Source: a virus. From it: DNA of 64,000 nucleotides. A program made the position numbers and the translations under genes. A model generated the notes under the pieces. It was not told the DNA's origin. It was given only the letters and a program-made list of their open reading frames with translations, and did no database searches. The stretch is taken from the IMG/VR virus record IMGVR_UViG_3300020195_000020, positions 1-64,000 of that record; one strand, written 5' to 3'. Position 1 is the stretch's first letter. Each line of letters opens with the position of its first letter. Below, piece by piece: positions 1 through 64,000 of this stretch.

Positions 1-137
1 CCCCGGGCAGTCACGCCCGATAGTAGGACCTGGCGGGCCGTGCGACGTGCACGGCTTGCGCCCGATCGTGGGCCAGCACAATGGCGGGCCCACGATCGGG
101 CGCCCCCTGGCGACGTCGCCAGGGGACCCCGCGGCCA
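1..137 (-). repeat. Hairpin-rich leader repeat, copy 1
   Basis: About 135 bases that recur, roughly 90% identical, at 1156-1290. The copy contains a 16-bp inverted repeat (59-74 with 87-102) and a perfect 22-bp palindrome (104-125), plus smaller stems. It lies just 3' of the DUF932 gene on the minus strand and so probably precedes another minus-strand gene beyond the left window edge, as copy 2 precedes the DUF932 gene. Confidence 0.85.
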
Positions 138-139
138 TG

Positions 140-1144
140 TTAGGCCGACATCGTGAGCGCCAGGTCGAACGCCCGCGCCTTGAGGGTCGCGCCGTCGCCA
201 TGGGTCACGCTCAAGAATCGGTTTTCCGCCCGGGCCCGTTCGTCGCGCGATTGGCGGGCCGCTTTCCCGTGGTCGACATACTCCGTCACCGAATTGACGA
301 GCGCCCACCACGTGCCGCGAATCGTCGCCAGGTTATTGGCTTCCGAAGCACGGGCCCGCGAGACTTCGGCCATCTTGCGCTCGAAGTTATTGCGGGTCTT
401 AATCGGGGCATCGTCGGCGGGCGCCGCGAACAGCTCCGCCAGGTATTCCCGCGCTTGCTGCGGGGTGCATCCAACCAGCAGCCGGCGGGCGCCATCGATA
501 TATCCGGAAAATTGCTTGTCGAATTGGGCCAGACCCTGGCGGGCGGTCGCCATTTTGCTGGCGACGTCGCCAGAATGCGGGATCCGGAATTCGCAAGTAT
601 GCTCCCCGAACGCCGCTTGCAAGGTATTCCAGCAGACCACGCGCGTATTGCACGGCTTGGCCCGGATAGCACCGCCACCAAACCACGTCGACAGCAGCAC
701 GTGCCGCAATTGGGGATCCTCGGGCGTGACATAGTCAACGGTCGGCATGCGGGCCAGCAGCACCACGCCGCGGCCGCCCTTAAGCGCGAACGCGCTTTCG
801 TAGGTCAAGATCCCATCGGGCAGCAGACCGTCAAGAAACGCGAACGCGTCGCGGTTCTGTAGGACCTGATATTCTGGCCCGACAACGGACAACGGGTCGC
901 GGGTATCCTGGCGCACGAGGGAATAAAACCCCGGCACGTCGCGCCCGTCGCGCTTCAATTGGATCTCTTCCTTCTCCACGCTCCAATCCAGGTGAGCCAG
1001 CGCCATGGCGGTTGCCGAGTCTGGCGCCCGATTGCCACCTTGGTCGAACGTCGCGCCCAATTTGTGCCACGCCGGCTTATTGGCGAACATGGCTTCGGAC
1101 ACCTGGCGGCCATCGATCATCACCTGCGAAATTTCATGGGCCAT
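140..1144 (-). CDS. DUF932 phage/plasmid-like protein
   Basis: A 334-residue protein that I recognise as the DUF932 (TIGR03299, phage/plasmid-like) family, by its N-terminal MAHEI start, the early KPAWHKLG motif and the central NTRVVCWNT motif. The length is normal for the family. The biochemical role of DUF932 is not established; members are common on plasmids and phages. The start at 1144 is supported by a GGGGAG Shine-Dalgarno sequence supplied by the end of the upstream leader repeat. The gene is flanked on both sides by copies of that repeat, so it may be an exchangeable unit with its own leader. Confidence 0.85.
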   Translation of the reverse strand: MAHEISQVMIDGRQVSEAMFANKPAWHKLGATFDQGGNRAPDSATAMALAHLDWSVEKEEIQLKRDGRDVPGFYSLVRQDTRDPLSVVGPEYQVLQNRDAFAFLDGLLPDGILTYESAFALKGGRGVVLLARMPTVDYVTPEDPQLRHVLLSTWFGGGAIRAKPCNTRVVCWNTLQAAFGEHTCEFRIPHSGDVASKMATARQGLAQFDKQFSGYIDGARRLLVGCTPQQAREYLAELFAAPADDAPIKTRNNFERKMAEVSRARASEANNLATIRGTWWALVNSVTEYVDHGKAARQSRDERARAENRFLSVTHGDGATLKARAFDLALTMSA

Positions 1145-1155
1145 CGTAATTAGCT

Positions 1156-1290
1156 CCCCGGGCAGTCACGCCCGATAGTCAACCTGGCGGGCCGTGCGAC
1201 GTGCACGGCTTGCGCCCGATCGTGGGCCAGCACCTGGCGGGCCCACGATCGGGCGCCCCTGGCGACGTCGCCAGGGGGCGCCGCGGCGGT
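1156..1290 (-). repeat. Hairpin-rich leader repeat, copy 2
   Basis: Second copy of the repeat at 1-137. On the minus strand it is the 5' leader of the DUF932 gene: its end carries GGGGAG, 5-10 bases before the start codon at 1144. It can form four stem-loops: 1159-1163 with 1170-1174, 1191-1197 with 1203-1209, a 17-bp perfect stem 1212-1228 with 1240-1256, and the palindrome 1256-1277. The first of these abuts the ribosome binding site, which suggests translational or transcript-stability control. This is inference from sequence only. Confidence 0.85.
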
Positions 1291-1511
1291 CACGATTGCA
1301 GGCGGGCGGACATACGGGCCAGCAGCACGCTAGCCCGCGACAATCCGGCGGCCATCACCTGGCGGCCGATCTTGCCAGTTTGGGCCGCGGCGCGGCCGAT
1401 CAACTCCCGGGCATCGGCGGGCGCCGGCGCGGTCGCACCATAGGCCGATCCGATAAACGCGAACGGGCAGGCGGCCGCGGCGGGTTCGTTTGTTTTGGGT
1501 TCGCTGGTCAT
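1290..1511 (-). CDS. Small hypothetical protein
   Basis: A 73-residue Ala-rich protein that I do not recognise. It lies on the minus strand upstream of the leader repeat and DUF932. A GGAG Shine-Dalgarno motif lies about 8 bases before the ATG at 1511, in a leader sequence (about 1512-1540) that is nearly identical to the one before the next gene at 1850, although the two proteins are not similar. The composition is compatible with a soluble, helical protein. Confidence 0.6.
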   Translation of the reverse strand: MTSEPKTNEPAAAACPFAFIGSAYGATAPAPADARELIGRAAAQTGKIGRQVMAAGLSRASVLLARMSARLQS

Positions 1512-1556
1512 GGTCAGGATCTCCGTTTGGGGTTTGTGGGAATGGGCGGGGGACGT

Positions 1557-1850
1557 TTAGCGCACGGCGTTTGCTTTGGCGACCGCGGCGGACAGCGCGG
1601 CCACTAGCTGGGCGGCCATCGGTGTTCCGTGGTCAGCCTTAAGCGCCGCATATTTCAGGGCAAATTCACAGGCGGCGAGCAGCTCAGCCGCGGCCGCAAT
1701 CAATGCGGCATTGGCGCGGGACTCTTCGGCGATAGCGGCCCGCGGATTGTCGACACCGTAGACGTATGCGATATAGCCTTTGCCGTCGTTCGCTTCGATC
1801 TTGTCTTGGTCAACAATCTTCCAGGGCGCGGGGGCATGCTTGGCGGCCAT
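1557..1850 (-). CDS. Small hypothetical phage protein
   Basis: A 97-residue protein beginning MAAKHAPAPWKI. The N-terminal part (APAPWKIVDQ, then a KGYIAYVYG segment and an NPRAAIAEESRANAALIAAAAELL segment split by turns) resembles short phage and mobile-element proteins that list 'time-dependent' N-rich helices after an APxPW start; I know of no assigned function. The start at 1850 was chosen over longer readings because of the GGAG motif in the leader at 1851-1879, which is shared with the gene at 1290-1511. Confidence 0.7.
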   Translation of the reverse strand: MAAKHAPAPWKIVDQDKIEANDGKGYIAYVYGVDNPRAAIAEESRANAALIAAAAELLAACEFALKYAALKADHGTPMAAQLVAALSAAVAKANAVR

Positions 1851-1894
1851 GGTCAGGATCTCCGTTGTGGGTTTGTGGGTTGAATCGTGAGCAA

Positions 1895-2170
1895 CTAGGC
1901 CGATCGCGTGACGTCGCCAGCGGCGGAAACATGGATCCACCAGCGGGCGCCCGCCTTGGACACCTCGGGGCAATCGTCCGAATCTACGCGCACCTTGCCA
2001 CCAGCACCGGGCAGGATGAACACGCCATAACTTCCGGGAATCTTGCGGGCGGCCACGCATGCGGCCAGCACGCGGCGGACTCGCGGGCAGTCAATCCCTA
2101 GTTTGTTGCGATTGTGGCGGGCCGTGGTTTGCATGGTGTTTGCCGTGGTTTGTGGGGTGTTTGTTGTCAA
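1895..2170 (-). CDS. Hypothetical protein
   Basis: Up to 91 residues, first gene of the minus-strand operon. The N-terminus is Thr/Asn/Gln-rich and is followed by a compact region with two Cys residues and a WWIHV motif. No family was recognised. The TTG at 2170 gives 91 residues; an ATG at 2134 gives 79 residues. Neither has a strong Shine-Dalgarno sequence, so the start is uncertain. An 11-base stretch (CAAACCACGGC on the coding strand) is repeated just before and after the internal ATG. Confidence 0.55.
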   Translation of the reverse strand: MTTNTPQTTANTMQTTARHNRNKLGIDCPRVRRVLAACVAARKIPGSYGVFILPGAGGKVRVDSDDCPEVSKAGARWWIHVSAAGDVTRSA

Positions 2171-2189
2171 TCCGTCTCACCAGCACACA

Positions 2190-2218
2190 ATCCTAAGCAT
2201 GAGGTCTCATGTTGTCAA
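2190..2218 (-). promoter_or_regulatory. Putative sigma70-type promoter for the left minus-strand operon
   Basis: On the minus strand there is a perfect -35 hexamer TTGACA (plus-strand 2213-2218), a 17-base spacer and a -10 like TAGGAT (2190-2195). The predicted start near 2183 is just upstream of the first minus-strand gene. The 11-mer containing this -35 is repeated at 2162-2172. Not tested by any scoring tool. Confidence 0.4.
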
Positions 2219-2220
2219 TC

Positions 2221-2705
2221 GTATTGGACAAAGAATCTTGAATACCATGGCATAGCGTGCAAACCATGGCCATCTAGTGGCATGCGTCCGGGCGCCATCG
2301 CATGGACTCAAGACCATTGGACAATCGCCCGCCATTGTGGCAGGTTATGTCGTCGGTCTGATAACACCGAACAGCGCAAGCCATTGCGGGCCATCATGAT
2401 AGGACAGAGCACCGAACAGCCAGCGGGCGGCCAGCGGCACGCAATGGTCAGTGCGCCGGTAAGCATTCGCAAATCGTTGTGCCGCAATGACTTGCGGCGG
2501 GTCCTTCCCCGGGGGGGACACCCCGCGCGGGCGGCGGACCCCGCGTTGTACTTGTCGCCAAAATTGAAAAAATCGAGGGGCCACCACCACCCCATAGTGT
2601 TATCGAATGGACCGCGGTGAGCTTCGCGCCGAATCGGTTTGACGCTACACTGCCCGCGTCGTCGATCGGACTGACGACTGTCAGCGCTGGCGGGATTCTG
2701 GATAG
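2221..2705. other. Intergenic region upstream of terminase, with possible cos motif
   Basis: A 485-base region between divergent operons with no convincing gene. At 2529-2545 there is a GC-rich motif (GGGCGGCGGACCCCGCG) that resembles the core of lambda cosN (GGGCGGCGACCTCGCG) and lies about 170 bases before the terminase small subunit start, close to the 191-base distance from lambda cos to Nu1. Other GC-rich inverted repeats surround it (about 2495-2545). An A-rich stretch (2561-2573) follows. I see no clear plus-strand promoter. Confidence 0.4.
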
Positions 2706-3380
2706 TTGGCACGCAAGAAACGCGCGACCAAACGCGCGGCTAAGGCTAAACGCAAGCCTCGGGCCGCCGCGCCCCCACCACCACCGCCGCCCCTTCTCAG
2801 CGTGAGCGCCGTCGCGAAAGCGGTCGGCGTCAATCGTCGCACTGTGGCCGAGTGGCGCGACAAAGGTTGCCCGCTCACCACGCTCAACGCCGTCATTCAA
2901 TGGCGGAACGAGAATCTGCGGTCCGATCGCCAGCCCATCGAACAGCGTGATGGCGGCGCCAGCTCGATGACTCGGCTGCACGAGGCCCAGGTCCAAGCCA
3001 ATATCCGGAAGATCAAAGGCGACACCAGGCTCCGGCACCAGCGTCTGTTGAAGGAAACCAACAAGCTGGTGGAACGCGTGTCGGTGGTGCGCGAGGTCGC
3101 CGAGCTCGTGGTCCGAGTGAAGGAGCGCATTCTGGCGCTGCCCGAGGAGCTCGAGAACCGCTTCGCGCCAGAGGTCCGCCTGCAGCTCAAGGAAGACGTC
3201 GACGAATTTGCCCGGCAGTTGCTGTTCGAAATGGCAACCTACGAGATTCTGGGCGATCCCACCGATGACTTGATTCTCGCCTCGGCCGATCTGATCCGCG
3301 CGAAGCGCGAACGGGCCGCGGCCAAGTCGACCCAGCCCCCGCCGGCAGAAGCCGGCTCCGAGACCGCGTCCAATTCATGA
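2706..3380 (+). CDS. Terminase small subunit (Nu1-like)
   Basis: A 224-residue protein starting at a TTG. A Lys/Arg- and Ala-rich N-terminus and a run of seven prolines precede a helix-turn-helix (about residues 31-55, with VAKAVGVNRRTVAEWRDKG), as expected for the DNA-binding domain that recognises cos. A long charged helical region (about 95-190) should mediate oligomerisation and contact with the large subunit. The assignment depends on the HTH plus position: the stop overlaps the start of the large terminase by four bases. A possible cos motif lies about 170 bases upstream. Confidence 0.8.
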   Translation: MARKKRATKRAAKAKRKPRAAAPPPPPPPLLSVSAVAKAVGVNRRTVAEWRDKGCPLTTLNAVIQWRNENLRSDRQPIEQRDGGASSMTRLHEAQVQANIRKIKGDTRLRHQRLLKETNKLVERVSVVREVAELVVRVKERILALPEELENRFAPEVRLQLKEDVDEFARQLLFEMATYEILGDPTDDLILASADLIRAKRERAAAKSTQPPPAEAGSETASNS

Positions 3381-5362
3381 CCGCGTTCATCGTCGTTGCA
3401 GCCATGTTGCTGTCCGAGTCGTTTCGCCAATTCGCGCCCGATCCGCCGGTTCGCACGCTGGATTGGTGCTTGCGCGAGATCAAGAACGACCAAAGGCGCC
3501 CCTACAGCCATAGCGAATACCCGCACCTCGGCGCCCCTGGCGGGCCGATGGACGCCAACGACGATCCGACCATCCGCCGGATCGTTGAAATGTTCGCCAG
3601 CCGCCTGGGGAAAACCTTCTTTGGCCAATGCGTCCAGTTGAAGGCGGCTGACACGGCGCCGTGCCCGATGATGCTGGCCGCGTCGGTTGAGAAGCTGGCG
3701 CTAGACATCACGGCCCGCACCTATCGCATGGCCGAGCAATCGCGCAATCTGCGGCGCCAGCTTATGCCGGAGCGATTGCGACGCAAGGACCAACTCGAGT
3801 TTGAGAGTTGCCGGTTGCACCTGGCGTGGTCGCGGTCAGTCAACACTTTGGCTGACAAGAACATCAAAATCGGTCACGCTGCTGAACTCGACAAATGGAC
3901 TCGGGCACAGACCAGCACCGAAGCCGAGCCGCTGTTTCTCTTCCTGGAGCGGTTCAAAGACTTCGTGAATTACAAGGTCGTGCTAGAGAGTACGCCTACG
4001 GTCGCCGAAGTCTCTCGCATCGAGGCGTTGCTCAAGACGTCCAGCAATTGCCGGTTTAACGTGCCATGCCCGAATTGCCAACGGTATCAGGTATTGCACT
4101 TTGCCCGGCTTAAATGGGACCGCCTGCCCAACGGTGAGCACGATGTCGACGTCGCCGGTCGGACAGCCCGTTATCATTGCGACCACTGCAATGAGCCCTG
4201 CCACGATCACCATCGGGCCTGGATGATGCGCCGCGGCGTCTGGCTCCCGCATAACTGTCAGATCGATCATGAGAAGGCGCTCGAGGTGGCGGAACGCCGC
4301 AATCAGCAGTTAAAAGAGGGCACCTTCTCGGACGAGCCGGCCGGCCGCTATTGGAAGCACGGCTACGCGATCGGCGAGCCGACGCGCGATGGCAGCGTCG
4401 CCGGGTATCAACTCTCCAGCCTTTACGCGCTGTCGCTCACCTGGGGCCGGATTGCCGAGGAGTGGATCAGCGTCTACCAGGTCCCGGTCAACCGTCGCAA
4501 CTTCATCAACTCCTGGCTCGGGGAAACCTTTCGGGAGAAGAAACGCAGCGAGAAGTGGGAAAGCCTGGCCCGCCGGCTGATCGTGCAGATCCCCCGCGGA
4601 ATGGCGCCACTCTGGGCGTCGCTTCTGACCATGGGCATCGATCGCCAGAAGGACCATTACAAGTGGGTCGTCGACGCGTGGGGCCCGGGCGGCATGTCCC
4701 ACACGATGGACTATGGTCGCGCGGACGACCTGCGATCGATCCTCAAAGAACAGATTCTGAGGAAATGGCAGCACGCCGACGGCGGCACGATTGAAGTCGC
4801 GCGGGCGATGGTCGACGCCGGCTTCGACCCCGAGGAACCTTACACGGTTTCCAAGGAGTGCCTCGATGCCTCGCCGCGGATTGTCTTACTCTGCTGCCAC
4901 GGCTCGAGCCGGCCGCTGCAGGCGCCTTTCAAGATCACGGAATTAGACGAGCGGACCATCATGCCCGGTCTGCCCTACGTGCTGGTCGATGGCGATTGGA
5001 CGCAACTCGGACTCGAGCGCCAGCTCCACGAGCTGCGGCCCGGCGAAAGCGGCGCGATGTCGGTCTTCGAGGCGGAGCCGGCCGAGCATGAAGCCTTCTT
5101 CCGCGAGCTGCTCAACGACGAGCCGATCTGGGGAACCGATCGCCACAACAATCCACAGTGCAGTTGGGACCGGATCACCGAGGCCGATCCCAACGATCAC
5201 CGCGACTGCCGCAGGTACTCGACGGTCGGCCAACTGATTTACACCGAGGGAAAGCCGATTCTCAGTCGCGACCAGGAGCTGGCCAAACAGATGCCCCAGG
5301 TCACTGCCCCGCGGCTCATCACTCCCGATGGCCGGCCGTTCATGGCCGCGCCACGACGTTAA
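3377..5362 (+). CDS. Terminase large subunit (lambda gpA family)
   Basis: A 661-residue ATP-driven DNA packaging motor and nuclease of the phage terminase GpA family, of normal length. A P-loop-like SRLGKT lies near residues 75-80. A zinc-binding insert with CPNC and CDHC pairs is visible near residues 230-280, as in many GpA proteins. The C-terminal half should be the nuclease that makes the cohesive ends. The start overlaps the small subunit stop (ATGA), so the two are translationally coupled. The lambda order terS-terL-gpW position-portal-protease is maintained downstream. Confidence 0.93.
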   Translation: MTAFIVVAAMLLSESFRQFAPDPPVRTLDWCLREIKNDQRRPYSHSEYPHLGAPGGPMDANDDPTIRRIVEMFASRLGKTFFGQCVQLKAADTAPCPMMLAASVEKLALDITARTYRMAEQSRNLRRQLMPERLRRKDQLEFESCRLHLAWSRSVNTLADKNIKIGHAAELDKWTRAQTSTEAEPLFLFLERFKDFVNYKVVLESTPTVAEVSRIEALLKTSSNCRFNVPCPNCQRYQVLHFARLKWDRLPNGEHDVDVAGRTARYHCDHCNEPCHDHHRAWMMRRGVWLPHNCQIDHEKALEVAERRNQQLKEGTFSDEPAGRYWKHGYAIGEPTRDGSVAGYQLSSLYALSLTWGRIAEEWISVYQVPVNRRNFINSWLGETFREKKRSEKWESLARRLIVQIPRGMAPLWASLLTMGIDRQKDHYKWVVDAWGPGGMSHTMDYGRADDLRSILKEQILRKWQHADGGTIEVARAMVDAGFDPEEPYTVSKECLDASPRIVLLCCHGSSRPLQAPFKITELDERTIMPGLPYVLVDGDWTQLGLERQLHELRPGESGAMSVFEAEPAEHEAFFRELLNDEPIWGTDRHNNPQCSWDRITEADPNDHRDCRRYSTVGQLIYTEGKPILSRDQELAKQMPQVTAPRLITPDGRPFMAAPRR

Positions 5363-5410
5363 TTCTCCGACTCAAATTATTCCAATTGCTATTCGAGGAG
5401 GACCGTGTCG

Positions 5411-6010
5411 ATGGCCAAGAACAATCGCAAAGCTGCCGAGAAGTCGCAATCGCCTGTCGCCCCAACCGCGGAAGAGCTCGACGAGCAGCTCGATTCTGGG
5501 GCCGGCAACGAGACGCCGCCGGCGGGCGACGACGCTCCCGAGCAAGAGGGCCCCGAGGAAGAGGAGTCCAGTGAAGGGCCGCCGGCACCCGACTTGTCCA
5601 ATGAGTTTGGCGGCGGCGGCGATAGTGGCCCGCCAGAGTCAGCTCCGCCAGAGACGCCGCCTGCAGGAGCGACACCGGAAGAGGAGTCGCCGCCCGCAGA
5701 CGCGTGGCAACCGCCAACGCCGCCCGACGTGCACACGATCAGGGTCGCGTTTCCCGTGCTGGTGCCGCAGGATTACCCGGCCGGCGGTGCTCAGGCCCAG
5801 CGCCGCCAGCACTTCGACCTGCAGCTCTCGCCGCGGCAGGCCGAATCGGTCCGCCAGGTCTTCGCCGGTCTCAGGGAGCGGCCCCACCTGGTGCAAGAGA
5901 ACGGCCGGCCGATCGTCACTCAGGTCGACGCACTGCGTTGGATCCTTGAGCAGATCAGCACCCAGTTGCCAGAGTGCGAATTGCTGCCGCCGACTGGCGC
6001 GACGGACTGA
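5411..6010 (+). CDS. Acidic Pro/Glu-rich protein between terminase and portal
   Basis: A 199-residue protein with two parts. Residues 1-105 are low-complexity, acidic and rich in Pro, Glu and Gly; residues 106-199 look folded (a VHTIRVAFPVLVPQDYP segment followed by helices). No family was recognised. A strong AGGAGG at 5395-5400 fits the ATG at 5411; a GTG at 5405 is an alternative. Its place suggests a head or packaging accessory function, but I cannot name one. The hairpin element at 6025-6075 begins 15 bases after its stop. Confidence 0.7.
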   Translation: MAKNNRKAAEKSQSPVAPTAEELDEQLDSGAGNETPPAGDDAPEQEGPEEEESSEGPPAPDLSNEFGGGGDSGPPESAPPETPPAGATPEEESPPADAWQPPTPPDVHTIRVAFPVLVPQDYPAGGAQAQRRQHFDLQLSPRQAESVRQVFAGLRERPHLVQENGRPIVTQVDALRWILEQISTQLPECELLPPTGATD

Positions 6011-6024
6011 CCAACCGCAGCGCA

Positions 6025-6075
6025 CAGAAAAATACGCTCTGTCCGTTCTGTCCGGACTTCGGACAGGGTAGGCGC
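6025..6075 (+). repeat. 51-base hairpin element, copy A
   Basis: The first 30 bases (6025-6054) are identical to 52439-52468. They contain two direct CTGTCCG units and are followed by a 5-base loop and the inverted CGGACAG (stem 6048-6054 with 6060-6066), then a shared TAGGCGC. It lies between the stop at 6010 and the start at 6105, outside any gene. It could be a promoter/operator array, an antitermination (put/nut-like) RNA, or a module-boundary sequence; nothing in the sequence decides between these. Confidence 0.85.
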
Positions 6076-6104
6076 TTGAGGCCGCGCGCCCGCACACTCT
6101 GCGT

Positions 6105-6383
6105 ATGGCGCTCGACTTGGAAGTCGAATTAGAAGCGGCACAAACCGCCTACTTGGCAAATGCCGACTGGCAGTCCAGTAACAGCGTGGCGATGGCGCGG
6201 GCTTTCGTGGCTGCCTGCACCAAGCTGCTGTTGCTCGTGCCGACGATGTCCAAGCAAGCCGGGCGCTTCGAGGTCCAGTTCGACACGGGGGTGCTCGCGG
6301 CCCGTTTGAAAGTGGCCGAGAGCTTCGTGGCATCCCAGTCGTCTGGCAAAGCTGTTTCGTATTCGTTCGAAAACTCGCGCTAG
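6105..6383 (+). CDS. Small head protein at the gpW position
   Basis: A 92-residue, mostly helical protein between the terminase and portal genes, where lambda encodes the head-joining protein gpW. Size and an N-terminal ELEAAQTAY helix followed by a phenylalanine/valine strand (RFEVQFDTG) are compatible with a gpW-like fold, but the sequence is not clearly homologous. It starts 30 bases after the hairpin element at 6025-6075. Function is inferred from position only. Confidence 0.6.
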   Translation: MALDLEVELEAAQTAYLANADWQSSNSVAMARAFVAACTKLLLLVPTMSKQAGRFEVQFDTGVLAARLKVAESFVASQSSGKAVSYSFENSR

Positions 6384-6392
6384 CCGCGCATC

Positions 6393-7934
6393 ATGCCACG
6401 ACCCACCCGCACGCCCAAGATAGCCGAGTCGTTCTCCGAAATGCGAGCGGAGTATGACGCCGCGCGCGAGAACCAGTACCGCCGGCGTCGGTTCGGGGTC
6501 ACCGGGACGCCGCGGACCGCGGACTATCACGTCCGCAACGACGGCCGCTACTTCAAGATGATGGAAATCGCCCGGGACATGGATCGCAATGATCCCATGC
6601 TCGGGCAGGCCATTGATCGTGCGGTCGACAACACCATCCAAACAGGCCCAACGCTGGACCCTGATACGGGCGACAAGAAGCTCGACAAAGAGATTCGCAG
6701 CCGATTCAGCGACTGGGCCGACGATCCGGATATGTGCGACCTGGCTGGGGAAATGAACTTCCAGCAGATGGGGCGCACCGTCCTGCGGCAGTCGATCGTC
6801 GATGGCGACATCTTCCCGCTGCCGAACGAGAACGGCTCGATCGGCATGGCCGAGGCCCATCGCTGCCGGACGCCCTCGCGAATTCGCCGCAACGTCGTCA
6901 ACGGCGTGCTGTTAGACGACAACCGGCGGCGGGTGGAATACTGGTTCACCAAGGACGAGATTGACTCGGCAACGCCGATCTCGCTGGCTGACATCCAGCC
7001 GATCAAGGCCCGCGATAAGTCCGGTTATCGCCAGGTGTTGCAGGTTTACAACCCGCGGCGAGTCAGTCAGACCCGCGGCGTGACCGCCCTGGCGCCAATG
7101 GTCGACATCGCCAGCATCATGGGCGACACGGTTTTCGCCATCCTGGTCAAAATCCAGACCTCGGCCTGCTGGGCGGTTGTTCGAAACCGCAGTGTCGGCT
7201 TTAGCGGCCAGGGCGAACGGGTTAAGGCCGGTTCGCAGTCGACCGAATTCAACGCGGACGGCACAACCAGGACGGTCGAGGAAATCTACCCGGGCATGGA
7301 CATTCCCGGCCAGAATGGTGAGACCCTCACGCCATTCTCGCCCCAGGTTGTGGCGAACGAGTCGATCGAATTCATCGAAATGCTGCTGGGCTGGCTCGGC
7401 TGCAATATCGGCATGCCGATCGTGATGATGACGCTCGACAGCCGGCAGACCAATTTCTCAGGCTGGCGCGGCAGCTTCGAGCAGGCCAAGATGGGTTTCC
7501 GCGAAAACCAGCGGATGCTGACCAGGCGGTTCTACACGCCGGTCTATCAATGGAAGCTCCGCCACTGGATGGCCGAGGGAGACGAGTTCTCTCAACGGCT
7601 GCTGGGCGCCCCGCGGGCGTTCTCGCACCTCTGGGGCATGCCGAGCTGGCCATACATCGAGCCAGTCAAAGACGCGGCGGCCGACCTGCTGCAGATTCGC
7701 AACGGCCTGAACAGTCCGCGGCGGGTGCAGCAAGAACGCGGCCGCGACTTGAGTGACATCCAGGACGAGACGGTCGAAGACAACGGCCGCGCGATCGAGA
7801 TCGCGATCAAGAAGGCCAAGCAACTCACCGAAAGCCTGGGCGAACCGGTCAATTGGCGCGAGCTCTTGTGCTTGCCCACGCCCGATGGCGTCACGGTCAA
7901 ACTCGGAACCGACGAGGGGAGCCCCGCGAAATGA
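6393..7934 (+). CDS. Portal protein (lambda gpB family)
   Basis: A 513-residue portal protein of the lambda family (PF05136), which forms the dodecameric DNA entry channel at one capsid vertex and docks terminase and tail connector. The N-terminal region with a DYHVRNDGRYFKMM-type segment and the RDMDRNDPMLGQAIDR helix near residues 60-80 is typical. Length is as expected. It is followed by, and overlaps (ATGA), the capsid protease gene, the same order as lambda B and C. Confidence 0.92.
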   Translation: MPRPTRTPKIAESFSEMRAEYDAARENQYRRRRFGVTGTPRTADYHVRNDGRYFKMMEIARDMDRNDPMLGQAIDRAVDNTIQTGPTLDPDTGDKKLDKEIRSRFSDWADDPDMCDLAGEMNFQQMGRTVLRQSIVDGDIFPLPNENGSIGMAEAHRCRTPSRIRRNVVNGVLLDDNRRRVEYWFTKDEIDSATPISLADIQPIKARDKSGYRQVLQVYNPRRVSQTRGVTALAPMVDIASIMGDTVFAILVKIQTSACWAVVRNRSVGFSGQGERVKAGSQSTEFNADGTTRTVEEIYPGMDIPGQNGETLTPFSPQVVANESIEFIEMLLGWLGCNIGMPIVMMTLDSRQTNFSGWRGSFEQAKMGFRENQRMLTRRFYTPVYQWKLRHWMAEGDEFSQRLLGAPRAFSHLWGMPSWPYIEPVKDAAADLLQIRNGLNSPRRVQQERGRDLSDIQDETVEDNGRAIEIAIKKAKQLTESLGEPVNWRELLCLPTPDGVTVKLGTDEGSPAK

Positions 7935-9481
7935 GAATTTCCGACGCCATCCCGCAAACGCTTGCGATTCCCCAGCACCGCATCGACGAGTATTTCGGCG
8001 TCTGGGCCGTGCTGGAGCACGAGTTTCGCGCGGGCATCGATCAGTTCTCGTCGGTCGATCTCAAGCTGCACCTGAGCGAGGCCATGGCTGCCCGCGGTGG
8101 TCAGCAGCAGCAGCAATCCAACATCGAATACGACGTAACTCCCAACGGCGTGGCGGTCGTGCGGTTGGAAGGCACCATGATGAAACATCAGTCGAGCTTT
8201 GGCGGCGCCTCGACGGTGCGGGTCAAGAATTCGCTACGAGCCGCTTCGCGTGACGAAAGCGTACGGGCCATCGCGCTAGTGATCGATTCGCCGGGCGGCA
8301 CCGTGTCGGGCACGTCCGACTTGGCTGCCGTCGTGGCGGGCATTGCGGCCAAGATGCCGCTTTATGCCTTCATCCAGGACACCGGCGCCAGTGCTGCCTA
8401 TTGGGTAGCGTCCAGCGCCACGAGGGTATTCGCCAATAGTGCCGAGGCCCGCGTGGGCTCGATCGGCACTTTCACGTCCCTGCAGGACAGCTCACGACGC
8501 TACGCGGAATTCGGCGTCGACGTCTACGTCGTCAACGACGGCGAGTTTAAGGGCATGGGCGAGCCGGGAACCAAGATCACTCCTGCCCACCTCGCGGCCA
8601 TGAAAGTCCTGATTACGGACATGAACAGCGAGTTTAAGGCCGCTGTGGCCACCGGCCGCAAGGTCAGCCAGGCCAAAGTCAACGAATGGGCCAACGGTCA
8701 AGTGTTCGTCGCCCGCAAGGCGCTGGCGATGGGAATGATCGACGGCGTCCAGAGTTTGGAAGCAACGCTCGAACAGTTGGCCGTGGCCAAGCCGCCCCGC
8801 GCGGCTGCGCAACCCAAGGCCAGCGATAGGACCACCGCATCATCGGAGCGTTCCGATGTCACTCAAGCCGAGGAGGACTTTTCGATGGATCATCAGACCG
8901 CGTCCGCTCCGATCGCGCCCCCGCAAGCCACTGCCCCAGCGGCCGCCCCGGCGGTTGCGCAACCGGCGCCGGTTGCGCAGGCCACCGCACCGGTGACCGC
9001 TCCGGCCCCCGCCGCGACCGCCCAGCTCGTCGCCCAGCCGGTCGCCGGCGAATCGCCGGCCACGTTCCACCAGCTCAAGGCCGCCTGCTGGGGTGCCGAC
9101 TCGACGTTCATCGTCGCGCAGCTCGAGGCCAATGCGACGATCGAAAGCGCCCAACGGGCGTGGCAAACCGAGTTGGTCCGTCAGCGCGACGAGGCCAACA
9201 GCAAGGCGGCGGCCGCGACGACGACCGCCACGAACGCGCAGCAGGCGCTGCAGAAGCCGGGCGTGCCGGCACCCAAGGCGACCAACGCCGCGGGCAACTC
9301 CCAGGTTAGCGCCGCCGACCCGACCGACGCGTTCAACGAGGCCGTGGCCGAGTACACGGCCAAGGGCAAATCGCGGCCCGACGCCGTCAAGGCCGTGATC
9401 GCCAACAAGCCGGACGTCTACCAGGCGTTCCTTGTGGCCACCAACGTGGCCGCCGGTCGCCCGGTGCCGCAGCTCAACTAG
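7931..9481 (+). CDS. Head maturation protease (S49/SppA type) fused to scaffold
   Basis: A 516-residue protein. Residues about 60-280 are a S49/ClpP-fold serine protease, with a SPGGTVSG oxyanion region and the nucleophile serine in GASAAYW (about residue 158). Residues 319-516 are Ala/Pro-rich, then helical, as expected for a capsid assembly scaffold. The start at 7931 overlaps the portal stop; upstream in-frame starts lie inside the portal gene. This matches lambda gpC, whose C-terminus is also made separately as scaffold Nu3 (see 8885-9481). Confidence 0.9.
   Translation: MRISDAIPQTLAIPQHRIDEYFGVWAVLEHEFRAGIDQFSSVDLKLHLSEAMAARGGQQQQQSNIEYDVTPNGVAVVRLEGTMMKHQSSFGGASTVRVKNSLRAASRDESVRAIALVIDSPGGTVSGTSDLAAVVAGIAAKMPLYAFIQDTGASAAYWVASSATRVFANSAEARVGSIGTFTSLQDSSRRYAEFGVDVYVVNDGEFKGMGEPGTKITPAHLAAMKVLITDMNSEFKAAVATGRKVSQAKVNEWANGQVFVARKALAMGMIDGVQSLEATLEQLAVAKPPRAAAQPKASDRTTASSERSDVTQAEEDFSMDHQTASAPIAPPQATAPAAAPAVAQPAPVAQATAPVTAPAPAATAQLVAQPVAGESPATFHQLKAACWGADSTFIVAQLEANATIESAQRAWQTELVRQRDEANSKAAAATTTATNAQQALQKPGVPAPKATNAAGNSQVSAADPTDAFNEAVAEYTAKGKSRPDAVKAVIANKPDVYQAFLVATNVAAGRPVPQLN
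8885..9481 (+). CDS. Scaffold protein from an internal start (Nu3 analogue)
   Basis: Within the protease-scaffold gene, AGGAGG at 8871-8876 stands 8 bases before an in-frame ATG at 8885 (residue 319). Translation from there gives a 198-residue Ala/Pro-rich and then helical protein identical to the C-terminus of the protease fusion. This is the arrangement of lambda C/Nu3, where free scaffold is made in excess over protease-scaffold. The Shine-Dalgarno spacing is seen directly; production of the short form is inferred. Confidence 0.7.
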   Translation: MDHQTASAPIAPPQATAPAAAPAVAQPAPVAQATAPVTAPAPAATAQLVAQPVAGESPATFHQLKAACWGADSTFIVAQLEANATIESAQRAWQTELVRQRDEANSKAAAATTTATNAQQALQKPGVPAPKATNAAGNSQVSAADPTDAFNEAVAEYTAKGKSRPDAVKAVIANKPDVYQAFLVATNVAAGRPVPQLN

Positions 9482-9573
9482 AGCCAGACAGTACCCGAGG
9501 TGCCGGCCTGACCGCCGGCGGGAGCTGCGTAGTTTAGAAATCGCAAATAGCCTCCAACTCAGGAGTTATCGTT

Positions 9574-10413
9574 ATGGCTCAACAGCGAGTCGACACTGGT
9601 TTTCGAACCTTCGTGGCCTCGGCGGCAATCGCCGAGTTCCTGCGGGTCAAGCTGAACTCGTCCGGACAACTGGCCGTCGCCGGTGCCAATGATCTGGGCA
9701 TCGGCTTCACGGAAGACGAAGCCTTCGCCGCGCTCGACCAGGTCGGGGTTTGCCTGCACTCCAAGCAAGGCACCTCGTGGGGCTTGGCCAGCGGCTCGAT
9801 CACGGTCGGTGCTCGGGTCTACCCGGCGGCGGCCGGCAAGGTCAGCGCCTCGGGCTCTGGCATGCCGATCTGGATCGCCGGCCAAACGGTTGGCGATGGC
9901 GAGATCGTGGAACTGATTCCGTTCCACAATCCGGGCGTCTCGGCGGGCATTGTGGCCGCGTCCACCGCGATCGCCAGCACGAACGTCGAAGCCGCCTTCG
10001 ACCAGACCGTGCCGATCCCGGCCAACTTCCTGCGTGCGGGCGACGTCCTGCGCGTGCGGGCCCTGGTCAGCGGCATCGGCGTTACCGCGACCCCGACCCT
10101 GACCCTCAAGGTCAAGATCGGCACCGTTGTGGTTTGCACCACGGGCGCCCTGACGGTGGCCGCGAACGACATCGGCGTGATCGACATCGACATTGTGCTG
10201 CGGACGGTCGGCGCCAGCGGCACCGTGATCGCGGGTGGCATGTTCAATCTCGGCGTGCCCGGGACCGCCAGCACGAAGGCCGTTTCCGCGGCCTCGGCCG
10301 CGATCGACACCACGGCGGCCTGTGACATTTCGGTCACCGCCACCTGGAGCGCGTCGAGCTCCAGCAACACCTGCCGGCTCGACATTCTCGACGTGACTCG
10401 GGTCACGGCCTAA
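9574..10413 (+). CDS. Capsid decoration/cement protein with C-terminal beta domain
   Basis: A 279-residue protein preceded by AGGAG at the right distance. Residues 1-120 resemble small capsid-cement (DUF2190/gpD-like) proteins: a Gly/Ala-rich beta barrel with GLASGSITVGARVYPAAAG-like strands. Residues about 130-279 form a second Thr/Val-rich beta-sandwich-like domain. It is in the lambda gpD position between scaffold/protease and major capsid protein. The added C-terminal domain suggests a surface-exposed appendage. Confidence 0.7.
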   Translation: MAQQRVDTGFRTFVASAAIAEFLRVKLNSSGQLAVAGANDLGIGFTEDEAFAALDQVGVCLHSKQGTSWGLASGSITVGARVYPAAAGKVSASGSGMPIWIAGQTVGDGEIVELIPFHNPGVSAGIVAASTAIASTNVEAAFDQTVPIPANFLRAGDVLRVRALVSGIGVTATPTLTLKVKIGTVVVCTTGALTVAANDIGVIDIDIVLRTVGASGTVIAGGMFNLGVPGTASTKAVSAASAAIDTTAACDISVTATWSASSSSNTCRLDILDVTRVTA

Positions 10414-10466
10414 GAGCCAAGACGGCGTTCGTTTCACGAATTCACTGAGGACTTGAGGAACACGGG

Positions 10467-10488
10467 GCCGCCCGACGACTCGGGCGGC
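10467..10488. other. Perfect 9-bp stem-loop
   Basis: GCCGCCCGA and its exact complement TCGGGCGGC are separated by a CGAC tetraloop in the 198-base gap before the capsid gene. There is no T tract after it, so it is not a classical terminator. It may act with the terminator-like hairpin at 10562-10596. Confidence 0.6.
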
Positions 10489-10561
10489 AAACCAGATCGA
10501 AGGGTTGAAAAGCGGGAGTAGCTACCCGCCAGACAGCCATGAACTGTTGCTGGCCTTTCAT

Positions 10562-10596
10562 GGGGGCCGCGCGATCGACGTGCGGCCCCATTTTTT
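10562..10596 (+). terminator. Terminator-like hairpin before the major capsid gene
   Basis: GGGGCCGC (10563-10570) pairs with GCGGCCCC (10582-10589), followed by six Ts at 10591-10596. It lies only 16 bases before the capsid start codon, leaving room for a ribosome binding site (GAAAGGA) but not a promoter. Either capsid transcripts read through it or it acts as a processing/stability element. Confidence 0.6.
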
Positions 10597-10611
10597 GAAA
10601 GGATTAGCGAC

Positions 10612-11601
10612 ATGGGAGCTCCCACTACCGCTCTCGGCACTCTCCGACCCGAAATCGCGGCCAGCTTCGAAGAGTTTGGCCTGGAAGAAGATCGCCGCAA
10701 TTTCATCGGGACGCGTGTCGCCCCGGTGACCGAGGTGATGGAATCGGGCGGCGCCTTTGGCCGCATCCCGATCGAGCAACTGCTGGAAAACCCGGACGTC
10801 GCGCGGGCGCCGGGAACCGGCTACCACCGCGGCAAGTGGAAGTTCGAGCCGGACACCTACGTGACCCAGGAGTATGGTCATGAGGAGCCGGTCGACCGCA
10901 ACACCGCGAAGAAGTATCGCAACTACTTCGACGCCGAACTGATCGCCAGCAAGCGGGCGATGGACATCGTGTTGCGAGCCGCCGAGGTTCGCTGGGCCGC
11001 GAAGATCTTCAACACGACGACTTGGAACGGCGCTTCGTTGACCACGAACATTTCCGTGCCCTGGTCGACCATTGCGTCGGCTGTGCCGATCGCCGACGTG
11101 GAAGCGGCCGTCAACAAGGTCTACGACAACAGCGGCGTTTGGCCCAACACCCTGATCTTGACCAAGAAGGCGTTCCGGTATCTGCGTCGCTGCGACCAGA
11201 TCATCAGCCTGATCAAGTATTCGGGCAACCACAACCCGACCGCGTCCGGTATCACGGCGGATGTGCTGGCCGAGGTCTTCGACCTCGAGCAAGTGATCGT
11301 CGCCGGCGGCACCAAGAACACGGCGGGCAAGGGTCCCGGCATCGCGGCCACTCCGGCCTCGCTCTGGGATGCCACCAAGGCCATGGTCTGCTACGTCGCC
11401 CCCTCGGGCGAAATGTCGGACCTCTCTCGGCCGACGCTGGCCCGCACGTTCCATTGGGACGAGGACGGCAGCTTGATCGGTGGCGCGTTCGAGAGCTACG
11501 AGGACCCGGCGATCCGCGGTCAATGGTATCGCTGCCGCCACCAGGTGGGCGAGAAGATCATGTACAAGGAGCTTGGCCACCTGCTGACCAACGTGACCTG
11601 A
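10612..11601 (+). CDS. Major capsid protein (HK97 fold, lambda gpE-like)
   Basis: A 329-residue protein in the position of the lambda major capsid gene. It begins with the PEIAASFEEFGLEEDRRNFIG segment characteristic of gpE-type proteins (here described in parts: EEFGLEEDRR then IGTRVAPV), and has the GEYxPxD-like KWKFEPDTYVTQEYG strand region and a C-terminal WYRCRHQVGEKI strand. Length agrees with the family (about 340). It is bracketed by two terminator-like hairpins, compatible with strong, separately tuned expression. Confidence 0.88.
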   Translation: MGAPTTALGTLRPEIAASFEEFGLEEDRRNFIGTRVAPVTEVMESGGAFGRIPIEQLLENPDVARAPGTGYHRGKWKFEPDTYVTQEYGHEEPVDRNTAKKYRNYFDAELIASKRAMDIVLRAAEVRWAAKIFNTTTWNGASLTTNISVPWSTIASAVPIADVEAAVNKVYDNSGVWPNTLILTKKAFRYLRRCDQIISLIKYSGNHNPTASGITADVLAEVFDLEQVIVAGGTKNTAGKGPGIAATPASLWDATKAMVCYVAPSGEMSDLSRPTLARTFHWDEDGSLIGGAFESYEDPAIRGQWYRCRHQVGEKIMYKELGHLLTNVT

Positions 11602-11636
11602 TCCACGCTGGTGTGACGGCGTCGCAATCGCAAGCG

Positions 11637-11670
11637 GCGCACGGTCGGGAAACCGGCCGTGCGCCCTTTT
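11637..11670 (+). terminator. Terminator-like hairpin after the major capsid gene
   Basis: A 12-bp stem (GCGCACGG plus TCGG against CCGG plus CCGTGCGC, one G-T wobble) closed by a GAAA tetraloop, followed by CC and four Ts. It is 39 bases before the next start codon. Confidence 0.7.
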
Positions 11671-11708
11671 CCACCTCACTGTTTTGCGCCGACGGGCGCG
11701 GGTGCGCA

Positions 11709-12143
11709 ATGGGTCTTTCCGACAAGCTCTGGGCCGGCATCGGCATCCACCAGGTGCTTGCGCATCACCGGAAAACCGTTGTGCACTACCCGGGCGGCAA
11801 GCTCCCAAATACGAACCTTCCCGCGGGAGTCACGATCACCAATGCCCTGGTCGCGTTCGACACGATGATGGGCACCAACGAAATGAGCGGCGACGGCGCG
11901 ATCACTCGAGACGATTCGGGCGATCGTGAGCGCCGCACCGGGCACCTGGAGGTGCCGATGAGCGTCGAGGTCACTGAAAAAGACTTGTGGCTGATCGACG
12001 GCGACATCTGGACCACGCAGCGCATGGACGCCAAAGACTCGGGAACGGACGCACAGATGCAGGGTTGGCGGATCACCAGCAAGCTGGGCCGTCGCACGCA
12101 ACACGCACTACCGAAGACCGACCGACCGCTGCGTCGGGGCTGA
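11709..12143 (+). CDS. Putative head-tail joining protein
   Basis: A 144-residue protein, first gene after the major capsid protein. It has beta-rich segments, including a VEVTEKDLWLIDGDIW stretch that resembles the barrel of lambda FII-like joining proteins. I cannot confirm homology; the assignment is by position and size. The next gene starts 1 base after the stop codon, so it is in one operon with the tail genes. Confidence 0.6.
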   Translation: MGLSDKLWAGIGIHQVLAHHRKTVVHYPGGKLPNTNLPAGVTITNALVAFDTMMGTNEMSGDGAITRDDSGDRERRTGHLEVPMSVEVTEKDLWLIDGDIWTTQRMDAKDSGTDAQMQGWRITSKLGRRTQHALPKTDRPLRRG

Positions 12144-12144
12144 A

Positions 12145-12744
12145 ATGGCGATCACGCTCAATACCACGAACTTCTCACTGCCGCGGATTCGTCTGTGCGA
12201 GCTCGTTGCCGCCTGCCCGTCGTTTCAGCAAGCGGTGGGCGTATCACCCAGCTCGAGCACGCCGCAGCTCGATGCCATGGCCCACGTGCTCTCGCCTTTT
12301 AGCGACGACCACGTTGTCAATGGCGTCATGGCCAACCCACGGCCGCGGGCCACGATCAATATCAATCGCTACACGCGGCACAAGCGTGGCACCGCCTTTG
12401 GCGCCAGCCAAGGTGGGCTAATTCTGTGCTTTGAGTTTCTCCCCAAGACTGAGCCCGTCATTATCGCGCCGCCCTTCGGTACAGAAGATTGGAACATCCA
12501 GGATCCCAACGAGCGGCTGGCCCACTTCGAAGAGCAGATTGGCAAGATCCTCGACGAAATGGAGGCGCGTGTTGCCCAGGACAAAGCGCCGGGCGACGCG
12601 ATCTTCACGGCCAGCGAGAACCCCGCGACCACCCATTTAAACCAGATCACGATCGACCTGGTGGCCGGGCCGGCAGAGTGCAACGAGCAGGAAGAAGAGG
12701 GCGACTTGTTCATGACCGCGATTTTCCTGGTGGACTACCAGTAA
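12145..12744 (+). CDS. Putative tail completion/terminator-region protein
   Basis: A 199-residue protein of unknown family located between the head-tail joining candidate and the tail tube region. The centre carries an NININRYTRHKRG basic strand and an acidic helix (FEEQIGKILDEMEAR). Order in lambda-like genomes suggests a tail completion or tail terminator (gpU-like) role, but this is inference. Confidence 0.55.
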   Translation: MAITLNTTNFSLPRIRLCELVAACPSFQQAVGVSPSSSTPQLDAMAHVLSPFSDDHVVNGVMANPRPRATININRYTRHKRGTAFGASQGGLILCFEFLPKTEPVIIAPPFGTEDWNIQDPNERLAHFEEQIGKILDEMEARVAQDKAPGDAIFTASENPATTHLNQITIDLVAGPAECNEQEEEGDLFMTAIFLVDYQ

Positions 12745-12754
12745 GGGTTACGCC

Positions 12755-13348
12755 ATGCCGCGGATGAGCACACTGCCGAACCTGACCATCACGATCGGAA
12801 TGTCGGATGGTTTCTATCAATTGGTCAGCGGCGATCGGCTTTGGAATATCTACGCGCGGGCGGCGCTGGCGCACCAATTGATCAAGCACCACGAGACCCG
12901 CATTCCCAAGCACTTTCGGCTAGGGGCTCGTGGCACTTACCAGTACCACCGCCGTCGCAAATCGACGGAGCGGAAGAAGGTCAAGTATTGGCGCAAACCG
13001 CCGAACCTTGACTTGGTCCGCAGCGGCCAGACGAGCCTGGCCGTCATGCGGAAACGAACGATCACGTTTGCCGGTTCATTCGGTGGCCCGAAAGGGGCCG
13101 GCACGTTGCAGGGGCGGCTGAATATGTTCCTGCCCTACCCGTTGCGGCGCAACGACAAAGTAGGCGGCATTTCGCCCGAGGACATCGCGGCTGAGATCAC
13201 GTCGACTACCGACCAAGAGGCTCAGGAGATCGCGGAGGGCTATCGAGACGACCTCGCGCACCAAATCAACAGCTACCACGGCCCGATGCGCGTGCAGCGG
13301 CCCGGCGGCGGTGTCAACGGACTGGTCAACGCCCTGATGGGGCGCTAG
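12755..13348 (+). CDS. Putative tail assembly protein (basic)
   Basis: A 197-residue protein with a very basic middle (HRRRKSTERKKVKYWRKPP) and a C-terminal acidic helix (TSTTDQEAQEIAEGYRDDLA). It is not recognised as a named family. Its place between connector genes and the tail tube candidate, and its size, resemble gpZ/HK97 gp10-like completion proteins. Confidence 0.55.
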   Translation: MPRMSTLPNLTITIGMSDGFYQLVSGDRLWNIYARAALAHQLIKHHETRIPKHFRLGARGTYQYHRRRKSTERKKVKYWRKPPNLDLVRSGQTSLAVMRKRTITFAGSFGGPKGAGTLQGRLNMFLPYPLRRNDKVGGISPEDIAAEITSTTDQEAQEIAEGYRDDLAHQINSYHGPMRVQRPGGGVNGLVNALMGR

Positions 13349-13364
13349 CAAAAGGAGTGATGCC

Positions 13365-14330
13365 ATGAGTTTTGATCGCTACGGAATCTATGCGGCTCGG
13401 ATTGGCGACATCCTGCTGCGCGACCTGTCGGACATAAGCTGGCGCTCGGCGAGCAAAAAGTCGGTCGTGATTCCTGGCGGCGACGTCCACCCGCGGGCGA
13501 TTGTCAACTGCTGCGCCGACCCGGTCATGGACTTCTCGACCAAAGCCCTCGACGCGCTCTTCGCCGGGGCCGCCACCGTCGACCCCTGGATCGGCTACGC
13601 CGTCAACACGGCCGGCTCGCCTAGCACCCCCTCGGCCCTGCTGCAATTTCAGAAACGGGTGGACGGCTCGACCTTCGCCAGCGGCGCGAATCACATCGTG
13701 GGCACCAACACCAAGGGGTTCCTGAACCCGGTCAGTATCTCGGCCCAGCAGGACGACGAGGCCGGCGTTAAGTGCATGCTGTCCTACTCGATTCTGTCGA
13801 CCGACGGCATGACACCGCCGATGACATGGAGCAACGCGGCGGCCCTGACCAGCGTGCCCAACTTCGACGGCATCTGGTTCCTGGGCCCGGCGACGATTGG
13901 CGTCGTCGGCAGTGCGGGAATCTTCCTGGGCAGTCTGCAAAGCATGGAGCTCCGCTTCGGCATCAATTACCGCTCGCCGCGCGGCGATGGCAACGTCTAT
14001 CCGGTCAACGGCTCGGTGCACTCGGTCGTGCCGGAGATCCGCTTCACGCTCTTGAACTTCCAGACGGACGTGTTTGCCATGGCTTATCCCTGGGGCTCGG
14101 CTTACTCCCAGGTCGGCGAGTGCGCCTTCCAGTTTTACCTGCAAAAGGGCGTGCATGGCGGGGCCCGAGTGTCCAGCGACGTCGCCGAGCATATCGCGAT
14201 CATCACGCACACGGGTGAGCGGACGCCCGAGACGTGCTCAGTGCGCGAGATTGACGACGCCCAGGTCGAAATCGTCCTGCGGCCGACCGGTGGCATCTTC
14301 ATCGCGGTGCAACAGACGATCTCGTTCTAG
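13365..14330 (+). CDS. Candidate major tail tube protein
   Basis: A 321-residue beta-rich protein with AAGGAGTG ribosome binding sequence before the ATG. Motifs such as the ISAQQDDEAGVKC and ICTxTQxMELRFG-type strands (SLQSMELRFGINYRS) alternate with Gly/Ser turns, as expected for a tail-tube barrel. It lies two genes upstream of the frameshifted chaperone gene and of the tape measure, where the tube gene is normally found. The neighbouring 439-residue protein is the other candidate for the tube. Confidence 0.5.
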   Translation: MSFDRYGIYAARIGDILLRDLSDISWRSASKKSVVIPGGDVHPRAIVNCCADPVMDFSTKALDALFAGAATVDPWIGYAVNTAGSPSTPSALLQFQKRVDGSTFASGANHIVGTNTKGFLNPVSISAQQDDEAGVKCMLSYSILSTDGMTPPMTWSNAAALTSVPNFDGIWFLGPATIGVVGSAGIFLGSLQSMELRFGINYRSPRGDGNVYPVNGSVHSVVPEIRFTLLNFQTDVFAMAYPWGSAYSQVGECAFQFYLQKGVHGGARVSSDVAEHIAIITHTGERTPETCSVREIDDAQVEIVLRPTGGIFIAVQQTISF

Positions 14331-14380
14331 CGTTCGGGGGTCGGTTTCCTCTTTACCAGCTTTCATCACGCGGGGTCGCC

Positions 14381-15700
14381 ATGGCTCTCAATTACACGAC
14401 GCTGTTCACCAATCGGATCGGCAACGGGTTCTACCTGCTGAACCTGTGCAATGAATTCCGTGGGGCCGCCGGCAGCGGTGCGATCGCCACTGATCTGGTC
14501 ACCGAATGGCAGGCGTTCGTCACGACCTACGACGGTGAGAACGCGCTGCTGCGCGCGGCCCTGGGCGATTCAACTGGCAGGCTCACGACGGCTTTGGGCG
14601 GCCTGGACGACATGACGAGTTGGATCGCGACGTCGCTATCGAACACGATCATCGAAATGATCGACGCCCAGAATCAGCTCTCCAAGAAGGAGATCAGCGA
14701 GGCCATGCAGGGACTGATCGACTTCATGGTCGCGGACGGTAAGACGGTCGACGCCAACGCCGTGACCGCCGCGGCCACTGCCGGCACCAACTCGGGCACC
14801 GGCACGATCGTGTTGAGCACGAAGGACGCCAACGGCAAGACGCTCGAGTATTGCTACGACGAGACGATCGACGTCACGTTTACGACCACGACCCAGGCGA
14901 AGTTTGTCGGCGAGGCCCGAGCCAAGAGCCTGCTCAGTTACCAGTTCCCGCTCGGGAGTGGCGCCTCGAAGAGCCTGACGCCGGCCGACGCGGCCAGCAC
15001 CAGCGGCATCCTGACCAATGGCACATTGGACGCGATTGTCGCCAACACGCCCACCGGCTGGACGATCATCAACGGCACCGCCGGCACGAATATCCTGGAA
15101 GAGGCGTCGGTTGTCTTCAAGGCCGGCAAGGCCGTAAAGTTCGTCGGCAACGGCTCGGCCACCCCAGGCATCACGCAGACCATTACCGGGCTCAAGAGTC
15201 GGACGCCCTATGCGGTCAATTTCTGGGGCAAAGTCGACTCGACCCCGGCCGCCGGCGTGATCACGGTCGATCTGTACGACGGCTCCGGCATCATCAACGA
15301 CGAGGCCGGGAATGCCAACTCGTTCACGGTCGACTTGACCGCGATCGGCACCAGCTATGTGCCCAAGGGCGGATTCTTCCGCCTGCCCGAACCGGTGCCG
15401 TCGACCGTGACCCTGCGGATCCGCGAGAGCACGGCCCTGTCGAACACCAAGAACTTCTATCTGGACCACGTCCAGATGATCGCCGGCACCCAGCTCTACT
15501 CTGGCGGACCGTATGCCGCCGCGTTTGTCGGATCGGTCGCATTCAGCACCGACGACACGTTTTCGGTGGCCGTCACGAACGACTATGGCGGCGCGGTGCA
15601 GACGCTGTTCTGGCGCTGCTTTGACATGCCCACCAAGGGGCTGGTCCTGCCGAGCAACGCCGCCGGCAGCGAGAACATTCTGGACTCGATTATCGCGTAA
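14381..15700 (+). CDS. Tail structural protein with carbohydrate-binding-like domain
   Basis: A 439-residue protein. Residues 1-130 are helical; residues 205-370 resemble a CBM4/9-type jelly roll seen in phage tail proteins (WTIINGTAGTNILEEA, then GITQTITGLKSRTPYAVNFW, ending with LDHVQMIAGTQ). The final 70 residues are another beta segment. It lies directly before the tail assembly chaperone. Roles as a tail tube with decorative domain or a tail accessory protein are both possible. Confidence 0.6.
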   Translation: MALNYTTLFTNRIGNGFYLLNLCNEFRGAAGSGAIATDLVTEWQAFVTTYDGENALLRAALGDSTGRLTTALGGLDDMTSWIATSLSNTIIEMIDAQNQLSKKEISEAMQGLIDFMVADGKTVDANAVTAAATAGTNSGTGTIVLSTKDANGKTLEYCYDETIDVTFTTTTQAKFVGEARAKSLLSYQFPLGSGASKSLTPADAASTSGILTNGTLDAIVANTPTGWTIINGTAGTNILEEASVVFKAGKAVKFVGNGSATPGITQTITGLKSRTPYAVNFWGKVDSTPAAGVITVDLYDGSGIINDEAGNANSFTVDLTAIGTSYVPKGGFFRLPEPVPSTVTLRIRESTALSNTKNFYLDHVQMIAGTQLYSGGPYAAAFVGSVAFSTDDTFSVAVTNDYGGAVQTLFWRCFDMPTKGLVLPSNAAGSENILDSIIA

Positions 15701-15709
15701 GGAACCGTC

Positions 15710-16414
15710 ATGTCAGCGTATTTACTCTTCGTCGAAGGCGCGTCGCCCAACACCGCCAACGACTTGCCAAACCAACTGGGCATCGGGCAAATCGTCGGCC
15801 GCGGCGAGCCGGGGCTCCTCTGGGTGCATTGCCAGGCTGGCCCGGGCGGCAAGCCCGGCATGCTGGGCGGCTGGTGCGTTCACGCTGAAACGCCCACTTT
15901 CAATCCGGCCAAGCAAGAGTGGCGCCGTGCCCCGAGCGAGAACTTTTGGGTCGGCCAGTGGCGCGATCGCCCGCTCACGCCCGAGGACATCGTCCGGCAA
16001 AACGTCGGCGCAGTCTGCTACAGCGTGCCGCTGGAAGATGGCCAGAAGTGGCTGATTCCCGCCGCGCGGTGGCTGCCGCACCTCTGGACCATGAACAAGG
16101 AGCTGAAGCGCATCCGCGTGCCGGTGGCCGAGTATGTCGAGTTCTGTGAGCAGGCCGACGTCGTCTTCCAGGCGTTTGTGAAGAATGCCGCCGGCGGCCA
16201 ATTCGAGATCGAGTGCGAGTGGGAGTTTGTCTGCCGGGCGATCGAGATCAACTATCGGCTGGCGCCGGAGATCATCGCGACCCTGAAATTGATCGGCGAT
16301 CGCACGGGCAGCTCGATCCTCACGGCCGTGATCGAGTGGGAAGGAATCACCAAGGTGGTCCAGGAAAAAAAAAATGCGGAGTTAGCCACGACCGACGCTA
16401 CGCCACCTACGTGA
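15710..16414 (+). CDS. Tail assembly chaperone, zero-frame product (gpG analogue)
   Basis: A 234-residue protein immediately upstream of the tape measure gene, the position of lambda gpG. Its 3' end runs through ten consecutive adenines (16365-16374), after which the zero frame continues for only about 13 codons. The chaperone role is inferred from this position and the frameshift signal; the sequence itself, with a W-rich middle (NFWVGQWRDRP, WLPHLWTMNKELKR), is not recognised. Confidence 0.75.
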   Translation: MSAYLLFVEGASPNTANDLPNQLGIGQIVGRGEPGLLWVHCQAGPGGKPGMLGGWCVHAETPTFNPAKQEWRRAPSENFWVGQWRDRPLTPEDIVRQNVGAVCYSVPLEDGQKWLIPAARWLPHLWTMNKELKRIRVPVAEYVEFCEQADVVFQAFVKNAAGGQFEIECEWEFVCRAIEINYRLAPEIIATLKLIGDRTGSSILTAVIEWEGITKVVQEKKNAELATTDATPPT

Positions 16415-16524
16415 CCTGGCGTAAGGGGTTGTTGCCCAGGCACGTGCCGACCTATTTCGACCGTTACTTTCTGCTGGAAGAGCACTCCACCGAAGAGCTG
16501 ATTCGGCAAGGTGGCAAGGGGTAA
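15710..16524 (+). CDS. Tail assembly chaperone, -1 frameshift fusion (gpGT analogue)
   Basis: If ribosomes slip one base back on the A10 run (16365-16374), reading continues for about 50 more codons to a TAA at 16522-16524, three bases before the tape measure start. The extension (KCGVSHDRRYATYVTWRKG, then a YFDRYFLLEEHSTEELIR helix) looks like real protein and has no start codon with a ribosome binding site of its own. This is the G/GT arrangement known from many long-tailed phages. Fusion length would be about 271 residues. Confidence 0.7.
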
Positions 16525-16527
16525 GCG

Positions 16528-18270
16528 ATGGGGCAGAAAGTCACCTTCACAATCGACGCCCAGCACGCTCCTGCGGTGGACGCGTTCCTGAAAGTCGCCC
16601 AGGCCGTGCAATTGACCGGCGGCCAGGGGCAAAAGGCCGGCCAGCAGATGCAGCAGGCCGGCGGTGCGGCCAGCGCCGCTTGGGAGAAGGGTCTCAACAT
16701 TATCTCCGGCTATCCGGCGGCTCTGGCCCGGATGGTGACCGGAGCGGCCGGCGTCTACGCCGTGATCGCCCAATTGCGGGCCGAGCTCGAACGGGTCGGC
16801 GAGCTGCAGAAGAAGGCCATGACCTCGATCGACACGGCCCAGGACCCTTATTACAAGGCCCGCCAGTCGGTCTCACCAGAGTATGCCAACAGCAAGCTGA
16901 GTCGCGTGCTCACCCGCGAGGGCATGCAAGCCTATGGCGACTCGGAGCCGGCGTCCTACCTGAACCTGCTGGCCAGCATGGAAAGTGCCCGGGGCGAATA
17001 CGGCCAGGTCGGCACGCACCGCGCGGCCAATGTCGTGGCCCAGGCGCGCGGCCGCATGAACATGGAGAACGAGTCGGCCACGGAGTTTGGCGGTGCCCTG
17101 CTGGACGCGATGAACGTCCAGAAGGCCCACGGCAAGAACTACACGCCCAAAGCTGTGGCCGGCAAGTTCATCAGCATGTACGGCGTGACGCGGTCGACCA
17201 ATATCCACGAGTTTGCCAAATACGACATGCGGACCATCAACACAATGGCCCGGTTCGGCTTCTCGATGGACCAGGCAATCGGCTTTCAGAGTGCGATCGC
17301 CGGCTCCAAGCCGGACCCGACCGGTCGAATCTCGGCCACTGGCATGGGCTTGCTGATGGGCGACATGGCCAAGGCGTACACCTATGCCCACCAGTACGGG
17401 ATGGGAATCAAAGGCCTGAACCCGGAAGACTACGAAAAGTCGGGCATGGGCATGTTCGACGTCGCCCGCGGGGACACCAAAACCGGTCGCGCGATGCAGG
17501 CCTATCTGTTCGGCGCGCGGGCCGGCAATAAGAAGGTCCGCGACCTGGCCATGGGCCTGCCGGACATGGGCCCGAGTTTCATGGGCCACGCGCGCGGCGA
17601 GAGTGGCTTCTTTGAGCTGGCTCGCGAGCTCTTGAACCCCAACGAGCAACTCTTCGGCCGAGCACAAGAGGCCTCCAGCCGCGTGGTTTCCGACGCCGAC
17701 GCCGAGAACTATTTCGACGAGATGATCAAGGGCACGCCGGGCGATCGGCACGAGGGTTACTACGCCAACCGGGCGGCCAGCCGCGGGGCATTGGCCGTCG
17801 GCAAGTGGGAGAACGTCGAGCAAGCGGCCCGCGGCAACGTCGTCGAGCTGCAGAGCGAGCTGGCCGACATCCTGGGCACGAGCGACATCGGCCAGAAGAT
17901 CGCCGGGACCCTGACCTCACTGCGGGCCAATGCTGCCGATCCGGCCATGCTCGGCAATCAGCAGCGCGAAGTGATCCAGGGGGGAATTGAATCGGTGCGG
18001 GCCGCCGCGGCCGACCGGGCCCGCATCAAGAAATACGGCGGCGAGCGAACCGCCTGGCTGCCGGACTACTTCAACCCGATCAGCGACAGTGAATCCAGCT
18101 CGCAAATGAACGAGCAGGAGCGGCTGCTTATCCAGACCCTAGAGCGGCTGATCGAGACACTGGCCAACCAGGAACTGACCGTCAAGGTCGAGGACCCGAC
18201 CGGCCGCCAGATGGGACGATCGACGTCGCGGCCGCGCGCCCTCGAGACGTTTAACGAGGACTCCGAATGA
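16528..18270 (+). CDS. Tape measure protein
   Basis: A 580-residue, largely helical protein just after the frameshifted chaperone. The N-terminus starts with a beta strand (KVTFTIDAQ) and Ala/Gln-rich helices; a hydrophobic stretch lies near residues 55-85. By the usual relation of about 1.5 angstrom of tail per residue the tail would be roughly 85-90 nm, short for a siphovirus. No lytic domain was recognised inside it. It overlaps the next gene by four bases. Confidence 0.8.
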   Translation: MGQKVTFTIDAQHAPAVDAFLKVAQAVQLTGGQGQKAGQQMQQAGGAASAAWEKGLNIISGYPAALARMVTGAAGVYAVIAQLRAELERVGELQKKAMTSIDTAQDPYYKARQSVSPEYANSKLSRVLTREGMQAYGDSEPASYLNLLASMESARGEYGQVGTHRAANVVAQARGRMNMENESATEFGGALLDAMNVQKAHGKNYTPKAVAGKFISMYGVTRSTNIHEFAKYDMRTINTMARFGFSMDQAIGFQSAIAGSKPDPTGRISATGMGLLMGDMAKAYTYAHQYGMGIKGLNPEDYEKSGMGMFDVARGDTKTGRAMQAYLFGARAGNKKVRDLAMGLPDMGPSFMGHARGESGFFELARELLNPNEQLFGRAQEASSRVVSDADAENYFDEMIKGTPGDRHEGYYANRAASRGALAVGKWENVEQAARGNVVELQSELADILGTSDIGQKIAGTLTSLRANAADPAMLGNQQREVIQGGIESVRAAAADRARIKKYGGERTAWLPDYFNPISDSESSSQMNEQERLLIQTLERLIETLANQELTVKVEDPTGRQMGRSTSRPRALETFNEDSE

Positions 18271-18701
18271 TCCAATTTGGCACCAGCGTGATTCCAGGCA
18301 CGCATCAGAGCCCAATCTTCACGGCGCCGGAGCTGCATGCCGTCCGCAATCATTTCGCGGGCGTTCGCTACGAGAGCGAGATCTTGCTGGGGACCGGCGG
18401 CCGGCCGGTGGTTATCCCCATCATGCTGCATAGCCAACTGCAGACGGCAATCGCGCTCGAGGGCTTGCTGAAAACGCTCAACACCATGGTCGGAATGCAC
18501 GAGCTGCTGGAGATTCTCGAGGGTCCTTATGGCGGCGTGCCCATGGAGTTCCCGAACTGCACCTTCGAGGGATTCACCAAGGACGGCAGCGACGACGCCG
18601 GCCCGCTGGCGGATATGGTCGGGCTACTGGACGGCGTCACGCCGAGCTGGTGGATCAAGGGCATGCTGATGTTCCGGCAGCTATCGACCGAGGAGCTCTA
18701 G
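18267..18701 (+). CDS. Minor tail protein
   Basis: A 144-residue protein coupled by ATGA to the tape measure gene. Position and size suggest a distal-tail (Dit-like) or gpM/L-like tail tip component; the FGTSVIPGTHQSP start and the strand-rich sequence are compatible. It is not recognised as a named family. Confidence 0.6.
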   Translation: MIQFGTSVIPGTHQSPIFTAPELHAVRNHFAGVRYESEILLGTGGRPVVIPIMLHSQLQTAIALEGLLKTLNTMVGMHELLEILEGPYGGVPMEFPNCTFEGFTKDGSDDAGPLADMVGLLDGVTPSWWIKGMLMFRQLSTEEL

Positions 18702-18702
18702 C

Positions 18703-20721
18703 ATGCCCGGGCTGTCGCGAGAGGGTGTGAAGGTCTCGGCCGTCGTCGGCGGCTATCGCTCGCGCGCTTTCAAGGTGCTAGACGTCGAAACCTCGTCCGG
18801 CGGTGACAAGCTGGACCACGCCGTGATCTTGTTCGATCTGGGCGATCCGGAGGTCAAACAATACGTCGCCAATATCGACCTGGCGAAGCTGATCTTCTCA
18901 GTGCCAGGCGCCAACCAGATCAACCTGCAAGGCATCGATATTTCGATCGTGGCCGAGATCAATGGCGAAGAGCAGGTTTGGCACTGGGGCAAGGCCACGA
19001 TGCAGGAGCTGGAGATCGGGCCGAACGAGTCGATCAAGCTGATCAGCCGGCTAGAGAATGCCCACTTCGGCCGGCCGACCGACTTCCGCCGGGTTTACAA
19101 CCGGGCGTCAGAGTCGCACGAGTACATCGACCACTACATCACGTTCAACCCCGACGTTAAAGGCGGGATCATCGGCAACCGCAATCCCAACCCAGGTTCG
19201 CGGCGGGATGGCATCTACCCGGTGTTTGTCGAGCCGGCCAGCATGAAGACGGCCAACGCCGCGGCCTATCACGGCGTCGACTGGCTCGACCCCAACGATC
19301 CGGCCAATGTTTTCGAGCGCGCGGAGCAAAACTGGAATCTGATCGAGGCGGTGCTCTACCTCTGCGGCGAGTGCAACCTCGGCCAGACCTATATCAAGAA
19401 CCCGACCGAAGACGAGCTCGGCTCTATTCTCGACTCGGACCGCACGATCCTGAAAAATCACATCATCCGGCCGGGCCTGCATCTGCCCGAGGCGCTGGAC
19501 CAGCTCCTGAACCCGTACGGCTATCACTGGCGGATCGACTACAAGAGCCTGACCGAGCGAAAGATCGTGGTTTTCCAGGCCGGCGTCGGCACCGAGCACC
19601 CGCTGCTATTGCAGGGCGTCGGCAGCTCGCTGATTCCCTCGCAATCCAACACGCTCAAGGTGAGCCTGGGCTATGACGCGTCGATGGCGATCAACCAGGT
19701 GCGCGCGACGGGTGGATTCACGGAGCTGGAGCATACCTGGGAGCTCAAGCCGGCCTGGTCCGCCAGCTTCGACGATTCCACGATCGACATGCTCAACACG
19801 GGCGCCCCCGACTGGGAAACCAGGCCCATCTACCACCGCATTTGGCGGGACTGGGTGCTGGACGAGGCCGGCGACTACGGCCGCGAGTGGGCCGGCATGC
19901 CCGCCAACGCCCCCAACCCACTGGTGAGTGCCGCTTTTATCACAGCGTTCGGCGCTGCCCATTCGATCGTCGTGCCCAAACGCCGCAAGTTCCTGCCCAT
20001 GCTGACCCGCGGCGACGACAACGTGCCGCTGGGCAAGGTCGGCGGCTGCGTCGTGGAATGGTTCAACCCCGACGAGGGCGAAGGCGGGTCGTGGGTGCCT
20101 CTCGACCCAAACCTGGAATTCTTCACCTGCCGGCTACTCGAGGACGAGTGCGGCATCCACTTCGCCGGCTCGGTCCCCCCGATCTTCCTGATGAACCTGG
20201 GCACGGCCGCGCGCGTGCGGATTACAGCGACGGTCCAGAGTGACTATCGGATCGCGGCGCTCGAGACGCGGAAGACGACCAGCGTCAACCCCGACGTCAA
20301 CGAGGCCACGCTGGACGTTTCGTCGCGGTTCCATGGCCGGCTGCTGCATCCGGAGAGCAAGTATTTCGGCGACGTCGCCGGCGGCACGCTGCGGGCGGAC
20401 ACCAGCGATGGCCGCGCGGCGCTCGAGGATTTTGTGGAGGCGGCCAGGCTGGCATTCGACCGGGCCCAATGCTCTGGCACGGCCGTGATAGCCGGCATCG
20501 ATTACCCGGAATACAAGGTCGGCGACCTGGTGCCAGAAGTTGTCGGCCGGGAGGTGCTGTTTGGGCTCAATCACTCGGCCAGCGAAGAGCGGCGATTCCC
20601 GCAAATCATGGGCATCGTGCGTGAGGTCCAGTCGCAGCGAACGATCATCACGTTGAACGAGTTCAAAGATACGACGGCCTGGGTGGCCAGTTTTCTCCGC
20701 AAGACCAAGCGACTCAAATGA
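18703..20721 (+). CDS. Tail hub / baseplate protein
   Basis: A 672-residue protein following the distal tail candidate. The first 110 residues form a beta-rich domain (FKVLDVETSSGGDKLDHAVILFDLG) typical of gp27/gpD-like hubs, and the middle contains the LPEALDQLLNPYGYHWRID pattern often seen in hub proteins. It would cap the tail tube and link the fibres. The stop overlaps the next gene start by four bases. Confidence 0.65.
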   Translation: MPGLSREGVKVSAVVGGYRSRAFKVLDVETSSGGDKLDHAVILFDLGDPEVKQYVANIDLAKLIFSVPGANQINLQGIDISIVAEINGEEQVWHWGKATMQELEIGPNESIKLISRLENAHFGRPTDFRRVYNRASESHEYIDHYITFNPDVKGGIIGNRNPNPGSRRDGIYPVFVEPASMKTANAAAYHGVDWLDPNDPANVFERAEQNWNLIEAVLYLCGECNLGQTYIKNPTEDELGSILDSDRTILKNHIIRPGLHLPEALDQLLNPYGYHWRIDYKSLTERKIVVFQAGVGTEHPLLLQGVGSSLIPSQSNTLKVSLGYDASMAINQVRATGGFTELEHTWELKPAWSASFDDSTIDMLNTGAPDWETRPIYHRIWRDWVLDEAGDYGREWAGMPANAPNPLVSAAFITAFGAAHSIVVPKRRKFLPMLTRGDDNVPLGKVGGCVVEWFNPDEGEGGSWVPLDPNLEFFTCRLLEDECGIHFAGSVPPIFLMNLGTAARVRITATVQSDYRIAALETRKTTSVNPDVNEATLDVSSRFHGRLLHPESKYFGDVAGGTLRADTSDGRAALEDFVEAARLAFDRAQCSGTAVIAGIDYPEYKVGDLVPEVVGREVLFGLNHSASEERRFPQIMGIVREVQSQRTIITLNEFKDTTAWVASFLRKTKRLK

Positions 20722-23700
20722 CGATCGAACGGAATCCAGACCGTCCTGGTTCGAACAGCGCCCCGCTCGTGATGCGCTTTCGCCTGCAGGAAACCTTGCA
20801 ACCTGGTGCGGCCGCCACGGCCAAGATCCTCAAATACAGTCAAGCGGCCACCGACCTGGTGGAGCTCGCCAGCGCCAACGTCGGCCTGAGCGTGCATGCG
20901 ACGTTCTTTCGGGCGTTCGGGGCCGAGGGTGAGGACGGCTGGGCCATGTGGCATGGCGACAGCCAGCGGTGGGAAGTGGTCTCGATGGAGGGATCGCTAC
21001 TGCGCCACGGCACCGCGGCTGAGACGATCGCGGAGAACGCTACCGGCGACGTCGCCTTGTATTGGAACGACGGCGGCAGCGAGGCCAGCCTTGGCATCAC
21101 GGTCCCAGCTCGCAATATCGGGTCCGAGGTCGAAAACGGCACGAAGGTGCAAATCTGGTACGAGCCGCACGGCGAAAAGTGGTACGTGGCCAGCGGCTCC
21201 GGCTCTGGCGGGGCGATCGTGAGCGTCGAGAGCTCCAGTTTTGGCGAGACGACTTGCCTGCTGCCCGGCAAGGTGCAGTCGATCGAGGGCACGTTCACGG
21301 CCGCGTGCTCCAGCCCGTTTACTCCGGGCGAGGACTGTTGGCTGCTGGTGCTCAATTCCGATGGCGGCTCGATGGGTTTTCCCAAGAAGCCGTTGAACGT
21401 CGGCGAGCTCTATCAGGGCACCCTGGTGACAACGCTCTCGGGCGTGTCGGTCTACGCGATTCGCGACGGCGGCACGAGCGCCGCGAAGGCCTGGCACGCG
21501 CTGGCCGTGGACGCCGTAGATGCCGGCGATTCTGGCACGTTCTCGCGGGTCGATGCGTCGGAAGTCGTCGCCGAAAACTGGACCAACGACTCGGATATGG
21601 CGCCTTACGACAAGGTCGTCATCATCCAGGACCCGATCGATGGGCAGTATTACGCGTTCATGGGCGGTTCGTCAGCGACGGTCGACGTCAGCACCGGCGT
21701 CGACATCATCATCCCCGGAGACACCGGCGACCTGGAGCTTTCGACCACCGTCGTCGTCGAAGTCACGAACCCCACCGATCTGTCGATCTTCGCGAACAAT
21801 AGTGCGATCTCGTTCATGCTCGATGGCGAACGCGTTGTCGTTCCGCAGGGCACGCATATTTTCCACCTGGTCTGCCCAACGCCAGGCGTCGACGCCGGCG
21901 AGACAATTTCGGTAACGCTTCCCGATGGCCGCCCTGTCGACGCGGTGAACTGGACGGGTTACAAGATCGTCACAGAGCAAAAGATCTTTGTTGGTTTGGA
22001 TCGGTCGGACGGGATTTGGTACATCTGGCCGAGCACCGACCCGCGGGTCTGGAATCATTTCCTGACGGAGCTGCAAAACCCCCTGCTCTCCAGCGACGCA
22101 AACGCGAACGTCAAGCCTTCGATTCCGTCCTGGAAATACACCGAGGTGGGCGAGATACCCATCGCACCCTACGACGTGCTGAACCCGCTCGGCCTCTATG
22201 GCAATGCCGGCGACAAGTGCATCGTGGCCGAGCTGCCTGGCATCGCCGACGGAGCGCCGACGGAAACCCGCTGTCGCGTGACCGCGGTTTTCAACCAGCA
22301 CCGGATTTACCACTCTACGGCGAGCGACGCGATTGCCGCTGGCGAAGACGGAGCGGTCTTACTCTCAACCGGCGAAGAGGTGGTCGCGACCAATTGGTCC
22401 GATGACAGCGACATAAAGGCCGAGGCCAAGATCCTGGTTTATCAGGACCCGGCGAACGGAAAGTATTATGCCCAGAATCCCAGCGGCAAGCCGGTTCAGA
22501 TTAAGCGATTCGAGCTCCTTGAGGCGCTTCCGCTCGGCGGAGTTTCCGTGGCCAACTTTGTGGTCTACGAAGCGGGGGAATGGGTAACAACTGTTGAAGG
22601 TGGCATCGTGGCCGACTTCACCGGCAACAGCTTTCGCGGAAGCGTGGGCGATCGCGGCTGGTGCATCGCGATGCCGGACGACAATGACCAGTACGAGATT
22701 CTCTGGCTTCGGGGTGAATTCATAATAACGGAGTGTATTGCCGGCGGGCCAATTCGAGTGCGGGAAGTTGGTGAAATTGCGGCCATGGGGGACTCGCTGT
22801 TTGCGATAAACATCGGTGCCGATCCGATCGAGGTCGGCAACACAGCTCTCCTAATCGTCGACACATACACCAACGACCAGCTAGTTTTTCGCACCGGCAC
22901 GCCTTTGCTCATTCGCATGCAGGGCAGCGACTTCGCTCAGGGCCCGATAAATTCTTATTGCATTGGGGCCATCCAGGGTGTTGAGGCGGCGTCCTATAGC
23001 GGATCGGTCGCCGTTAGCGTCCAACCACCAAACGCGACTTTCACTGGGCTGACGCTGCCTAACCACGTCGGCAATCTCGAGGAAACTCCGGATACGAGCT
23101 ACGACATTGGTAGCGCCCAGCAGTTGCAGATTGTCCACGTCGTGTATGCCGGTGAGACGCCACCCACGCTAGGCGATATGTGGGGCCCCAAGCCAGGCGA
23201 CACCCGGCTCTACAAGGGGCACCCCGGCTACGTTGCCATCGGAGCGGATTCTGAGCTGTACTACGGTGTCAATGGCGCGGCCCACACCGCTACCTTTGAG
23301 AAACAGCCGGTCCAGCTCCTACTCGTCAAGCTGACGAGCCAGGCACTCAACAACGACGCGACTCAGGACTATACGATTCAGTGTGGTAGCCAGGGCGCCG
23401 AAGCCGACGGCGGCTGGCCCGATGTCCCGCCAGCTTATAACCGCAGCGGAAGAGTGCTTGCATCGGATGAAATGTGCGTCGCAATTCGGCTTCCGAGCGG
23501 CTGGGAATTGGTGCCGCTACTGGCCGGGTCCACTGCCCTGCGTGAGTATTGGGGCTTTCTGACAGCCAACATGCTGCGCAGCGATTCCACGGGCGCGGTC
23601 GACGGAGTTCTCGCTCTCGACGGTGGCAGCGACCCCGGCATCACGACCGTTACAAACCTGCTCGACCTGGCCGGCTTGGACAATGACCGCTGCCTGATCG

Positions 23701-23771
23701 GTGAGGATAAATCCAACCCCGAGGAGACGGTCTACTTCTTCAAGAACATCATGCACCACGACTGCGATTGA
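20718..23771 (+). CDS. Large tail fibre/tip protein with internal repeats
   Basis: A 1017-residue beta-rich protein. Two modules of about 50 residues are clearly related: one near residues 270-315 (NWTNDSDMAPYDKVVIIQDP) and one near 545-595 (NWSDDSDIKAEAKILVYQDP), each followed by GQYYA or GKYYA; a weaker third copy may lie near residues 65-120. Such repeats are typical of fibres built from stacked modules. Likely role is host contact or fibre network attachment to the hub encoded just upstream. Function is inferred. Confidence 0.7.
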   Translation: MTIERNPDRPGSNSAPLVMRFRLQETLQPGAAATAKILKYSQAATDLVELASANVGLSVHATFFRAFGAEGEDGWAMWHGDSQRWEVVSMEGSLLRHGTAAETIAENATGDVALYWNDGGSEASLGITVPARNIGSEVENGTKVQIWYEPHGEKWYVASGSGSGGAIVSVESSSFGETTCLLPGKVQSIEGTFTAACSSPFTPGEDCWLLVLNSDGGSMGFPKKPLNVGELYQGTLVTTLSGVSVYAIRDGGTSAAKAWHALAVDAVDAGDSGTFSRVDASEVVAENWTNDSDMAPYDKVVIIQDPIDGQYYAFMGGSSATVDVSTGVDIIIPGDTGDLELSTTVVVEVTNPTDLSIFANNSAISFMLDGERVVVPQGTHIFHLVCPTPGVDAGETISVTLPDGRPVDAVNWTGYKIVTEQKIFVGLDRSDGIWYIWPSTDPRVWNHFLTELQNPLLSSDANANVKPSIPSWKYTEVGEIPIAPYDVLNPLGLYGNAGDKCIVAELPGIADGAPTETRCRVTAVFNQHRIYHSTASDAIAAGEDGAVLLSTGEEVVATNWSDDSDIKAEAKILVYQDPANGKYYAQNPSGKPVQIKRFELLEALPLGGVSVANFVVYEAGEWVTTVEGGIVADFTGNSFRGSVGDRGWCIAMPDDNDQYEILWLRGEFIITECIAGGPIRVREVGEIAAMGDSLFAINIGADPIEVGNTALLIVDTYTNDQLVFRTGTPLLIRMQGSDFAQGPINSYCIGAIQGVEAASYSGSVAVSVQPPNATFTGLTLPNHVGNLEETPDTSYDIGSAQQLQIVHVVYAGETPPTLGDMWGPKPGDTRLYKGHPGYVAIGADSELYYGVNGAAHTATFEKQPVQLLLVKLTSQALNNDATQDYTIQCGSQGAEADGGWPDVPPAYNRSGRVLASDEMCVAIRLPSGWELVPLLAGSTALREYWGFLTANMLRSDSTGAVDGVLALDGGSDPGITTVTNLLDLAGLDNDRCLIGEDKSNPEETVYFFKNIMHHDCD

Positions 23772-23772
23772 G

Positions 23773-26223
23773 ATGGTCGATAAGCTCTACACACAGCATG
23801 ACCGCCTGGTCACGCCCAATGACCGCCTCACAGCCAGCTCAGTCTGTTGCTGCCCGAGTTGCATCATCTGCGAGGATTCCTTCGAGCGATCGAACAACAG
23901 CAACATCAACACCGGCGCGCCCATGATCTGGGCGGGCGGCACGAGCGACTTCACGATCAACGGCAATCGGCTGCGGACTGTCGTTAGTGGCGCGGCAGTT
24001 ACTGGCTGCTCGGGCGATCGCGTCACCGTCTCGATCAAGCGAACGAACTCTGGCGGCACCTACACCACGAGCCAGGCGAGTGTCAAACTCGGCTCGGTCA
24101 TTGCGACCATCACGTTCCCGTCCAGTGCCGGCGAGCCCGGACGGATTGCCATCACGGGCGGCGGCGTCAACGTAGGAACCGTCAACTACGTTGATGTCCC
24201 TGAGATTGTCAATGAGGCCCAGATCACACTCTGCGTGCGGCAGATTCGCCCCTACAACGACACCGAGATCGGCTTGCTGGGCGTTCACCTATACTCAGCC
24301 CATGGCAATAAGACCGTCTCGGGGTACATCGGCTCGACGGCGTTCGATCCCGACGCGGGCACCTATGGCACGTCTGGCCTCGGAACTGGCACGATCGACA
24401 CCACGCATAGCCAGATATTCTTCATCGACTTCAAGGTGCAGCACCTACGAGGCGCCGAAGGGGACGACTACGAGGCGTGCCCGCAGTGCCGCCCCCGGCC
24501 TTGCTACGCCAGCTCGGACGGCGGCTTCGACCCGCTGGGGACCACGAGCGAGGGCAAGTGGACAGTCCTCAGTGGAACCTGGCCAGGCGGTCCCATCTCC
24601 ACCGTCGCCTACTCAACGGTCCAGAGCGATGCCCTGAAGTTCGACGGCTACGCCAGGGGCGGGTTCATCGAGTGCACCGTTGCTCACTACTCGACCGACA
24701 CGAATACCCGCATCTATATGACGCGAGCTGGCGCCGGAAGCGCGCTATCCGCTGCCGACTACGTTGAGCTGGTTCCTCCGCGTGGGCACCAGCAGGGCTG
24801 CGTGCGGTTGATGCGGCAAGCCAGCGTACTCGCGGCCGTGCCGTGGGAAGATGTGGACTTCCCATCGGATATTTATTGCATCTACGGCGCCGGGGTTTGG
24901 TATGTCGCGGTATCGGGAGCCCCTGGCATTCTGATCGGTCCACTTAGTCTCCAGCCATTTGAGCCGGCCATCGGCGTCGGCGCGGCGCCTGTGTCTGGGG
25001 GCGGCATTGAGATTTACGGCGCTACGATCGGCCACACAGCCGAGGATGGCTATTCCTACTGCACGAGGCACACGGCGGCTTGCGCCGTCTATGACACGTC
25101 TGGGCTCCTTTGGACGGACGCCGCCGCCACGCTGCCCAACTGCCAATGGAACGTACTCAGCGGGAGCTGGTCTTGGGTCGACACAGACTCGACCGGCTAC
25201 GTGGCACCGACCACAACCAGCGCCAACGCCTATATCCAGCGGCAGCAGCCTTACCCCACACTCGCTGCTGGCGGTTGCTTTGAGGCTACGATCGGCTTCA
25301 GAAATGTGAGTGACATTGAGGACCTGTTTGGTGCGGGCCTCAAGTGGGGATGGGACGGTGGGAATAGCCGCGTCGTGGTCAGGTTCCAGGACCCTGACAC
25401 CTACCTCCCGCTCGCGCCGCGAGGTATGGAGTTGACGTGCGCCGGCAACAAGAGCGTGTATACAGCCGAGCTATGGCTAGGCGGCGCGAAGGTTGACGAG
25501 GTGGGACCCTTCAGCTTGTGCTGGGGCCTGGACTTCAGGATGAAAATCTGCCTGGGTCAGGGCGTGGTTCGGGTCTCGGATGCACAGAACGGAATCACGC
25601 TGTTCCGTCACGCCACGGATGACTTCGGCAGCGACCCATACTGGGGTGTTGGCGTGGAGGATATGCCAGCCGGCGTCAAGTTCCGCGTTGCTGTAATGTC
25701 CTTGAATCACACGCGCGATCAGCAGTTCGACTACCTTCCGTCAACGATGCCCAGCAACTGCGAGATGGCGTTCACCCCGTACATCATCGCAGGCAGTGTC
25801 TGCGCTGGCAGTGACAACCTGCCAACCATGCTGAAGATCGTCACTACAGGGATCACGTCCTTTGACCCCATGTCGTGTAGCTGCGACGACGCCAATGGTA
25901 TCTTCTTCCTGCTGCCGGACTACATCGCCACATACGCCGGCAGCGGTCAAGCCCGCTACAGCTTTCCGTTACCGCCCAATGACCCAGCGACTTGCACGCG
26001 AACGGAAGTGCAGCTCGTAGCCGTGATCGGCACGAACTTTGTCTACGCCGGCTTCGAGGGCGTGCTGGTGCCTGGGTTCGCTCAGGAGTGGCAGTACAAC
26101 GACTTCTCGACGCCACCCTACTCGTGCCTGGAGGACCTCGTTGACCTCAGCCTCCCTCCCATCAATTCAAGCGTTAGCTGTGACACCTCGTCCAGCACCC
26201 TCAAGGTAACGACGATCCGATGA
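23773..26223 (+). CDS. Modular Cys-containing tail fibre protein
   Basis: An 816-residue protein. After an N-terminal cysteine cluster (SSVCCCPSCIIC) there are three related beta-sandwich (LamG/concanavalin-like) modules, at about residues 35-235, 255-435 and 450-650, with recurring WTVLSGTW or WNVLSGSW motifs and CPxC or CTRHTAAC linkers between them. The final 165 residues hold more cysteines. The start at 23773 is 2 bases after the previous stop. Probable receptor-binding fibre; the cysteines may bind metal or form disulphides. Confidence 0.7.
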   Translation: MVDKLYTQHDRLVTPNDRLTASSVCCCPSCIICEDSFERSNNSNINTGAPMIWAGGTSDFTINGNRLRTVVSGAAVTGCSGDRVTVSIKRTNSGGTYTTSQASVKLGSVIATITFPSSAGEPGRIAITGGGVNVGTVNYVDVPEIVNEAQITLCVRQIRPYNDTEIGLLGVHLYSAHGNKTVSGYIGSTAFDPDAGTYGTSGLGTGTIDTTHSQIFFIDFKVQHLRGAEGDDYEACPQCRPRPCYASSDGGFDPLGTTSEGKWTVLSGTWPGGPISTVAYSTVQSDALKFDGYARGGFIECTVAHYSTDTNTRIYMTRAGAGSALSAADYVELVPPRGHQQGCVRLMRQASVLAAVPWEDVDFPSDIYCIYGAGVWYVAVSGAPGILIGPLSLQPFEPAIGVGAAPVSGGGIEIYGATIGHTAEDGYSYCTRHTAACAVYDTSGLLWTDAAATLPNCQWNVLSGSWSWVDTDSTGYVAPTTTSANAYIQRQQPYPTLAAGGCFEATIGFRNVSDIEDLFGAGLKWGWDGGNSRVVVRFQDPDTYLPLAPRGMELTCAGNKSVYTAELWLGGAKVDEVGPFSLCWGLDFRMKICLGQGVVRVSDAQNGITLFRHATDDFGSDPYWGVGVEDMPAGVKFRVAVMSLNHTRDQQFDYLPSTMPSNCEMAFTPYIIAGSVCAGSDNLPTMLKIVTTGITSFDPMSCSCDDANGIFFLLPDYIATYAGSGQARYSFPLPPNDPATCTRTEVQLVAVIGTNFVYAGFEGVLVPGFAQEWQYNDFSTPPYSCLEDLVDLSLPPINSSVSCDTSSSTLKVTTIR

Positions 26224-26636
26224 AGCGTTGCATCCCAGTAGTTGTCAACAAGCAACTCACCTGCCTCGGGTGCGGTATCCCGTTCTCGGGTCCGTTCGCC
26301 ATCTCCGAGGCCGAGATGATTGCGATCGGCAGCGACCTCAACAAGATTCACCGGCCGTGCGGTCACGTAGCTATATTGCGAGTTGCGCAGAGCGCCAACC
26401 TACACGCGGCGAATCAAGGGATCACGCAGTCGGCGCCACCGCAACCGAGAGTGGACTACGCCGGGTGCGTTCATCGCGGTGAGCCGTCGCGGCTAGAGGA
26501 ATGCCCGACCTGTAGCGGCAGGGTGCAGGTCAAGGTGTTTAAGTGCGCCGTCCACGGCGAGTGCCAGCTCGAAGCCAAGATCGGCGGCATCAACGTCTGC
26601 GGCAGTAGCTGCGAGCAGTTCAGTCCGCCGACCTAA
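26220..26636 (+). CDS. Zinc-ribbon-like Cys-rich protein
   Basis: A 138-residue protein coupled by ATGA to the fibre gene. An N-terminal CLGCG motif and a C-terminal cluster (CVHRGEP, CPTCSGRV, KCAVHGECQL, VCGSSCEQF) give at least ten Cys plus His residues in CxxC spacing, suggesting two small zinc-binding or disulphide domains. The C-terminal arrangement looks like a module found at the ends of phage fibre-associated proteins. It ends in a 17-base overlap with the convergent gene at 26620. Confidence 0.65.
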   Translation: MKRCIPVVVNKQLTCLGCGIPFSGPFAISEAEMIAIGSDLNKIHRPCGHVAILRVAQSANLHAANQGITQSAPPQPRVDYAGCVHRGEPSRLEECPTCSGRVQVKVFKCAVHGECQLEAKIGGINVCGSSCEQFSPPT

Positions 26637-26865
26637 ACTCGCAGCCGCAGACCTGACAGCGGTTCAGGTAGGTCGACGGGGCGACGCGGATCGAGGATGC
26701 CTCGCAGTATGGGCACGGCTTGCGAGAGAATTCCGGAACCGACGCGATGACGGGAGCGGACTTGGCCGCTGGCTCATCGCCCGGCAAACGAACGAACAGC
26801 ATCGCCGCCATCACGATTGCCGCGAAGGCTCCAACGATCCAGATTAGGGCCGCGCCAGGGTTCAT
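26620..26865 (-). CDS. Membrane-anchored zinc-ribbon protein
   Basis: An 81-residue protein: a single N-terminal membrane helix (about residues 5-25, ALIWIVGAFAAIVMAAMLFV), a short linker and a zinc ribbon (CPYC then CQVCGC). The start at 26865 overlaps the stop of the prepilin-like gene (ATGA), so the two are translationally coupled and probably act together at the membrane. No family name can be given. Confidence 0.65.
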   Translation of the reverse strand: MNPGAALIWIVGAFAAIVMAAMLFVRLPGDEPAAKSAPVIASVPEFSRKPCPYCEASSIRVAPSTYLNRCQVCGCEFRSAD

Positions 26866-28037
26866 GGGATGTCGGTTTCGCTTGGTATGACTGTTGACCA
26901 TGGCGGGCCGCAGAGAGCCGGCATCCCGCTTTGACCAGCGTACATGGTTTCCGTCCCGTGACTCGACATGAGGATCGCGTAGATCGAGTACCTGATGTCC
27001 TCGCCGATAAACCTTACCGAGCCATCGGCATAGGCCACATTGAACCCGCCTGGATGGTTGCTCGCCGGCCGGGCGAACCACCACGCTTTAATATCGGCCG
27101 CAGTGACGGCACCAACTGCCGGCGGCAATATCGGCATGCGGTTGACTTGAATCGGCGGAAGATCAGGGCCAGCAGGGGGAACGCCCCAGAGCGCTCCCAG
27201 ACGCCACTCTTCGTCGCCGTAGTTGCGCCAGGTCATGTTCCAGTTTACCGTCACCGGGATGCCCAGCGTCTCGCCAATCTCGGCGCCGCGATTCTCAGCG
27301 AGCATGATCGTCCGGCTCACGCCATCCTGCCTGGTGAGCGTCGCCGGGTCCATTTTGACGAACGGCTTCTTGTTGCCCGCGGAGCCCGCGTATGCCTGAT
27401 TAAAGCAGAGCCCGTTCGCGGGCCAGTCGAGCGGGATTGATTGCGCGTTGTCCACGTCGGCCATCCCGGCGTTCGGGAAGTAGTTCATGGCCGGGCCTTG
27501 CAGCGTGGTTACGGAATCGCTGGGGCACAGCAGGACTTCGATCGGTCGGTTCGGCAGATTGCCCGTCATGCGATACTGCGTATAGATGTCGTTGCGCTCC
27601 ATATAAGGCAGCAGAGCCGGCACCCAACCAACGTACCCAGGTGTCGGCACGCCGGTCGGATTTTCACGGGCGTAGACCAACCCAGGAAAGTAGTCCTTGC
27701 TGGTGCAGACCTGGATCATCGCCATCGCGGTCTGCCGGATATTGTTCGTGCAGGTCGCGCGCCGGCCGGCCTCGCGGGCTCGTTGCACGGCCGGAATCAA
27801 CAGGCCCATCAGCATGGCGATAATGGCGATCACAACCAGCAACTCGACGAGGGTGAAGGCGCGCCGTTTCATTTTGTTACCTTGAATTGAAGTGCATGCC
27901 CGGCGAAGCGTTGCTCGCACCCAATTCGAGAGGTCCATGCCGGACTTCTCGGCTTCGGCAAGAAACGCTTGCTTCTCTTCCTTGGTCAGGCGCAGCTCGC
28001 AGCGTGCGGTGCGCTCAGGTCGAATCGTTGTGGCCAT
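26862..28037 (-). CDS. RHH domain fused to DUF1559 prepilin-like protein
   Basis: Read from the ATG at 28037 this is 391 residues. Residues 1-55 look like a ribbon-helix-helix DNA-binding domain (CELRLTKEEKQAF, then SGMDLSNWVRATLRRA). After residue 55 comes a type IV prepilin N-terminus (RRAFTLVELLVVIAIIAML) and a full DUF1559 domain ending with the H-X9-DG signature (NHPGGFNVAYADG). There is no stop between the parts. An internal ATG at 27872 with a modest AAGG site would make the 336-residue prepilin alone. DUF1559 proteins are a planctomycete hallmark; their role is unclear but they are presumed pseudopilin-like surface proteins. Confidence 0.85.
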   Translation of the reverse strand: MATTIRPERTARCELRLTKEEKQAFLAEAEKSGMDLSNWVRATLRRACTSIQGNKMKRRAFTLVELLVVIAIIAMLMGLLIPAVQRAREAGRRATCTNNIRQTAMAMIQVCTSKDYFPGLVYARENPTGVPTPGYVGWVPALLPYMERNDIYTQYRMTGNLPNRPIEVLLCPSDSVTTLQGPAMNYFPNAGMADVDNAQSIPLDWPANGLCFNQAYAGSAGNKKPFVKMDPATLTRQDGVSRTIMLAENRGAEIGETLGIPVTVNWNMTWRNYGDEEWRLGALWGVPPAGPDLPPIQVNRMPILPPAVGAVTAADIKAWWFARPASNHPGGFNVAYADGSVRFIGEDIRYSIYAILMSSHGTETMYAGQSGMPALCGPPWSTVIPSETDIP

Positions 28038-28044
28038 GCCGTAC

Positions 28045-28073
28045 AGTGTACGTACGACGCGAACTTGATACAA
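28045..28073 (-). promoter_or_regulatory. Putative promoter with GTACA operator at the RHH gene start
   Basis: On the minus strand TTGTAT (28068-28073), a 17-base spacer and TACACT (28045-28050) form a plausible promoter whose start would fall at or next to the ATG at 28037, implying a nearly leaderless mRNA. The -10 is embedded in a palindrome GTACAGTGTAC (28041-28051) that is followed by GTACGTAC (28048-28055). RHH proteins commonly autoregulate by binding such short repeats; this is inference. Confidence 0.4.
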
Positions 28074-28103
28074 GCTGCACGCCCGATCAGTCGTAGCGTG
28101 CGC

Positions 28104-28307
28104 CTATTGGCTATACCCGAGCTCGCCGCCGGCCGGCTCGCGGGGATCGTCGCCGCTCTTCACCTGGTTGATAATGCGCACCAGGGCGCGATCGCCAATA
28201 TGCGGCGCGTGGGCCCGCAAGATCCGCTCGACCCGGCCATGCTCACGCTCTAGCGCCGCGTCGACAGCTTGATCGACTGCCGCTTGAACTTCCTCGTTGG
28301 TGGCCAT
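28104..28307 (-). CDS. Small helical hypothetical protein
   Basis: A 67-residue protein between integrase and the RHH/DUF1559 gene. A GGGAGGG ribosome binding site precedes the ATG at 28307. It begins with an acidic helix (MATNEEVQAAVDQAVDAALE) and ends with a Gly-rich tail. Not recognised. Confidence 0.6.
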   Translation of the reverse strand: MATNEEVQAAVDQAVDAALEREHGRVERILRAHAPHIGDRALVRIINQVKSGDDPREPAGGELGYSQ

Positions 28308-28376
28308 CGTCCAGCCCTCCCATGGCAGATTATCATACCCTTCCGATGGCTAGTCTCTGTTAGGGCGGCAGATGCG

Positions 28377-29369
28377 TCAACGACTGAGGCCGGCTTTTCG
28401 GCCGAACCAGCGGCGAACCAGTGCGATCGTGCGGCGTGTAAGTCCAATTCGTGGCAATTCTTGGGTGACTGCTGGCAAGCCTGGCCTGGGAAGTATTTTT
28501 GCCGCCGACTGCTGTCCGCAGATGGTGGGGTCGAGGTACTTTCGGGTCGTCTTGCCGTCCTCGTGTCCGAGCATCAATTGAGGATCGAGTCCCAGCCGCT
28601 TGCCGTGCGTTGCGGCGCTCTTGCGGAGACAGTGAAAGCGGAATTGGCGACTGCTCGGCAGGCCCGCGCGGCGCTGCACTTCGGCGTAGCGATAGTAGAT
28701 GTGGCTCTCGGAAAATGGCCAAGGAAAGACTTCGTCGCCCTTGGAGAAGGTCCGCAGCCGCCGCAGTAGCGCCACCGTCTCGGCATGCAGCTCGTAGGTC
28801 ATGTCTTTGCGTTTGCCTTTGCGGAATTCGGCCGGCACCCGCACCCAGCCGCCGTCCAGGTCGAACCATTCCCATCGCGATTTACGCAGCGGAGAAATCC
28901 GCTCGGCGGTGTCCCAGCCGAGGTTGTGCAAAGTCTCCCACCAGAGGCCCGCCGGCACGGGACCAATGTAGCCTGGCGTGGCGCGGCAGGCGGCAAACAG
29001 CGACTCGAGTTGCGGCATGGTCCAGGCCCGTGGATCGCGATCGGGCTGCACTTCCGGGTCGACGTCGGGCCATTCCTGCAGAAAGCCTTTGCGGCAGGCA
29101 AATCGCCAGATGGCCAGGAGCTGCGATCGCTCCTTGTTGGCGCTGGATGGGCTCAGGCCGCGGCCCATCATCCACGCCATGAGCCGCGAGACGTTGTCGT
29201 CGGTTAGATCGACGAGCAATGCGTCGCGCTGGAGAAAGGTGCTGAAGTTTCGCACCGAGAACGCGTACAGCCGGCGAGTGTTGTCGGCGCGGCCGCGCAA
29301 CTTCAAGGGGATGTACTGGTCCTCAAAAAACGACTTTAACGACTGTCCAGGACAAATCATTGCGTTCAC
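28377..29369 (-). CDS. Tyrosine recombinase (integrase)
   Basis: A 330-residue integrase that should catalyse site-specific integration and excision of the phage. An N-terminal SAM-like core-binding domain (about 10-110) precedes the catalytic domain, where R157 (AERIS), H246 and R249 (HCLR), H269 (LGHE) and the nucleophile Y278 (RKYLD) are all present, so it is probably active. The GTG at 29369 is the longest start; an ATG at 29360 is better spaced from AGGTGA. It reads leftward and is divergent from the HTH gene at 29861. I could not locate attP. Confidence 0.92.
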   Translation of the reverse strand: MNAMICPGQSLKSFFEDQYIPLKLRGRADNTRRLYAFSVRNFSTFLQRDALLVDLTDDNVSRLMAWMMGRGLSPSSANKERSQLLAIWRFACRKGFLQEWPDVDPEVQPDRDPRAWTMPQLESLFAACRATPGYIGPVPAGLWWETLHNLGWDTAERISPLRKSRWEWFDLDGGWVRVPAEFRKGKRKDMTYELHAETVALLRRLRTFSKGDEVFPWPFSESHIYYRYAEVQRRAGLPSSRQFRFHCLRKSAATHGKRLGLDPQLMLGHEDGKTTRKYLDPTICGQQSAAKILPRPGLPAVTQELPRIGLTRRTIALVRRWFGRKAGLSR

Positions 29370-29750
29370 CTGATGCCCCGGGTGCTACCCCGCCCCACCT
29401 GGGCGTTGTGCTATCCCGAACAACCCTACCACGGGTTTGGTCTCGCGCTCCTCGTAAACGACCCATCTTGGGCACTCCTCTCCTAGTTTTTCTGATCGCC
29501 AAAATGAAAAACCGGCAAAGTTTTCCAGGCCGACGCCGCATGGATCGAACAGCCCTTGCCAAGTCCTGTCCTCTCCGTTCGCTATCGCACGTTAATTGGC
29601 GAGGAAATTGAAGTCAACAAGTTTGCCGAATCGCACGGGACACAGTCGCAAATCTCTGCGGAATTCCTTACGTGCTCCGCGCAATCGGCCAGTGAAAACG
29701 ATCGACGAGTTGATGGCGGCGCCAGAGTAGCCGCGCAGCGAAGTGTGAAA
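29370..29750. other. Divergent control region upstream of integrase
   Basis: The 381 bases between the integrase start and the long inverted repeat contain no convincing gene. A plus-strand reading frame from a TTG at 29556 lacks a ribosome binding site and runs into the terminator stem. The region has a lower GC content than its surroundings and probably holds the integrase promoter and possibly attP, but I see no repeat that would mark an attachment core. Confidence 0.4.
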
Positions 29751-29823
29751 AAGAAAATCGGCGGGGCCGGTGCAAGCCGGGCGGCGCTGCTAACGAGCCG
29801 TTTGCAACCCCGCCGATTTTCTT
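29751..29823. terminator. Bidirectional terminator-like inverted repeat
   Basis: A perfect 16-bp inverted repeat (29751-29766 with 29808-29823) with a GC-rich core and A-rich/T-rich ends, enclosing 41 bases. Both directions would give a hairpin followed by Us. It separates the integrase control region from the promoter of the HTH gene and would insulate the two. Confidence 0.7.
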
Positions 29824-29825
29824 GA

Positions 29826-29853
29826 TTGAAAAGTCTAATTCTTGCCTTACAAT
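29826..29853 (+). promoter_or_regulatory. Putative promoter/operator of the HTH regulator
   Basis: TTGAAA (29826-29831), a 16-base spacer and TACAAT (29848-29853). The predicted transcription start is at or next to the ATG at 29861, again implying a short or absent leader. The spacer contains AAGTCTAA (29831-29838), the same 8-mer that forms the inverted repeat at the end of the gene (30089-30112), so it may be an operator for the encoded protein. Confidence 0.5.
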
Positions 29854-29860
29854 TGGGGCC

Positions 29861-30100
29861 ATGTCAATGTCCATCGGAACACTGCTAACGACCCAGGAAG
29901 TCGCTGACCTGTTAGGGGTTAATACCTCTCGGGTGAGCCAGCTCGTGGGTGAGGGACGGATGCGGCCCAAGCAACGGGTCGGATCCGCAATGCTGTTTGA
30001 ACGCGACGATGTGATAGCTTTCTCGAAAATACCGCGGGCGACCGGTCGCCCGAAGGATTCTGCAAAAAAAGTTCGAAGGTCTATTGCAAAGTCTAAGTGA
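29861..30100 (+). CDS. Excisionase-like HTH regulator
   Basis: A 79-residue protein with a MerR/excisionase-type helix-turn-helix (LLTTQEVADLLGVNTSRVSQ) followed by the wing (RPKQRVGSAMLFERDDVIAF) and a basic tail. Such proteins direct excision or act as small repressors. It is divergent from integrase, the expected place for a recombination directionality factor or lysogeny regulator. A second ATG lies at 29867. The stop codon is inside a 9-bp inverted repeat (30089-30112). Confidence 0.8.
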   Translation: MSMSIGTLLTTQEVADLLGVNTSRVSQLVGEGRMRPKQRVGSAMLFERDDVIAFSKIPRATGRPKDSAKKVRRSIAKSK

Positions 30101-30112
30101 GCGCTTAGACTT
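30089..30112. promoter_or_regulatory. Inverted repeat AAGTCTAAG over the HTH gene stop
   Basis: AAGTCTAAG and CTTAGACTT with a 6-base spacer containing the stop codon. The half-site also occurs in the gene's own promoter spacer (29831-29838). It could be an operator or a weak hairpin terminator; there is no long T run. Confidence 0.55.
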
Positions 30113-30397
30113 ATCCGCGTTGAGGCCAACCCGGCATGCAAACCGGCTGGTCTCTGAGTTTCGTTAGCGTCTCTTGCCCACCTCTGGGCATCCGACGCAC
30201 TGCGTTGCGTTGGTTCTAACCGTCGGTCTAAGGGCTCCCTCATTACGCCTTCACTCGGCGCGTGGCTCGTCGCCGCGCTTTAGTTGCCCCCACTCCCGCG
30301 GTTGGAACTTCGTTGGCTCGGTTGCCCAGGGGACCCGCATTTGTCCCCTGGGCCCCGGGTTCGTGTGGAACCGTCAACCGCTTGGAGGACTGCGCCA
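30113..30397 (+). other. Structured leader of the rightward early operon
   Basis: A 285-base gene-free stretch. It can form a stem-loop with a symmetric internal loop (GCGTC 30167-30171 with GACGC 30194-30198, and TGCCC with GGGCA inside), and a perfect 11-bp stem (30324-30334 with 30343-30353). Neither is followed by Ts. No promoter is obvious. A good ribosome binding site (GGAGG) for the next gene lies at its end. Confidence 0.5.
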
Positions 30398-30724
30398 ATG
30401 GTTAGCTTTGAGGCGACTCCCGAGGAATTTCAGGCGATGCGCGCGATTGCCGTGCGATCGCGGAAGGTACTGACCGGCGAAAACGCCCGGTATGGCGACA
30501 CGGCCATGGACCTGTCCGCCTGCCACGCCAACGGATGCCCGTTGGATTTTGAGAAGTTGCTCGCCGCTCCCGACTTCGACTTCATCCATGACGTGCTGGG
30601 CATTCGTCGCCACCTCGATCGGGCGACGGGCAATCTGATGGATTGCTTTGTGCCGCGGTGCGCCAAGCCGGAGAAGCCGACGCGTGTCCGCCGCCGCCCG
30701 TCTCGATCCAAGGTTTCCTCGTGA
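30398..30724 (+). CDS. Small conserved-looking phage protein
   Basis: A 108-residue protein preceded by GGAGG. It starts MVSFEATPEEFQAM and contains the distinctive MDLSACHANGCPLDFEKLL and FDFIHDVLGIRRHLDR segments with a following CFVPRC. I have the impression of a small family present in planctomycete and other phages (possibly DUF6874-like), but I would not assert the name. Function unknown. Confidence 0.65.
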   Translation: MVSFEATPEEFQAMRAIAVRSRKVLTGENARYGDTAMDLSACHANGCPLDFEKLLAAPDFDFIHDVLGIRRHLDRATGNLMDCFVPRCAKPEKPTRVRRRPSRSKVSS

Positions 30725-30739
30725 TTCTGGGATTAGATC

Positions 30740-30916
30740 ATGGCCAAAGTGAGCACCTCCTACGCCAAAGTCGTTGAGCACCTCGAGGAGGCCCGCTCGG
30801 TGATTGATGGTGAGGTGGATTGCGAATCGCCCGAATACCGCGCGTTGGACGAGCTCCACCGTGCGGTCGACGAGCTGCATACGGTCGTCGGGTTGATCGT
30901 CAGGGAAAACAAGTAG
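30740..30916 (+). CDS. 58-residue helical hypothetical protein
   Basis: Short acidic protein starting MAKVSTSYAKVVEHLEEARS; composition and heptad-like spacing suggest one helical hairpin. It starts 15 bases after the previous stop in the same operon. Codon usage is GC-rich at third positions, like that of its neighbours, which supports it as coding. Confidence 0.5.
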   Translation: MAKVSTSYAKVVEHLEEARSVIDGEVDCESPEYRALDELHRAVDELHTVVGLIVRENK

Positions 30917-30985
30917 GACCAGGTCGGCAGGATTCTTTCGAGCAAGGAACGCGGGAGCCGGTACGCCGGCCATGGATACGACGCC

Positions 30986-31291
30986 ATGCACTCGACTCAG
31001 CAGTTTCTCAATTTCGAAGGAGCGATTCCCCTGGCCCGCGCGACCGACCATGAGTCGAGCCACGCGGCGGCCGAGCGGAAGGAATCCAGCGGCTGCGCCA
31101 AGCAAGACCGGGTGCGGGTGCTGGAATCCCTGCGGAAACTCGGCAAAGCGGTGACCAGCAAGCAACTCGCGGCCGTGATGGGCGTCGACCGGTACATGAC
31201 CGCCAGGCGGTTACCGGACCTGGCCAAGATGGGCCTCGTGAAGTGCGAGGCCTACGAAGGCCGCGAGCTGATGTGGAGTGCGAAGGAGTAG
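30986..31291 (+). CDS. Winged-helix regulator
   Basis: A 101-residue protein. Residues 40-100 form a winged helix-turn-helix (QDRVRVLESLRKLGKAVTSK, then VMGVDRYMTARRLPDLAKMG and the wing KCEAYEGRELMW). The N-terminal 35 residues are less ordered. It is adjacent to CsrA and probably a transcription regulator of early genes. Confidence 0.7.
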   Translation: MHSTQQFLNFEGAIPLARATDHESSHAAAERKESSGCAKQDRVRVLESLRKLGKAVTSKQLAAVMGVDRYMTARRLPDLAKMGLVKCEAYEGRELMWSAKE

Positions 31292-31355
31292 GGGCCGGCG
31301 AACGATTCGCCCGCCAGGACAGGAAGTTTCAATACCGTCAGAGAAGGAGCGCGTG

Positions 31356-31538
31356 ATGCTGGTTCTATCCAGGAAAAAGAACGAATCGATCGTGATCAAT
31401 AGCGACATCACGATCACGGTCGTCGAAATCCGCGGTGACAAGGTCCGCCTCGGCATCGAGGCACCCAAGGACATTCCCGTTCACCGCCGCGAAGTGAAGG
31501 ACGCGATCGATCGCGAGATCGCCGCCCACAAAACGTAA
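31356..31538 (+). CDS. csrA: Carbon storage regulator CsrA
   Basis: A 60-residue RNA-binding translational regulator with the complete CsrA sequence pattern: MLVLSRKKNESIVI, the central VRLGIEAPKDIPVHRREV and the conserved residues L4, R6 and R44 needed for binding GGA motifs in mRNA leaders. AAGGAG precedes the ATG at 31356. Being phage-encoded, it may reprogramme translation of host or phage mRNAs. Several genes in this window have hairpins next to their Shine-Dalgarno sequences, which are typical CsrA target features. Confidence 0.93.
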   Translation: MLVLSRKKNESIVINSDITITVVEIRGDKVRLGIEAPKDIPVHRREVKDAIDREIAAHKT

Positions 31539-31624
31539 GCCAGTATGTGCCGGCCCGCGCGCGATTCTTGCCTGATCTCGCCGCGGGGCTGACGCAACCC
31601 AGGGAACCGGGTTGCTCTCACGGT

Positions 31625-31662
31625 GCCGGGTGAAACAGGACTGTTGATCCCGGCGACTTTTT
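31625..31662 (+). terminator. Terminator-like hairpin after csrA
   Basis: GCCGGG (31625-31630) pairs with CCCGGC (31649-31654), followed within two bases by CTTTTT. The next start codon is 28 bases downstream. An additional stem (GCAACCC with GGGTTGC, about 31597-31618) precedes it. Confidence 0.5.
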
Positions 31663-31689
31663 ACAAACCATCCAGACACGGGGGCGATT

Positions 31690-32634
31690 ATGGCCAAGCG
31701 AGCGAAGAAGGACGACAGCGAGCGCAAAAAGAAAAAGGTTTCGATCAAGTCACTCGATCGCAAGCCGGAAAAGAAGGGCGACCCACAGCCGCATGCCTAT
31801 CGAATCCTCGACTTCCTGCTCGAGGAGAAGCACTCAGACCTGATCAAGGCCGAGGCGCGGATTGCGATCGCCTACCAAATGTCCGCCATTCGCGAGGACA
31901 TGGATGGCACGATGGGGTTCGGCAAGGTCAAGCTGGGCAGCGATCTCGATCGAGCCTACGCCGATTACGACTTCGTGTTCATCATCCCCCACGAGCTGTG
32001 GCAGCATAGCGACGAGTACCGTCGCCACGCGATCATCGACTACCACCTGTGCGCCTGCGCCATTCGCAAGGGGCCCAGTGGCGAAGACCAGGTCGATGAT
32101 GAAGACCGGACCGTGTTCCGCGTCCGCAAGCCGATCAAGGTCTTCCCAGAGAACGTCGGCCGGTATGGGCTCTGGCAGAGTGAAAGCGTGCTGGACGCTG
32201 TCAAGCGTTACAACGACAGCCGGCGACCGCTGCTTCCCGATGATCGTCCGCGGGCCCATTCGTTCAGCGAGGGCGCTCCCAAATCGCCCAGCGAGACCAG
32301 CACCACCACGCCCGACGGCATTGCTGCCAACGACCCCGACGCCGAAGTCGACAAGGTCAACGGCAAAGCCCATACCAACGGCCACGGCGGCGCCTGGAAG
32401 GCGATCAGGGTCGAGCTGCTCGGCGATGTGCCGGCTCCGTTGCTCAAGTCGTTGCACTCGGCTGGTCTGCCGACGCTGGGCATGATCGCCCAGTTTGAAG
32501 AGTCGAACGGCCGCGAGGCGTTCAATGACTTGAAGGGCATGGGCGAAGGTCGGGCCAACATGCTCCGCGAGCTGATGGCCGATCATCGCAACGCGAACCC
32601 CAAGCTGTATCCCGAGTTGGCCGCGGCCAACTGA
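31690..32634 (+). CDS. Degenerate phage metallopeptidase with helix-hairpin-helix tail
   Basis: A 314-residue protein. A Lys-rich N-terminus is followed by a domain (about 35-160) that aligns with putative phage metallopeptidases (PF18894): the WxxxSDExRRxAIID pattern is retained, but where the family has DHELCHC, with the HExxH zinc site, this protein has DYHLCAC. All three catalytic positions are changed, so it is probably not a protease. A variable linker (190-240) leads to a C-terminal helix-hairpin-helix domain (LLKSLHSAGLPTLGMIAQF) that could bind DNA. Confidence 0.75.
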   Translation: MAKRAKKDDSERKKKKVSIKSLDRKPEKKGDPQPHAYRILDFLLEEKHSDLIKAEARIAIAYQMSAIREDMDGTMGFGKVKLGSDLDRAYADYDFVFIIPHELWQHSDEYRRHAIIDYHLCACAIRKGPSGEDQVDDEDRTVFRVRKPIKVFPENVGRYGLWQSESVLDAVKRYNDSRRPLLPDDRPRAHSFSEGAPKSPSETSTTTPDGIAANDPDAEVDKVNGKAHTNGHGGAWKAIRVELLGDVPAPLLKSLHSAGLPTLGMIAQFEESNGREAFNDLKGMGEGRANMLRELMADHRNANPKLYPELAAAN

Positions 32635-32649
32635 GCGTATCGAGAGGCC

Positions 32650-32709
32650 CCGTTGGCGTCGGACCGGTTTCTATTCACCCGGCTTAAACCCGACGCCAAC
32701 GGCTCTTTT
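32650..32709 (+). terminator. Terminator-like hairpin with 13-bp perfect stem
   Basis: CCGTTGGCGTCGG (32650-32662) pairs exactly with 32690-32702, followed by CTC and TTTT. The next start codon is at 32741, 32 bases on. Confidence 0.7.
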
Positions 32710-32740
32710 CTGCCAACCGTCACACGAGGGACTACCGAAC

Positions 32741-33289
32741 ATGCAATCTGGCAACACCGCGGCGCCGCTCCGGATGGTCGAGCTGCGCAATATCGAGATC
32801 TTCGATATTCCAGAAATCCGCCGCATACACCGGCTGTGCTTCGAGTCGATCACGTCCGAAGCCGAGCTCATGACCGAGCTCGCGGCGCCCAACCGCTGCT
32901 GCATCGCTCTCGATGAGCCGGCCCCGCGGCTGACCCTTTCCATGCGGGGCTTCCTGGTCTTCGCCCACACGCCCAACGTGCTGACGATCACGGCCATGGC
33001 TGTCTCGCCCGAATATCAGCGGGCTGGCTACGGCGCCATGCTGGTCGGCCACCTGATGCACGCGCTGGCCGAGGGAACCTGGTCGCGGATCGAGGCCTAT
33101 GTGCGCGAGAGCAACGACCGCGGGGCCTTGTTCCTGCAGCGGCTGGGGTTCCGCGCGGCCCGACTGATTCCCGGGCACTTTGCCAACCCGGTGGAAGACG
33201 CCTACCGGATGGTCTATCGCAAGCCGGCCGTGGTGAAACCGGTGGTCCGGCCCGCCGACGATGCCTGCGGAGAGGAGGGCGGTTCGTGA
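32741..33289 (+). CDS. GNAT family N-acetyltransferase
   Basis: A 182-residue RimI-like acetyltransferase that would use acetyl-CoA. Motif A (VSPEYQRAGYGAMLVGHLM) with the pyrophosphate-binding loop is near residues 88-106, and the ESNDRGALFLQRLGFRA segment corresponds to motif B. The N-terminal strand-helix (RNIEIFDIPEIRRIHRLCF) is normal. The substrate is unknown. It overlaps the next gene by GTGA. Confidence 0.88.
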   Translation: MQSGNTAAPLRMVELRNIEIFDIPEIRRIHRLCFESITSEAELMTELAAPNRCCIALDEPAPRLTLSMRGFLVFAHTPNVLTITAMAVSPEYQRAGYGAMLVGHLMHALAEGTWSRIEAYVRESNDRGALFLQRLGFRAARLIPGHFANPVEDAYRMVYRKPAVVKPVVRPADDACGEEGGS

Positions 33290-33588
33290 GCGAATACTTT
33301 GTCGCACCTGCCGACGACCTGTCCGACCAGGTGCACCTCGACGAGCTCGCCGACAAGCTCCGCGCGTGTGCGAACACCCGCGAAGTGATTCGGGTTCGCG
33401 ACGAGTACCTGGGCAGCAAGACCCCGCTCAAGCGGAAGCGGGCGATCGACTATGCCCGCGATCTCTGTTGGGAGCGTAGCCACACTCTGTTTCCGCCGCC
33501 GGCCATCGGCACCCCCGGAAAGGCTGCCGCCGATGCCGCCCTGGCCAATCGTGAACAACTAGCGCGTGAACAGGAGCCCCGATCGTGA
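33286..33588 (+). CDS. Hypothetical protein
   Basis: A 100-residue protein starting at a GTG that overlaps the GNAT stop. Charged and helical, with RVRDEYLGSKTPLKRKRAID in the middle. Not recognised. Coupled to both neighbours by 4-base overlaps, so it is part of one translational unit. Confidence 0.6.
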   Translation: MSEYFVAPADDLSDQVHLDELADKLRACANTREVIRVRDEYLGSKTPLKRKRAIDYARDLCWERSHTLFPPPAIGTPGKAAADAALANREQLAREQEPRS

Positions 33589-34709
33589 GCACCGATACGA
33601 ATACCGCCGTCGACAACCCTGACGCCGAGCCGGCCGACGATCTAATCGTGCAACCCAAGCCGGAGTTTGCGTTGTCGGCGGAGCTGGAAGACCAGGCCAG
33701 CAAGATCGACGCGATCGTCGAAAACTGCGGGCTGGTTGCCGCCGGAGAAGTGGAGACGTTCGGCCGGGCATTGCGGCTGGCGCGCGGCATGAACCAACTC
33801 CGCGAAGTCATGAGCGGGCCGATCCTGCAGGAGCTGATGGCTCTCAAGGGCAACGTCCTGGGGTTCCGGACCGATCGCGACAAGCTCTCCGAGGAAGACC
33901 TGCGCAAGGGGAAGCGGCCTTACGACGACGACGAGATCCGCGACGCGCTCTGCGTCGGCCTGCTGAAAGGGGCTCATGCCACCAACGACGAGATCAACGT
34001 CATTGGCGGCAACTGCTACCTGACCAAGTCGTATTACACCCGCCGCATTTTGGAACTTCCCGAGCTGACCGAGCTGGCGGTGCTGCCCGGCGCGATCATG
34101 TTCAACTCGGACGGGTCTGTCGCCTATGTGACGATCGAAGCCAGTTGGAAATATCGCGGCGTGGCGGATCGCATCTTGCGCACCCGCGGCAAAGACGAGA
34201 AGGGTATTGACTATGACCATCGCATCCAAATCCGCGTCAACCGCGGCCAGGGTCCTGACGCCGTGCTGGGCAAGGCGGAAAAGAAGGTCCTGGCGGCAAT
34301 CTGGAGGCTCGTGACCGGGCGACGCCTGGAGCAAGACGCCGACTTCGACCCACCGCACGACGACAGTGTCGTCGACGCGCCCAGCACTCAGGGGTCGGAG
34401 TCGCAAATCGTCCCGGACAACCGCGGGACCTATTCCCAGGATGTCACCGAATCGGATGAATTCGGCGAAGGCAATCCGCACTACGAGGTGCTGATGCAAT
34501 ACGGCCAGATGCTCGACCTGGCACCCGAGAGCGAGCGGCCGATCGTGGCTGCTGGCAAGGCCCGGGCGTGGGCCAGAGACAAGGCCAAAGGTGCCCCGCC
34601 GGCCGTGATCTTCAAGATCGACGAAATGCACGACGAGTGCGTGAAATTGCTCCGCGAACGGAAGCGCGCACCCGTCGAAAACCAAGCGCAGGGAGCCAAC
34701 AAACAGTGA
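33585..34709 (+). CDS. Phage protein, possible recombination-associated
   Basis: A 374-residue protein with an acidic N-terminus and C-terminus. The centre (DALCVGLLKGAHATNDEINV, then GGNCYLTKSYYTRRI) resembles the core of several phage proteins that sit in RecT/Erf-like positions, where a basic substrate-processing domain follows the DAL..GL..G pattern. I cannot confirm this without a profile search. Its neighbours (nucleotidase, HerA-like ATPase) favour a DNA metabolism role. Confidence 0.6.
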   Translation: MSTDTNTAVDNPDAEPADDLIVQPKPEFALSAELEDQASKIDAIVENCGLVAAGEVETFGRALRLARGMNQLREVMSGPILQELMALKGNVLGFRTDRDKLSEEDLRKGKRPYDDDEIRDALCVGLLKGAHATNDEINVIGGNCYLTKSYYTRRILELPELTELAVLPGAIMFNSDGSVAYVTIEASWKYRGVADRILRTRGKDEKGIDYDHRIQIRVNRGQGPDAVLGKAEKKVLAAIWRLVTGRRLEQDADFDPPHDDSVVDAPSTQGSESQIVPDNRGTYSQDVTESDEFGEGNPHYEVLMQYGQMLDLAPESERPIVAAGKARAWARDKAKGAPPAVIFKIDEMHDECVKLLRERKRAPVENQAQGANKQ

Positions 34710-35272
34710 TTGAAACCATCTATCTCGATATGGACGGCGTGCTGGTCGACTTCGAACGGTCGGCCTGCCGCGAGCACGGGCTCTATGTGGACGAGGTTTA
34801 CACCCGTCCGGGCTTGCTGGGCTCCTATCCGCTCTCTGCAGGGCTGAACATGACGCCCGAGGATTTTTGGGAGCCGATCCACCTGGCCGGCGCCAGCTTC
34901 TGGACCGACCTGCCCATGTACCCCTGGGCTCCGATGCTGATCGAGCGGTGCCGCGACATCGCGGAGACCGTGATTCTGAGCACGCCATGTGATCATCCCG
35001 GCAGTGCGGCCGGCAAGCTGGCCTGGCTGCATACGCAATTCGGGCCCAACTTCCGCGACTACATGCTGGGTTGGAAGAAGGAGCTGCTGGCCCGCGAGGC
35101 CACGCTACTGATCGACGACCACGAGGAAAACTGTGAAGCCTTCGCCAAGCGAGGGCAGTCAATTTTATTTCCCGGCCGCTGCAACAAGCTCCACGCGGAT
35201 CGGGCCAATCCCTGTCCGCGAGTGCTGGCGTTGCTCGATCGCCTCACCCGAGGCGAACGATTGGCCGGCTGA
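34706..35272 (+). CDS. 5'(3')-deoxyribonucleotidase-like HAD phosphatase
   Basis: A 188-residue protein that begins at a GTG overlapping the previous stop. The HAD motif I (DMDGVLVDFERSA) with both catalytic aspartates is at residues 8-20, motif II (ILSTP) near 90 and the DDHEENC motif near 135, as in NT5C-type nucleotidases. It would dephosphorylate nucleotides and tune nucleotide pools during phage replication. Size is normal. Confidence 0.82.
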   Translation: MIETIYLDMDGVLVDFERSACREHGLYVDEVYTRPGLLGSYPLSAGLNMTPEDFWEPIHLAGASFWTDLPMYPWAPMLIERCRDIAETVILSTPCDHPGSAAGKLAWLHTQFGPNFRDYMLGWKKELLAREATLLIDDHEENCEAFAKRGQSILFPGRCNKLHADRANPCPRVLALLDRLTRGERLAG

Positions 35273-35285
35273 ACAAGCGCGGTGG

Positions 35286-35333
35286 CCCGTGACGCGAGTT
35301 GGCTCGTCGTCAACCGCGTCGCGGGCTGCTTTT
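35286..35333 (+). terminator. Terminator-like hairpin before the HerA-like gene
   Basis: CCCGTGACGCG (35286-35296) pairs with CGCGTCGCGGG (35315-35325) with one G-T wobble; four Ts occur at 35330-35333. The next ATG is 18 bases downstream. Confidence 0.6.
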
Positions 35334-35350
35334 AACAAGATCGAATCTCG

Positions 35351-37156
35351 ATGTTCAAAATTGCCGACAAACTGTCGCTCCCGCGGGAAGCTCTGACGCA
35401 GAAGTTTGCGTTCTTGGGGCGCTCTGGCTCTGGCAAGAGCACCGCGGCCACCGACCTGGCCGAAGAGTTCTTGGAGCACAACTATCCGATCGCCTGGATC
35501 GATCCGACCGGCGTCGCCTGGGGATTGCAGAGCAGCGCCGATGGCAAGCGGCCCGGCTACCCGGTCGTGATCTTCGGCGGCGAACATGCACACTTGCCAC
35601 TCGAGGCCACCGCCGGCCGCGTCGTGGCCGACTTCGTGGTCAAGGAGCGGATGCCGACGATCTTGGACACGTCGCTGCTGGGCGAGAACGACATGAAGCG
35701 GCTGGTGGGCGACTTTGTCGACCAGCTCTACCGGACCAACCGCGATGCTCTGCACCTGTTCGTCGACGAGGCCGATGAGTTTGCACCGCAGGGCGCCGCC
35801 GGCGGCCCGGCCGCCAAGTGCCACGGCGCCATGCAAAACGTCGTCCGCCGCGGGCGGGCCAAGGGGATCGGCGTGACGCTGATCACCCAACGGTCGGCCG
35901 TGATCGACAAGTCGATCCTCTATCAAACCGAGTGCCTGGTGGCGATGCAGCTCACCGGACCACTGGACCAGAAGGCGGTCGAGGGCTGGATCAAATATCA
36001 CGGCAGCACCGACGAGCGGGACCAGCTCATGCGGTCGCTGGCCAAGCTACCGCGCGGCGAGGGCTGGGTTTCGAGCCCTTCGTGGCTGCAAATCATTGAG
36101 CGGGTGAAGTTTAGGGCCGCGCGGACGTTTGATAGTCGACGCACCCCCGAGGCCGGCAAACCCAAGCCGCTGCCCAAGCGGATCGCAGACGTCGATCTGT
36201 CGCGGGTCGAGTCGCAGATGGCCGCCACGGTCCAGGCCGCCAAGGACAACGACCCCAGGCTGCTCAAGGCAGAGATCGCGGCCCTGAAAAAGCAATTGGC
36301 TGCCAAGCCGGCTCCCCAGCCGGCGCCGGCGCCCGAGATCAAGACCGTCGAAGTGCCAATGCTGACCGCTGCCGAGCGGAAGGTGCTGGAGCGGGTTGCT
36401 GATCGGCTGGAGAAGGTGCACGAGGTGACCAAGGCGTTCCGTGATCTGACCAAGGTTATGGACGACCGGCACGCGACCGCGCAGCGCGAGTCGAATCTGC
36501 AGCGGCCTATCTCGACCAAGTTCAACGGCGATTTAGTCCACACGGGTCGGCTCATGAGCGAAAAACGACCCTTTGCGACTGGCCTAGTTTCGCCGGCGAA
36601 CACGGTAGGTAGTCCACCGCGGCCGGCGGCCCGTGATCACGAGCCTGCCGAAGGGGTCTCGGCCCCGCAGCAACGGATCCTCGACGCGCTGGCCTGGTTG
36701 GAGTCGGCCGGAATTCACAACCCGACCGGCGTTCAGCTCGGCCCGGTCGCGATGATCGATTGCTCCGGTGGCTACTTCTCCAACCTGGCAGGCTCACTTT
36801 CGAGTGCTGGCCTGATCCAACGCGGCCGCGGAACGACGCAACTCACCACTGCCGGCCGTGCCATGGCCAACAAGCCAGAAGCGCCGCCGACGTTGGCGGA
36901 TTTTCACGAGTCGCTGCGGACACGCATTCGCCAGCTCAAGTCGGCTGGCGGCAAGACGATCGAAGTCCTGAACGTGATCATCGCCAACCGCGGGCGGACG
37001 CTGACCAGCGAACAGCTCGGGGCCGCGATCGGCGTCGACCATACGGGCGGCTACTTCTCGAACCTGATTGGCCCGCTGGGAGGCCTCGGGCTGATCGAGC
37101 GGTCGCGGGGCGAGGTGACGGCGACTGAGCTGCTATTTCCCGAGGGGCTGCAATGA
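35351..37156 (+). CDS. HerA/FtsK-like ATPase with duplicated C-terminal domain
   Basis: A 601-residue ATPase. Walker A (GRSGSGKST, residues 23-31), Walker B (LHLFVDEADEF, DE at 139-140) and a TLITQRS sensor segment place it in the DUF87/HerA-FtsK group of DNA pumps. A Pro/Ala linker and coiled segments (280-400) lead to two related winged-helix-like repeats with GGYFSNLAGSL and GGYFSNLIGPL at their centres (about residues 475 and 565). It overlaps the J-domain gene by ATGA. Possible roles are DNA processing or conjugation-like DNA handling; the exact role is unknown. Confidence 0.82.
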   Translation: MFKIADKLSLPREALTQKFAFLGRSGSGKSTAATDLAEEFLEHNYPIAWIDPTGVAWGLQSSADGKRPGYPVVIFGGEHAHLPLEATAGRVVADFVVKERMPTILDTSLLGENDMKRLVGDFVDQLYRTNRDALHLFVDEADEFAPQGAAGGPAAKCHGAMQNVVRRGRAKGIGVTLITQRSAVIDKSILYQTECLVAMQLTGPLDQKAVEGWIKYHGSTDERDQLMRSLAKLPRGEGWVSSPSWLQIIERVKFRAARTFDSRRTPEAGKPKPLPKRIADVDLSRVESQMAATVQAAKDNDPRLLKAEIAALKKQLAAKPAPQPAPAPEIKTVEVPMLTAAERKVLERVADRLEKVHEVTKAFRDLTKVMDDRHATAQRESNLQRPISTKFNGDLVHTGRLMSEKRPFATGLVSPANTVGSPPRPAARDHEPAEGVSAPQQRILDALAWLESAGIHNPTGVQLGPVAMIDCSGGYFSNLAGSLSSAGLIQRGRGTTQLTTAGRAMANKPEAPPTLADFHESLRTRIRQLKSAGGKTIEVLNVIIANRGRTLTSEQLGAAIGVDHTGGYFSNLIGPLGGLGLIERSRGEVTATELLFPEGLQ

Positions 37157-37848
37157 CCAAACCGCTCTACCAAATCCTGGGCGCCAGCGAGACCGACGAC
37201 CCGGCGACTATCGCCGCGGCCTATCGTCGGCTCTCGAAGAGGTTCCACCCCGACAAGAATCCGGGCGACGATGCCGCGGCCGAGCACTTCAAACAAATCG
37301 CCGAGGCCTTCGAGATCTTGAACGACCCGGGGCGGCGGGCCGGGTACGACCGCACCGGTGAGATTCCCCACTCGACCGAGCAAGCCGACCGCCGCGAGGC
37401 TTTGCGGGTGCTGCAAAGCGTGATCCACCAGATCGTTGGCAAGGACCTGAAGCACGGGGTCAGAACCATCCAGCGAAAGCTGCTGGTGGACGTCGGCGAA
37501 GTGCTCGATGGCGCGATTGAACACATCGAACACGACCTGGACAAGATGCGCCGTGCCCAGACCCGGCTCGAAGAAGTCGCCGGCCGCATTTCATCACAGG
37601 ACGGCCAAGAGAATCTGCTCGCCGCTCTCACTCTGGAGCCGGTCAAGAAGATCGAGGCCGACATCGAACAGAGCCAGCGCTATCTGGCAATCCACAAGTT
37701 GGCCTGGGAGATCCTCAGGCAATTCAACTTCCGCTCGGACGCCCCGGCCGCGTCGGTCTGGGCAACTGGCAGGCAGGCGCGAGGGTTCATGCCTGACAGC
37801 GCCAACTGGCGGGAATTCGTAAGTGGCGATTTCGGTTGGGGAGATTGA
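37153..37848 (+). CDS. J-domain (DnaJ-like) co-chaperone
   Basis: A 231-residue protein whose first 70 residues are a complete J domain with the HPD motif at residues 32-34 (RFHPDKNPGD), the site that stimulates Hsp70 ATPase. The rest is a helical domain without the DnaJ zinc finger, so it is a specialised type III co-chaperone. It is coupled to the ATPase gene and may recruit host DnaK to it, as lambda replication recruits DnaJ/DnaK. The partner is inferred. Confidence 0.88.
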   Translation: MTKPLYQILGASETDDPATIAAAYRRLSKRFHPDKNPGDDAAAEHFKQIAEAFEILNDPGRRAGYDRTGEIPHSTEQADRREALRVLQSVIHQIVGKDLKHGVRTIQRKLLVDVGEVLDGAIEHIEHDLDKMRRAQTRLEEVAGRISSQDGQENLLAALTLEPVKKIEADIEQSQRYLAIHKLAWEILRQFNFRSDAPAASVWATGRQARGFMPDSANWREFVSGDFGWGD

Positions 37849-37852
37849 TCAG

Positions 37853-38059
37853 ATGCCCAAAAAACCCAAATGCCCGCAGTGCAAGCGGCCCGGCAAGAAG
37901 GTCTCGGATCGGCGGTACAAGTGCCCGATTCACGGCTATTTCGACGACATGCCGAACGAGGGCGGCGACTACGCGGCCAATCCGGCCAAACGCATCGAGC
38001 GCCGCGAGGAGCTGGACGAGGCCCGCAAATTCAACGATCGCCGGATGGGGAGAAGTTAG
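37853..38059 (+). CDS. Small zinc-ribbon protein
   Basis: A 68-residue basic protein with CPQCKRPGKKV and KCPIHGYFDDMP, three Cys and one His in a plausible zinc ribbon near the N-terminus and a charged helical tail. It starts 4 bases after the J-domain stop. Confidence 0.6.
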   Translation: MPKKPKCPQCKRPGKKVSDRRYKCPIHGYFDDMPNEGGDYAANPAKRIERREELDEARKFNDRRMGRS

Positions 38060-38063
38060 CTCA

Positions 38064-38234
38064 ATGGAGGTTTGCCTACGCACCGGGAAAGTTCGGCACA
38101 AGACCAAAGCCAAGGCACACAGGGCGCTGCGGAGTTTGAAGCTGCGCACGAGTCGGGACTATCAGGGCGAGGCCTACCGCTGCCAGATCTGCGGCGATTG
38201 GCATTTTGGCAAACAGCGGCCCAAGGCTCGCTAG
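38064..38234 (+). CDS. Small basic zinc-finger protein
   Basis: A 56-residue, Lys/Arg-rich protein ending with YRCQICGDWHFGK, a CxxC followed by WHxG pattern found in many tiny phage proteins that probably bind zinc. It starts 4 bases after the previous stop. Confidence 0.6.
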   Translation: MEVCLRTGKVRHKTKAKAHRALRSLKLRTSRDYQGEAYRCQICGDWHFGKQRPKAR

Positions 38235-38250
38235 GAGGAATTGCCGAGCG

Positions 38251-38529
38251 ATGGGACACCAAGAGATCGAGCTCACGCTGGAGGAGTTCAAGCTGCTATT
38301 CGAGCTGCGGGGAATTCCGCAGCGAAACAGTCATTTCATGTACGTGCACGGCGAGGAGCGAATTGCGGTGGCTGCCGGCCTGGTCAAGCGCGGACTCTTG
38401 GAGGAAAGCGAAGGCCTGGAGAAAGGCGATCGGACGTTTCGGCTCAACAAGCCAGGTCGTGAGGCGCTTAAGACCGAATGGCTGGAGCGCGGCGCGCCCA
38501 ACTACAAGGACATCTTTGGGGACAAGTGA
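38251..38529 (+). CDS. Winged-helix-like small protein
   Basis: A 92-residue protein, AGGAGGA precedes the ATG. The KRGLLEESEGLEKGDRTFRL hairpin and following helix look like a winged helix used for DNA or protein contacts. It overlaps the DUF5131 gene by one base (TGATG). Confidence 0.6.
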   Translation: MGHQEIELTLEEFKLLFELRGIPQRNSHFMYVHGEERIAVAAGLVKRGLLEESEGLEKGDRTFRLNKPGREALKTEWLERGAPNYKDIFGDK

Positions 38530-39650
38530 TGGGCGAGAACAGCAAAATTCAGTGGACCGATCACACGTTTAACCCGTGGCGTGGTTGTACGCACGCGACG
38601 CTGGCCGATGGGACAGCTCACCCGGGTTGTGAGCACTGCTATGCCGAGACGATGAGCAAGCGGAATCCGCAGGCGCTGGGCAAGTGGGGGCGTGACGGCG
38701 TGCGGGTCGTCGGTGCGCCTGCCTATTGGAAACTGCCGCTCAAGTGGAACGCCGCGGCCGAGAAGGAAGTCGTGCGCAAGCGGGTGTTCTGCGCCAGCCT
38801 GGCCGACGTGTTCGAGGACTGGCCAACTCTGCTGAATGATCATCGTGGGTGTATCCTTTCTTCGTGCCGCGAGTGTGGAAAGATCTTTGCAAAAGGTGCT
38901 GATCCCGCTTGCGAATGCCACCCCCGAGAGCATGACATTTGTCGCCTCGCCGACGTGCGTCTCAAGCTGTTTCGTCTTATCGACGCAACCCCCTGGCTCG
39001 ACTGGCTGCTGCTGACCAAGCGACCCGGCAACATTCGCCGCATGCTGATGCCGTGGCTGCGAGACCGCATGGGTGCCGGCCGCGAATCTCCGGACGATGC
39101 CTGGAAACAGGGCTTGCCGCTCAACAACGTCTGGCTGCTGACCAGCGTGAGCGATCAGGCCACCGCCGACGCTCTCGTGCCCGAGTTGCTCAGGTGCCGC
39201 CACTTGGTGCCAGTACTTGGGCTCTCTGCCGAACCGCTCTTGGGACCGATCAATCTCCAACGGACCAACGTGATCTGGTTCGACAAGACGGATGGAGCAC
39301 CCGTCGAGTACATCGGCAACGCGCTCAACGGACATATTCCCTTCAACCGAAGCGGCCACCCCGATAGCTCGCTGGTTGGCGCGCACTTGGATCTGATCAT
39401 CGCCGGCGGCGAAAGCGGCGGCCATGCGCGGCCCATGCAGCCCGAGTGGGCCAGGTCGCTCCGCGATCAGTGTCAGTCCGCCGGCACGGCCTTTTTCTTC
39501 AAGCAATGGGGCGAGTGGCGCCCGCCGGAGATCGGCGAAGACGTTTACGGCGCGATCCCCAGACTGAGCAAAGTCGGCAAGTCCCGGGCCGGGCGCCTGC
39601 TGGACGGCGTCGAACACAACGGCATGCCCGAACCGGCGAGGGCCCATTGA
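38529..39650 (+). CDS. Phage Gp37/Gp68 family protein (DUF5131)
   Basis: A 373-residue member of the Gp37/Gp68 family (PF07505). The signature start KIQWTDHTFNPWRGCTH and HPGCEHCYAE with three conserved cysteines is present, as are the LLLTKRP and IIAGGESG motifs. The cysteine pattern recalls radical-SAM enzymes, but the reaction is unknown. An unusual insertion near residues 108-140 carries its own Cys/His cluster (SSCRECGKIF, then CECHPREHDIC), probably a zinc finger. It overlaps the next gene by one base. Confidence 0.85.
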   Translation: MGENSKIQWTDHTFNPWRGCTHATLADGTAHPGCEHCYAETMSKRNPQALGKWGRDGVRVVGAPAYWKLPLKWNAAAEKEVVRKRVFCASLADVFEDWPTLLNDHRGCILSSCRECGKIFAKGADPACECHPREHDICRLADVRLKLFRLIDATPWLDWLLLTKRPGNIRRMLMPWLRDRMGAGRESPDDAWKQGLPLNNVWLLTSVSDQATADALVPELLRCRHLVPVLGLSAEPLLGPINLQRTNVIWFDKTDGAPVEYIGNALNGHIPFNRSGHPDSSLVGAHLDLIIAGGESGGHARPMQPEWARSLRDQCQSAGTAFFFKQWGEWRPPEIGEDVYGAIPRLSKVGKSRAGRLLDGVEHNGMPEPARAH

Positions 39651-40006
39651 TGCCGCGGAACATGAGCTTCGCCCTGACCACCGAGCAAATTCGCGATCGG
39701 TCCAAGACCGAAACGCGGCGAGTCGGCTGGGGCCGCCTGCGGCCCGGCGAACAGTTTTGGGCGGTCGTGAAGGCCCAGGGTCTCAAGAAGGGCGAGAAGA
39801 TCGAGCGTATCGCCCTGCTCGAGTGTGTGACCAATAACCGCGAGTGGCTGACCGCGATGACGCCGGCGGCCTGCAGGCGTGAAGGCTTCCCGGACATGAC
39901 ACCCGCCGAGTTCATCGAAATGTTTTGCCGGAACATGAACATCGGCCAGCAGCGTGAGATCAACGTGATCCGTTTCAAGTACATCGACGGGCCGCCGGCG
40001 CCCTGA
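39650..40006 (+). CDS. ASCH-domain protein
   Basis: A 118-residue protein with the ASCH/PUA-like pattern: SFALTTEQIRDRSKTETRRV at the start, then LRPGEQFWAVVKAQGLKKGE. ASCH domains bind RNA or modified nucleotides. ASCH and DUF5131 genes are often neighbours in phages, suggesting a joint nucleic-acid modification function. Normal length; start coupled to the previous stop. Confidence 0.78.
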   Translation: MPRNMSFALTTEQIRDRSKTETRRVGWGRLRPGEQFWAVVKAQGLKKGEKIERIALLECVTNNREWLTAMTPAACRREGFPDMTPAEFIEMFCRNMNIGQQREINVIRFKYIDGPPAP

Positions 40007-40046
40007 CTACGAACCACTAACCCCTGACCACGATACGGAGATTCCC

Positions 40047-41087
40047 ATGGTCTCAGCCCTCAAACAACTTGAAGTCCGCAACGCCGAAGACGTGATCGCC
40101 AAGATCGAACGCGACAACAAGGTCTTGCGCTACGTCTGGAGCACCGACCACACTCCCGCCGGAAGATGCAATGCCCTGCGGGCCGCCGGCCCGGCACTGG
40201 ACTCTGGCGACACGTTGCGCATCCAGCCGGGGGACTGGGATTTTGGCGACCAATACGTCGCGCTGCCCAACGGCATCGTGCTGGCCGGCTGCGGGATGGG
40301 CGTGACGCGGTTGATCAATCGGCAACTCGATCAGGCCAACCGCTGCGGCTTTCAGATCGGTGGCCGCGGGCTGTCGCTGCGGGAGCTGTCGCTGATCTGG
40401 GAGCCAGCCGACAAGACCAAGCCGTACGGTGGCCAGACGCTGGGCATGACCGGCAACAACGGCATCAGCATGACCGCCGCCTCGGCGACCGAGATCGAAG
40501 CGATCAGCTACGGCGGCGCCGCGATCTACTTCTGGAGCGACGGCAAGGGACACCAATTCAAGGCCAAGAAGTCGAACTTCTATTCGGGCCGCTGGTGCGG
40601 TTGCCTGGGCGCTGGCAGCGCTGAGGATTCGGCGCTGCTCACGTTCGTCGACTGCAACTTCACGACCGATTTTGGCAAATACGGCGGCGCGGGCGGCCTA
40701 ATGGGGATGCCACCGAATACGGTCGGCTTTGTCAGCCGCGGCGGTCGGACCACGATCACGGGCGGCAGCATCAACGTCAAGGGTTACCCGGGCAGTGGCG
40801 TCGTCGGGGACAACAACAAGGACCCGTTCAAGATGGTCTACGGCGCTGCCTGCAGCAGCCTTGGCGACCCGGGCAATCCGCTGCCCGAGTACACGTGGGC
40901 CTGGCCGTATCTCACGATCGACGGCGTCACGTTCAATATCCAGCCGAATGGCATCGCCGACTGGGCCGACGTTTGGGCTCACATCGGCACGACGCTGATC
41001 AGGGGCGGCCGCGGCTCGGGCCTGAACGGCGCGTACGTGCTGAAAGGCAAACGCTACTCGCTGGAAGGCGGTGCGATCGCGGCGTGA
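40047..41087 (+). CDS. Right-handed beta-helix protein
   Basis: A 346-residue protein of repeated short strands and Gly/Asn turns typical of a parallel beta-helix (pectate-lyase-like), e.g. the DTLRIQPGDWDFGDQYVAL start of a coil and the ITGGSINVKGYPGSG segment. No signal peptide and no catalytic set recognised. Such folds usually belong to tail spikes or polysaccharide lyases, so its place among replication-region genes is unexpected. A ribosome binding site GGAG lies before the ATG. Confidence 0.7.
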   Translation: MVSALKQLEVRNAEDVIAKIERDNKVLRYVWSTDHTPAGRCNALRAAGPALDSGDTLRIQPGDWDFGDQYVALPNGIVLAGCGMGVTRLINRQLDQANRCGFQIGGRGLSLRELSLIWEPADKTKPYGGQTLGMTGNNGISMTAASATEIEAISYGGAAIYFWSDGKGHQFKAKKSNFYSGRWCGCLGAGSAEDSALLTFVDCNFTTDFGKYGGAGGLMGMPPNTVGFVSRGGRTTITGGSINVKGYPGSGVVGDNNKDPFKMVYGAACSSLGDPGNPLPEYTWAWPYLTIDGVTFNIQPNGIADWADVWAHIGTTLIRGGRGSGLNGAYVLKGKRYSLEGGAIAA

Positions 41088-41161
41088 GTCGTAGGGGCCA
41101 GGGACTAGTGGCCGGTGGTTAGTTACGAACGATTCGAGGTTTCGACACAAAGGAGTGATTT

Positions 41162-41737
41162 ATGGATTGGATTTTCGATTCGCTGCTCTATTTCGCCGGA
41201 TGGCTGCTCGCTGGCTTATGTGCATGGCGATGGCTGGTCAGTCTGCTGGGTTGGTACACGTCTGACCGCGAACTGCAAAAACTTCGCGACAGGTTATGCC
41301 GAGAGGGCTACGGACTTTGGGAACCTGACCGACACACCGGCACGCCGCAATTCGAGTTGCAACCTATTTCTTACGGCGCGCTCAAGCAACACGTTGAGTC
41401 GACGGACTCCCGTTACAACTCGCTGTCTAGAACGTACGACAAAAATAACCTTGAATTGCAGAAGCTCAAGGCGGATCGCGAGCAGGATATTGCTTGCTCC
41501 CAGGCAAGCGACCGGGGGCTCCTGGAAAAGTTGGCCAAGGAGCGGGACGAAGCGGTCGAATCGCTGGCCGCGACCAAGGCCGAGCTTGAGAAGGCGCTGG
41601 CCGACTCATCGATCAATTCATGGCGCCAGGCGCAGCTTGACCATGTCCTAGCTCAGACCGAGCTGCTCACGGCCCAGGCGGCGCAAACCCGCGGCTTGAC
41701 GCAGCCCTCTGTCCGTTCACGGCGGAGAGCTTCGTAA
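41162..41737 (+). CDS. Membrane-anchored coiled-coil protein
   Basis: A 191-residue protein with one N-terminal membrane helix (about residues 7-30) and a long coiled coil (about 75-165). The topology resembles phage superinfection-exclusion or membrane-tethering proteins, but the sequence is not recognised. AGGAGTG precedes the ATG. The stop overlaps the start of the methyltransferase gene by one base (TAATG). Confidence 0.7.
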   Translation: MDWIFDSLLYFAGWLLAGLCAWRWLVSLLGWYTSDRELQKLRDRLCREGYGLWEPDRHTGTPQFELQPISYGALKQHVESTDSRYNSLSRTYDKNNLELQKLKADREQDIACSQASDRGLLEKLAKERDEAVESLAATKAELEKALADSSINSWRQAQLDHVLAQTELLTAQAAQTRGLTQPSVRSRRRAS

Positions 41738-42246
41738 TGCCAGGTCGCAAGGGCATCGGTGGTCACACTCTGGCGAATCGTGGCGCAAGCGACGATTGGA
41801 TCACGCCGCGCGCGATCATCGATGCCCTCGGGCCGTTCGACCTGGACCCCTGCGCGTGCGATCCCCAGCCGTGGCCAACGGCCAATGCGATGCTGACCAA
41901 GGGTGGGTTGTTGGTGCCGTGGACCGGTCGCGTCTGGTGCAACCCGCCTTACGGACCGGAAACCGGCAAGTGGCTGAATCGGCTGGCGAGCCATGGCGAT
42001 GGGATTGCCCTGATCTTCGCCAGGACCGAGACGGAAATGTTTCACAAGTATGTCTGGGGAGCGGCGACCGCCGCGCTGTTTCTGCGGGGGCGGCTGAACT
42101 TCTACACGCCGGCCGGCCAGCGTTCGCGCTACAACGCCGGCGGCCCGAGTGTGCTGGTGGCTTATGGAGAGTTGAACGCCGGAGCGATCTGGACCGCCGT
42201 GATCAGCGGCAAGTTGAAAGGGCACGTTGTTGAAACCAAACGATAA
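41737..42246 (+). CDS. DNA N6-adenine methyltransferase (phage Dam type)
   Basis: A 169-residue member of the phage Dam family (PF05869). DDWITPRAIIDALGPFDLDP at the N-terminus and the catalytic NPPYGPETGKW motif near residue 68 are diagnostic. It would methylate adenines in phage DNA, probably against host restriction. No cognate nuclease gene is nearby, so it is an orphan methyltransferase. Length is normal. Confidence 0.92.
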   Translation: MPGRKGIGGHTLANRGASDDWITPRAIIDALGPFDLDPCACDPQPWPTANAMLTKGGLLVPWTGRVWCNPPYGPETGKWLNRLASHGDGIALIFARTETEMFHKYVWGAATAALFLRGRLNFYTPAGQRSRYNAGGPSVLVAYGELNAGAIWTAVISGKLKGHVVETKR

Positions 42247-42256
42247 GGAAACCGTC

Positions 42257-42955
42257 ATGAAACGTCGTATTGCTGAGTGCGTGTTGGGCGTCGCCTGCAT
42301 CTTCGCCCTGGCCTTTACACCTGGCCCCGAGCCAGCGCCGCGGGGGCCATCGCGGCCAGGCCTGCTCAATAGTGGCCTGCTGCACTACGAAGCGGGAACC
42401 GACGGCATGCTGACGTCGTACGTGGGCCCGCCGCGCGGCGTCAACGGTGAACCGCACGAGGCCGACGACGTCGAGGACCTGTTTCGAGAGAGCGGGCCTG
42501 GCGTCGACGACCCGTTTCGCGAGGCCGAAGAGTTGCCCAAACCGGAGCCCGACGCGCCGCAATTCGAACCGAACCTCGTCGCACGTCCGATCGCGCTGAA
42601 ATCGATCGGCGACCTAGTTCAAGTCGGCGACGTGTTGTATCAGATCACGACCGAGCCGGCAGTGCCCAACCCGCACCGCGGCATGTTCCTGTCCCCGGTT
42701 GACAGCCTGCCGCCAGCTCCGCCTGAGCCGCCGGTTGGGATGTCGCCCATTGCCGGTCCCGAGGAACCCAAGCACTGGTTCACGATTGAAGTCCTGCCAA
42801 CGCTTCGCGAGGGCCATAGGGACTGGCCGCCAATGGTACTGGTGCTCGACCAGGTGACCGGCACGATCGACCAGTTTCACTCCCTGCCGGAGGGCAAGAT
42901 CTTGTGGAAAGGTCGATCCAAGCCGATCTACATACCGCCGAAGGGGAAGCGATGA
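42257..42955 (+). CDS. Exported Pro-rich protein
   Basis: A 232-residue protein with a Sec-type signal (MKRRIAECVLGVACIFALAF, cleavage probably near residue 20-22). The mature part is acidic and proline-rich (PKPEPDAPQFEP, PPAPPEPPVGM). Not recognised. It overlaps the next gene by ATGA. Confidence 0.6.
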   Translation: MKRRIAECVLGVACIFALAFTPGPEPAPRGPSRPGLLNSGLLHYEAGTDGMLTSYVGPPRGVNGEPHEADDVEDLFRESGPGVDDPFREAEELPKPEPDAPQFEPNLVARPIALKSIGDLVQVGDVLYQITTEPAVPNPHRGMFLSPVDSLPPAPPEPPVGMSPIAGPEEPKHWFTIEVLPTLREGHRDWPPMVLVLDQVTGTIDQFHSLPEGKILWKGRSKPIYIPPKGKR

Positions 42956-43239
42956 GCCCAATGACACCCGAAGACTTTGCCAAGGATCTGGACGTCGCCG
43001 GCCACCTTCGCAAAATCGCCCAATTGAACGACCAGATCAAGGCGGTCGAGGACAACCTCTCGATCCACGTCGTGCTAGTTCGGCCCGGCAGCCTGCCAAA
43101 CATCAATGTGAATGTGTCTCCCGAGCATCGCGACGCGATTTTGCAAATGCTCCGGGAAACGCTGGCGCCAGAGCTCAAGACCCAAAAGGAAGCGTTGGAC
43201 ACGGCCCTGGACTCACTTACCACCACGGAACAGAAATGA
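42952..43239 (+). CDS. Small helical hypothetical protein
   Basis: A 95-residue protein with two helices around a short beta hairpin (IHVVLVRPGSLPNINVNVSP). Coupled by overlaps to both neighbours. Not recognised. Confidence 0.6.
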   Translation: MSPMTPEDFAKDLDVAGHLRKIAQLNDQIKAVEDNLSIHVVLVRPGSLPNINVNVSPEHRDAILQMLRETLAPELKTQKEALDTALDSLTTTEQK

Positions 43240-43814
43240 ACTCTCTCCCCATCGTTGAAAACTGCGACGGCTGCGGCGCCTGCTGCATGGCGATGCGCAC
43301 GCCGCCGTTTCTCATCTTCTGGCCCCACGGTGAAGATCAGCCGCTGGCGCCCGACGGCCAGCGCGGCAGCGATCCGGTCGACTACGCGTTTCTGATGGGT
43401 GCGCCCGAGGAAGCCCGCCGGATCATGCGTGAGCGGCTGCTGACGCCGCATGACAGCGTGCCCGACGAGGCCCCTTGCTCGTGGCTGGACCTGGAAACCA
43501 AGCGCTGCCGGTTCCACGAGCATCGGCCGGAGCTCTGCCGGGATTTTCCCGTGGGCGGCGATGGCTGCCTGCGCAATCGCATCTTTCAGGGCGTGGCCGG
43601 ACCGCTGGAGCCCGCCGCGCTGGCGGACATGGTGCGAAAGGAAGCGTATTGGGAGAAGAAACGAGTTCGCCAGGTGCCCAAAAAGGAGCGGCTGGCGAGC
43701 CGGTCGCGCACCGCACGCGCGATGCGAATGCTGGAGCGCGAAGAGATCAACCGAATGGTCGGCAACCCCATGCCGGCAGACCCGAGACCGCGGCCGGACG
43801 ATCCGGCCAGTTAG
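43236..43814 (+). CDS. YkgJ-family cysteine-cluster protein
   Basis: A 192-residue protein of the YkgJ type (PF03692). The cysteine cluster CDGCGACC near residues 10-17, PCSWLD then RCRFHEHRPELCRDFP (about 80-108) match the family, which is thought to bind zinc or an iron-sulphur cluster. The basic C-terminal half is an extension. Function in the phage is unknown. Start coupled to the upstream stop. Confidence 0.82.
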   Translation: MNSLPIVENCDGCGACCMAMRTPPFLIFWPHGEDQPLAPDGQRGSDPVDYAFLMGAPEEARRIMRERLLTPHDSVPDEAPCSWLDLETKRCRFHEHRPELCRDFPVGGDGCLRNRIFQGVAGPLEPAALADMVRKEAYWEKKRVRQVPKKERLASRSRTARAMRMLEREEINRMVGNPMPADPRPRPDDPAS

Positions 43815-43822
43815 CACCGTTC

Positions 43823-43914
43823 GCGGTGGCCGGCCTTACCCGGCGCCGGACGTTCCGATCGCGGGGGAGTTTGCCCCTCGACCTGCGAAGCCGGGCGGCC
43901 GCCGCGTCATTTTT
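43823..43914 (+). terminator. Terminator-like structure before the cytosine methyltransferase
   Basis: GCGGTGGCC (43823-43831) pairs with GGCCGCCGC (43897-43905) with one wobble; an inner GGGG/CCCC stem is possible; TTTTT occurs at 43910-43914. The next ATG is 21 bases downstream. The wide loop makes this weaker than the other cases. Confidence 0.4.
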
Positions 43915-43934
43915 CACTCTGACCGAAAGACAGC

Positions 43935-45626
43935 ATGATCAAACTCGACCCTAAGTTTCGCTTTGCCGACCTGTTTTGCGGTGCCGGCGGTTTCACCAGC
44001 GGCGCCGAGGCCTCGGGCGTGGCCCGCGGCGTGCTGGCCATCAATCACTGGCGGCCGGCCGTCTCGACCCACCTGCAAAACCATCCCCACGTGCGGCACG
44101 TCTGTGCGTCGATCGATCACGTCGACCCGCGGGACTTCGAGAAGGATGGGATCAACCTGCTCTTGGCGTCGCCGGAGTGCGTGTTTCACAGTGTGGCCCG
44201 CGGCGGCCGGCCAGTGGATGACCAGCGCCGCGCTACCGCCTGGTGCGTGCCGCGATGGCTGGAGGCGATCAAACCCAAGTGGGCGATCATCGAGAACGTC
44301 CGAGAGTTCGTCGATTGGGGGCCGCTGGGATGCGACGACCGCCCGCTCAAGAGCAAGAAGGGGCTGATCTTCCAAGCCTGGGTGCAGGCGATCCGGGCGC
44401 TGGGCTATCACGTCGAATGGAAACTCTTGAACGCGGCCGACTATGGCGAGGCAACCAAGCGGATTCGCCTGTTCGTCGTTTGCCGCCGCGGCCGCTCGAC
44501 CAAGCCAATCCCCTGGCCAACACCCACGCACGCCAAAGAGAACTGGACGCCGGCCTGGAAGATCATCGACTGGTCCAAGCCCTGCCCAAGCATCTTCGGC
44601 CGCAAGCGGCCGCTGGCCGAAAAGACGCTGCGACGCATCGAGCAAGGACTGCGGAAATTCTGCCGGCCGGAGATCGTCGAACCCTTCCTGGTGAAGATGC
44701 GCGGCACCAACAACGCCGCCAGCGTGCACGACCCGGCGCCGACAGTCACCGCCGGCGGGAATCACCTGGGCGTGGCCATGCCATTTCAACTCAAGGCCGC
44801 TGGCCGCTGCCCGGGCCTGACAAAACCGATCACAGACCCTCTGCCATCAGTTTTGGGGCGAGAGAACCACGCGATCGTCGTGCCTTTCCTTACGCAGTTT
44901 CACAATGGCCCAGACGGCGACCAGCGAAACTATCCGGTCGACCAGCCGGTCCCGACGCTCGATACGCAGAATCGCTATGGCGTGGTGGCGCCGTTCATCG
45001 TGCCCAACTTCGGCGAGCGAGACGGCCAGGCCCCGCGGACCCACGACGTCAACGATCCGCTGCCGACGGCCACCAGCCACGGCGCCGGCGGTCTGGTGTT
45101 CCCGTTCATGGTCGATACGAATTGGGGTGAAAACCGCGACGGTCGGAACCGTGTGCACGATCTCAATTCGCCTTTACCAACTGTGACAACGCAACACGGT
45201 CAGGCCGTTGTCGCGCCCTTTCTGCTGCCGCGCCAGGGCCACTACGACTGTCAAAAGGACAAGCCGGCCAAGGGCGTCGACGAACCGCTGGGAACGATCC
45301 TGGCAAATCACTCGCCGGCCCACCTGGTGCTGCCATTCCTGACCTCTTACTACGGCACCGGGCACGCGATGCCGGTGACCGAGCCGATCACGTCGCTGAC
45401 CACCAAGCACCGCCACGGCCTGGCCCTGGTGGAAACCATGCGGGAGTTGGGAATCGTCGACATCGGTTTCCGGATGCTCGACGTCGACGAGCTCGCCGCC
45501 GCCCAGGGCTTTGCCAGCGACTATTTCCTGCATGGCACCAAGGCCGAGCAGGTCAAGCAAATCGGCAACGCGGTCTGCCCGGGAGTGGCCCGGGCGCTGG
45601 TCGAAGCCATCGGGAGGGCCGCATGA
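43935..45626 (+). CDS. DNA cytosine-5 methyltransferase with repeated target-recognition region
   Basis: A 563-residue C5 methyltransferase. Motif I (FADLFCGAGGF) and the motif IV cysteine in the phage-type SPEC variant are near residues 10-80; ENVREF is motif VI and GEATKRIRLFV is motif VIII. Between residues about 260 and 505 there are seven copies of a short repeat with the pattern PLPTVT..HG..VV.PF, occupying the target-recognition region. Motifs IX-X are at the end (GNAVCPGVARAL). Orphan enzyme, likely anti-restriction. It overlaps the next gene by ATGA. Confidence 0.9.
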   Translation: MIKLDPKFRFADLFCGAGGFTSGAEASGVARGVLAINHWRPAVSTHLQNHPHVRHVCASIDHVDPRDFEKDGINLLLASPECVFHSVARGGRPVDDQRRATAWCVPRWLEAIKPKWAIIENVREFVDWGPLGCDDRPLKSKKGLIFQAWVQAIRALGYHVEWKLLNAADYGEATKRIRLFVVCRRGRSTKPIPWPTPTHAKENWTPAWKIIDWSKPCPSIFGRKRPLAEKTLRRIEQGLRKFCRPEIVEPFLVKMRGTNNAASVHDPAPTVTAGGNHLGVAMPFQLKAAGRCPGLTKPITDPLPSVLGRENHAIVVPFLTQFHNGPDGDQRNYPVDQPVPTLDTQNRYGVVAPFIVPNFGERDGQAPRTHDVNDPLPTATSHGAGGLVFPFMVDTNWGENRDGRNRVHDLNSPLPTVTTQHGQAVVAPFLLPRQGHYDCQKDKPAKGVDEPLGTILANHSPAHLVLPFLTSYYGTGHAMPVTEPITSLTTKHRHGLALVETMRELGIVDIGFRMLDVDELAAAQGFASDYFLHGTKAEQVKQIGNAVCPGVARALVEAIGRAA

Positions 45627-45982
45627 TCACCGACGCCCAGGCTCTGACGGCGCCCGCCGGCGATGAATTCGACCGCTGGCTGCACGCCCGAGTGTTCAAC
45701 CTGAACCCCAAGAAATGGCCCTGGCCCTACTCCAAGGAGGTGCAGGACGCGTTGGAGTTTATCGGCGGCGAGCTCCGTCGCCAGGGCTGGCTAATCCTGT
45801 TGCGTGAGCCGTTCGAGGGGTTTTGGGAATGCCAGTTTTCTAACCACACGCGGCACTTGCACGCGACCGGTCACGGCGACACGCCGGCCCTGGCGATCTG
45901 CCACACCGCGGCCCTGGTGGTCGTGTTGCACAACAACCAACCCCAAACCGCACACGCCACCGCAGGAGCAACGAGCCCATGA
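45623..45982 (+). CDS. Small hypothetical phage protein
   Basis: A 119-residue protein, Trp-rich at residues 19-40 (the KKWPWPYSKEVQ segment) with a beta/alpha core (GWLILLREPFEGFWEC). Not recognised. Both ends overlap neighbours by four bases. Confidence 0.6.
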   Translation: MITDAQALTAPAGDEFDRWLHARVFNLNPKKWPWPYSKEVQDALEFIGGELRRQGWLILLREPFEGFWECQFSNHTRHLHATGHGDTPALAICHTAALVVVLHNNQPQTAHATAGATSP

Positions 45983-46347
45983 TGGACCCCAACAGCTACT
46001 TCTGCCGTGGCGGCCTGCCAATAGTGTCGGACCAAATCTATTGGTCGCACCTGAGCGTGCCGATCCTGAATTGCCTGATCGGCCAGCCGTGGGACGAAGT
46101 GGCACTGGCGCTGGTCGTGGCCCACAAGCCGACCCGGCTACGCGTGACCACTGGTGAGGTTTTCACCGATTCCTGGTCCGGCCGCGTGACGGTCTACGTC
46201 GATCGCCAGCCGAAGCTGATCGGCGTGCCGGCGACCATCGAGTGGATCGAGCAGGAGGTGACCCTACCGATGCCGCGGGACCTGAAAAACGGTCACGAGC
46301 TGATGATTTACCTGGAAGACCGCGGCGTGAAAATCAGTCAACCCTAG
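45979..46347 (+). CDS. Hypothetical beta-rich protein
   Basis: A 122-residue protein with alternating strands (TRLRVTTGEVFTDSW, VTVYVDRQPKLIGV). Not recognised. It starts inside the previous stop (ATGA) and precedes the replication initiator gene by 12 bases. Confidence 0.6.
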   Translation: MMDPNSYFCRGGLPIVSDQIYWSHLSVPILNCLIGQPWDEVALALVVAHKPTRLRVTTGEVFTDSWSGRVTVYVDRQPKLIGVPATIEWIEQEVTLPMPRDLKNGHELMIYLEDRGVKISQP

Positions 46348-46359
46348 CAGGAAGCTCCC

Positions 46360-47346
46360 ATGAGTGAGGCGTTTATCAAGGCGGATAAGAAGCTCCCGGC
46401 CAGCGTCAAGGTGGCGCTGCTGTCGACGCTCACCGGCATCGATCGCGACGGCGTGCTCGGCCGGCTGTGGCGGTTCTGGAGTTGGGTGGATGATCACATC
46501 AAGCGTGACGGCGCGTTACGCCTGAGCGCCGAACAATTGTCCCAGACCGTTATGGTCGAGTTATGCCTGCTCGATGCCATGTCGGACCAGCGAGTCGACT
46601 GGTTGCGGGTCGCCGCCGATGGCAGCACGATCATCCCGCGGACTGATAAATGGTTCCTTGGCGGCCAGAGGCATCGGAGCAAAAGTGCCCAGCGTCAAAA
46701 GGCTTATCGCGATCGTCGTGCCAAGGTCAAGACGACTCGAGCGGCCGAGCCGGAGGCATCGCCAAGCTCCAACGGCGACGCGCAACGCGTTACGTCACGC
46801 GTTACGTCACGCGTTGCGCAACGCGCTGCGTTACGTAACGGCACAGAGGAGAGGAGAGAAGAGAAGAGAAGAGAAGAGGGGACTACGTCGACGTCAGACC
46901 CTGACCTGGCCTCTGACGTTGCCCCTGACACTGCCGCCGAGAGACGCAAGGGAGCCAAGACCCGCAAAGCCCACCAGGTGGCGACCGACGCCGTGCGGGC
47001 GCTGGCCATCCGGGTCGACGACAAGCTGCGGGTGCCCAAGCCGATCTGCGACGAGGACCGCAGCGTCGTGCTCAAGACGGCGTGGCTGGTCGAGGTCGGC
47101 CTGATCAGCGAACACGAGTTGTGGGCCTCGATCGAGTCGGTCACCAAGAAGTTCGACAGCCCTGGGCGGCGCGGCCCGCGCCAGGGAAAACGCATGGGCT
47201 ACTGGCATGCCACGCTCACGGGAATGCTCGGCGAGCGTGAGACTCCGGCCAGCTTCAACGCGATGCTGAAAACCGTGACGCTGCCCGTCGATCTGTTCAA
47301 GCCGACCCAACCCCACGCGGCCAAACCGGTCGCCGCCGCCTGCTGA
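46360..47346 (+). CDS. Replication initiator (DnaD/DnaT- or O-like) containing the origin
   Basis: A 328-residue protein. The N-terminal domain (about 1-100, LLSTLTGIDRDGVLGRLWRF, then WVDDHI) is a winged-helix fold common in phage replication proteins. A basic hinge (105-175) is followed by a C-terminal helical domain (200-300) that probably recruits the host helicase loader. The hinge is encoded by direct repeats and a purine tract (46785-46881), as lambda O carries its origin inside the O gene. Initiator function is inferred from this and from the fold pattern. Confidence 0.75.
   Translation: MSEAFIKADKKLPASVKVALLSTLTGIDRDGVLGRLWRFWSWVDDHIKRDGALRLSAEQLSQTVMVELCLLDAMSDQRVDWLRVAADGSTIIPRTDKWFLGGQRHRSKSAQRQKAYRDRRAKVKTTRAAEPEASPSSNGDAQRVTSRVTSRVAQRAALRNGTEERREEKRREEGTTSTSDPDLASDVAPDTAAERRKGAKTRKAHQVATDAVRALAIRVDDKLRVPKPICDEDRSVVLKTAWLVEVGLISEHELWASIESVTKKFDSPGRRGPRQGKRMGYWHATLTGMLGERETPASFNAMLKTVTLPVDLFKPTQPHAAKPVAAAC
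46785..46881 (+). other. Putative phage replication origin (iterons plus purine tract)
   Basis: Two perfect 12-base direct repeats ACGCGTTACGTC (46785-46796 and 46797-46808), a variant third unit from 46809, a 16-base palindrome (46810-46825), a fourth GCGTTACGT (46828-46836) inside a GTTACGTAAC palindrome, then 37 consecutive purines (46845-46881). Located in the middle of the initiator gene. Iterons next to an easily unwound or triplex-forming tract are the standard form of phage origins. Confidence 0.7.
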
Positions 47347-47387
47347 GAAGAAGCACCGCCAAGCGCTTGGAACGAAGGAGATTCACC

Positions 47388-48122
47388 GTGGCCGATGTGC
47401 TGAAAGTTTTATACCCCGACCCGAACCGGGACTTGAACGCCGTGATCAATCAGCACCTGCAATGGCTGCGCGAGGCGATCCAGGGGATGGGTCTGAAAGT
47501 GGGCGATGTCGAGTTTATCACGACGCAACTGAAACCGGACCAGTGGCGTGTCCGAGTGAGCATCAACGGCTCGTGGTGGGTTGTAATCGAGGATACCCGC
47601 GACAAAGTGCTGGAGAGCTGCCGGAACCTGCATCGTGACGTAGCCAATGGGGTTCGCCACTCTGCGGCCAAGGACCGTGATAGCAACGATCCGATGCTCG
47701 CTCAGGCGCAATCGCGCGCCGCCGAGACAGCACCGCCGGCGAATACGCTGGCCAGTGATGAGTTTGCGGCCTACTGGAAACGGCTGATCACTCTCGGCAT
47801 ACCAGCGACGGGCGAGCCGGGCAGCAAGAAGGCCGAAGACATCCGGGAGTGGTTGGCCGCCATGATCTCCGAGCGTGACCATCTGGTCATGGCCACGCAG
47901 TCTCGCACGCTGCTCATGCACGCGACCATGTGCATCGATTGCGGTGAATTGTTCGAGCTCGAGACCAAGGCCAAGGATGGCGACAAGCTCCGCGAGGAGA
48001 TTGCCAGACTGCGGTCCGCGATCGAGAGGCACGACGCCCGGCGTAAGAACGGCCAAGGCGTTGAGTATCCCTGGGACCACGAGCTTTACACGGAGTTGCG
48101 GCCGACGGTAGCGGCCAAATGA
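47388..48122 (+). CDS. Hypothetical protein downstream of the initiator
   Basis: A 244-residue protein started from the GTG at 47388, 7 bases after AAGGAG; a TTG at 47367 would add seven residues. The N-terminal domain resembles a small alpha/beta fold (VGDVEFITTQLKPDQWRVRV), and a CIDCGELFE pair with a coiled coil is near the C-terminus. Its position suggests replication or helicase loading, but no family was recognised. Confidence 0.6.
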   Translation: MADVLKVLYPDPNRDLNAVINQHLQWLREAIQGMGLKVGDVEFITTQLKPDQWRVRVSINGSWWVVIEDTRDKVLESCRNLHRDVANGVRHSAAKDRDSNDPMLAQAQSRAAETAPPANTLASDEFAAYWKRLITLGIPATGEPGSKKAEDIREWLAAMISERDHLVMATQSRTLLMHATMCIDCGELFELETKAKDGDKLREEIARLRSAIERHDARRKNGQGVEYPWDHELYTELRPTVAAK

Positions 48123-48295
48123 TCTCGCGGGAGTTTGAATCACGTCGGTGCCCTTATTGCTCTGGTCGGTGCCAGGTGGCCGAAGTGCGCTGCCCGGACT
48201 GTTTGGGCACCGGCGTGGTTTGCAACCTCTGCGGAGAGCCCCGAGTCAACTGCGAGTGTGCCGTTTACGAACCAATCAGGAGGGATTACACGTGA
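48119..48295 (+). CDS. 58-residue Cys-rich zinc-finger protein
   Basis: Short protein starting in the previous stop (ATGA). It carries CPYCSGRC, RCPDCLGTGVV and CNLCGEPRVNCEC, ten cysteines in a pattern like the DnaJ zinc-finger (CxxCxGxG-type) repeats. It ends four bases into the next gene (GTGA). Probably a small zinc protein. Confidence 0.65.
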   Translation: MISREFESRRCPYCSGRCQVAEVRCPDCLGTGVVCNLCGEPRVNCECAVYEPIRRDYT

Positions 48296-48492
48296 TAGCC
48301 AAGATTGAAGCCTTTGAAGCTGGCGGCGCGTGGCTGTGGCAGGTGCGGGCGATGGACAAAGACAGCGAGGCGACCATGTCCGTCGCCGCAAACTCCGCCC
48401 GCGACTATCCCACCGAGGAGGAGGCTCTGGCCGTCGCGCAGGACGTGGCAAAGAAACTGGGGCTGCAGCTTCCCGAGTCAAAGGAAGCCTGA
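48292..48492 (+). CDS. Small hypothetical protein
   Basis: A 66-residue protein started from a GTG, with AGGAGG at 48279-48284. Alpha/beta sequence with an acidic C-terminal helix (PTEEEALAVAQDVAKKLG). Not recognised. Confidence 0.6.
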   Translation: MIAKIEAFEAGGAWLWQVRAMDKDSEATMSVAANSARDYPTEEEALAVAQDVAKKLGLQLPESKEA

Positions 48493-48494
48493 CC

Positions 48495-48899
48495 ATGCCC
48501 AAGGAATACCCCAACTGGCCCGGCAAAATCTTCGCCAAGGTCGCTATCCCGCGCGTCGGGATGCCGGCGTCGATGTACCTGAGCGAGTTCGGAACGCTCG
48601 TCTGGCACGCGTTCGGGACTATGCCCTACCTGGTCGGATCGGCGCTGCGAACGCGCCAATGGAAAGACGTCGACGTGCGGTTGATCCTGGACGACGAGGT
48701 CTATGCGGCAATGGGATTCGGCGAGCCAGGGTATGGCCAGCACAACGGCAAGTGGGTCTCGCTGTGCATGGCCTACTCGGCACTGGGTCGGCACATGACT
48801 GGGCTGCCAATCGACTTTCAGATTGATCAACAGACCTTTGCAAACAATGCCCACGACGGCCCGCGCAGCGCGCTGGGCAGGCTTTTCACGCAAGCATAA
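48495..48899 (+). CDS. Conserved-looking phage hypothetical protein
   Basis: A 134-residue protein with a central VDVRLILDDEVYAAMGFG and a C-terminal GRHMTGLPIDFQIDQQTFAN motif that I associate with a widespread but uncharacterised phage family found near replication genes. Start 2 bases after the previous stop. Confidence 0.65.
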   Translation: MPKEYPNWPGKIFAKVAIPRVGMPASMYLSEFGTLVWHAFGTMPYLVGSALRTRQWKDVDVRLILDDEVYAAMGFGEPGYGQHNGKWVSLCMAYSALGRHMTGLPIDFQIDQQTFANNAHDGPRSALGRLFTQA

Positions 48900-48908
48900 G
48901 GAGGTCCC

Positions 48909-49028
48909 ATGTTCTGGCGCCTGATCGCCGAGTTCGACACGAGCAAGATCGATAGTTGGCCGTCGGCCGTGGTCACGTGCGTACTGATCATCGCCGTGGC
49001 GTACATCGTTGGCAAACTGTTTGGGTAA
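48909..49028 (+). CDS. 39-residue membrane peptide
   Basis: Tiny protein with a perfect AAGGAGGT ribosome binding site. Residues 18-37 (SAVVTCVLIIAVAYIVGKLF) form one membrane helix. It could be a holin-like or regulatory membrane peptide; no family can be assigned. Confidence 0.6.
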   Translation: MFWRLIAEFDTSKIDSWPSAVVTCVLIIAVAYIVGKLFG

Positions 49029-49061
49029 TTAACCACTCTCACCCTGATCGGAGTCCTAGCC

Positions 49062-49349
49062 ATGCCCGACAACAAATCGAAGAAGAAGATCGACGGCAAG
49101 TTGATCTCACTCAAGGAGCGGCACGAGGTCAGCTATTGGACGCAGGCCCTCGGCGTCAACCGGAGCCAGCTCGAGGCCGCGGTCAAGAAGGTCGGCCATC
49201 GCGCGGTGGACGTGCGGCGGTGGTTGGCGCTGCCCCGCATGAAAGCGGATCTCAAGGAGATTCGGGCGTCGCTGCGGGAGAATCAATCGCACGCGGCGAT
49301 GCAGTCGGCGGCCGCGGCGATCAAGTTCTTGGACGCGTGCGGAAAGTAG
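49062..49349 (+). CDS. DUF3606-like protein
   Basis: A 95-residue protein whose first 55 residues match the DUF3606 pattern (KIDGKLISLKERHEVSYWTQ, then LGVNRSQLEAAVKKVG). The C-terminal 35 residues are an added helix. Function unknown; small DUF3606 proteins are usually stand-alone. Confidence 0.72.
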   Translation: MPDNKSKKKIDGKLISLKERHEVSYWTQALGVNRSQLEAAVKKVGHRAVDVRRWLALPRMKADLKEIRASLRENQSHAAMQSAAAAIKFLDACGK

Positions 49350-49351
49350 CG

Positions 49352-49555
49352 ATGCAGTTTGAACCGATCCGCTGCGAGCTGTGTGGCGACGTGCTGCTGA
49401 TCGGCACGATGGGCCTGGTCTGCGGTCGCGGGCATGGGCCCATCGTTTACTACGGCTACAAGGAAATGCTCAAACACTGCCCCGAGCTGAGAATCGAGCA
49501 CGAGTTGAGCACCCGCCAGCGGGCGGACCGGCTGAAAGGGATCTTGGGAGAATAG
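49352..49555 (+). CDS. Small zinc-ribbon protein
   Basis: A 67-residue protein with CELCGDV and a second LVCGRGHGP, four Cys/His ligands in zinc-ribbon spacing, and a basic helix at the end. Starts 2 bases after the previous stop. Confidence 0.6.
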   Translation: MQFEPIRCELCGDVLLIGTMGLVCGRGHGPIVYYGYKEMLKHCPELRIEHELSTRQRADRLKGILGE

Positions 49556-49580
49556 TTATCCACTCCCGAGCGAAGGCGTC

Positions 49581-49796
49581 ATGAGCGATACCCCAAAACT
49601 AGCGGATGAGTGCAAGAAGCTGCTGGACAACGGACATTGCATCGTGCTCTACGCCAACGCGTTGGGGAGCTATACGGCTGCGACCTTGACGCAGGATCAG
49701 GTTGACGAGTTGGACACCGGCGAGTTGACCGATGACTTTGAACCGTCGCAGGCGCTCTACCGACTGACCGAGAAGGTATTCGGGAATATCGTTTAG
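49581..49796 (+). CDS. Small hypothetical protein
   Basis: A 71-residue acidic alpha/beta protein (HCIVLYANALGSYTAATL followed by an acidic helix). Not recognised; GAAGG lies before the ATG. Confidence 0.55.
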   Translation: MSDTPKLADECKKLLDNGHCIVLYANALGSYTAATLTQDQVDELDTGELTDDFEPSQALYRLTEKVFGNIV

Positions 49797-49822
49797 CCCC
49801 GCCACCCTACGGAGCGAAAGCC

Positions 49823-50020
49823 ATGAGCGGAGACCGAGACTTTAACGCAGGTGTATTCTTCGCCGCGCAGTTTATTGCCCTCGATCACGACGAGCCGACT
49901 TTGGCGGCTGAGATTCTGAGGCAGGCCGGCTTCGACAGGGAGATGGCTATCTGCGAAGCGGCGCGGTCTGGATACGAGTACGAGCGGACCAAAGAGTTCC
50001 TTGACGAAGAGTTCAAATAA
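49823..50020 (+). CDS. Small hypothetical protein
   Basis: A 65-residue acidic helical protein (FFAAQFIALDHDEPTLAAEI). Not recognised. A GGAG-type site and the GC-rich third codon positions support coding. Confidence 0.55.
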   Translation: MSGDRDFNAGVFFAAQFIALDHDEPTLAAEILRQAGFDREMAICEAARSGYEYERTKEFLDEEFK

Positions 50021-50066
50021 CCGACCCCCGCCGCCCCAGCGGGCGAGCAGACTGAGGGAGAGCGAA

Positions 50067-50300
50067 ATGGCGAAGAAACCGAAAACCATTTGGCTGGTCT
50101 GGGATTATCAGGAATACGAGCCATCGACATTACTCGCCACGTCGGCGTCAGAGCGGAACGCTCGGCGATGGGTGTTTAGGTACATCCGCGATAATGTCGC
50201 AACGGCGACCGAGGACCTCAGGAACTACTGGAACTTCACTTGGTACGACGGCTTCCCGTCATCACTGTCGATCAAGATTGTGGAAAGCGATTTGGTTTAG
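50067..50300 (+). CDS. Small hypothetical protein
   Basis: A 77-residue Trp/Tyr-rich protein (TIWLVWDYQEYEPSTLL, then NYWNFTWYDGFP). GAGGGAG precedes the ATG. Not recognised. Confidence 0.55.
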   Translation: MAKKPKTIWLVWDYQEYEPSTLLATSASERNARRWVFRYIRDNVATATEDLRNYWNFTWYDGFPSSLSIKIVESDLV

Positions 50301-50342
50301 CCCCCCTGCGTCCCGCCCCTAACCTGGAGGAAAGAACACGCG

Positions 50343-50699
50343 ATGGCAGAGAATCAAAGCGTTTATGCCGGTGTCTCTTTAGATCACGAGGTGTTCGCAC
50401 TTAGGGACCACGAGTCAATCCAACTCTGGAACGAGCGACCGGGTAGTGGGCGATACATCGCCGTCATGGCCCGCAGTATCGAGATGCCCGATGGACCTCG
50501 ATCCAAGCTGCGAGTGTGCGACGGTGCGCCCGTTGAGCAGGCCGCGATTCTGGCGGCGGAGTTCAGCCACGAAAACGAATGTTGGCACTGGCTGCAAATC
50601 TCGCCGCCCAGTAAGGAACGGATTGGCGACATGCTGTTCAGCAATGCCGCTGACCTGGATCGGTGGTACTACCTTAGCGTGACTGATTTGAAGTCCTGA
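50343..50699 (+). CDS. Hypothetical protein
   Basis: A 118-residue protein, TGGAGG ribosome binding site upstream. Mixed alpha/beta with a WHWLQISPPSKERIGDM segment near the end. Not recognised. Confidence 0.55.
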   Translation: MAENQSVYAGVSLDHEVFALRDHESIQLWNERPGSGRYIAVMARSIEMPDGPRSKLRVCDGAPVEQAAILAAEFSHENECWHWLQISPPSKERIGDMLFSNAADLDRWYYLSVTDLKS

Positions 50700-50769
50700 C
50701 CCGCCGTCGCGCAGGATCGAGCGAGGAGTGAGGGAAACTGGAAAACTTAACCACCTTCAGGAGATACCG

Positions 50770-51369
50770 ATGACCATCAAACGAAAGTACGACATTGGCT
50801 CTGGCATCACGATCGAGGATGACGGCTATTCGCTGGTCGCGAAGTGGGAGCCCGACGACAAATCCGGCCACTCGATCGGCTGCCCGCGCCCCGTCTACAT
50901 GCCGCCCGGACAGCCCGCGGAATGGGCCGATCGGTTTCCCGATCAGCTCTCATGCCTGTTCAGTCTGGACGGTCGGCATTTCTATGTGGAGAAGTTCGGT
51001 CTTTCGGTCCGCGCGTGGCTGGGAGTTAAAGCCTATGGCTCGCGTGAAGAGCTGAACGCAGACCTAAAGCCGACGCCGTTCGGTTCGGATGGTGCAGTGT
51101 TCGTAGACGAGACCACTGGCGCGCAGCGTTTCCGCTCAGTGCTAATGTTCAGCATGTGGAAAGTGCAGCACGAGACGACGCCTCGCTCGATTGCGAGAAC
51201 AGACGAAGGCGTTGCCGACTACTTGACGCTGGCGCAGCAGTACGACAACGAACAAATGGCGCGATTCAACGAGGCCATCGCTTTCAGCGGTCGGACGTTT
51301 GCCTGGATCTTGAACAAGATCGGGAAGTGGCACCCCGTGGCGGAGCTGCCCGTGGTGAAGCTGGCATGA
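50770..51369 (+). CDS. Hypothetical protein
   Basis: A 199-residue protein with an AGGAG before the ATG at 50770. The N-terminal 90 residues are beta-rich (SGITIEDDGYSLVAKWEPDD); the C-terminal half is helical. No family recognised. It overlaps the RuvC-like gene by ATGA. Confidence 0.6.
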   Translation: MTIKRKYDIGSGITIEDDGYSLVAKWEPDDKSGHSIGCPRPVYMPPGQPAEWADRFPDQLSCLFSLDGRHFYVEKFGLSVRAWLGVKAYGSREELNADLKPTPFGSDGAVFVDETTGAQRFRSVLMFSMWKVQHETTPRSIARTDEGVADYLTLAQQYDNEQMARFNEAIAFSGRTFAWILNKIGKWHPVAELPVVKLA

Positions 51370-51905
51370 CGCCACCCGCCAAACGTATCCTGGCACTCGA
51401 CTTGGCGCTGGAAACGGGCTGGGCACATTCGTGTGGCGAGTCGGGTATCTGGCACCTTGGCATTGGCGATAGCGAGCACGCCGGCAACCGGCTGGTGCGA
51501 CTCGAGGGCAGAATCATGGCCATGCACCTGGAATGGGGCATCGACCAGGTCGCCTTTGAAGTGGCTGCCTACGGCTCGCACCACGCCAACACCCGACAGT
51601 TTCACGACCAGGTCATGGGCGTTGTGCTGCTCTCAGCCGCCAAGATCTGTGCGCCGTGGGTCGGCTACTCGCCCACCGAGATCAAGAAGTTTTGGACCGG
51701 GCACGGCCAGGCCGACAAGGCCGCCATGATCCGGGCCTGCCAGACCTTCCTCGGCCGGACAGTGACCAACGACAACGAGGCCGACGCGCTGGCGATCCTG
51801 GAGCTGGCCAAGCACCAGGCCACCAGCAAGCTGGCGGCGGCGATCGAGAAGAAAACCAAACGACCGCGGCCGGCAAAGCAAATGAAGCTCGGGTATCAGC
51901 CGTAG
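51366..51905 (+). CDS. RuvC-like Holliday junction resolvase
   Basis: A 179-residue nuclease of the RNase H/RuvC fold. The first strand with the catalytic aspartate (RILALDLALETGWAHS), a central FEVAAYGSHHANTRQF with the glutamate and the C-terminal DNEADALAIL acidic motif fit RuvC. It would resolve branched DNA before packaging. Lys/Arg-rich C-terminus. Normal length. Coupled to the previous gene. Confidence 0.85.
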   Translation: MTPPAKRILALDLALETGWAHSCGESGIWHLGIGDSEHAGNRLVRLEGRIMAMHLEWGIDQVAFEVAAYGSHHANTRQFHDQVMGVVLLSAAKICAPWVGYSPTEIKKFWTGHGQADKAAMIRACQTFLGRTVTNDNEADALAILELAKHQATSKLAAAIEKKTKRPRPAKQMKLGYQP

Positions 51906-51914
51906 CATTTCCCT

Positions 51915-51929
51915 TTACCTATTTGGTAA
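51915..51929. promoter_or_regulatory. TTACC-N5-GGTAA palindrome, site 1
   Basis: Inverted repeat TTACC-TATTT-GGTAA in the 77-base gap after the resolvase gene. It recurs as site 2, 44 bases downstream. Looks like a paired operator controlling the gene at 51983. Confidence 0.6.
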
Positions 51930-51958
51930 GAGAATGGGAACGGGCCCCGGCGAAAGTC

Positions 51959-51973
51959 TTACCTTTATGGTAA
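51959..51973. promoter_or_regulatory. TTACC-N5-GGTAA palindrome, site 2
   Basis: Inverted repeat TTACC-TTTAT-GGTAA, ending 9 bases before the ATG at 51983, so a bound protein would cover the ribosome binding region and block or regulate expression. The 44-base distance to site 1 is about four helical turns. Confidence 0.6.
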
Positions 51974-51982
51974 AGAAACCAG

Positions 51983-52432
51983 ATGTCAGCGATCCTCGAA
52001 ACCCTTTGCGACCACTGCCTCGCCCCGGCCGTGATCATGGTGCCGGGGCGGGCCCGCTGCCGGGCGCACGACCAGGTGGCGCCGCCACCACCGCCCGCCG
52101 AGCGAGACAGTGACCAGCGGACCTATTGGATCATCTGGGCGCGCGAAGGCGTGGTCGAAGATCTCACCGCCGTGCCGCTGCAGGACCAGCGGACCACGCT
52201 CGCCTGGCTGACCGACGACCCGCACATCGCCACGGCGCTGGTCTTCGACGACGAGACCTTCGCTCGCTGCGTGCACTTCTGGGTTTCTGTCGGCTGGTCC
52301 TCGAGCAGCGGCAATCCACACGCCACGGTCAGTGAAGAGACCGCATTGCCAGAGTACATCCGCTGGTCGCCAGAGGATGCCCGCTATTTGCGCCGCACGG
52401 TCGCCGAGGTGCTCGACCGCGCCGGCTGGTAG
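51983..52432 (+). CDS. Hypothetical protein with N-terminal zinc-binding motif
   Basis: A 149-residue protein. The N-terminus (CDHCLAP, then RCRAHD) could bind zinc; a proline stretch follows, and then an alpha/beta domain rich in Trp. Not recognised. Preceded by the paired palindromes and lacking an obvious Shine-Dalgarno sequence, so it is likely regulated separately from the resolvase gene. Confidence 0.55.
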   Translation: MSAILETLCDHCLAPAVIMVPGRARCRAHDQVAPPPPPAERDSDQRTYWIIWAREGVVEDLTAVPLQDQRTTLAWLTDDPHIATALVFDDETFARCVHFWVSVGWSSSSGNPHATVSEETALPEYIRWSPEDARYLRRTVAEVLDRAGW

Positions 52433-52438
52433 CCCGCG

Positions 52439-52489
52439 CAGAAAAATACGCTCTGTCCGTTCTGTCCGACGCTCGGACAGCCTAGGCGC
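52439..52489 (+). repeat. 51-base hairpin element, copy B
   Basis: Positions 52439-52468 are identical to copy A (6025-6054). The stem CTGTCCG (52462-52468) with CGGACAG (52474-52480) is retained although the loop differs (ACGCT instead of GACTT), and TAGGCGC again follows. It starts 7 bases after the stop at 52432 and 68 bases before the next ATG, at the border between early genes and the export module. Confidence 0.85.
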
Positions 52490-52556
52490 ACTTCTGCGGC
52501 CGGGCGCACCATACCCTCAAGACACCGATCGAGTCCTCGCAGGAGGTGCGGACCCG

Positions 52557-52754
52557 ATGAGTGGCCGCAGGAATTCGTATTTCAACCTGGGCTGGCTCGC
52601 GGGAAAAGCCGACTGGCCCAAGCCACCGTCACCGCTGGCTCACTACCGAAGTTCGCCCCCCGACGAATGCACGCCGGCGCAACTCAGGTGGTGGCAAGAA
52701 GGTTACCGAGCATGGCTTTCCGGCCGGACCGACGACCAGCAACACCGCCGCTAG
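52557..52754 (+). CDS. Small hypothetical protein
   Basis: A 65-residue Trp-rich protein (SYFNLGWLAGKADWPKPP, later AQLRWWQEGYRAWLSG). AGGAGGTG at 52541-52548 fits the ATG. First gene after the hairpin element. Not recognised. Confidence 0.6.
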   Translation: MSGRRNSYFNLGWLAGKADWPKPPSPLAHYRSSPPDECTPAQLRWWQEGYRAWLSGRTDDQQHRR

Positions 52755-52759
52755 ACGAA

Positions 52760-52996
52760 ATGGCGCGCCGGCAAACCGTCTGGTTCTGGCTGGCCCTGAT
52801 CGCCCTGGCCGCCGTCGCCGGCTGGGCGAGCAACCGACCCGAGCGGCCCACGCTCTGGACCTGGTCGACCCCGGTGCACGTCCGCGAGTTGCACGGCGCC
52901 CTGCTGGAATCCGAGCCCAAGGTGACCAATGCGATCGCCAGGCTCGGCGCCGACCACCGCTACGAGCTGGAACTGAGCCTGCGGAGAACCCGGTAA
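52760..52996 (+). CDS. Small membrane protein
   Basis: A 78-residue protein with an N-terminal membrane helix (TVWFWLALIALAAVAGWAS, residues 6-24) and a soluble C-terminal part. An upstream in-frame ATG at 52712, overlapping the previous gene and with AAGAAGG before it, is an alternative start giving 94 residues. Confidence 0.55.
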   Translation: MARRQTVWFWLALIALAAVAGWASNRPERPTLWTWSTPVHVRELHGALLESEPKVTNAIARLGADHRYELELSLRRTR

Positions 52997-53119
52997 ATGT
53001 TCACCTTCACGAATTTGATGTTTTACACCGCGGGAGTGGCCTCGGGCATCGGCCTGTCGGTTGGCGTCTGGAAATTGATCGACTCCATCCTCAACAACTG
53101 GCAGGGCCCCGGCTCATGA
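52997..53119 (+). CDS. 40-residue membrane peptide
   Basis: Starts immediately after the previous stop (TAAATG). A single membrane helix (YTAGVASGIGLSVGVWKLI) makes up most of it. It overlaps the thioredoxin gene by ATGA, so it may help anchor or export its neighbours. Confidence 0.55.
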   Translation: MFTFTNLMFYTAGVASGIGLSVGVWKLIDSILNNWQGPGS

Positions 53120-53490
53120 CGCGCACACGAACCTACCGCTGGCTGGCCATGGCGCTGGCACTGACCGCCGGCTACCTGGTGGCGCTGGCACTACCGGAGC
53201 CCGTGCAAGCCGAGCCGGTCGTGATCGAGTTCTCGGCCCCCTGGTGCGAATTCTGCCAGGCCGCCAAGAAAGACGTGGCGGGGCTCCAGAAAGAGGGTTT
53301 CGACATCCGCATCGTCAACGTCGACGACGAGCCCAAGCGGGTGGACGAGTACCGCATCAAGACCATTCCCGCGTTTGTGGTGGTCGAGACCACAACCGCT
53401 AAGGAGCTCGAGCGACGCGTCGGGAAGACCGACGGCGCGCAATTGCGGGCCCTGATGACCAAGCACGCCATGAAACCGAAGGCCAAATGA
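53116..53490 (+). CDS. Exported thioredoxin-fold protein
   Basis: A 124-residue protein with a Sec signal (about residues 1-32, cleavage after VQA) and a thioredoxin fold: active site WCEFC (Cys44, Cys47) and cis-proline in TIPAF (Pro85). After export it would act on disulphides in the periplasm. WCEFC is not the usual WCGPC, suggesting a specialised partner. Four-base overlaps couple it to both neighbours. Confidence 0.85.
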   Translation: MTRTRTYRWLAMALALTAGYLVALALPEPVQAEPVVIEFSAPWCEFCQAAKKDVAGLQKEGFDIRIVNVDDEPKRVDEYRIKTIPAFVVVETTTAKELERRVGKTDGAQLRALMTKHAMKPKAK

Positions 53491-53699
53491 TGTTCATCAT
53501 CCTGGATGAAGAGACCCAGTTGCCGATCACGCACCGCGAATTCGATTGCAGCAACCCGCGATCGATCGCGATGTTCGCCAACGAAGATCTGGCCGAGGGG
53601 GCGCTCCGCGAGACGATCAACCGCCATAGCCGCCAGCTCAAGGTCATGAGCTGGATCGACTGGATGGAAAAAGCCGGGCACGCCAAATCGCAAGCATGA
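53487..53699 (+). CDS. Small hypothetical protein
   Basis: A 70-residue protein between thioredoxin and the Tat-signal protein, coupled to both by four-base overlaps. N-terminal strand MMFIILDEETQLPITHREF, then helices. Not recognised. Confidence 0.6.
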   Translation: MMFIILDEETQLPITHREFDCSNPRSIAMFANEDLAEGALRETINRHSRQLKVMSWIDWMEKAGHAKSQA

Positions 53700-54106
53700 A
53701 CCAATCGACCGACACCCGCCGTGGTTTCCTGGGTCGCACGCTCGCAGCGGCCGCGGCAGTGGTCTGCGCCCCGCTGGTGCGGTTTGCCCCGGCGGCTTCG
53801 AAGCCATGGAGCGCTGCGGCGGTCGATCACGCCGCCGCTTTGGCCGATTCTCCTCATTGCCGCATTGTGGTTCGGACGTTCCAGGGCAGGGTCAAAAGCA
53901 TCGCCGGCGAGCGGGCGCAATTGGTGGCCGAGGATCCGATCACCGGCGAGGTCACAGAGATCGACGCATTGCTCTGGATGGCCCTGGTGCCAAGCGTGGG
54001 CGATGGGGCCATCGCCATCTGGGATCCCACTGTCTCGGACTGGTTTGTGGTCTTGCAAATCTGGACCAAACCGCCCGTCGCCTACCTCGACCCGGTCAAA
54101 TCATGA
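53696..54106 (+). CDS. Tat-exported protein
   Basis: A 136-residue protein with a twin-arginine signal (TRRGFLGRTLAAAAAVV, residues 7-23, Ala-rich core). Tat export implies that it is folded or cofactor-bound before transport. The mature part is a small beta-rich domain (RIVVRTFQGRVKSIAGERA) of unknown family. It is sandwiched between thioredoxin and subtilisin genes with overlapping starts, so it may be their substrate or partner. Confidence 0.7.
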   Translation: MNQSTDTRRGFLGRTLAAAAAVVCAPLVRFAPAASKPWSAAAVDHAAALADSPHCRIVVRTFQGRVKSIAGERAQLVAEDPITGEVTEIDALLWMALVPSVGDGAIAIWDPTVSDWFVVLQIWTKPPVAYLDPVKS

Positions 54107-55155
54107 CTCTCTTCCAACTGCCGCCGTACCACATGAAGGTCGTGATGAGCGCCGCCCAGGTTGGGCAGGCGATCGACTGGGGCATCACGTATTTGAAGGC
54201 CCTCGAGATTCACAAGACGACCAAGGGCGCCGGCATCAACGTGGCCGTGCTCGACACCGGCATCGACATGAGCCACCCCGATTTTCAGGGGGCGATCGTC
54301 GCGGCGCAGGACTTCACCGGCAGCGTGCACGGCGTGATGGACGCGAACGGTCACGGCACGCACACCGCCGGCACGATCGGGGCCCGCGACAACGGCGTCG
54401 GCAGCGTCGGCATGGCGCCCGAGTGTGGCCTGATCATCTGCAAAGTGCTGGGGGACGATGGCGCTGGCGACGACGAAATGATCGCCGCCGGCATCCGCTG
54501 GGCGGTGACCATGGGCGCCCAGATTCTGAGTATGTCGTTTGAGTCGCCCAGCCCCTCGCCCGTGATCCGCGCGGCGATCGACGACGCGGTGCAAAAAGGC
54601 CGGTTGGTGGTCTGCGCGGCAGGCAACCGCGGCATCGCCGGCAACGGTTATCCGGCCGCCTGGGATGACGTCTGCCAGAGTATCGCGGCCAACGATCAGA
54701 AGGGGCGGATCGCCGACTTCTCGGGCGTGGGCCCGCAGGTCGACGTCTGCGCGCCGGGCGTGCACATCCTGAGTTGCTGGCCTGGCGGCAGCTACGCCTA
54801 TCTCGACGGCACCAGCATGGCCTGCCCGCACGTGTCGGGCGGTCTGGCTCTGGTGGCCGCCTATCGCCGCGCGAAGGCCCTGCCGCAGATCGCCAGCCAG
54901 GCCGAGCTGAACAATGCCCTGCATGCGACGGCCATCGCGCTGGAGCCGACGCCGCCGCCAAATCAGCGGTGGGGCTATGGCGTGTTCAATCCCACCGCCC
55001 TGCTGGACTACGCCACGGCGCCGCCCAATGCTCCGCCCGCCGCCGCGCCGCGCAAGGCCCGCCGCTGGGCGATTCCTTTCCTGTATGGCTACCAGGACTG
55101 TGAATGGGCGATCACCGCCAACCCGATCGTCAAACCCGCGGCCCCGGCCGCTTGA
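54103..55155 (+). CDS. Subtilisin-like serine protease (S8)
   Basis: A 350-residue protease with an intact catalytic triad: Asp51 (VLDTGID), His84 (NGHGTHTAG) and Ser238 (GTSMACPH), plus the oxyanion Asn175 (AAGN). No signal peptide and only a short N-terminal extension, as in intracellular subtilisins. The C-terminus (300-350) is Pro/Ala-rich. Phages rarely encode subtilisins; the adjacent export and redox genes suggest processing of a neighbouring protein or the host envelope. Start coupled to the Tat gene. Confidence 0.9.
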   Translation: MTLFQLPPYHMKVVMSAAQVGQAIDWGITYLKALEIHKTTKGAGINVAVLDTGIDMSHPDFQGAIVAAQDFTGSVHGVMDANGHGTHTAGTIGARDNGVGSVGMAPECGLIICKVLGDDGAGDDEMIAAGIRWAVTMGAQILSMSFESPSPSPVIRAAIDDAVQKGRLVVCAAGNRGIAGNGYPAAWDDVCQSIAANDQKGRIADFSGVGPQVDVCAPGVHILSCWPGGSYAYLDGTSMACPHVSGGLALVAAYRRAKALPQIASQAELNNALHATAIALEPTPPPNQRWGYGVFNPTALLDYATAPPNAPPAAAPRKARRWAIPFLYGYQDCEWAITANPIVKPAAPAA

Positions 55156-55191
55156 TTCGTTGTTTCGTTATCCCGTAACTGGAGAACCGTT

Positions 55192-55647
55192 ATGAAGTTT
55201 GCTCAAGCGTCCGCGAAAGCGGCCCTGTTCGACCGCTGGAAGAATCGTCCGCTGCCCGACCCGAATCGCCCGCGCCCCGTGCTCGATGCGATCAAAGGCG
55301 CGTTGACCGAGCTGGTCAAGAATGGCGCCTCGACCATGATGCCGATGCTGCTGCAGCTCGCCCAGAAATACCTGAGCGGTCTGAGCACGCCCTCGAGCGC
55401 CGAGGCCTCGCTGCATGCGGACACGCTGGAAATGCTCGGCGAAGAGATCGCCAAGCACGGCAGCAGCGCCGCGAGCACCAGCGCGGATTGGGTTTGGCTC
55501 GGTCCCTGGCTGGAAGCTGGACTCAAGCAAGCCGGTCCGGTCGTGATTATGGACCTGCTCATGCTCTTGAATCTGACCGGTGCGCCGACCACGGCCGCCG
55601 AAGCTGGCGCGGACCCCGCGGCCGAAGCCAGCAGCGCGGCCGACTAG
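55192..55647 (+). CDS. Hypothetical helical protein
   Basis: A 151-residue protein, CTGGAG upstream. Two hydrophobic segments, near residues 48-62 and 113-127 (GPVVIMDLLMLLNLTG), could associate with the membrane; the rest is Ala-rich helix. Not recognised. Confidence 0.6.
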   Translation: MKFAQASAKAALFDRWKNRPLPDPNRPRPVLDAIKGALTELVKNGASTMMPMLLQLAQKYLSGLSTPSSAEASLHADTLEMLGEEIAKHGSSAASTSADWVWLGPWLEAGLKQAGPVVIMDLLMLLNLTGAPTTAAEAGADPAAEASSAAD

Positions 55648-55710
55648 TCGGCCAGCAACAACAACGCTAACGCTTCGACTTCGCAGGGACGCATGGCGGA
55701 GGCGTGACGG

Positions 55711-55944
55711 ATGGACAGATACACGGTGCAGGCGGCGCTCGAGGAAGCAACTGACGCCCAAGGGGTGTCCGAGGACATACGACAGTTCACGGACCAGGCC
55801 CTGTTGGGCGAAATGCTTCGCCGGCGCCGCCTGCATCTGGCGGGGCGAACCAGCAAAGTCAACGAGCAACAGCTCTTAGACCACTGGCGAGACCTGCTGG
55901 AGGGAGTAACCGAACCGTCCAGTCTGCAAGGAACCGTACCATGA
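55711..55944 (+). CDS. Small hypothetical protein
   Basis: A 77-residue helical protein with CGGAGG eight bases before the ATG. Its stop overlaps the cytochrome peroxidase start (ATGA), so it is translationally coupled to it. Not recognised. Confidence 0.6.
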   Translation: MDRYTVQAALEEATDAQGVSEDIRQFTDQALLGEMLRRRRLHLAGRTSKVNEQQLLDHWRDLLEGVTEPSSLQGTVP

Positions 55945-57113
55945 AAACATTCTCGAAAACTCTGCTCGTCGCGCTGTGCCTTTGCACCTATTTGATTTCG
56001 GGGAGCGCCGGCGCCGACGAGCGAGTATTGCTCGCCCAGAAAAACGACGAGCAAGTTTCTCAGCCGCAGCCCAAGATCTCGCCGCAGCAGCGGGCACTGG
56101 TGACCTTGGGCGAAGCGCTCTACTTCGACACCCGAGTGTCGAGCGACAACACCACGAGCTGCAGCAGTTGCCATAGCCCTGAGCACGGGTTTGGCGATGG
56201 CCGCGACCTGGCCGTCGGTCGCATTGGCAGCCCCGAGAGCAACGGCCGCCGAGGTTTCGTCGGCACCCGCCGGACGCAACCGAACCTGAACACAATGCTG
56301 CGCGAGTACCTGAAAGACGAGCGAATGTTTTGGGACCTGCGCGCGGCTAACTCCGTTGCCCAAGCCACGATGCCGATCGAGAACCCGATCGAAATGGGGA
56401 ACCAGACTGTCGGCCAGGTCGCCGCCCGCCTGAACCAACTGCAGGGCTACCGGGATATGACCCGGGCAGCCTTCGGCGCCGACGAGCTCACGCCGCGGCG
56501 GATGGCCGAGGCTCTGGTGGCCTACCAGCGGACCGAGATTGTGGCAGTCGACACGCCGCTCAACCGCTATTACCAGGGCAAGGAAGATGCCGTCAGCGAG
56601 CAGGGCAAGCGGGGCGCGGCGCTGTTCAAGACCCACTGCATTTCTTGCCACTCGCCGCCGCTGTTCACCACGGGCGAGGCCTTCAACACCGGGATGGAGG
56701 ATCGCTTTAGCCGGCAACTCACCGCCGAAGCGGCCGCGCGCGGGGAGATTCGCCGCGAAGATCTTGGCCTGGAGCGGACGACCAAGAACCCCAACGACCG
56801 CCGCAAGTTCAAGACGCCCGGCATCATCGGACTGACTGCTCGCCGGCCGCCGTTGAACCTCAACCATCACGGCCAGATTCACTCAGTGCGCGACCAGATT
56901 GTGCACTATGCCGCCGCGGGCAACTATCGCCTGGGCGGCAACACTCAGACCTACCGCGACCCGTCGATCGACCCGCGGGTCGCCAAGATCAAGCTCGCTG
57001 ACAACCCTGCCGCGCTGGAACAGGCCATCTTGGACCTGGAGCACACCGTGCTCGTGGACCTGATGCCTGACGATTATCCAACTGGCGTTCGACGCCCGGA
57101 GCGGCTCCCCTGA
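55941..57113 (+). CDS. Di-haem cytochrome c peroxidase (MauG/CcpA type)
   Basis: A 390-residue exported protein with a signal sequence (residues 1-25) and two c-type haem motifs, CSSCH (74-78) and CISCH (233-237), as in bacterial di-haem peroxidases. The KFKTPGIIGLTARRPPL segment corresponds to the conserved region beyond the second haem. It would reduce hydrogen peroxide, or like MauG oxidise a protein partner. This is very unusual cargo for a phage; haem attachment would need the host cytochrome c maturation system. It overlaps the next gene by one base. Confidence 0.92.
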   Translation: MKTFSKTLLVALCLCTYLISGSAGADERVLLAQKNDEQVSQPQPKISPQQRALVTLGEALYFDTRVSSDNTTSCSSCHSPEHGFGDGRDLAVGRIGSPESNGRRGFVGTRRTQPNLNTMLREYLKDERMFWDLRAANSVAQATMPIENPIEMGNQTVGQVAARLNQLQGYRDMTRAAFGADELTPRRMAEALVAYQRTEIVAVDTPLNRYYQGKEDAVSEQGKRGAALFKTHCISCHSPPLFTTGEAFNTGMEDRFSRQLTAEAAARGEIRREDLGLERTTKNPNDRRKFKTPGIIGLTARRPPLNLNHHGQIHSVRDQIVHYAAAGNYRLGGNTQTYRDPSIDPRVAKIKLADNPAALEQAILDLEHTVLVDLMPDDYPTGVRRPERLP

Positions 57114-58249
57114 TGTTTCGCTCACTGTTTGCCACGCTGATACTCGCGGCCCTGCTGGTGCCAGGCGAGCCCCTGCCGCATATCGCGGCCGATTCTGTCA
57201 AACCAGCTTTACAAAACCGCCCGGAGCCTGCGCAGTTTGCGTTACAGGACCAGGATGACCTGGCCGCCGACATCGCCCAACGCCTTACCGAGAAGTTCTC
57301 GACTGCGTGGGACCTGGCTGGCTGGGAAGTTGCGGCGATTGACGTGCCGCCAGAGGCCACCGGCGCCACGCCGCAAGCCAGGAAACTGTTCGCCAAAATG
57401 CGAGCCGCGGTGGCCGCCGACGGTCCGCCGACCGCACCGGTAGACGATGACCTGCCCCCGGCACCGCCGCCGCCGGCCCCGCCTCCACCAGCCGACGCGG
57501 CGCCGAAGTCCGAGCCCGCGAAACCGGACCCGCCGAAGCCTGAGACTCCCAAGCCGGAGCCAGAGCCCAAGAAGCCCGAGACCAAGAAGCCGGCCGACCC
57601 GCCGGTAGTTCGCATCCGGATCAACGGCGAAGACGCCCGCGACAACACGGCCACGGTCGACCTGGGAAAGCTGGTCGAGATTGAATTCTCAGAGTCTGGC
57701 GGCCCGGTGCGCGAACGGTCGATCACGATCGGCCCCAAACTCGACACTACGCACATGCGCAAGCTCGATACGACGCACGTCATTCTGGCGGCGCCGCCGG
57801 GCATTTACGACGTGCGCGTGATCGCGATCGGCACCGAGCGGGGCTTCTCAGAGCACCGGATCAAGCTGGTCATTCGCGACCCGCGTGCTGCCGAAATGGC
57901 AGAGCAAGCTAAGGCCCAGGCTGCCGCGGCCAGCCAACCCAAGACGCCGTCCGACCCGTTTGCCGAACTGCGCAAGCTGGCCGCCGGCATCGAGTCGCCC
58001 AACCGCTCGATCGAGGCCGCCGAGGTGGCCAAGGCCTTTGCCAGCCGCACCTCACTGGCCGACTCGATTGGTGCCGCGCGACTCGCCCTGATTGGAATCG
58101 GCGCGAACGCAACCAACTGGCAACCGTTCTTTGCGGGTGCCGAGCGAATCTTCGGCGACGTCCGCACGGAGCTGCGGACCGCTGGCAAGACTGTTGACGA
58201 GGGCAGGTTTCTCAAGGAGCTGGCCAAGATGCTGGGCGAAACGCCCTGA
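57113..58249 (+). CDS. Secreted protein with Pro-rich linker
   Basis: A 378-residue exported protein (signal about residues 1-18). Residues 105-165 are a Pro/Glu/Lys linker (PKPETPKPEPEPKKPETKKP); the middle (165-260) looks like a beta-sandwich (VVRIRINGEDARDNTATVDL) and the C-terminus is helical. One-base overlap (TGATG) with the peroxidase gene implies joint expression. Not recognised; could tether the peroxidase or contact the envelope. Confidence 0.6.
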   Translation: MFRSLFATLILAALLVPGEPLPHIAADSVKPALQNRPEPAQFALQDQDDLAADIAQRLTEKFSTAWDLAGWEVAAIDVPPEATGATPQARKLFAKMRAAVAADGPPTAPVDDDLPPAPPPPAPPPPADAAPKSEPAKPDPPKPETPKPEPEPKKPETKKPADPPVVRIRINGEDARDNTATVDLGKLVEIEFSESGGPVRERSITIGPKLDTTHMRKLDTTHVILAAPPGIYDVRVIAIGTERGFSEHRIKLVIRDPRAAEMAEQAKAQAAAASQPKTPSDPFAELRKLAAGIESPNRSIEAAEVAKAFASRTSLADSIGAARLALIGIGANATNWQPFFAGAERIFGDVRTELRTAGKTVDEGRFLKELAKMLGETP

Positions 58250-58265
58250 CAGTAAGCGTATTCAC

Positions 58266-58286
58266 GGGGCAGAAGAATGCCCCTTT
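58266..58286 (+). terminator. Terminator-like hairpin before the Cys/Gly-rich gene
   Basis: GGGGCA pairs with TGCCCC around a GAAGAA loop, followed by TTT. 25 bases before the next ATG. Confidence 0.45.
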
Positions 58287-58310
58287 CCCTGTTCGCAAAG
58301 GAGGACTGCT

Positions 58311-58688
58311 ATGTTCCGAATTCTGAGCGTTGCGTGCGTCGCGTTGGCCCTGATGCTGATGGCCAACACGGCCGAAGCCGGTCGGCGCGGCGGTGGCGGT
58401 TGCTCGAGTGGCGGGTGCAGCACGGGCGGCGGCGGTTGCAATGTCGGTGGCAGCAGTGGCTGCAATATCGGCCAGAGCAACACGTCGGCCTCGCAGCGTG
58501 ATCTGCAGCAGTCGCCGGCGCTGTCGATTCCCGCTCCGGCCGTGACGGCCAAGAAGCGTGCCGACGCCGCGATCGCCCAGGCGAAGCGGACCCCCAAGTA
58601 CGACCTGGCCAAGTGCGAGAAGCTGGCCGGCGCTGTCGACGCGGTCGAGCCGACTGGTAGTCGTCTCGAGATGCTGGCCCAGCGGTAA
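58311..58688 (+). CDS. Secreted Cys/Gly-rich protein
   Basis: A 125-residue protein with AAAGGAGGA before the ATG. A Sec signal (residues 1-24, ending TAEA) is followed by an unusual Gly/Cys block (about residues 25-55) with four cysteine-containing repeats such as GGGGCSSGGCSTGGGGC and SSGCNIG, then a helical C-terminus with one further Cys. It resembles a secreted, disulphide-linked or modified peptide and lies in the same cluster as thioredoxin and a di-haem peroxidase. Function unknown. Confidence 0.65.
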   Translation: MFRILSVACVALALMLMANTAEAGRRGGGGCSSGGCSTGGGGCNVGGSSGCNIGQSNTSASQRDLQQSPALSIPAPAVTAKKRADAAIAQAKRTPKYDLAKCEKLAGAVDAVEPTGSRLEMLAQR

Positions 58689-58791
58689 GCGTGCTTTCCG
58701 GCGCGGGTTACCGCGTCTCTGAATCAACCCGAGCGGCTGACGGCCGCAGTGGAGCTTGCTTTTTTCAACCGCTTTTTGAGGAGGTGCTTTG

Positions 58792-59448
58792 ATGCGTTCG
58801 AACCGATTCTTTCCGATGATCCTGGCCGCTGCGGTGGCCATCGCCATGGTGGGAACTGCCGTTGCCCAGACCGCCAGCGCGACCGCCGGCAACGGCTTTG
58901 CGGCTTCGCAGGCGGGCCCGGCAACGCCGGCCCCGAGTGACGCGGCCAACCAGTTCGCGGCCCCCGCGGCCACGAGCTCTGCCACCACCACGACGGCCGT
59001 CGCTCCGGCGGCGACCACCACGATCGCCGTGGTCCCGGGGGTTGTTGCCAGCAATGGCTCCAGCCGATCGCGATCGCGGACCAAGACCACGACGACGACC
59101 TCGGTCCAGCCCAATGTGAGCACGGGCACGGTCGTAACTTCTCAGGCTACGGCGCTGGTGCCGCAGACTGTATTGGTGCCTCAGACTGTGATGGTGCCGG
59201 TGCAAACCGCCACGATCGCGGCCAACACCGTCGCGGCCAACACGGGTAGTAGTACCGTGACGAGCACCACAACGACCCGCACGAATAGCCGCGTGAGCCT
59301 GGCGGATCGCCTGGCGGCTATGAAGGCGAGTCGCGCGGCGTCGCGAAGTTCTACCGTTTCGAGCTCGACGTGCAGTACCAACTGCAACACGGGCGGGGCC
59401 CGCACTCGGAGCCGGTCGTCCAGCCGGTCGACGAGCCGCAGCTATTAG
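58792..59448 (+). CDS. Secreted Ala/Thr/Ser-rich protein
   Basis: A 218-residue protein with GAGGAGGTG before the ATG (a TTG one codon earlier is possible). Signal peptide about 1-25 (cleavage at VAQ). The mature part is low-complexity: Thr runs, repeats of VPQTV, and a Ser/Arg-rich C-terminus with SSSTCSTNC. Long unstructured secreted proteins of this type are known in planctomycete envelopes, but I recognise no family. Confidence 0.6.
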   Translation: MRSNRFFPMILAAAVAIAMVGTAVAQTASATAGNGFAASQAGPATPAPSDAANQFAAPAATSSATTTTAVAPAATTTIAVVPGVVASNGSSRSRSRTKTTTTTSVQPNVSTGTVVTSQATALVPQTVLVPQTVMVPVQTATIAANTVAANTGSSTVTSTTTTRTNSRVSLADRLAAMKASRAASRSSTVSSSTCSTNCNTGGARTRSRSSSRSTSRSY

Positions 59449-59462
59449 TCCGGCTCGATAGC

Positions 59463-59521
59463 CCTTCGCGCCCGGATCTGTCTACGGCCACGGCGACAGT
59501 CCGGTGCGCGAAGGTTCTTTT
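59463..59521 (+). terminator. Terminator-like hairpin
   Basis: CCTTCGCGC (59463-59471) pairs with GCGCGAAGG (59506-59514), with a further CCGG/CCGG inside; TTCTTTT follows. It is 26 bases before the next ATG at 59547. Confidence 0.65.
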
Positions 59522-59546
59522 CTCTCCTTCATCCCGAGGCACCACC

Positions 59547-60293
59547 ATGTGGCGCATCCTGGTCCAAAAGCTGCGACGTCGGAAGAAGCGGCCAGTCGTG
59601 GAAGTGCTGGGGATGGAGAACGTCGTCGGCGGCCTGGTCCTGATTCAGGCGGAGCTGCGGATGATGCGTCAACTACTCCGCTTGATCGACAAGAACCTCT
59701 CACGTTTGGTGGCGCCGCCGCCCGTGCGATGGTTGAGCTATATCCAATACGATGAAAGGTTTGCCATGGGAAAGCATTGGCTGATTTACCGCGTCAACTG
59801 GGACCCTGTGCCGGCCACGCAGAAAGACGTCGTCAAGCGGGTACTCAAGATCACATCCGACGGCGTGAGCCAGCTCAAGGAGTATCCGCCCGAAACGACT
59901 TTCGTCGACGGCATCGAGCTGCTCAAAGACTCGACCTGCCAACTCTCGATCACGCAGGTCGACGGCGACGGCAACGCGTCGGAGCCGGTCGCGTCGCCGA
60001 TCTTTGTCGTGCATGACAAGGTGGCGCCGCCGAGCGTGACCGGGTTCGGCTTGAATCAGTATTCCGAGCGGTTCGAGGAAGACCCCGCGCCCGAGGAGCC
60101 CGCTCCGGAAGAGCCCGCTCCGGAAGAGCCGGCCCCCGAGAACCCGGCGCCCGAGAATCCGGCGCCGGAAGAGCCCGCGCAGCCCGCGCCCGAGAACCCG
60201 GCGCCAGAAGAGCCGGCGCCCGAGCAGCCGCCGAGTGGCGACGGGCAGCCGCCCGTGCAATCCACCACGCCGCCTGACGAGCTGGTGGACTGA
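59547..60293 (+). CDS. Protein with FnIII-like domain and Pro-Glu repeats
   Basis: A 248-residue protein. Helical N-terminus (1-60, basic then amphipathic), a fibronectin-III-like beta domain (about 75-170, WLIYRVNWDPVPATQKDVV, ending VHDKVAPPSVTGF) and a C-terminal tail of about ten EEPAPEEPAP or ENPAP repeats. Such domains and repeats are typical of virion surface or host-binding proteins. The first part could also anchor to the tail. Role inferred. Confidence 0.65.
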   Translation: MWRILVQKLRRRKKRPVVEVLGMENVVGGLVLIQAELRMMRQLLRLIDKNLSRLVAPPPVRWLSYIQYDERFAMGKHWLIYRVNWDPVPATQKDVVKRVLKITSDGVSQLKEYPPETTFVDGIELLKDSTCQLSITQVDGDGNASEPVASPIFVVHDKVAPPSVTGFGLNQYSERFEEDPAPEEPAPEEPAPEEPAPENPAPENPAPEEPAQPAPENPAPEEPAPEQPPSGDGQPPVQSTTPPDELVD

Positions 60294-60327
60294 CCCGACC
60301 TTCCCGGTCTGACGGTTCCGGGAAACC

Positions 60328-60373
60328 GCGGCTGGCGCCCGAAGGACTGGGAGCCACGCCAGCCGCATTTTTT
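60328..60373 (+). terminator. Strong terminator-like hairpin
   Basis: GCGGCTGGCG (60328-60337) pairs exactly with CGCCAGCCGC (60357-60366), followed by ATTTTTT. A 7-bp stem (60301-60307 with 60318-60324) precedes it. The next ATG is 23 bases downstream. Confidence 0.75.
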
Positions 60374-60395
60374 ATCCCCCTGACAGAGAACGACC

Positions 60396-60707
60396 ATGCC
60401 AGACAATCGAGAGCGCCGCCTCAAGATCTACACCATGTCACGCCACGTCTTGCTGGCCGTGCTCAATGGACTGCCCAACGACGTGCATTGCCTGCCCATC
60501 CACGGTGAGATTCCGGAGGGGGCGGAAGTCATTGACGTGCGCGACGACTGGTCGCGGCAGTGCCTAACCCTGATCGTCTTTCACGAGAGTTTCCCGATCG
60601 TGCCCGACGGCAACGAACTGGAGATCGTAATGGACCTTGGCCGCCACCTGGTCAAGCGACCGGTCGAAGCGACACACGAGCTCGTCGAGCAAGCGGCCCT
60701 GTTGTAA
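60396..60707 (+). CDS. Hypothetical protein
   Basis: A 103-residue alpha/beta protein (KIYTMSRHVLLAVLNGLPND, then CLTLIVFHESFPIVPDG). Not recognised. Directly downstream of the strong hairpin. Confidence 0.6.
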   Translation: MPDNRERRLKIYTMSRHVLLAVLNGLPNDVHCLPIHGEIPEGAEVIDVRDDWSRQCLTLIVFHESFPIVPDGNELEIVMDLGRHLVKRPVEATHELVEQAALL

Positions 60708-60741
60708 GGAAGCGACACCATCCAATCAGGAGCCCCGAACC

Positions 60742-61089
60742 ATGATGGTCCGAGAGCCCCAAGGCGACCGCGTACGACTCACCATCCCAACGCAGCTCGC
60801 AATTGTAGGCCTGGCGCTGGCGATCATCGTTCCACTGGGCGGCGCTATGGCAACGGCTTGGAGCTGGACTTCGAACGTCGACGTCCGCTTTACGAAGCTG
60901 GAGATGACCGCGACGCAGGCCTCTGAGAACACCAAAAACACCAACGAAACCGTGAACAAGTCGATCCAGAAACTCGAGACCAGCGGCGAAAAAACCCACG
61001 AGCTATCCGAGAAAATCCAGCACGACCTGACCGATCTGAGCAAGCGCCTCCGCCGCATTGAAAAAGCGGCCGGCACTGCGCAGCCATAG
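60742..61089 (+). CDS. Membrane-anchored coiled-coil protein (holin-like?)
   Basis: A 115-residue protein: one N-terminal membrane helix (about 20-42, LAIVGLALAIIVPLGGAMAT) followed by a charged coiled coil (about 52-105). Topology is that of some phage holins or spanin-like proteins, but the order is the reverse of XhlA. A second ATG follows at 60745. No endolysin is recognised nearby, so a lysis role is a guess. Confidence 0.6.
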   Translation: MMVREPQGDRVRLTIPTQLAIVGLALAIIVPLGGAMATAWSWTSNVDVRFTKLEMTATQASENTKNTNETVNKSIQKLETSGEKTHELSEKIQHDLTDLSKRLRRIEKAAGTAQP

Positions 61090-61101
61090 GAGCAAATTGC
61101 C

Positions 61102-61293
61102 ATGCGAATCAATGCCAACGACTTGAGCCCCCGCGAGTGCATTCCCGCGGCCACCGATCTGCCCATCAACGTGGCCGAGCTCGGCGGCCCGGGCGACCTG
61201 GTGGCCGGCGACGTCGCCCGCCTCTCGGCGAGCTGCGAACCCAACCGCGACGTTGCCGACCTGCCGCCCGGCACGAAGACGGTCCGGTCCTAA
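61102..61293 (+). CDS. Small hypothetical protein
   Basis: A 63-residue protein with AGGAG before the ATG. No obvious domain; acidic with two cysteines. Not recognised. Confidence 0.55.
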   Translation: MRINANDLSPRECIPAATDLPINVAELGGPGDLVAGDVARLSASCEPNRDVADLPPGTKTVRS

Positions 61294-61335
61294 CCCGCTC
61301 GCCTTGCCAGCACGTCCCGCACTCTGGAGAGCCCG

Positions 61336-64000
61336 ATGACCATTCGCAATCGCAGCCGCATGCGAGTCCGCCGCCCGGCCCGGGACTTTAACAATCGCCG
61401 GCCGGCGGACCGGTCGCGGCTCTACACGGGCCAAGGCGCCTATGGCAGCGTCCAACCGTTCGGCGACATCTCGACCCGCAAGTTCACGGTGGGCGGCACG
61501 GCTAGCTCGAACCTCGGCGTCCTCTGCTCGGTCGAGCGATGCCCAATGGTCATCAAGCTCGGCGGCAAGAACCTACTGGAGATCACCCAGGTCTCGCAGG
61601 ACAACGCCTTCGACTACAGCTTCTCGGCCATCATCGCGCGCAACTCCACGGACGGCGGCGTGACCTGGGGCGTGGCCAGGGAAATCTTCCGCCTCTCCGC
61701 GTATCAGGAAGGCGTCGAGTGGCTTAACGGGTTCATGGCCAGCGAGGAGCTGGACAACGCAGGCCAGATTCACATCCTGTTCTGCATCTTCACGGGCACG
61801 GGGGGCGTGATCGAGCGACCCTATGCGATGAAGCTCACCAGCACGGACCTGGGGGTGACCTGGAACTCGCCGGCACGATGCACATACTCGGCGGGCTACG
61901 TCAATGGCGTGGGTGAGATCAGTCAGCAGGTCATCAAGGTCAGCAACGCGGTCCCGGCCGGGATGCCGACCTGCTACACCACGGGCGACCTGAGCCTCGA
62001 CGCGCCGTGGGTTCACTACGCCTTCGGCCCTGGCAAGATCGTCAAGAAGGCGGACGGCACGCTCGTCGCCTTCGCCAATCACCGCTACTCGACGACCGGA
62101 ACCGCGACCCAGAAGCAGTCGTGGACCCACTGCATCTATTCGACCGACAACGGTGCGACGTGGGCGCTCGGCGGTGGCTACATCGAGCAGAATAGCACCA
62201 CGCAGTCGAACACGAATGAAGTGACGGCGTGCATCATCGACTCTTCCGACTCGATCCTGATCTCGTCACGCTGCACGAGTGGCTCGGGCCAGGTATGGCG
62301 GGCGATCACGACGATCACCAGCCACACGGCGAACTGGAGTTCCCCCACGTTCACGACCGACATGGGTGGCGCTGATTGCTGCGGCTCCATGTGCTGCCCG
62401 ACCAAGGGCGGGCCGATCTATCACTCGCTGGTCAGCAACGTCAACTCCAACAACACGTCCCAGCGAAATCACTTGGGGCTCTGGAAGTCCACGGACGCCG
62501 GCGCTACGTGGTCGCTGATCCAGACAATCAACCACGAGACGAGCGCCTACTCGGACCTCATCTACATCCCGGCCAGTCGCAGTTTCCATTGCACATTCGA
62601 GCGCTGCCGAGACGTATCGACGTTCCAGGCTTTTGCGGGCGAGATCAGCCGCAAGCTGTTTACGAAGAAGTGGGCCGACCTGCCGCAGGTTCGCATGGCC
62701 AGCTTCCCATTCAACGAGGATTCGTCTGGGGCGATCCCAACTACTGGACGACCGTTGATCTGCCACGGAAACATCGACGGCGGGGGCTGGGGCGGTGCTG
62801 GTGCGTCCTATAGCGCGACTGGCGCCGTGACCAACGGCACTAGTAACGGCATCTTCCTCCAGCTCGTCCAGACAGGAGCCAATGCCGGAGGCGGATACGC
62901 CAATCAGCGTGGCGGGCCGTGGGACTGGCCAGCCGGCGAAGCGATCACCTTGCAACTGATCGGCATCAAGACCGTCAGCGGCAGCAACCCCGCCCTCGGC
63001 AAAACCATCATTGGTAACCGTGATTCCGGTAACGGCACTGGCTGGCAGATCAATTCCGCTGGCAGCGGCTCGTTGACCGCCACGGCGTTCGATGGCCGCG
63101 GTACAGACGCCAGTGGGAGTTCGGGAACTGGCTCGACGGTAAAGGCTAGTGGCACCGCCGCGCTGAATGGTACGCGGCGAACGATGGCCCTCACTATCAG
63201 CGCTGACCGCACCCGCGTGCGCTGGTGGAAGGAAGCGGCAGACGGGACATTCTCGGCCGGCACAGCCGCTGACTGGAGCCTGCTGACCAAGGGGATCACC
63301 GGGTCGGTGTCAACGCTCATCGGCAATCAGCTCTCGTCGCCGAGTGATACCTTTGTCGCGTCCACTGGCGAGGCGGTGGACATCTACGAGGTGCGGATTG
63401 AACATGGCATCGAGCGCGACTCCGGGTTCACCGCATTCGCGTCGCTGGTCAAGGAGTCGCCGGCAGCGTTCATCAACGCGCCCACCGCACCGAGCATCCC
63501 AGCCAACGACCCGACGCTGATCGGCTCTGGGCTCCAGTCGTGGCTGCTCGCCACCCGCGACAACGGCTACAACGCCAAGGTCGATCCCTACGGCCGACTG
63601 CCAGCGTACATGCCGCGACAAAAGGGCTCTGGTGTCCTGAGCTACGCGGACATGATCGCCTCGTCGCGCGTGTTCACGGTGTCCAGCACCTCGCGCGGCC
63701 TGCACTACGACACTGACTCGATGGTCGGGCCGTGCTACCGCATGCAGTATTCGTCTGGCGCACACGCCTCGGGATACATGATCGCACCTGCGATCGGAAT
63801 CGCCGACTGGCAGTTAACGATGGCCTTTAGCTTCGCCGGCATCTTCTGGTTCAACAGCGAGACCGGATCGAGCCAGGTCATACTTGACTCCTGCCTCGGC
63901 GGCAATCTCCATGCCGGTGTTTGGCTCGCTCGGGTCAACAGTACCGGCAAGATTCAGCTCATCATCTCCAAGGACGGAACCAACACGTCGGCTTACGCAT
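61336..64000 (+). CDS. Sialidase-like (Asp-box) protein, cut by the window end
   Basis: At least 888 residues, still open at 64000. The N-terminal 400 residues have four Asp-box motifs (NSTDGGVTWG near 103, TSTDLGVTW near 168, YSTDNGATW near 268, KSTDAGATW near 385) of a six-bladed sialidase/BNR propeller. A LIYIPASRSF strand lies near 400. No clear sialidase FRIP arginine was seen, so enzymatic activity is uncertain. Later residues (about 480-700 and beyond 780) look like beta-sandwich carbohydrate-binding or LamG-type domains. Likely a receptor-binding or depolymerase protein of the virion. Confidence 0.8.
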   Translation, partial: MTIRNRSRMRVRRPARDFNNRRPADRSRLYTGQGAYGSVQPFGDISTRKFTVGGTASSNLGVLCSVERCPMVIKLGGKNLLEITQVSQDNAFDYSFSAIIARNSTDGGVTWGVAREIFRLSAYQEGVEWLNGFMASEELDNAGQIHILFCIFTGTGGVIERPYAMKLTSTDLGVTWNSPARCTYSAGYVNGVGEISQQVIKVSNAVPAGMPTCYTTGDLSLDAPWVHYAFGPGKIVKKADGTLVAFANHRYSTTGTATQKQSWTHCIYSTDNGATWALGGGYIEQNSTTQSNTNEVTACIIDSSDSILISSRCTSGSGQVWRAITTITSHTANWSSPTFTTDMGGADCCGSMCCPTKGGPIYHSLVSNVNSNNTSQRNHLGLWKSTDAGATWSLIQTINHETSAYSDLIYIPASRSFHCTFERCRDVSTFQAFAGEISRKLFTKKWADLPQVRMASFPFNEDSSGAIPTTGRPLICHGNIDGGGWGGAGASYSATGAVTNGTSNGIFLQLVQTGANAGGGYANQRGGPWDWPAGEAITLQLIGIKTVSGSNPALGKTIIGNRDSGNGTGWQINSAGSGSLTATAFDGRGTDASGSSGTGSTVKASGTAALNGTRRTMALTISADRTRVRWWKEAADGTFSAGTAADWSLLTKGITGSVSTLIGNQLSSPSDTFVASTGEAVDIYEVRIEHGIERDSGFTAFASLVKESPAAFINAPTAPSIPANDPTLIGSGLQSWLLATRDNGYNAKVDPYGRLPAYMPRQKGSGVLSYADMIASSRVFTVSSTSRGLHYDTDSMVGPCYRMQYSSGAHASGYMIAPAIGIADWQLTMAFSFAGIFWFNSETGSSQVILDSCLGGNLHAGVWLARVNSTGKIQLIISKDGTNTSAYA

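Follow-up and report, generated by a model that had tools for sequence, protein, structure and literature searches.

A conserved phage cassette of protease, dihaem peroxidase and PKD-domain protein, with a possible role in exit from planctomycete hosts

The window analysed here, a stretch of 64,000 nucleotides of the virus record IMGVR_UViG_3300020195_000020, comes from a phage record of 74,145 bp with a 113-bp terminal repeat. It carries a cassette in the order thioredoxin, Tat protein, subtilisin, helical protein, dihaem peroxidase, PKD-domain protein and CxxGxC Cys/Gly protein, which together with its neighbours reads as follows.

52760..52996, + strand: small protein, single TM segment at the N-terminus; candidate holin outside the core
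52997..53119, + strand: 40-aa one-TM-like peptide with a 4-bp overlap with the thioredoxin gene; speculative holin candidate
53116..53490, + strand: Sec-exported thioredoxin, WCEFC, cis-Pro kept (PF00085, E 1.9e-10)
53487..53699, + strand: 70-aa cytosolic protein
53696..54106, + strand: Tat-signal protein (RRGFLGRT), 136 aa, without family match; accessory
54103..55155, + strand: subtilisin-like serine protease (S8), intracellular type, in the "protease slot" (PF00082, 7.2e-47)
55192..55647, + strand: small helical protein
55711..55944, + strand: 77-aa protein with a 4-bp overlap with the peroxidase start
55941..57113, + strand: Sec-exported dihaem peroxidase of the CCP/MauG superfamily (PF03150, 2.1e-38)
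57113..58249, + strand: secreted PKD-domain protein (family alignments A4/A8)
58311..58688, + strand: secreted Cys/Gly protein with CxxGxC (CSSGGC)
58789..59448, + strand: secreted protein rich in Ala, Ser and Arg; cationic Ser/Arg tail
60742..61089, + strand: one-TM and coiled-coil protein of spanin/holin-like topology (weak PHROG matches)
61336-64329: BNR-repeat protein, tail-fibre-like

The genes named by the first-pass annotation are all present at these positions on the plus strand: the Sec signal and WCEFC of the thioredoxin and the RRGFLG motif of the Tat-signal protein are seen in translation, the cytochrome c peroxidase-type gene has both CxxCH motifs intact, and the subtilisin has Asp, His, Asn and Ser all in place. 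The genes had also been described as overlapping, which holds across 52997-55155 and 55711-58249, where the overlaps are 1-4 bp, but not elsewhere, where gaps of 36-127 bp separate them.

The core of the cassette recurs in 11 other viral contigs, otherwise very dissimilar, and in one planctomycete chromosomal prophage; the conserved parts are the protease slot, the peroxidase and the PKD protein, with a CxxGxC protein in 7/11. In blastp comparisons among 11 phages, the peroxidase is shared by all (11/11) and the S8 protease by 8/11, while the next most shared gene reaches 4/11; the PKD family falls into one cluster for 9/11, this phage and L044 being linked separately. A twelfth cassette phage is L166. 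Most of these phages were located without using the PKD protein or the protease as query, and a PKD-family gene neighbours 12 of 14 peroxidase loci in viruses but 0 of 22 in bacteria (Fisher p = 7e-8). The co-occurrence of the cassette genes is far above chance, and the status of the cassette as a conserved module is strongly supported. Used as single-sequence queries against viral contigs, neither the peroxidase nor the PKD protein brought up relatives, and those of the module surfaced only with an alignment as query; a TerL search for close relatives gave only two ~100% identical fragments, neither covering the cassette, and one of genome contigs gave no match.

The expectation that the same gene set would be found in other phages or hosts was thus borne out for the protease slot, the peroxidase, the PKD protein and often the CxxGxC protein, but not for the thioredoxin and the Tat protein. 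None of the 14 other cassette records tested has the thioredoxin; being found in 1/15, in this phage only, it was rejected as a core component and is regarded as accessory. None of the ten other cassette phages in the comparison encodes a relative of the Tat protein, and one carries an unrelated Tat-signal protein. Since neither protein is core and the subtilisin is of cytosolic type, the maturation in the manner of MauG/MauD or of quinohaemoproteins that the first-pass annotation had put forward is unsupported in that form; Pfam scans of this phage found no amine-dehydrogenase subunit, so that MADH/QHNDH maturation does not fit it either.

The peroxidase belongs to the bCCP/MauG superfamily, scoring 132.7 bits against a cut-off of 25.6 for PF03150. 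Both CxxCH motifs are present in every aligned phage copy, and in this phage W131, Q141, P145 and E151 are kept. The second-haem ligand site, located by alignment and not by structure, reads PPLNLNHHG, with no Met or Tyr, and just 3/10 aligned phage copies have Met there. The high-potential haem of bCCPs has Met/His ligands (PMC6405878); with the Met of the APYMHDG motif missing, we rejected a classical bacterial cytochrome c peroxidase, and we rejected MauG as the Tyr ligand of its six-coordinate haem is absent at the aligned position. In the tree the phage peroxidases group in a single clade, separate from the bacterial enzymes (94/96). Two viral contigs with a peroxidase and without the cassette (L049, L050) are placed among bacterial enzymes in the tree and were therefore not counted as module members, and matches from named phages were rejected as relatives, being Salmonella/E. 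coli enzymes at ~30%, two of them on bacterial contigs. A literature search found no paper on a phage dihaem peroxidase, and to our knowledge such an enzyme is without precedent in lysis.

The protease slot is occupied in 12/12 cassette phages, and by unrelated families. An S8 subtilisin fills it in 8 of the 12; in this phage the translation lacks a signal peptide and has an N-terminal LPPY latch and a full catalytic set, and its sequence relatives in the PDB include the intracellular subtilisins 2WV7, 2X8J, 6F9M and 7Y6M. The LPP motif sits 41-43 residues ahead of the catalytic Asp motif. In intracellular subtilisins the inhibitory latch motif is LIPY/F (PMC6220982), and as LPPY matches it, we counted it for a latched cytosolic protease; with no signal peptide, a latch-like motif ~43 residues before the Asp and the catalytic residues, the enzyme is, as judged from sequence, of the intracellular subtilisin type. 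The subtilisin of the proposed envelope cassette is, then, real and has its catalytic set intact, but it is not itself an exported protein. Elsewhere the slot holds a peptidoglycan-binding matrixin (L046; Matrixin PF00413, 3.6e-21, and PG_binding_1, 9.9e-05) or a member of an undescribed, metzincin-like family (L044, L047, L166), named here for its motif HELLE, as against the metzincin zinc motif HExxHxxGxxH. A HELLE model (pLDDT 87) has archaemetzincins and MMPs as most of its best VIA matches, at Z 7-7.6, where 8 is clear; the proteins have no sequence match in the PDB and occur also in phages without the cassette, in one case beside a lysozyme-like gene. Cassettes without a peroxidase have papain-like proteases with Q..GDC/H/N.W, in which (L052, L249, L250) Q100, C105, H262 and N287-x-W289 are invariant across five sequences; the C1 assignment is at motif level, with no PDB sequence match. 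Hundreds of other viral contigs also encode S8 proteases, most of them lacking this cassette, and the S8 genes of Moorella and Bacillus phages do not lie within a recognisable lysis region; with neighbours so diverse, a general link of phage S8 proteases to lysis is unsupported. In other cassettes a helical protein of similar size to that of this phage directly precedes the protease gene, the resemblance being by eye only.

The PKD protein accompanies the peroxidase more constantly than any other partner and is composed of a signal, a Pro-rich linker, a PKD-like sandwich and a helical C-terminal domain. The modelled family member from L041 (pLDDT 81.5) is predicted to form a PKD beta-sandwich, its best Foldseek matches being PKD domains of AAVR and of the collagenases ColG/ColH (E 3.6e-06 to 1e-4). 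The secreted CxxGxC protein stands downstream of the peroxidase in 7/11 cassettes, compared with 5/748 predicted proteins that have the motif overall, and this contrast, along with the single peroxidase clade and the loss of the second-haem Met from most of its members, speaks for an oxidative maturation, in which a MauG-like peroxidase would use H2O2 on a CxxGxC or PKD effector and the protease would process or activate that effector. We nevertheless find this unlikely: the MauG-like Tyr ligand is lacking, the CxxGxC proteins seen contain little Trp or Tyr, this phage has no amine-dehydrogenase genes and its thioredoxin is not conserved, and cassettes of PKD protein and papain-like protease exist without a peroxidase. 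A weaker form of the idea, that the peroxidase oxidises a conserved CxxGxC or PKD partner, may hold.

As noted in the first-pass annotation, an endolysin is not recognised in the window, and the same is true of the rest of the 74-kb record: with all Pfam families and PHROG, no peptidoglycan hydrolase was found in the whole phage proteome among the matches listed. The search across all the phages covered the four commonest families, and Amidase_2, Phage_lysozyme, SLT and M15_3 were found in none of the 15, 16, 16 and 16 records searched, respectively (~1.2 Mb; for G408 and G409, among the matches listed). The small TM proteins of the cassette include no convincing holin. The protein at 60742..61089 matches phrog_739 and phrog_89 ("Rz-like spanin") at E 0.0024 and 0.0028, with unknown and coiled-coil families scoring better, and weak spanin/holin matches of TM-coiled-coil proteins, seen in three cassettes, could be generic coiled-coil matches. 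In two proviral planctomycete contigs (G209, G336) the PKD and papain-like protease genes lie directly upstream of TerS/TerL, and the L046 cassette is followed by what look by eye like TerL and portal genes. Several cassettes adjoin tail-fibre-like genes (e.g., the BNR-repeat protein here; G415), which, together with a known chronic planctomycete phage, whose non-lytic exit from the host has been reported (PMC10945688), would suit a remodelling of the envelope at entry, in superinfection exclusion or during chronic non-lytic release, in place of terminal lysis; with the protease intracellular and latched, and the neighbours in G209 and G336 fitting a lysis position, we hold this to be very unlikely.

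The cassette phages infect planctomycetes. A complete cassette lies in an integrated planctomycete prophage (G384) with chromosomal genes on its flanks, and its proteins match those of L040 at 86.5% (peroxidase), 71.9% (S8) and 61% (PKD). DUF1559 was rejected as a host marker for the relatives, being present in this phage only. This phage has an integrase and is temperate, as is at least one relative, the G384 prophage. Scavenging of H2O2 is a common role of dihaem peroxidases, and, given temperate phages and the kept peroxidatic-site residues, the cassette could be a moron of the lysogenic or infection phase, the peroxidase detoxifying H2O2 and the protease recycling or altering host proteins, with no exit role; yet a moron would not be expected to keep its genes in strict order while the protease in its slot is exchanged, to sit beside the terminase in relatives or to coincide with missing common endolysin families, most copies have lost the Met ligand of the donor haem, and we judge it quite unlikely. 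Planctomycete walls contain Cys-rich YTV proteins (PMC8567305), and in Planctopirus limnophila most peptidoglycan synthesis genes are dispensable (PMC10632474). A literature search found no paper on proteolytic lysis of planctomycetes.

The slot always filled by unrelated, swappable proteases, the lack of a common endolysin family, the terminase neighbours and the planctomycete host lead us to favour the other earlier suggestion, an attack on the envelope in place of an endolysin: the cassette would be a conserved, modular, lysis-type system for host exit, to which we give a probability of about 0.5. The conservation, the gene order, the intact catalytic residues, the lack of common endolysin families and the planctomycete prophage are shown directly, whereas that the cassette serves lysis, and each step of its biochemistry, we infer. 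The main cutting would be done by a protease and not by a peptidoglycan hydrolase. The subtilisin would accumulate as a cytosolic protein kept inactive by its LPPY latch, to be released once the inner membrane has been opened by a small membrane protein, with a matrixin, a HELLE protein or a papain-like protease in its place in the relatives. The secreted PKD protein might bind the protein wall or make it looser, as PKD domains do next to collagenases, or act in an outer-membrane step, and the peroxidase and the CxxGxC protein might alter the redox state or the cross-linking of cysteine-rich proteins in the wall, or do so to each other. The fuller proposal of an oxidative-proteolytic wall breaker, in which these two undo or fix cysteine cross-links and the swappable proteases cut the wall without any peptidoglycan hydrolase, is a tentative one that we think rather improbable. 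Counted against host exit were the commonness of S8 proteases without the cassette, the weak spanin matches, the failure to find a convincing holin, the want of any precedent for a peroxidase in lysis, the HELLE proteins outside cassettes and the non-lytic planctomycete phage.

Because phages must break cells, they reveal what holds cells together; host exit by this route, if true, would be independent evidence on a question standing since the 1980s, that protein and not peptidoglycan bears the load in the planctomycete wall. Lysis of this kind would moreover be a new strategy, with genetic and enzymatic tools for opening hard-to-lyse cells, and would give a function to families unnamed in databases: the phage CCP clade, the PKD partner, the HELLE family and the CxxGxC proteins.

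MauG/MauD and quinohaemoprotein maturation operons bring together a dihaem enzyme, a thioredoxin-like protein and a subtilisin-like protease; here the thioredoxin is not conserved, the protease is cytosolic and there is no dehydrogenase substrate. The bCCP/MauG peroxidases (PF03150) share with ours two CxxCH motifs, a Gln/Glu peroxidatic pocket and Sec export, whereas the phage enzymes are a phage-only clade, have mostly lost the second-haem Met, with no Tyr replacing it in this phage, and share an operon with a protease and a PKD protein. Intracellular subtilisins (ISP, MEROPS S8) likewise lack a signal peptide and have a short LxPY latch, the full catalytic set and relatives in the PDB; ours is phage-borne, in an operon with exported proteins, and the latch is LPPY/W/D, not LIPY/F. 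The Clostridium collagenases ColG and ColH also pair a PKD fold with proteolysis of a protein matrix, but in the phage the PKD domain sits in a secreted protein distinct from the protease, next to a helical domain. Finally, phage lysis cassettes (holin, endolysin and spanins, the last reviewed in PMC6139136) are similarly compact, combining small TM proteins and secreted partners in the envelope with a hydrolase that is cytosolic or anchored in the membrane, and the cassette is terminase-adjacent in two relatives; it differs in that no common peptidoglycan hydrolase family is present, unrelated proteases occupy the hydrolase slot, and a dihaem peroxidase, a PKD protein and a CxxGxC protein are added.

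All genes that the first-pass annotation had placed in the cassette are present (thioredoxin, Tat-signal protein, subtilisin, dihaem peroxidase and several secreted proteins, one of them Cys/Gly-rich), and the motifs it reported were confirmed in the translations and with Pfam; the one material correction concerns the subtilisin, which carries no signal peptide, aligns with intracellular subtilisins in the PDB and is of that type. Nine contigs were recovered when viral contigs were searched with aligned dihaem peroxidases, and three further members were added in other ways: the window itself, L125 through its subtilisin and L166 through a protein named HELLE for its motif. In each of these 12 cassettes the peroxidase is preceded, one to three genes upstream, by a protease or a protein resembling one, and a secreted PKD-family protein lies downstream of it. 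In a comparison of eleven phages, every one has the peroxidase, nearly every one the PKD protein and eight the S8 subtilisin, and the next commonest gene occurs in four; the first count is by construction, the phages having mostly been found via the peroxidase, whereas PKD and protease played no part in that search. Searches of 22 bacterial peroxidase loci, some of them short, yielded neither a PKD nor an S8 relative, and PKD differs between viral and bacterial loci at Fisher p = 7e-8. Downstream of the peroxidase, 7 of 11 cassettes have a small secreted CxxGxC protein, the motif occurring in only 5 of the 748 predicted proteins of the cassette phages, a set outside which some such small ORFs fall. 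The module of protease, peroxidase and PKD protein is thus conserved across the twelve.

Related cassettes without the peroxidase (phages L052, L057 and L061; planctomycete contigs G209 and G336) keep a protease, here papain-like, beside the PKD protein; the broader core is therefore PKD plus protease, to which the peroxidase has been added. The G209 protease (L249, complement of 13555–14772) has a TM segment at its N terminus and, at the C terminus, a GlyGly/TM/Arg tail that looks like a sorting signal. By eye, the G209 and G336 PKD proteins (L249, L250) have at their start a lipobox-like LAGC, which sets them apart from those of peroxidase cassettes, and could be o-spanin-like outer-membrane lipoproteins. 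The protease slot is otherwise filled by S8 (eight phages), by a Matrixin domain combined with a peptidoglycan-binding one (L046) or by a protein whose HELLE motif is invariant (L044, L047, L166). The HELLE family, present in 65 viral contigs (L165–L229), matches nothing in Pfam, PHROG or the PDB by sequence; its confident structure model (pLDDT 87) best matches mainly archaemetzincins and matrix metalloproteases, and a Z of 7–7.6, short of the value usually taken as clear, is suggestive of a metzincin-like fold. In L192, a lysozyme-like gene follows the HELLE gene.

The planctomycete genome G384 holds a complete cassette, syntenic with phage L040 (identity 72% for S8, 86.5% for peroxidase, 61% for PKD), on a contig of 148 kb; by eye, the genes in the first 90 kb of this contig are chromosomal (aspartokinase, RimO-like, copper ATPase). 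In G209 the PKD–protease pair is followed, 2–4 kb downstream, by a terminase that is a relative of the window TerL (28.6% over 549 aa), and after it come relatives of other structural genes. These contexts place the host of the group in the Planctomycetota, and we infer the same for the window phage, helped by its gene for DUF1559, a planctomycete pseudopilin. This gene (26862–28073, minus strand), with a prepilin N-methylation motif, adjoins the integrase, occurs in none of 11 cassette relatives and is possibly a lysogenic conversion gene.

The window makes up positions 1–64,000 of a 74,145-bp record that is probably complete, since the record's ends share a 113-bp direct repeat (1–113 and 74033–74145); given an inverted repeat inside it and an independent contig, L012, beginning 4 bases in, the repeat may be a place where assembly broke off at a hairpin and not a packaging end. 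The phage encodes a GpA-type terminase, lambda-type portal, S49 protease and integrase. CsrA is encoded at 31356–31538 and also in G407, G411, G416 and L166, in the last between HELLE protein and peroxidase. An 85-kb cassette phage, G408 (L131–L135), looks complete, with a 127-bp terminal repeat, and has Tet/JBP oxygenase, Cas12f-like TNB/OrfB transposase, sulfatase and ADP-ribosyltransferase domains.

MauG/MauD-type maturation, one of two roles first suggested, does not stand as proposed, because among 15 records only the window phage has the thioredoxin, and that phage has no dehydrogenase subunit. A secreted CPxC protein in the G209 cassette makes an occasional thiol partner possible. Twelve phage peroxidases form one group in the tree (support 94/96), the window sequence on a long branch; those of two viral contigs without the cassette fall among bacterial enzymes. 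Peroxidatic-site residues are kept. Classical cytochrome c peroxidases have a donor-haem Met, missing in most phage copies, and MauG has a Tyr ligand, which the window enzyme lacks at that place, so by its residues it fits neither class and is the least explained part of the cassette.

The other role, envelope attack in place of an endolysin, gains support. None of the 15 records searched for Amidase_2 has it, and none of 16 has Phage_lysozyme, SLT or M15_3; Pfam or PHROG scans of nearly every predicted protein of the window phage, including those encoded beyond the window, recognised no peptidoglycan hydrolase. Cassette phages thus seem free of recognised endolysins of the families searched, which is not proof of absence. 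In another lineage, L004 (9998–11994), a phage S8 gene and an amidase-like gene (APGHGGSDPGA) meet, by eye, at one shared base, possibly an S8–endolysin pair. Planctomycete walls hold cysteine-rich YTV proteins (PMC8567305), and most peptidoglycan synthesis genes of Planctopirus limnophila are dispensable (PMC10632474); exit from such a cell may need protein cutting, and for this reason we read the cassette as probably an exit module. What the sequences show is its anatomy and conservation, and the biochemistry is inferred: a latched cytosolic protease would cut, small TM proteins (weak PHROG support) would be candidate holin or spanin, the secreted PKD protein would bind the wall, and peroxidase and CxxGxC protein would act on cysteine or other cross-links. 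In intracellular subtilisins, the active site is blocked by a LIPY/F peptide (PMC6220982); at the equivalent place, 41–43 residues ahead of the catalytic Asp motif, the window subtilisin has LPPY, and across the eight S8-type cassettes the motif at this place is LPP except in L042, where it is LPH.
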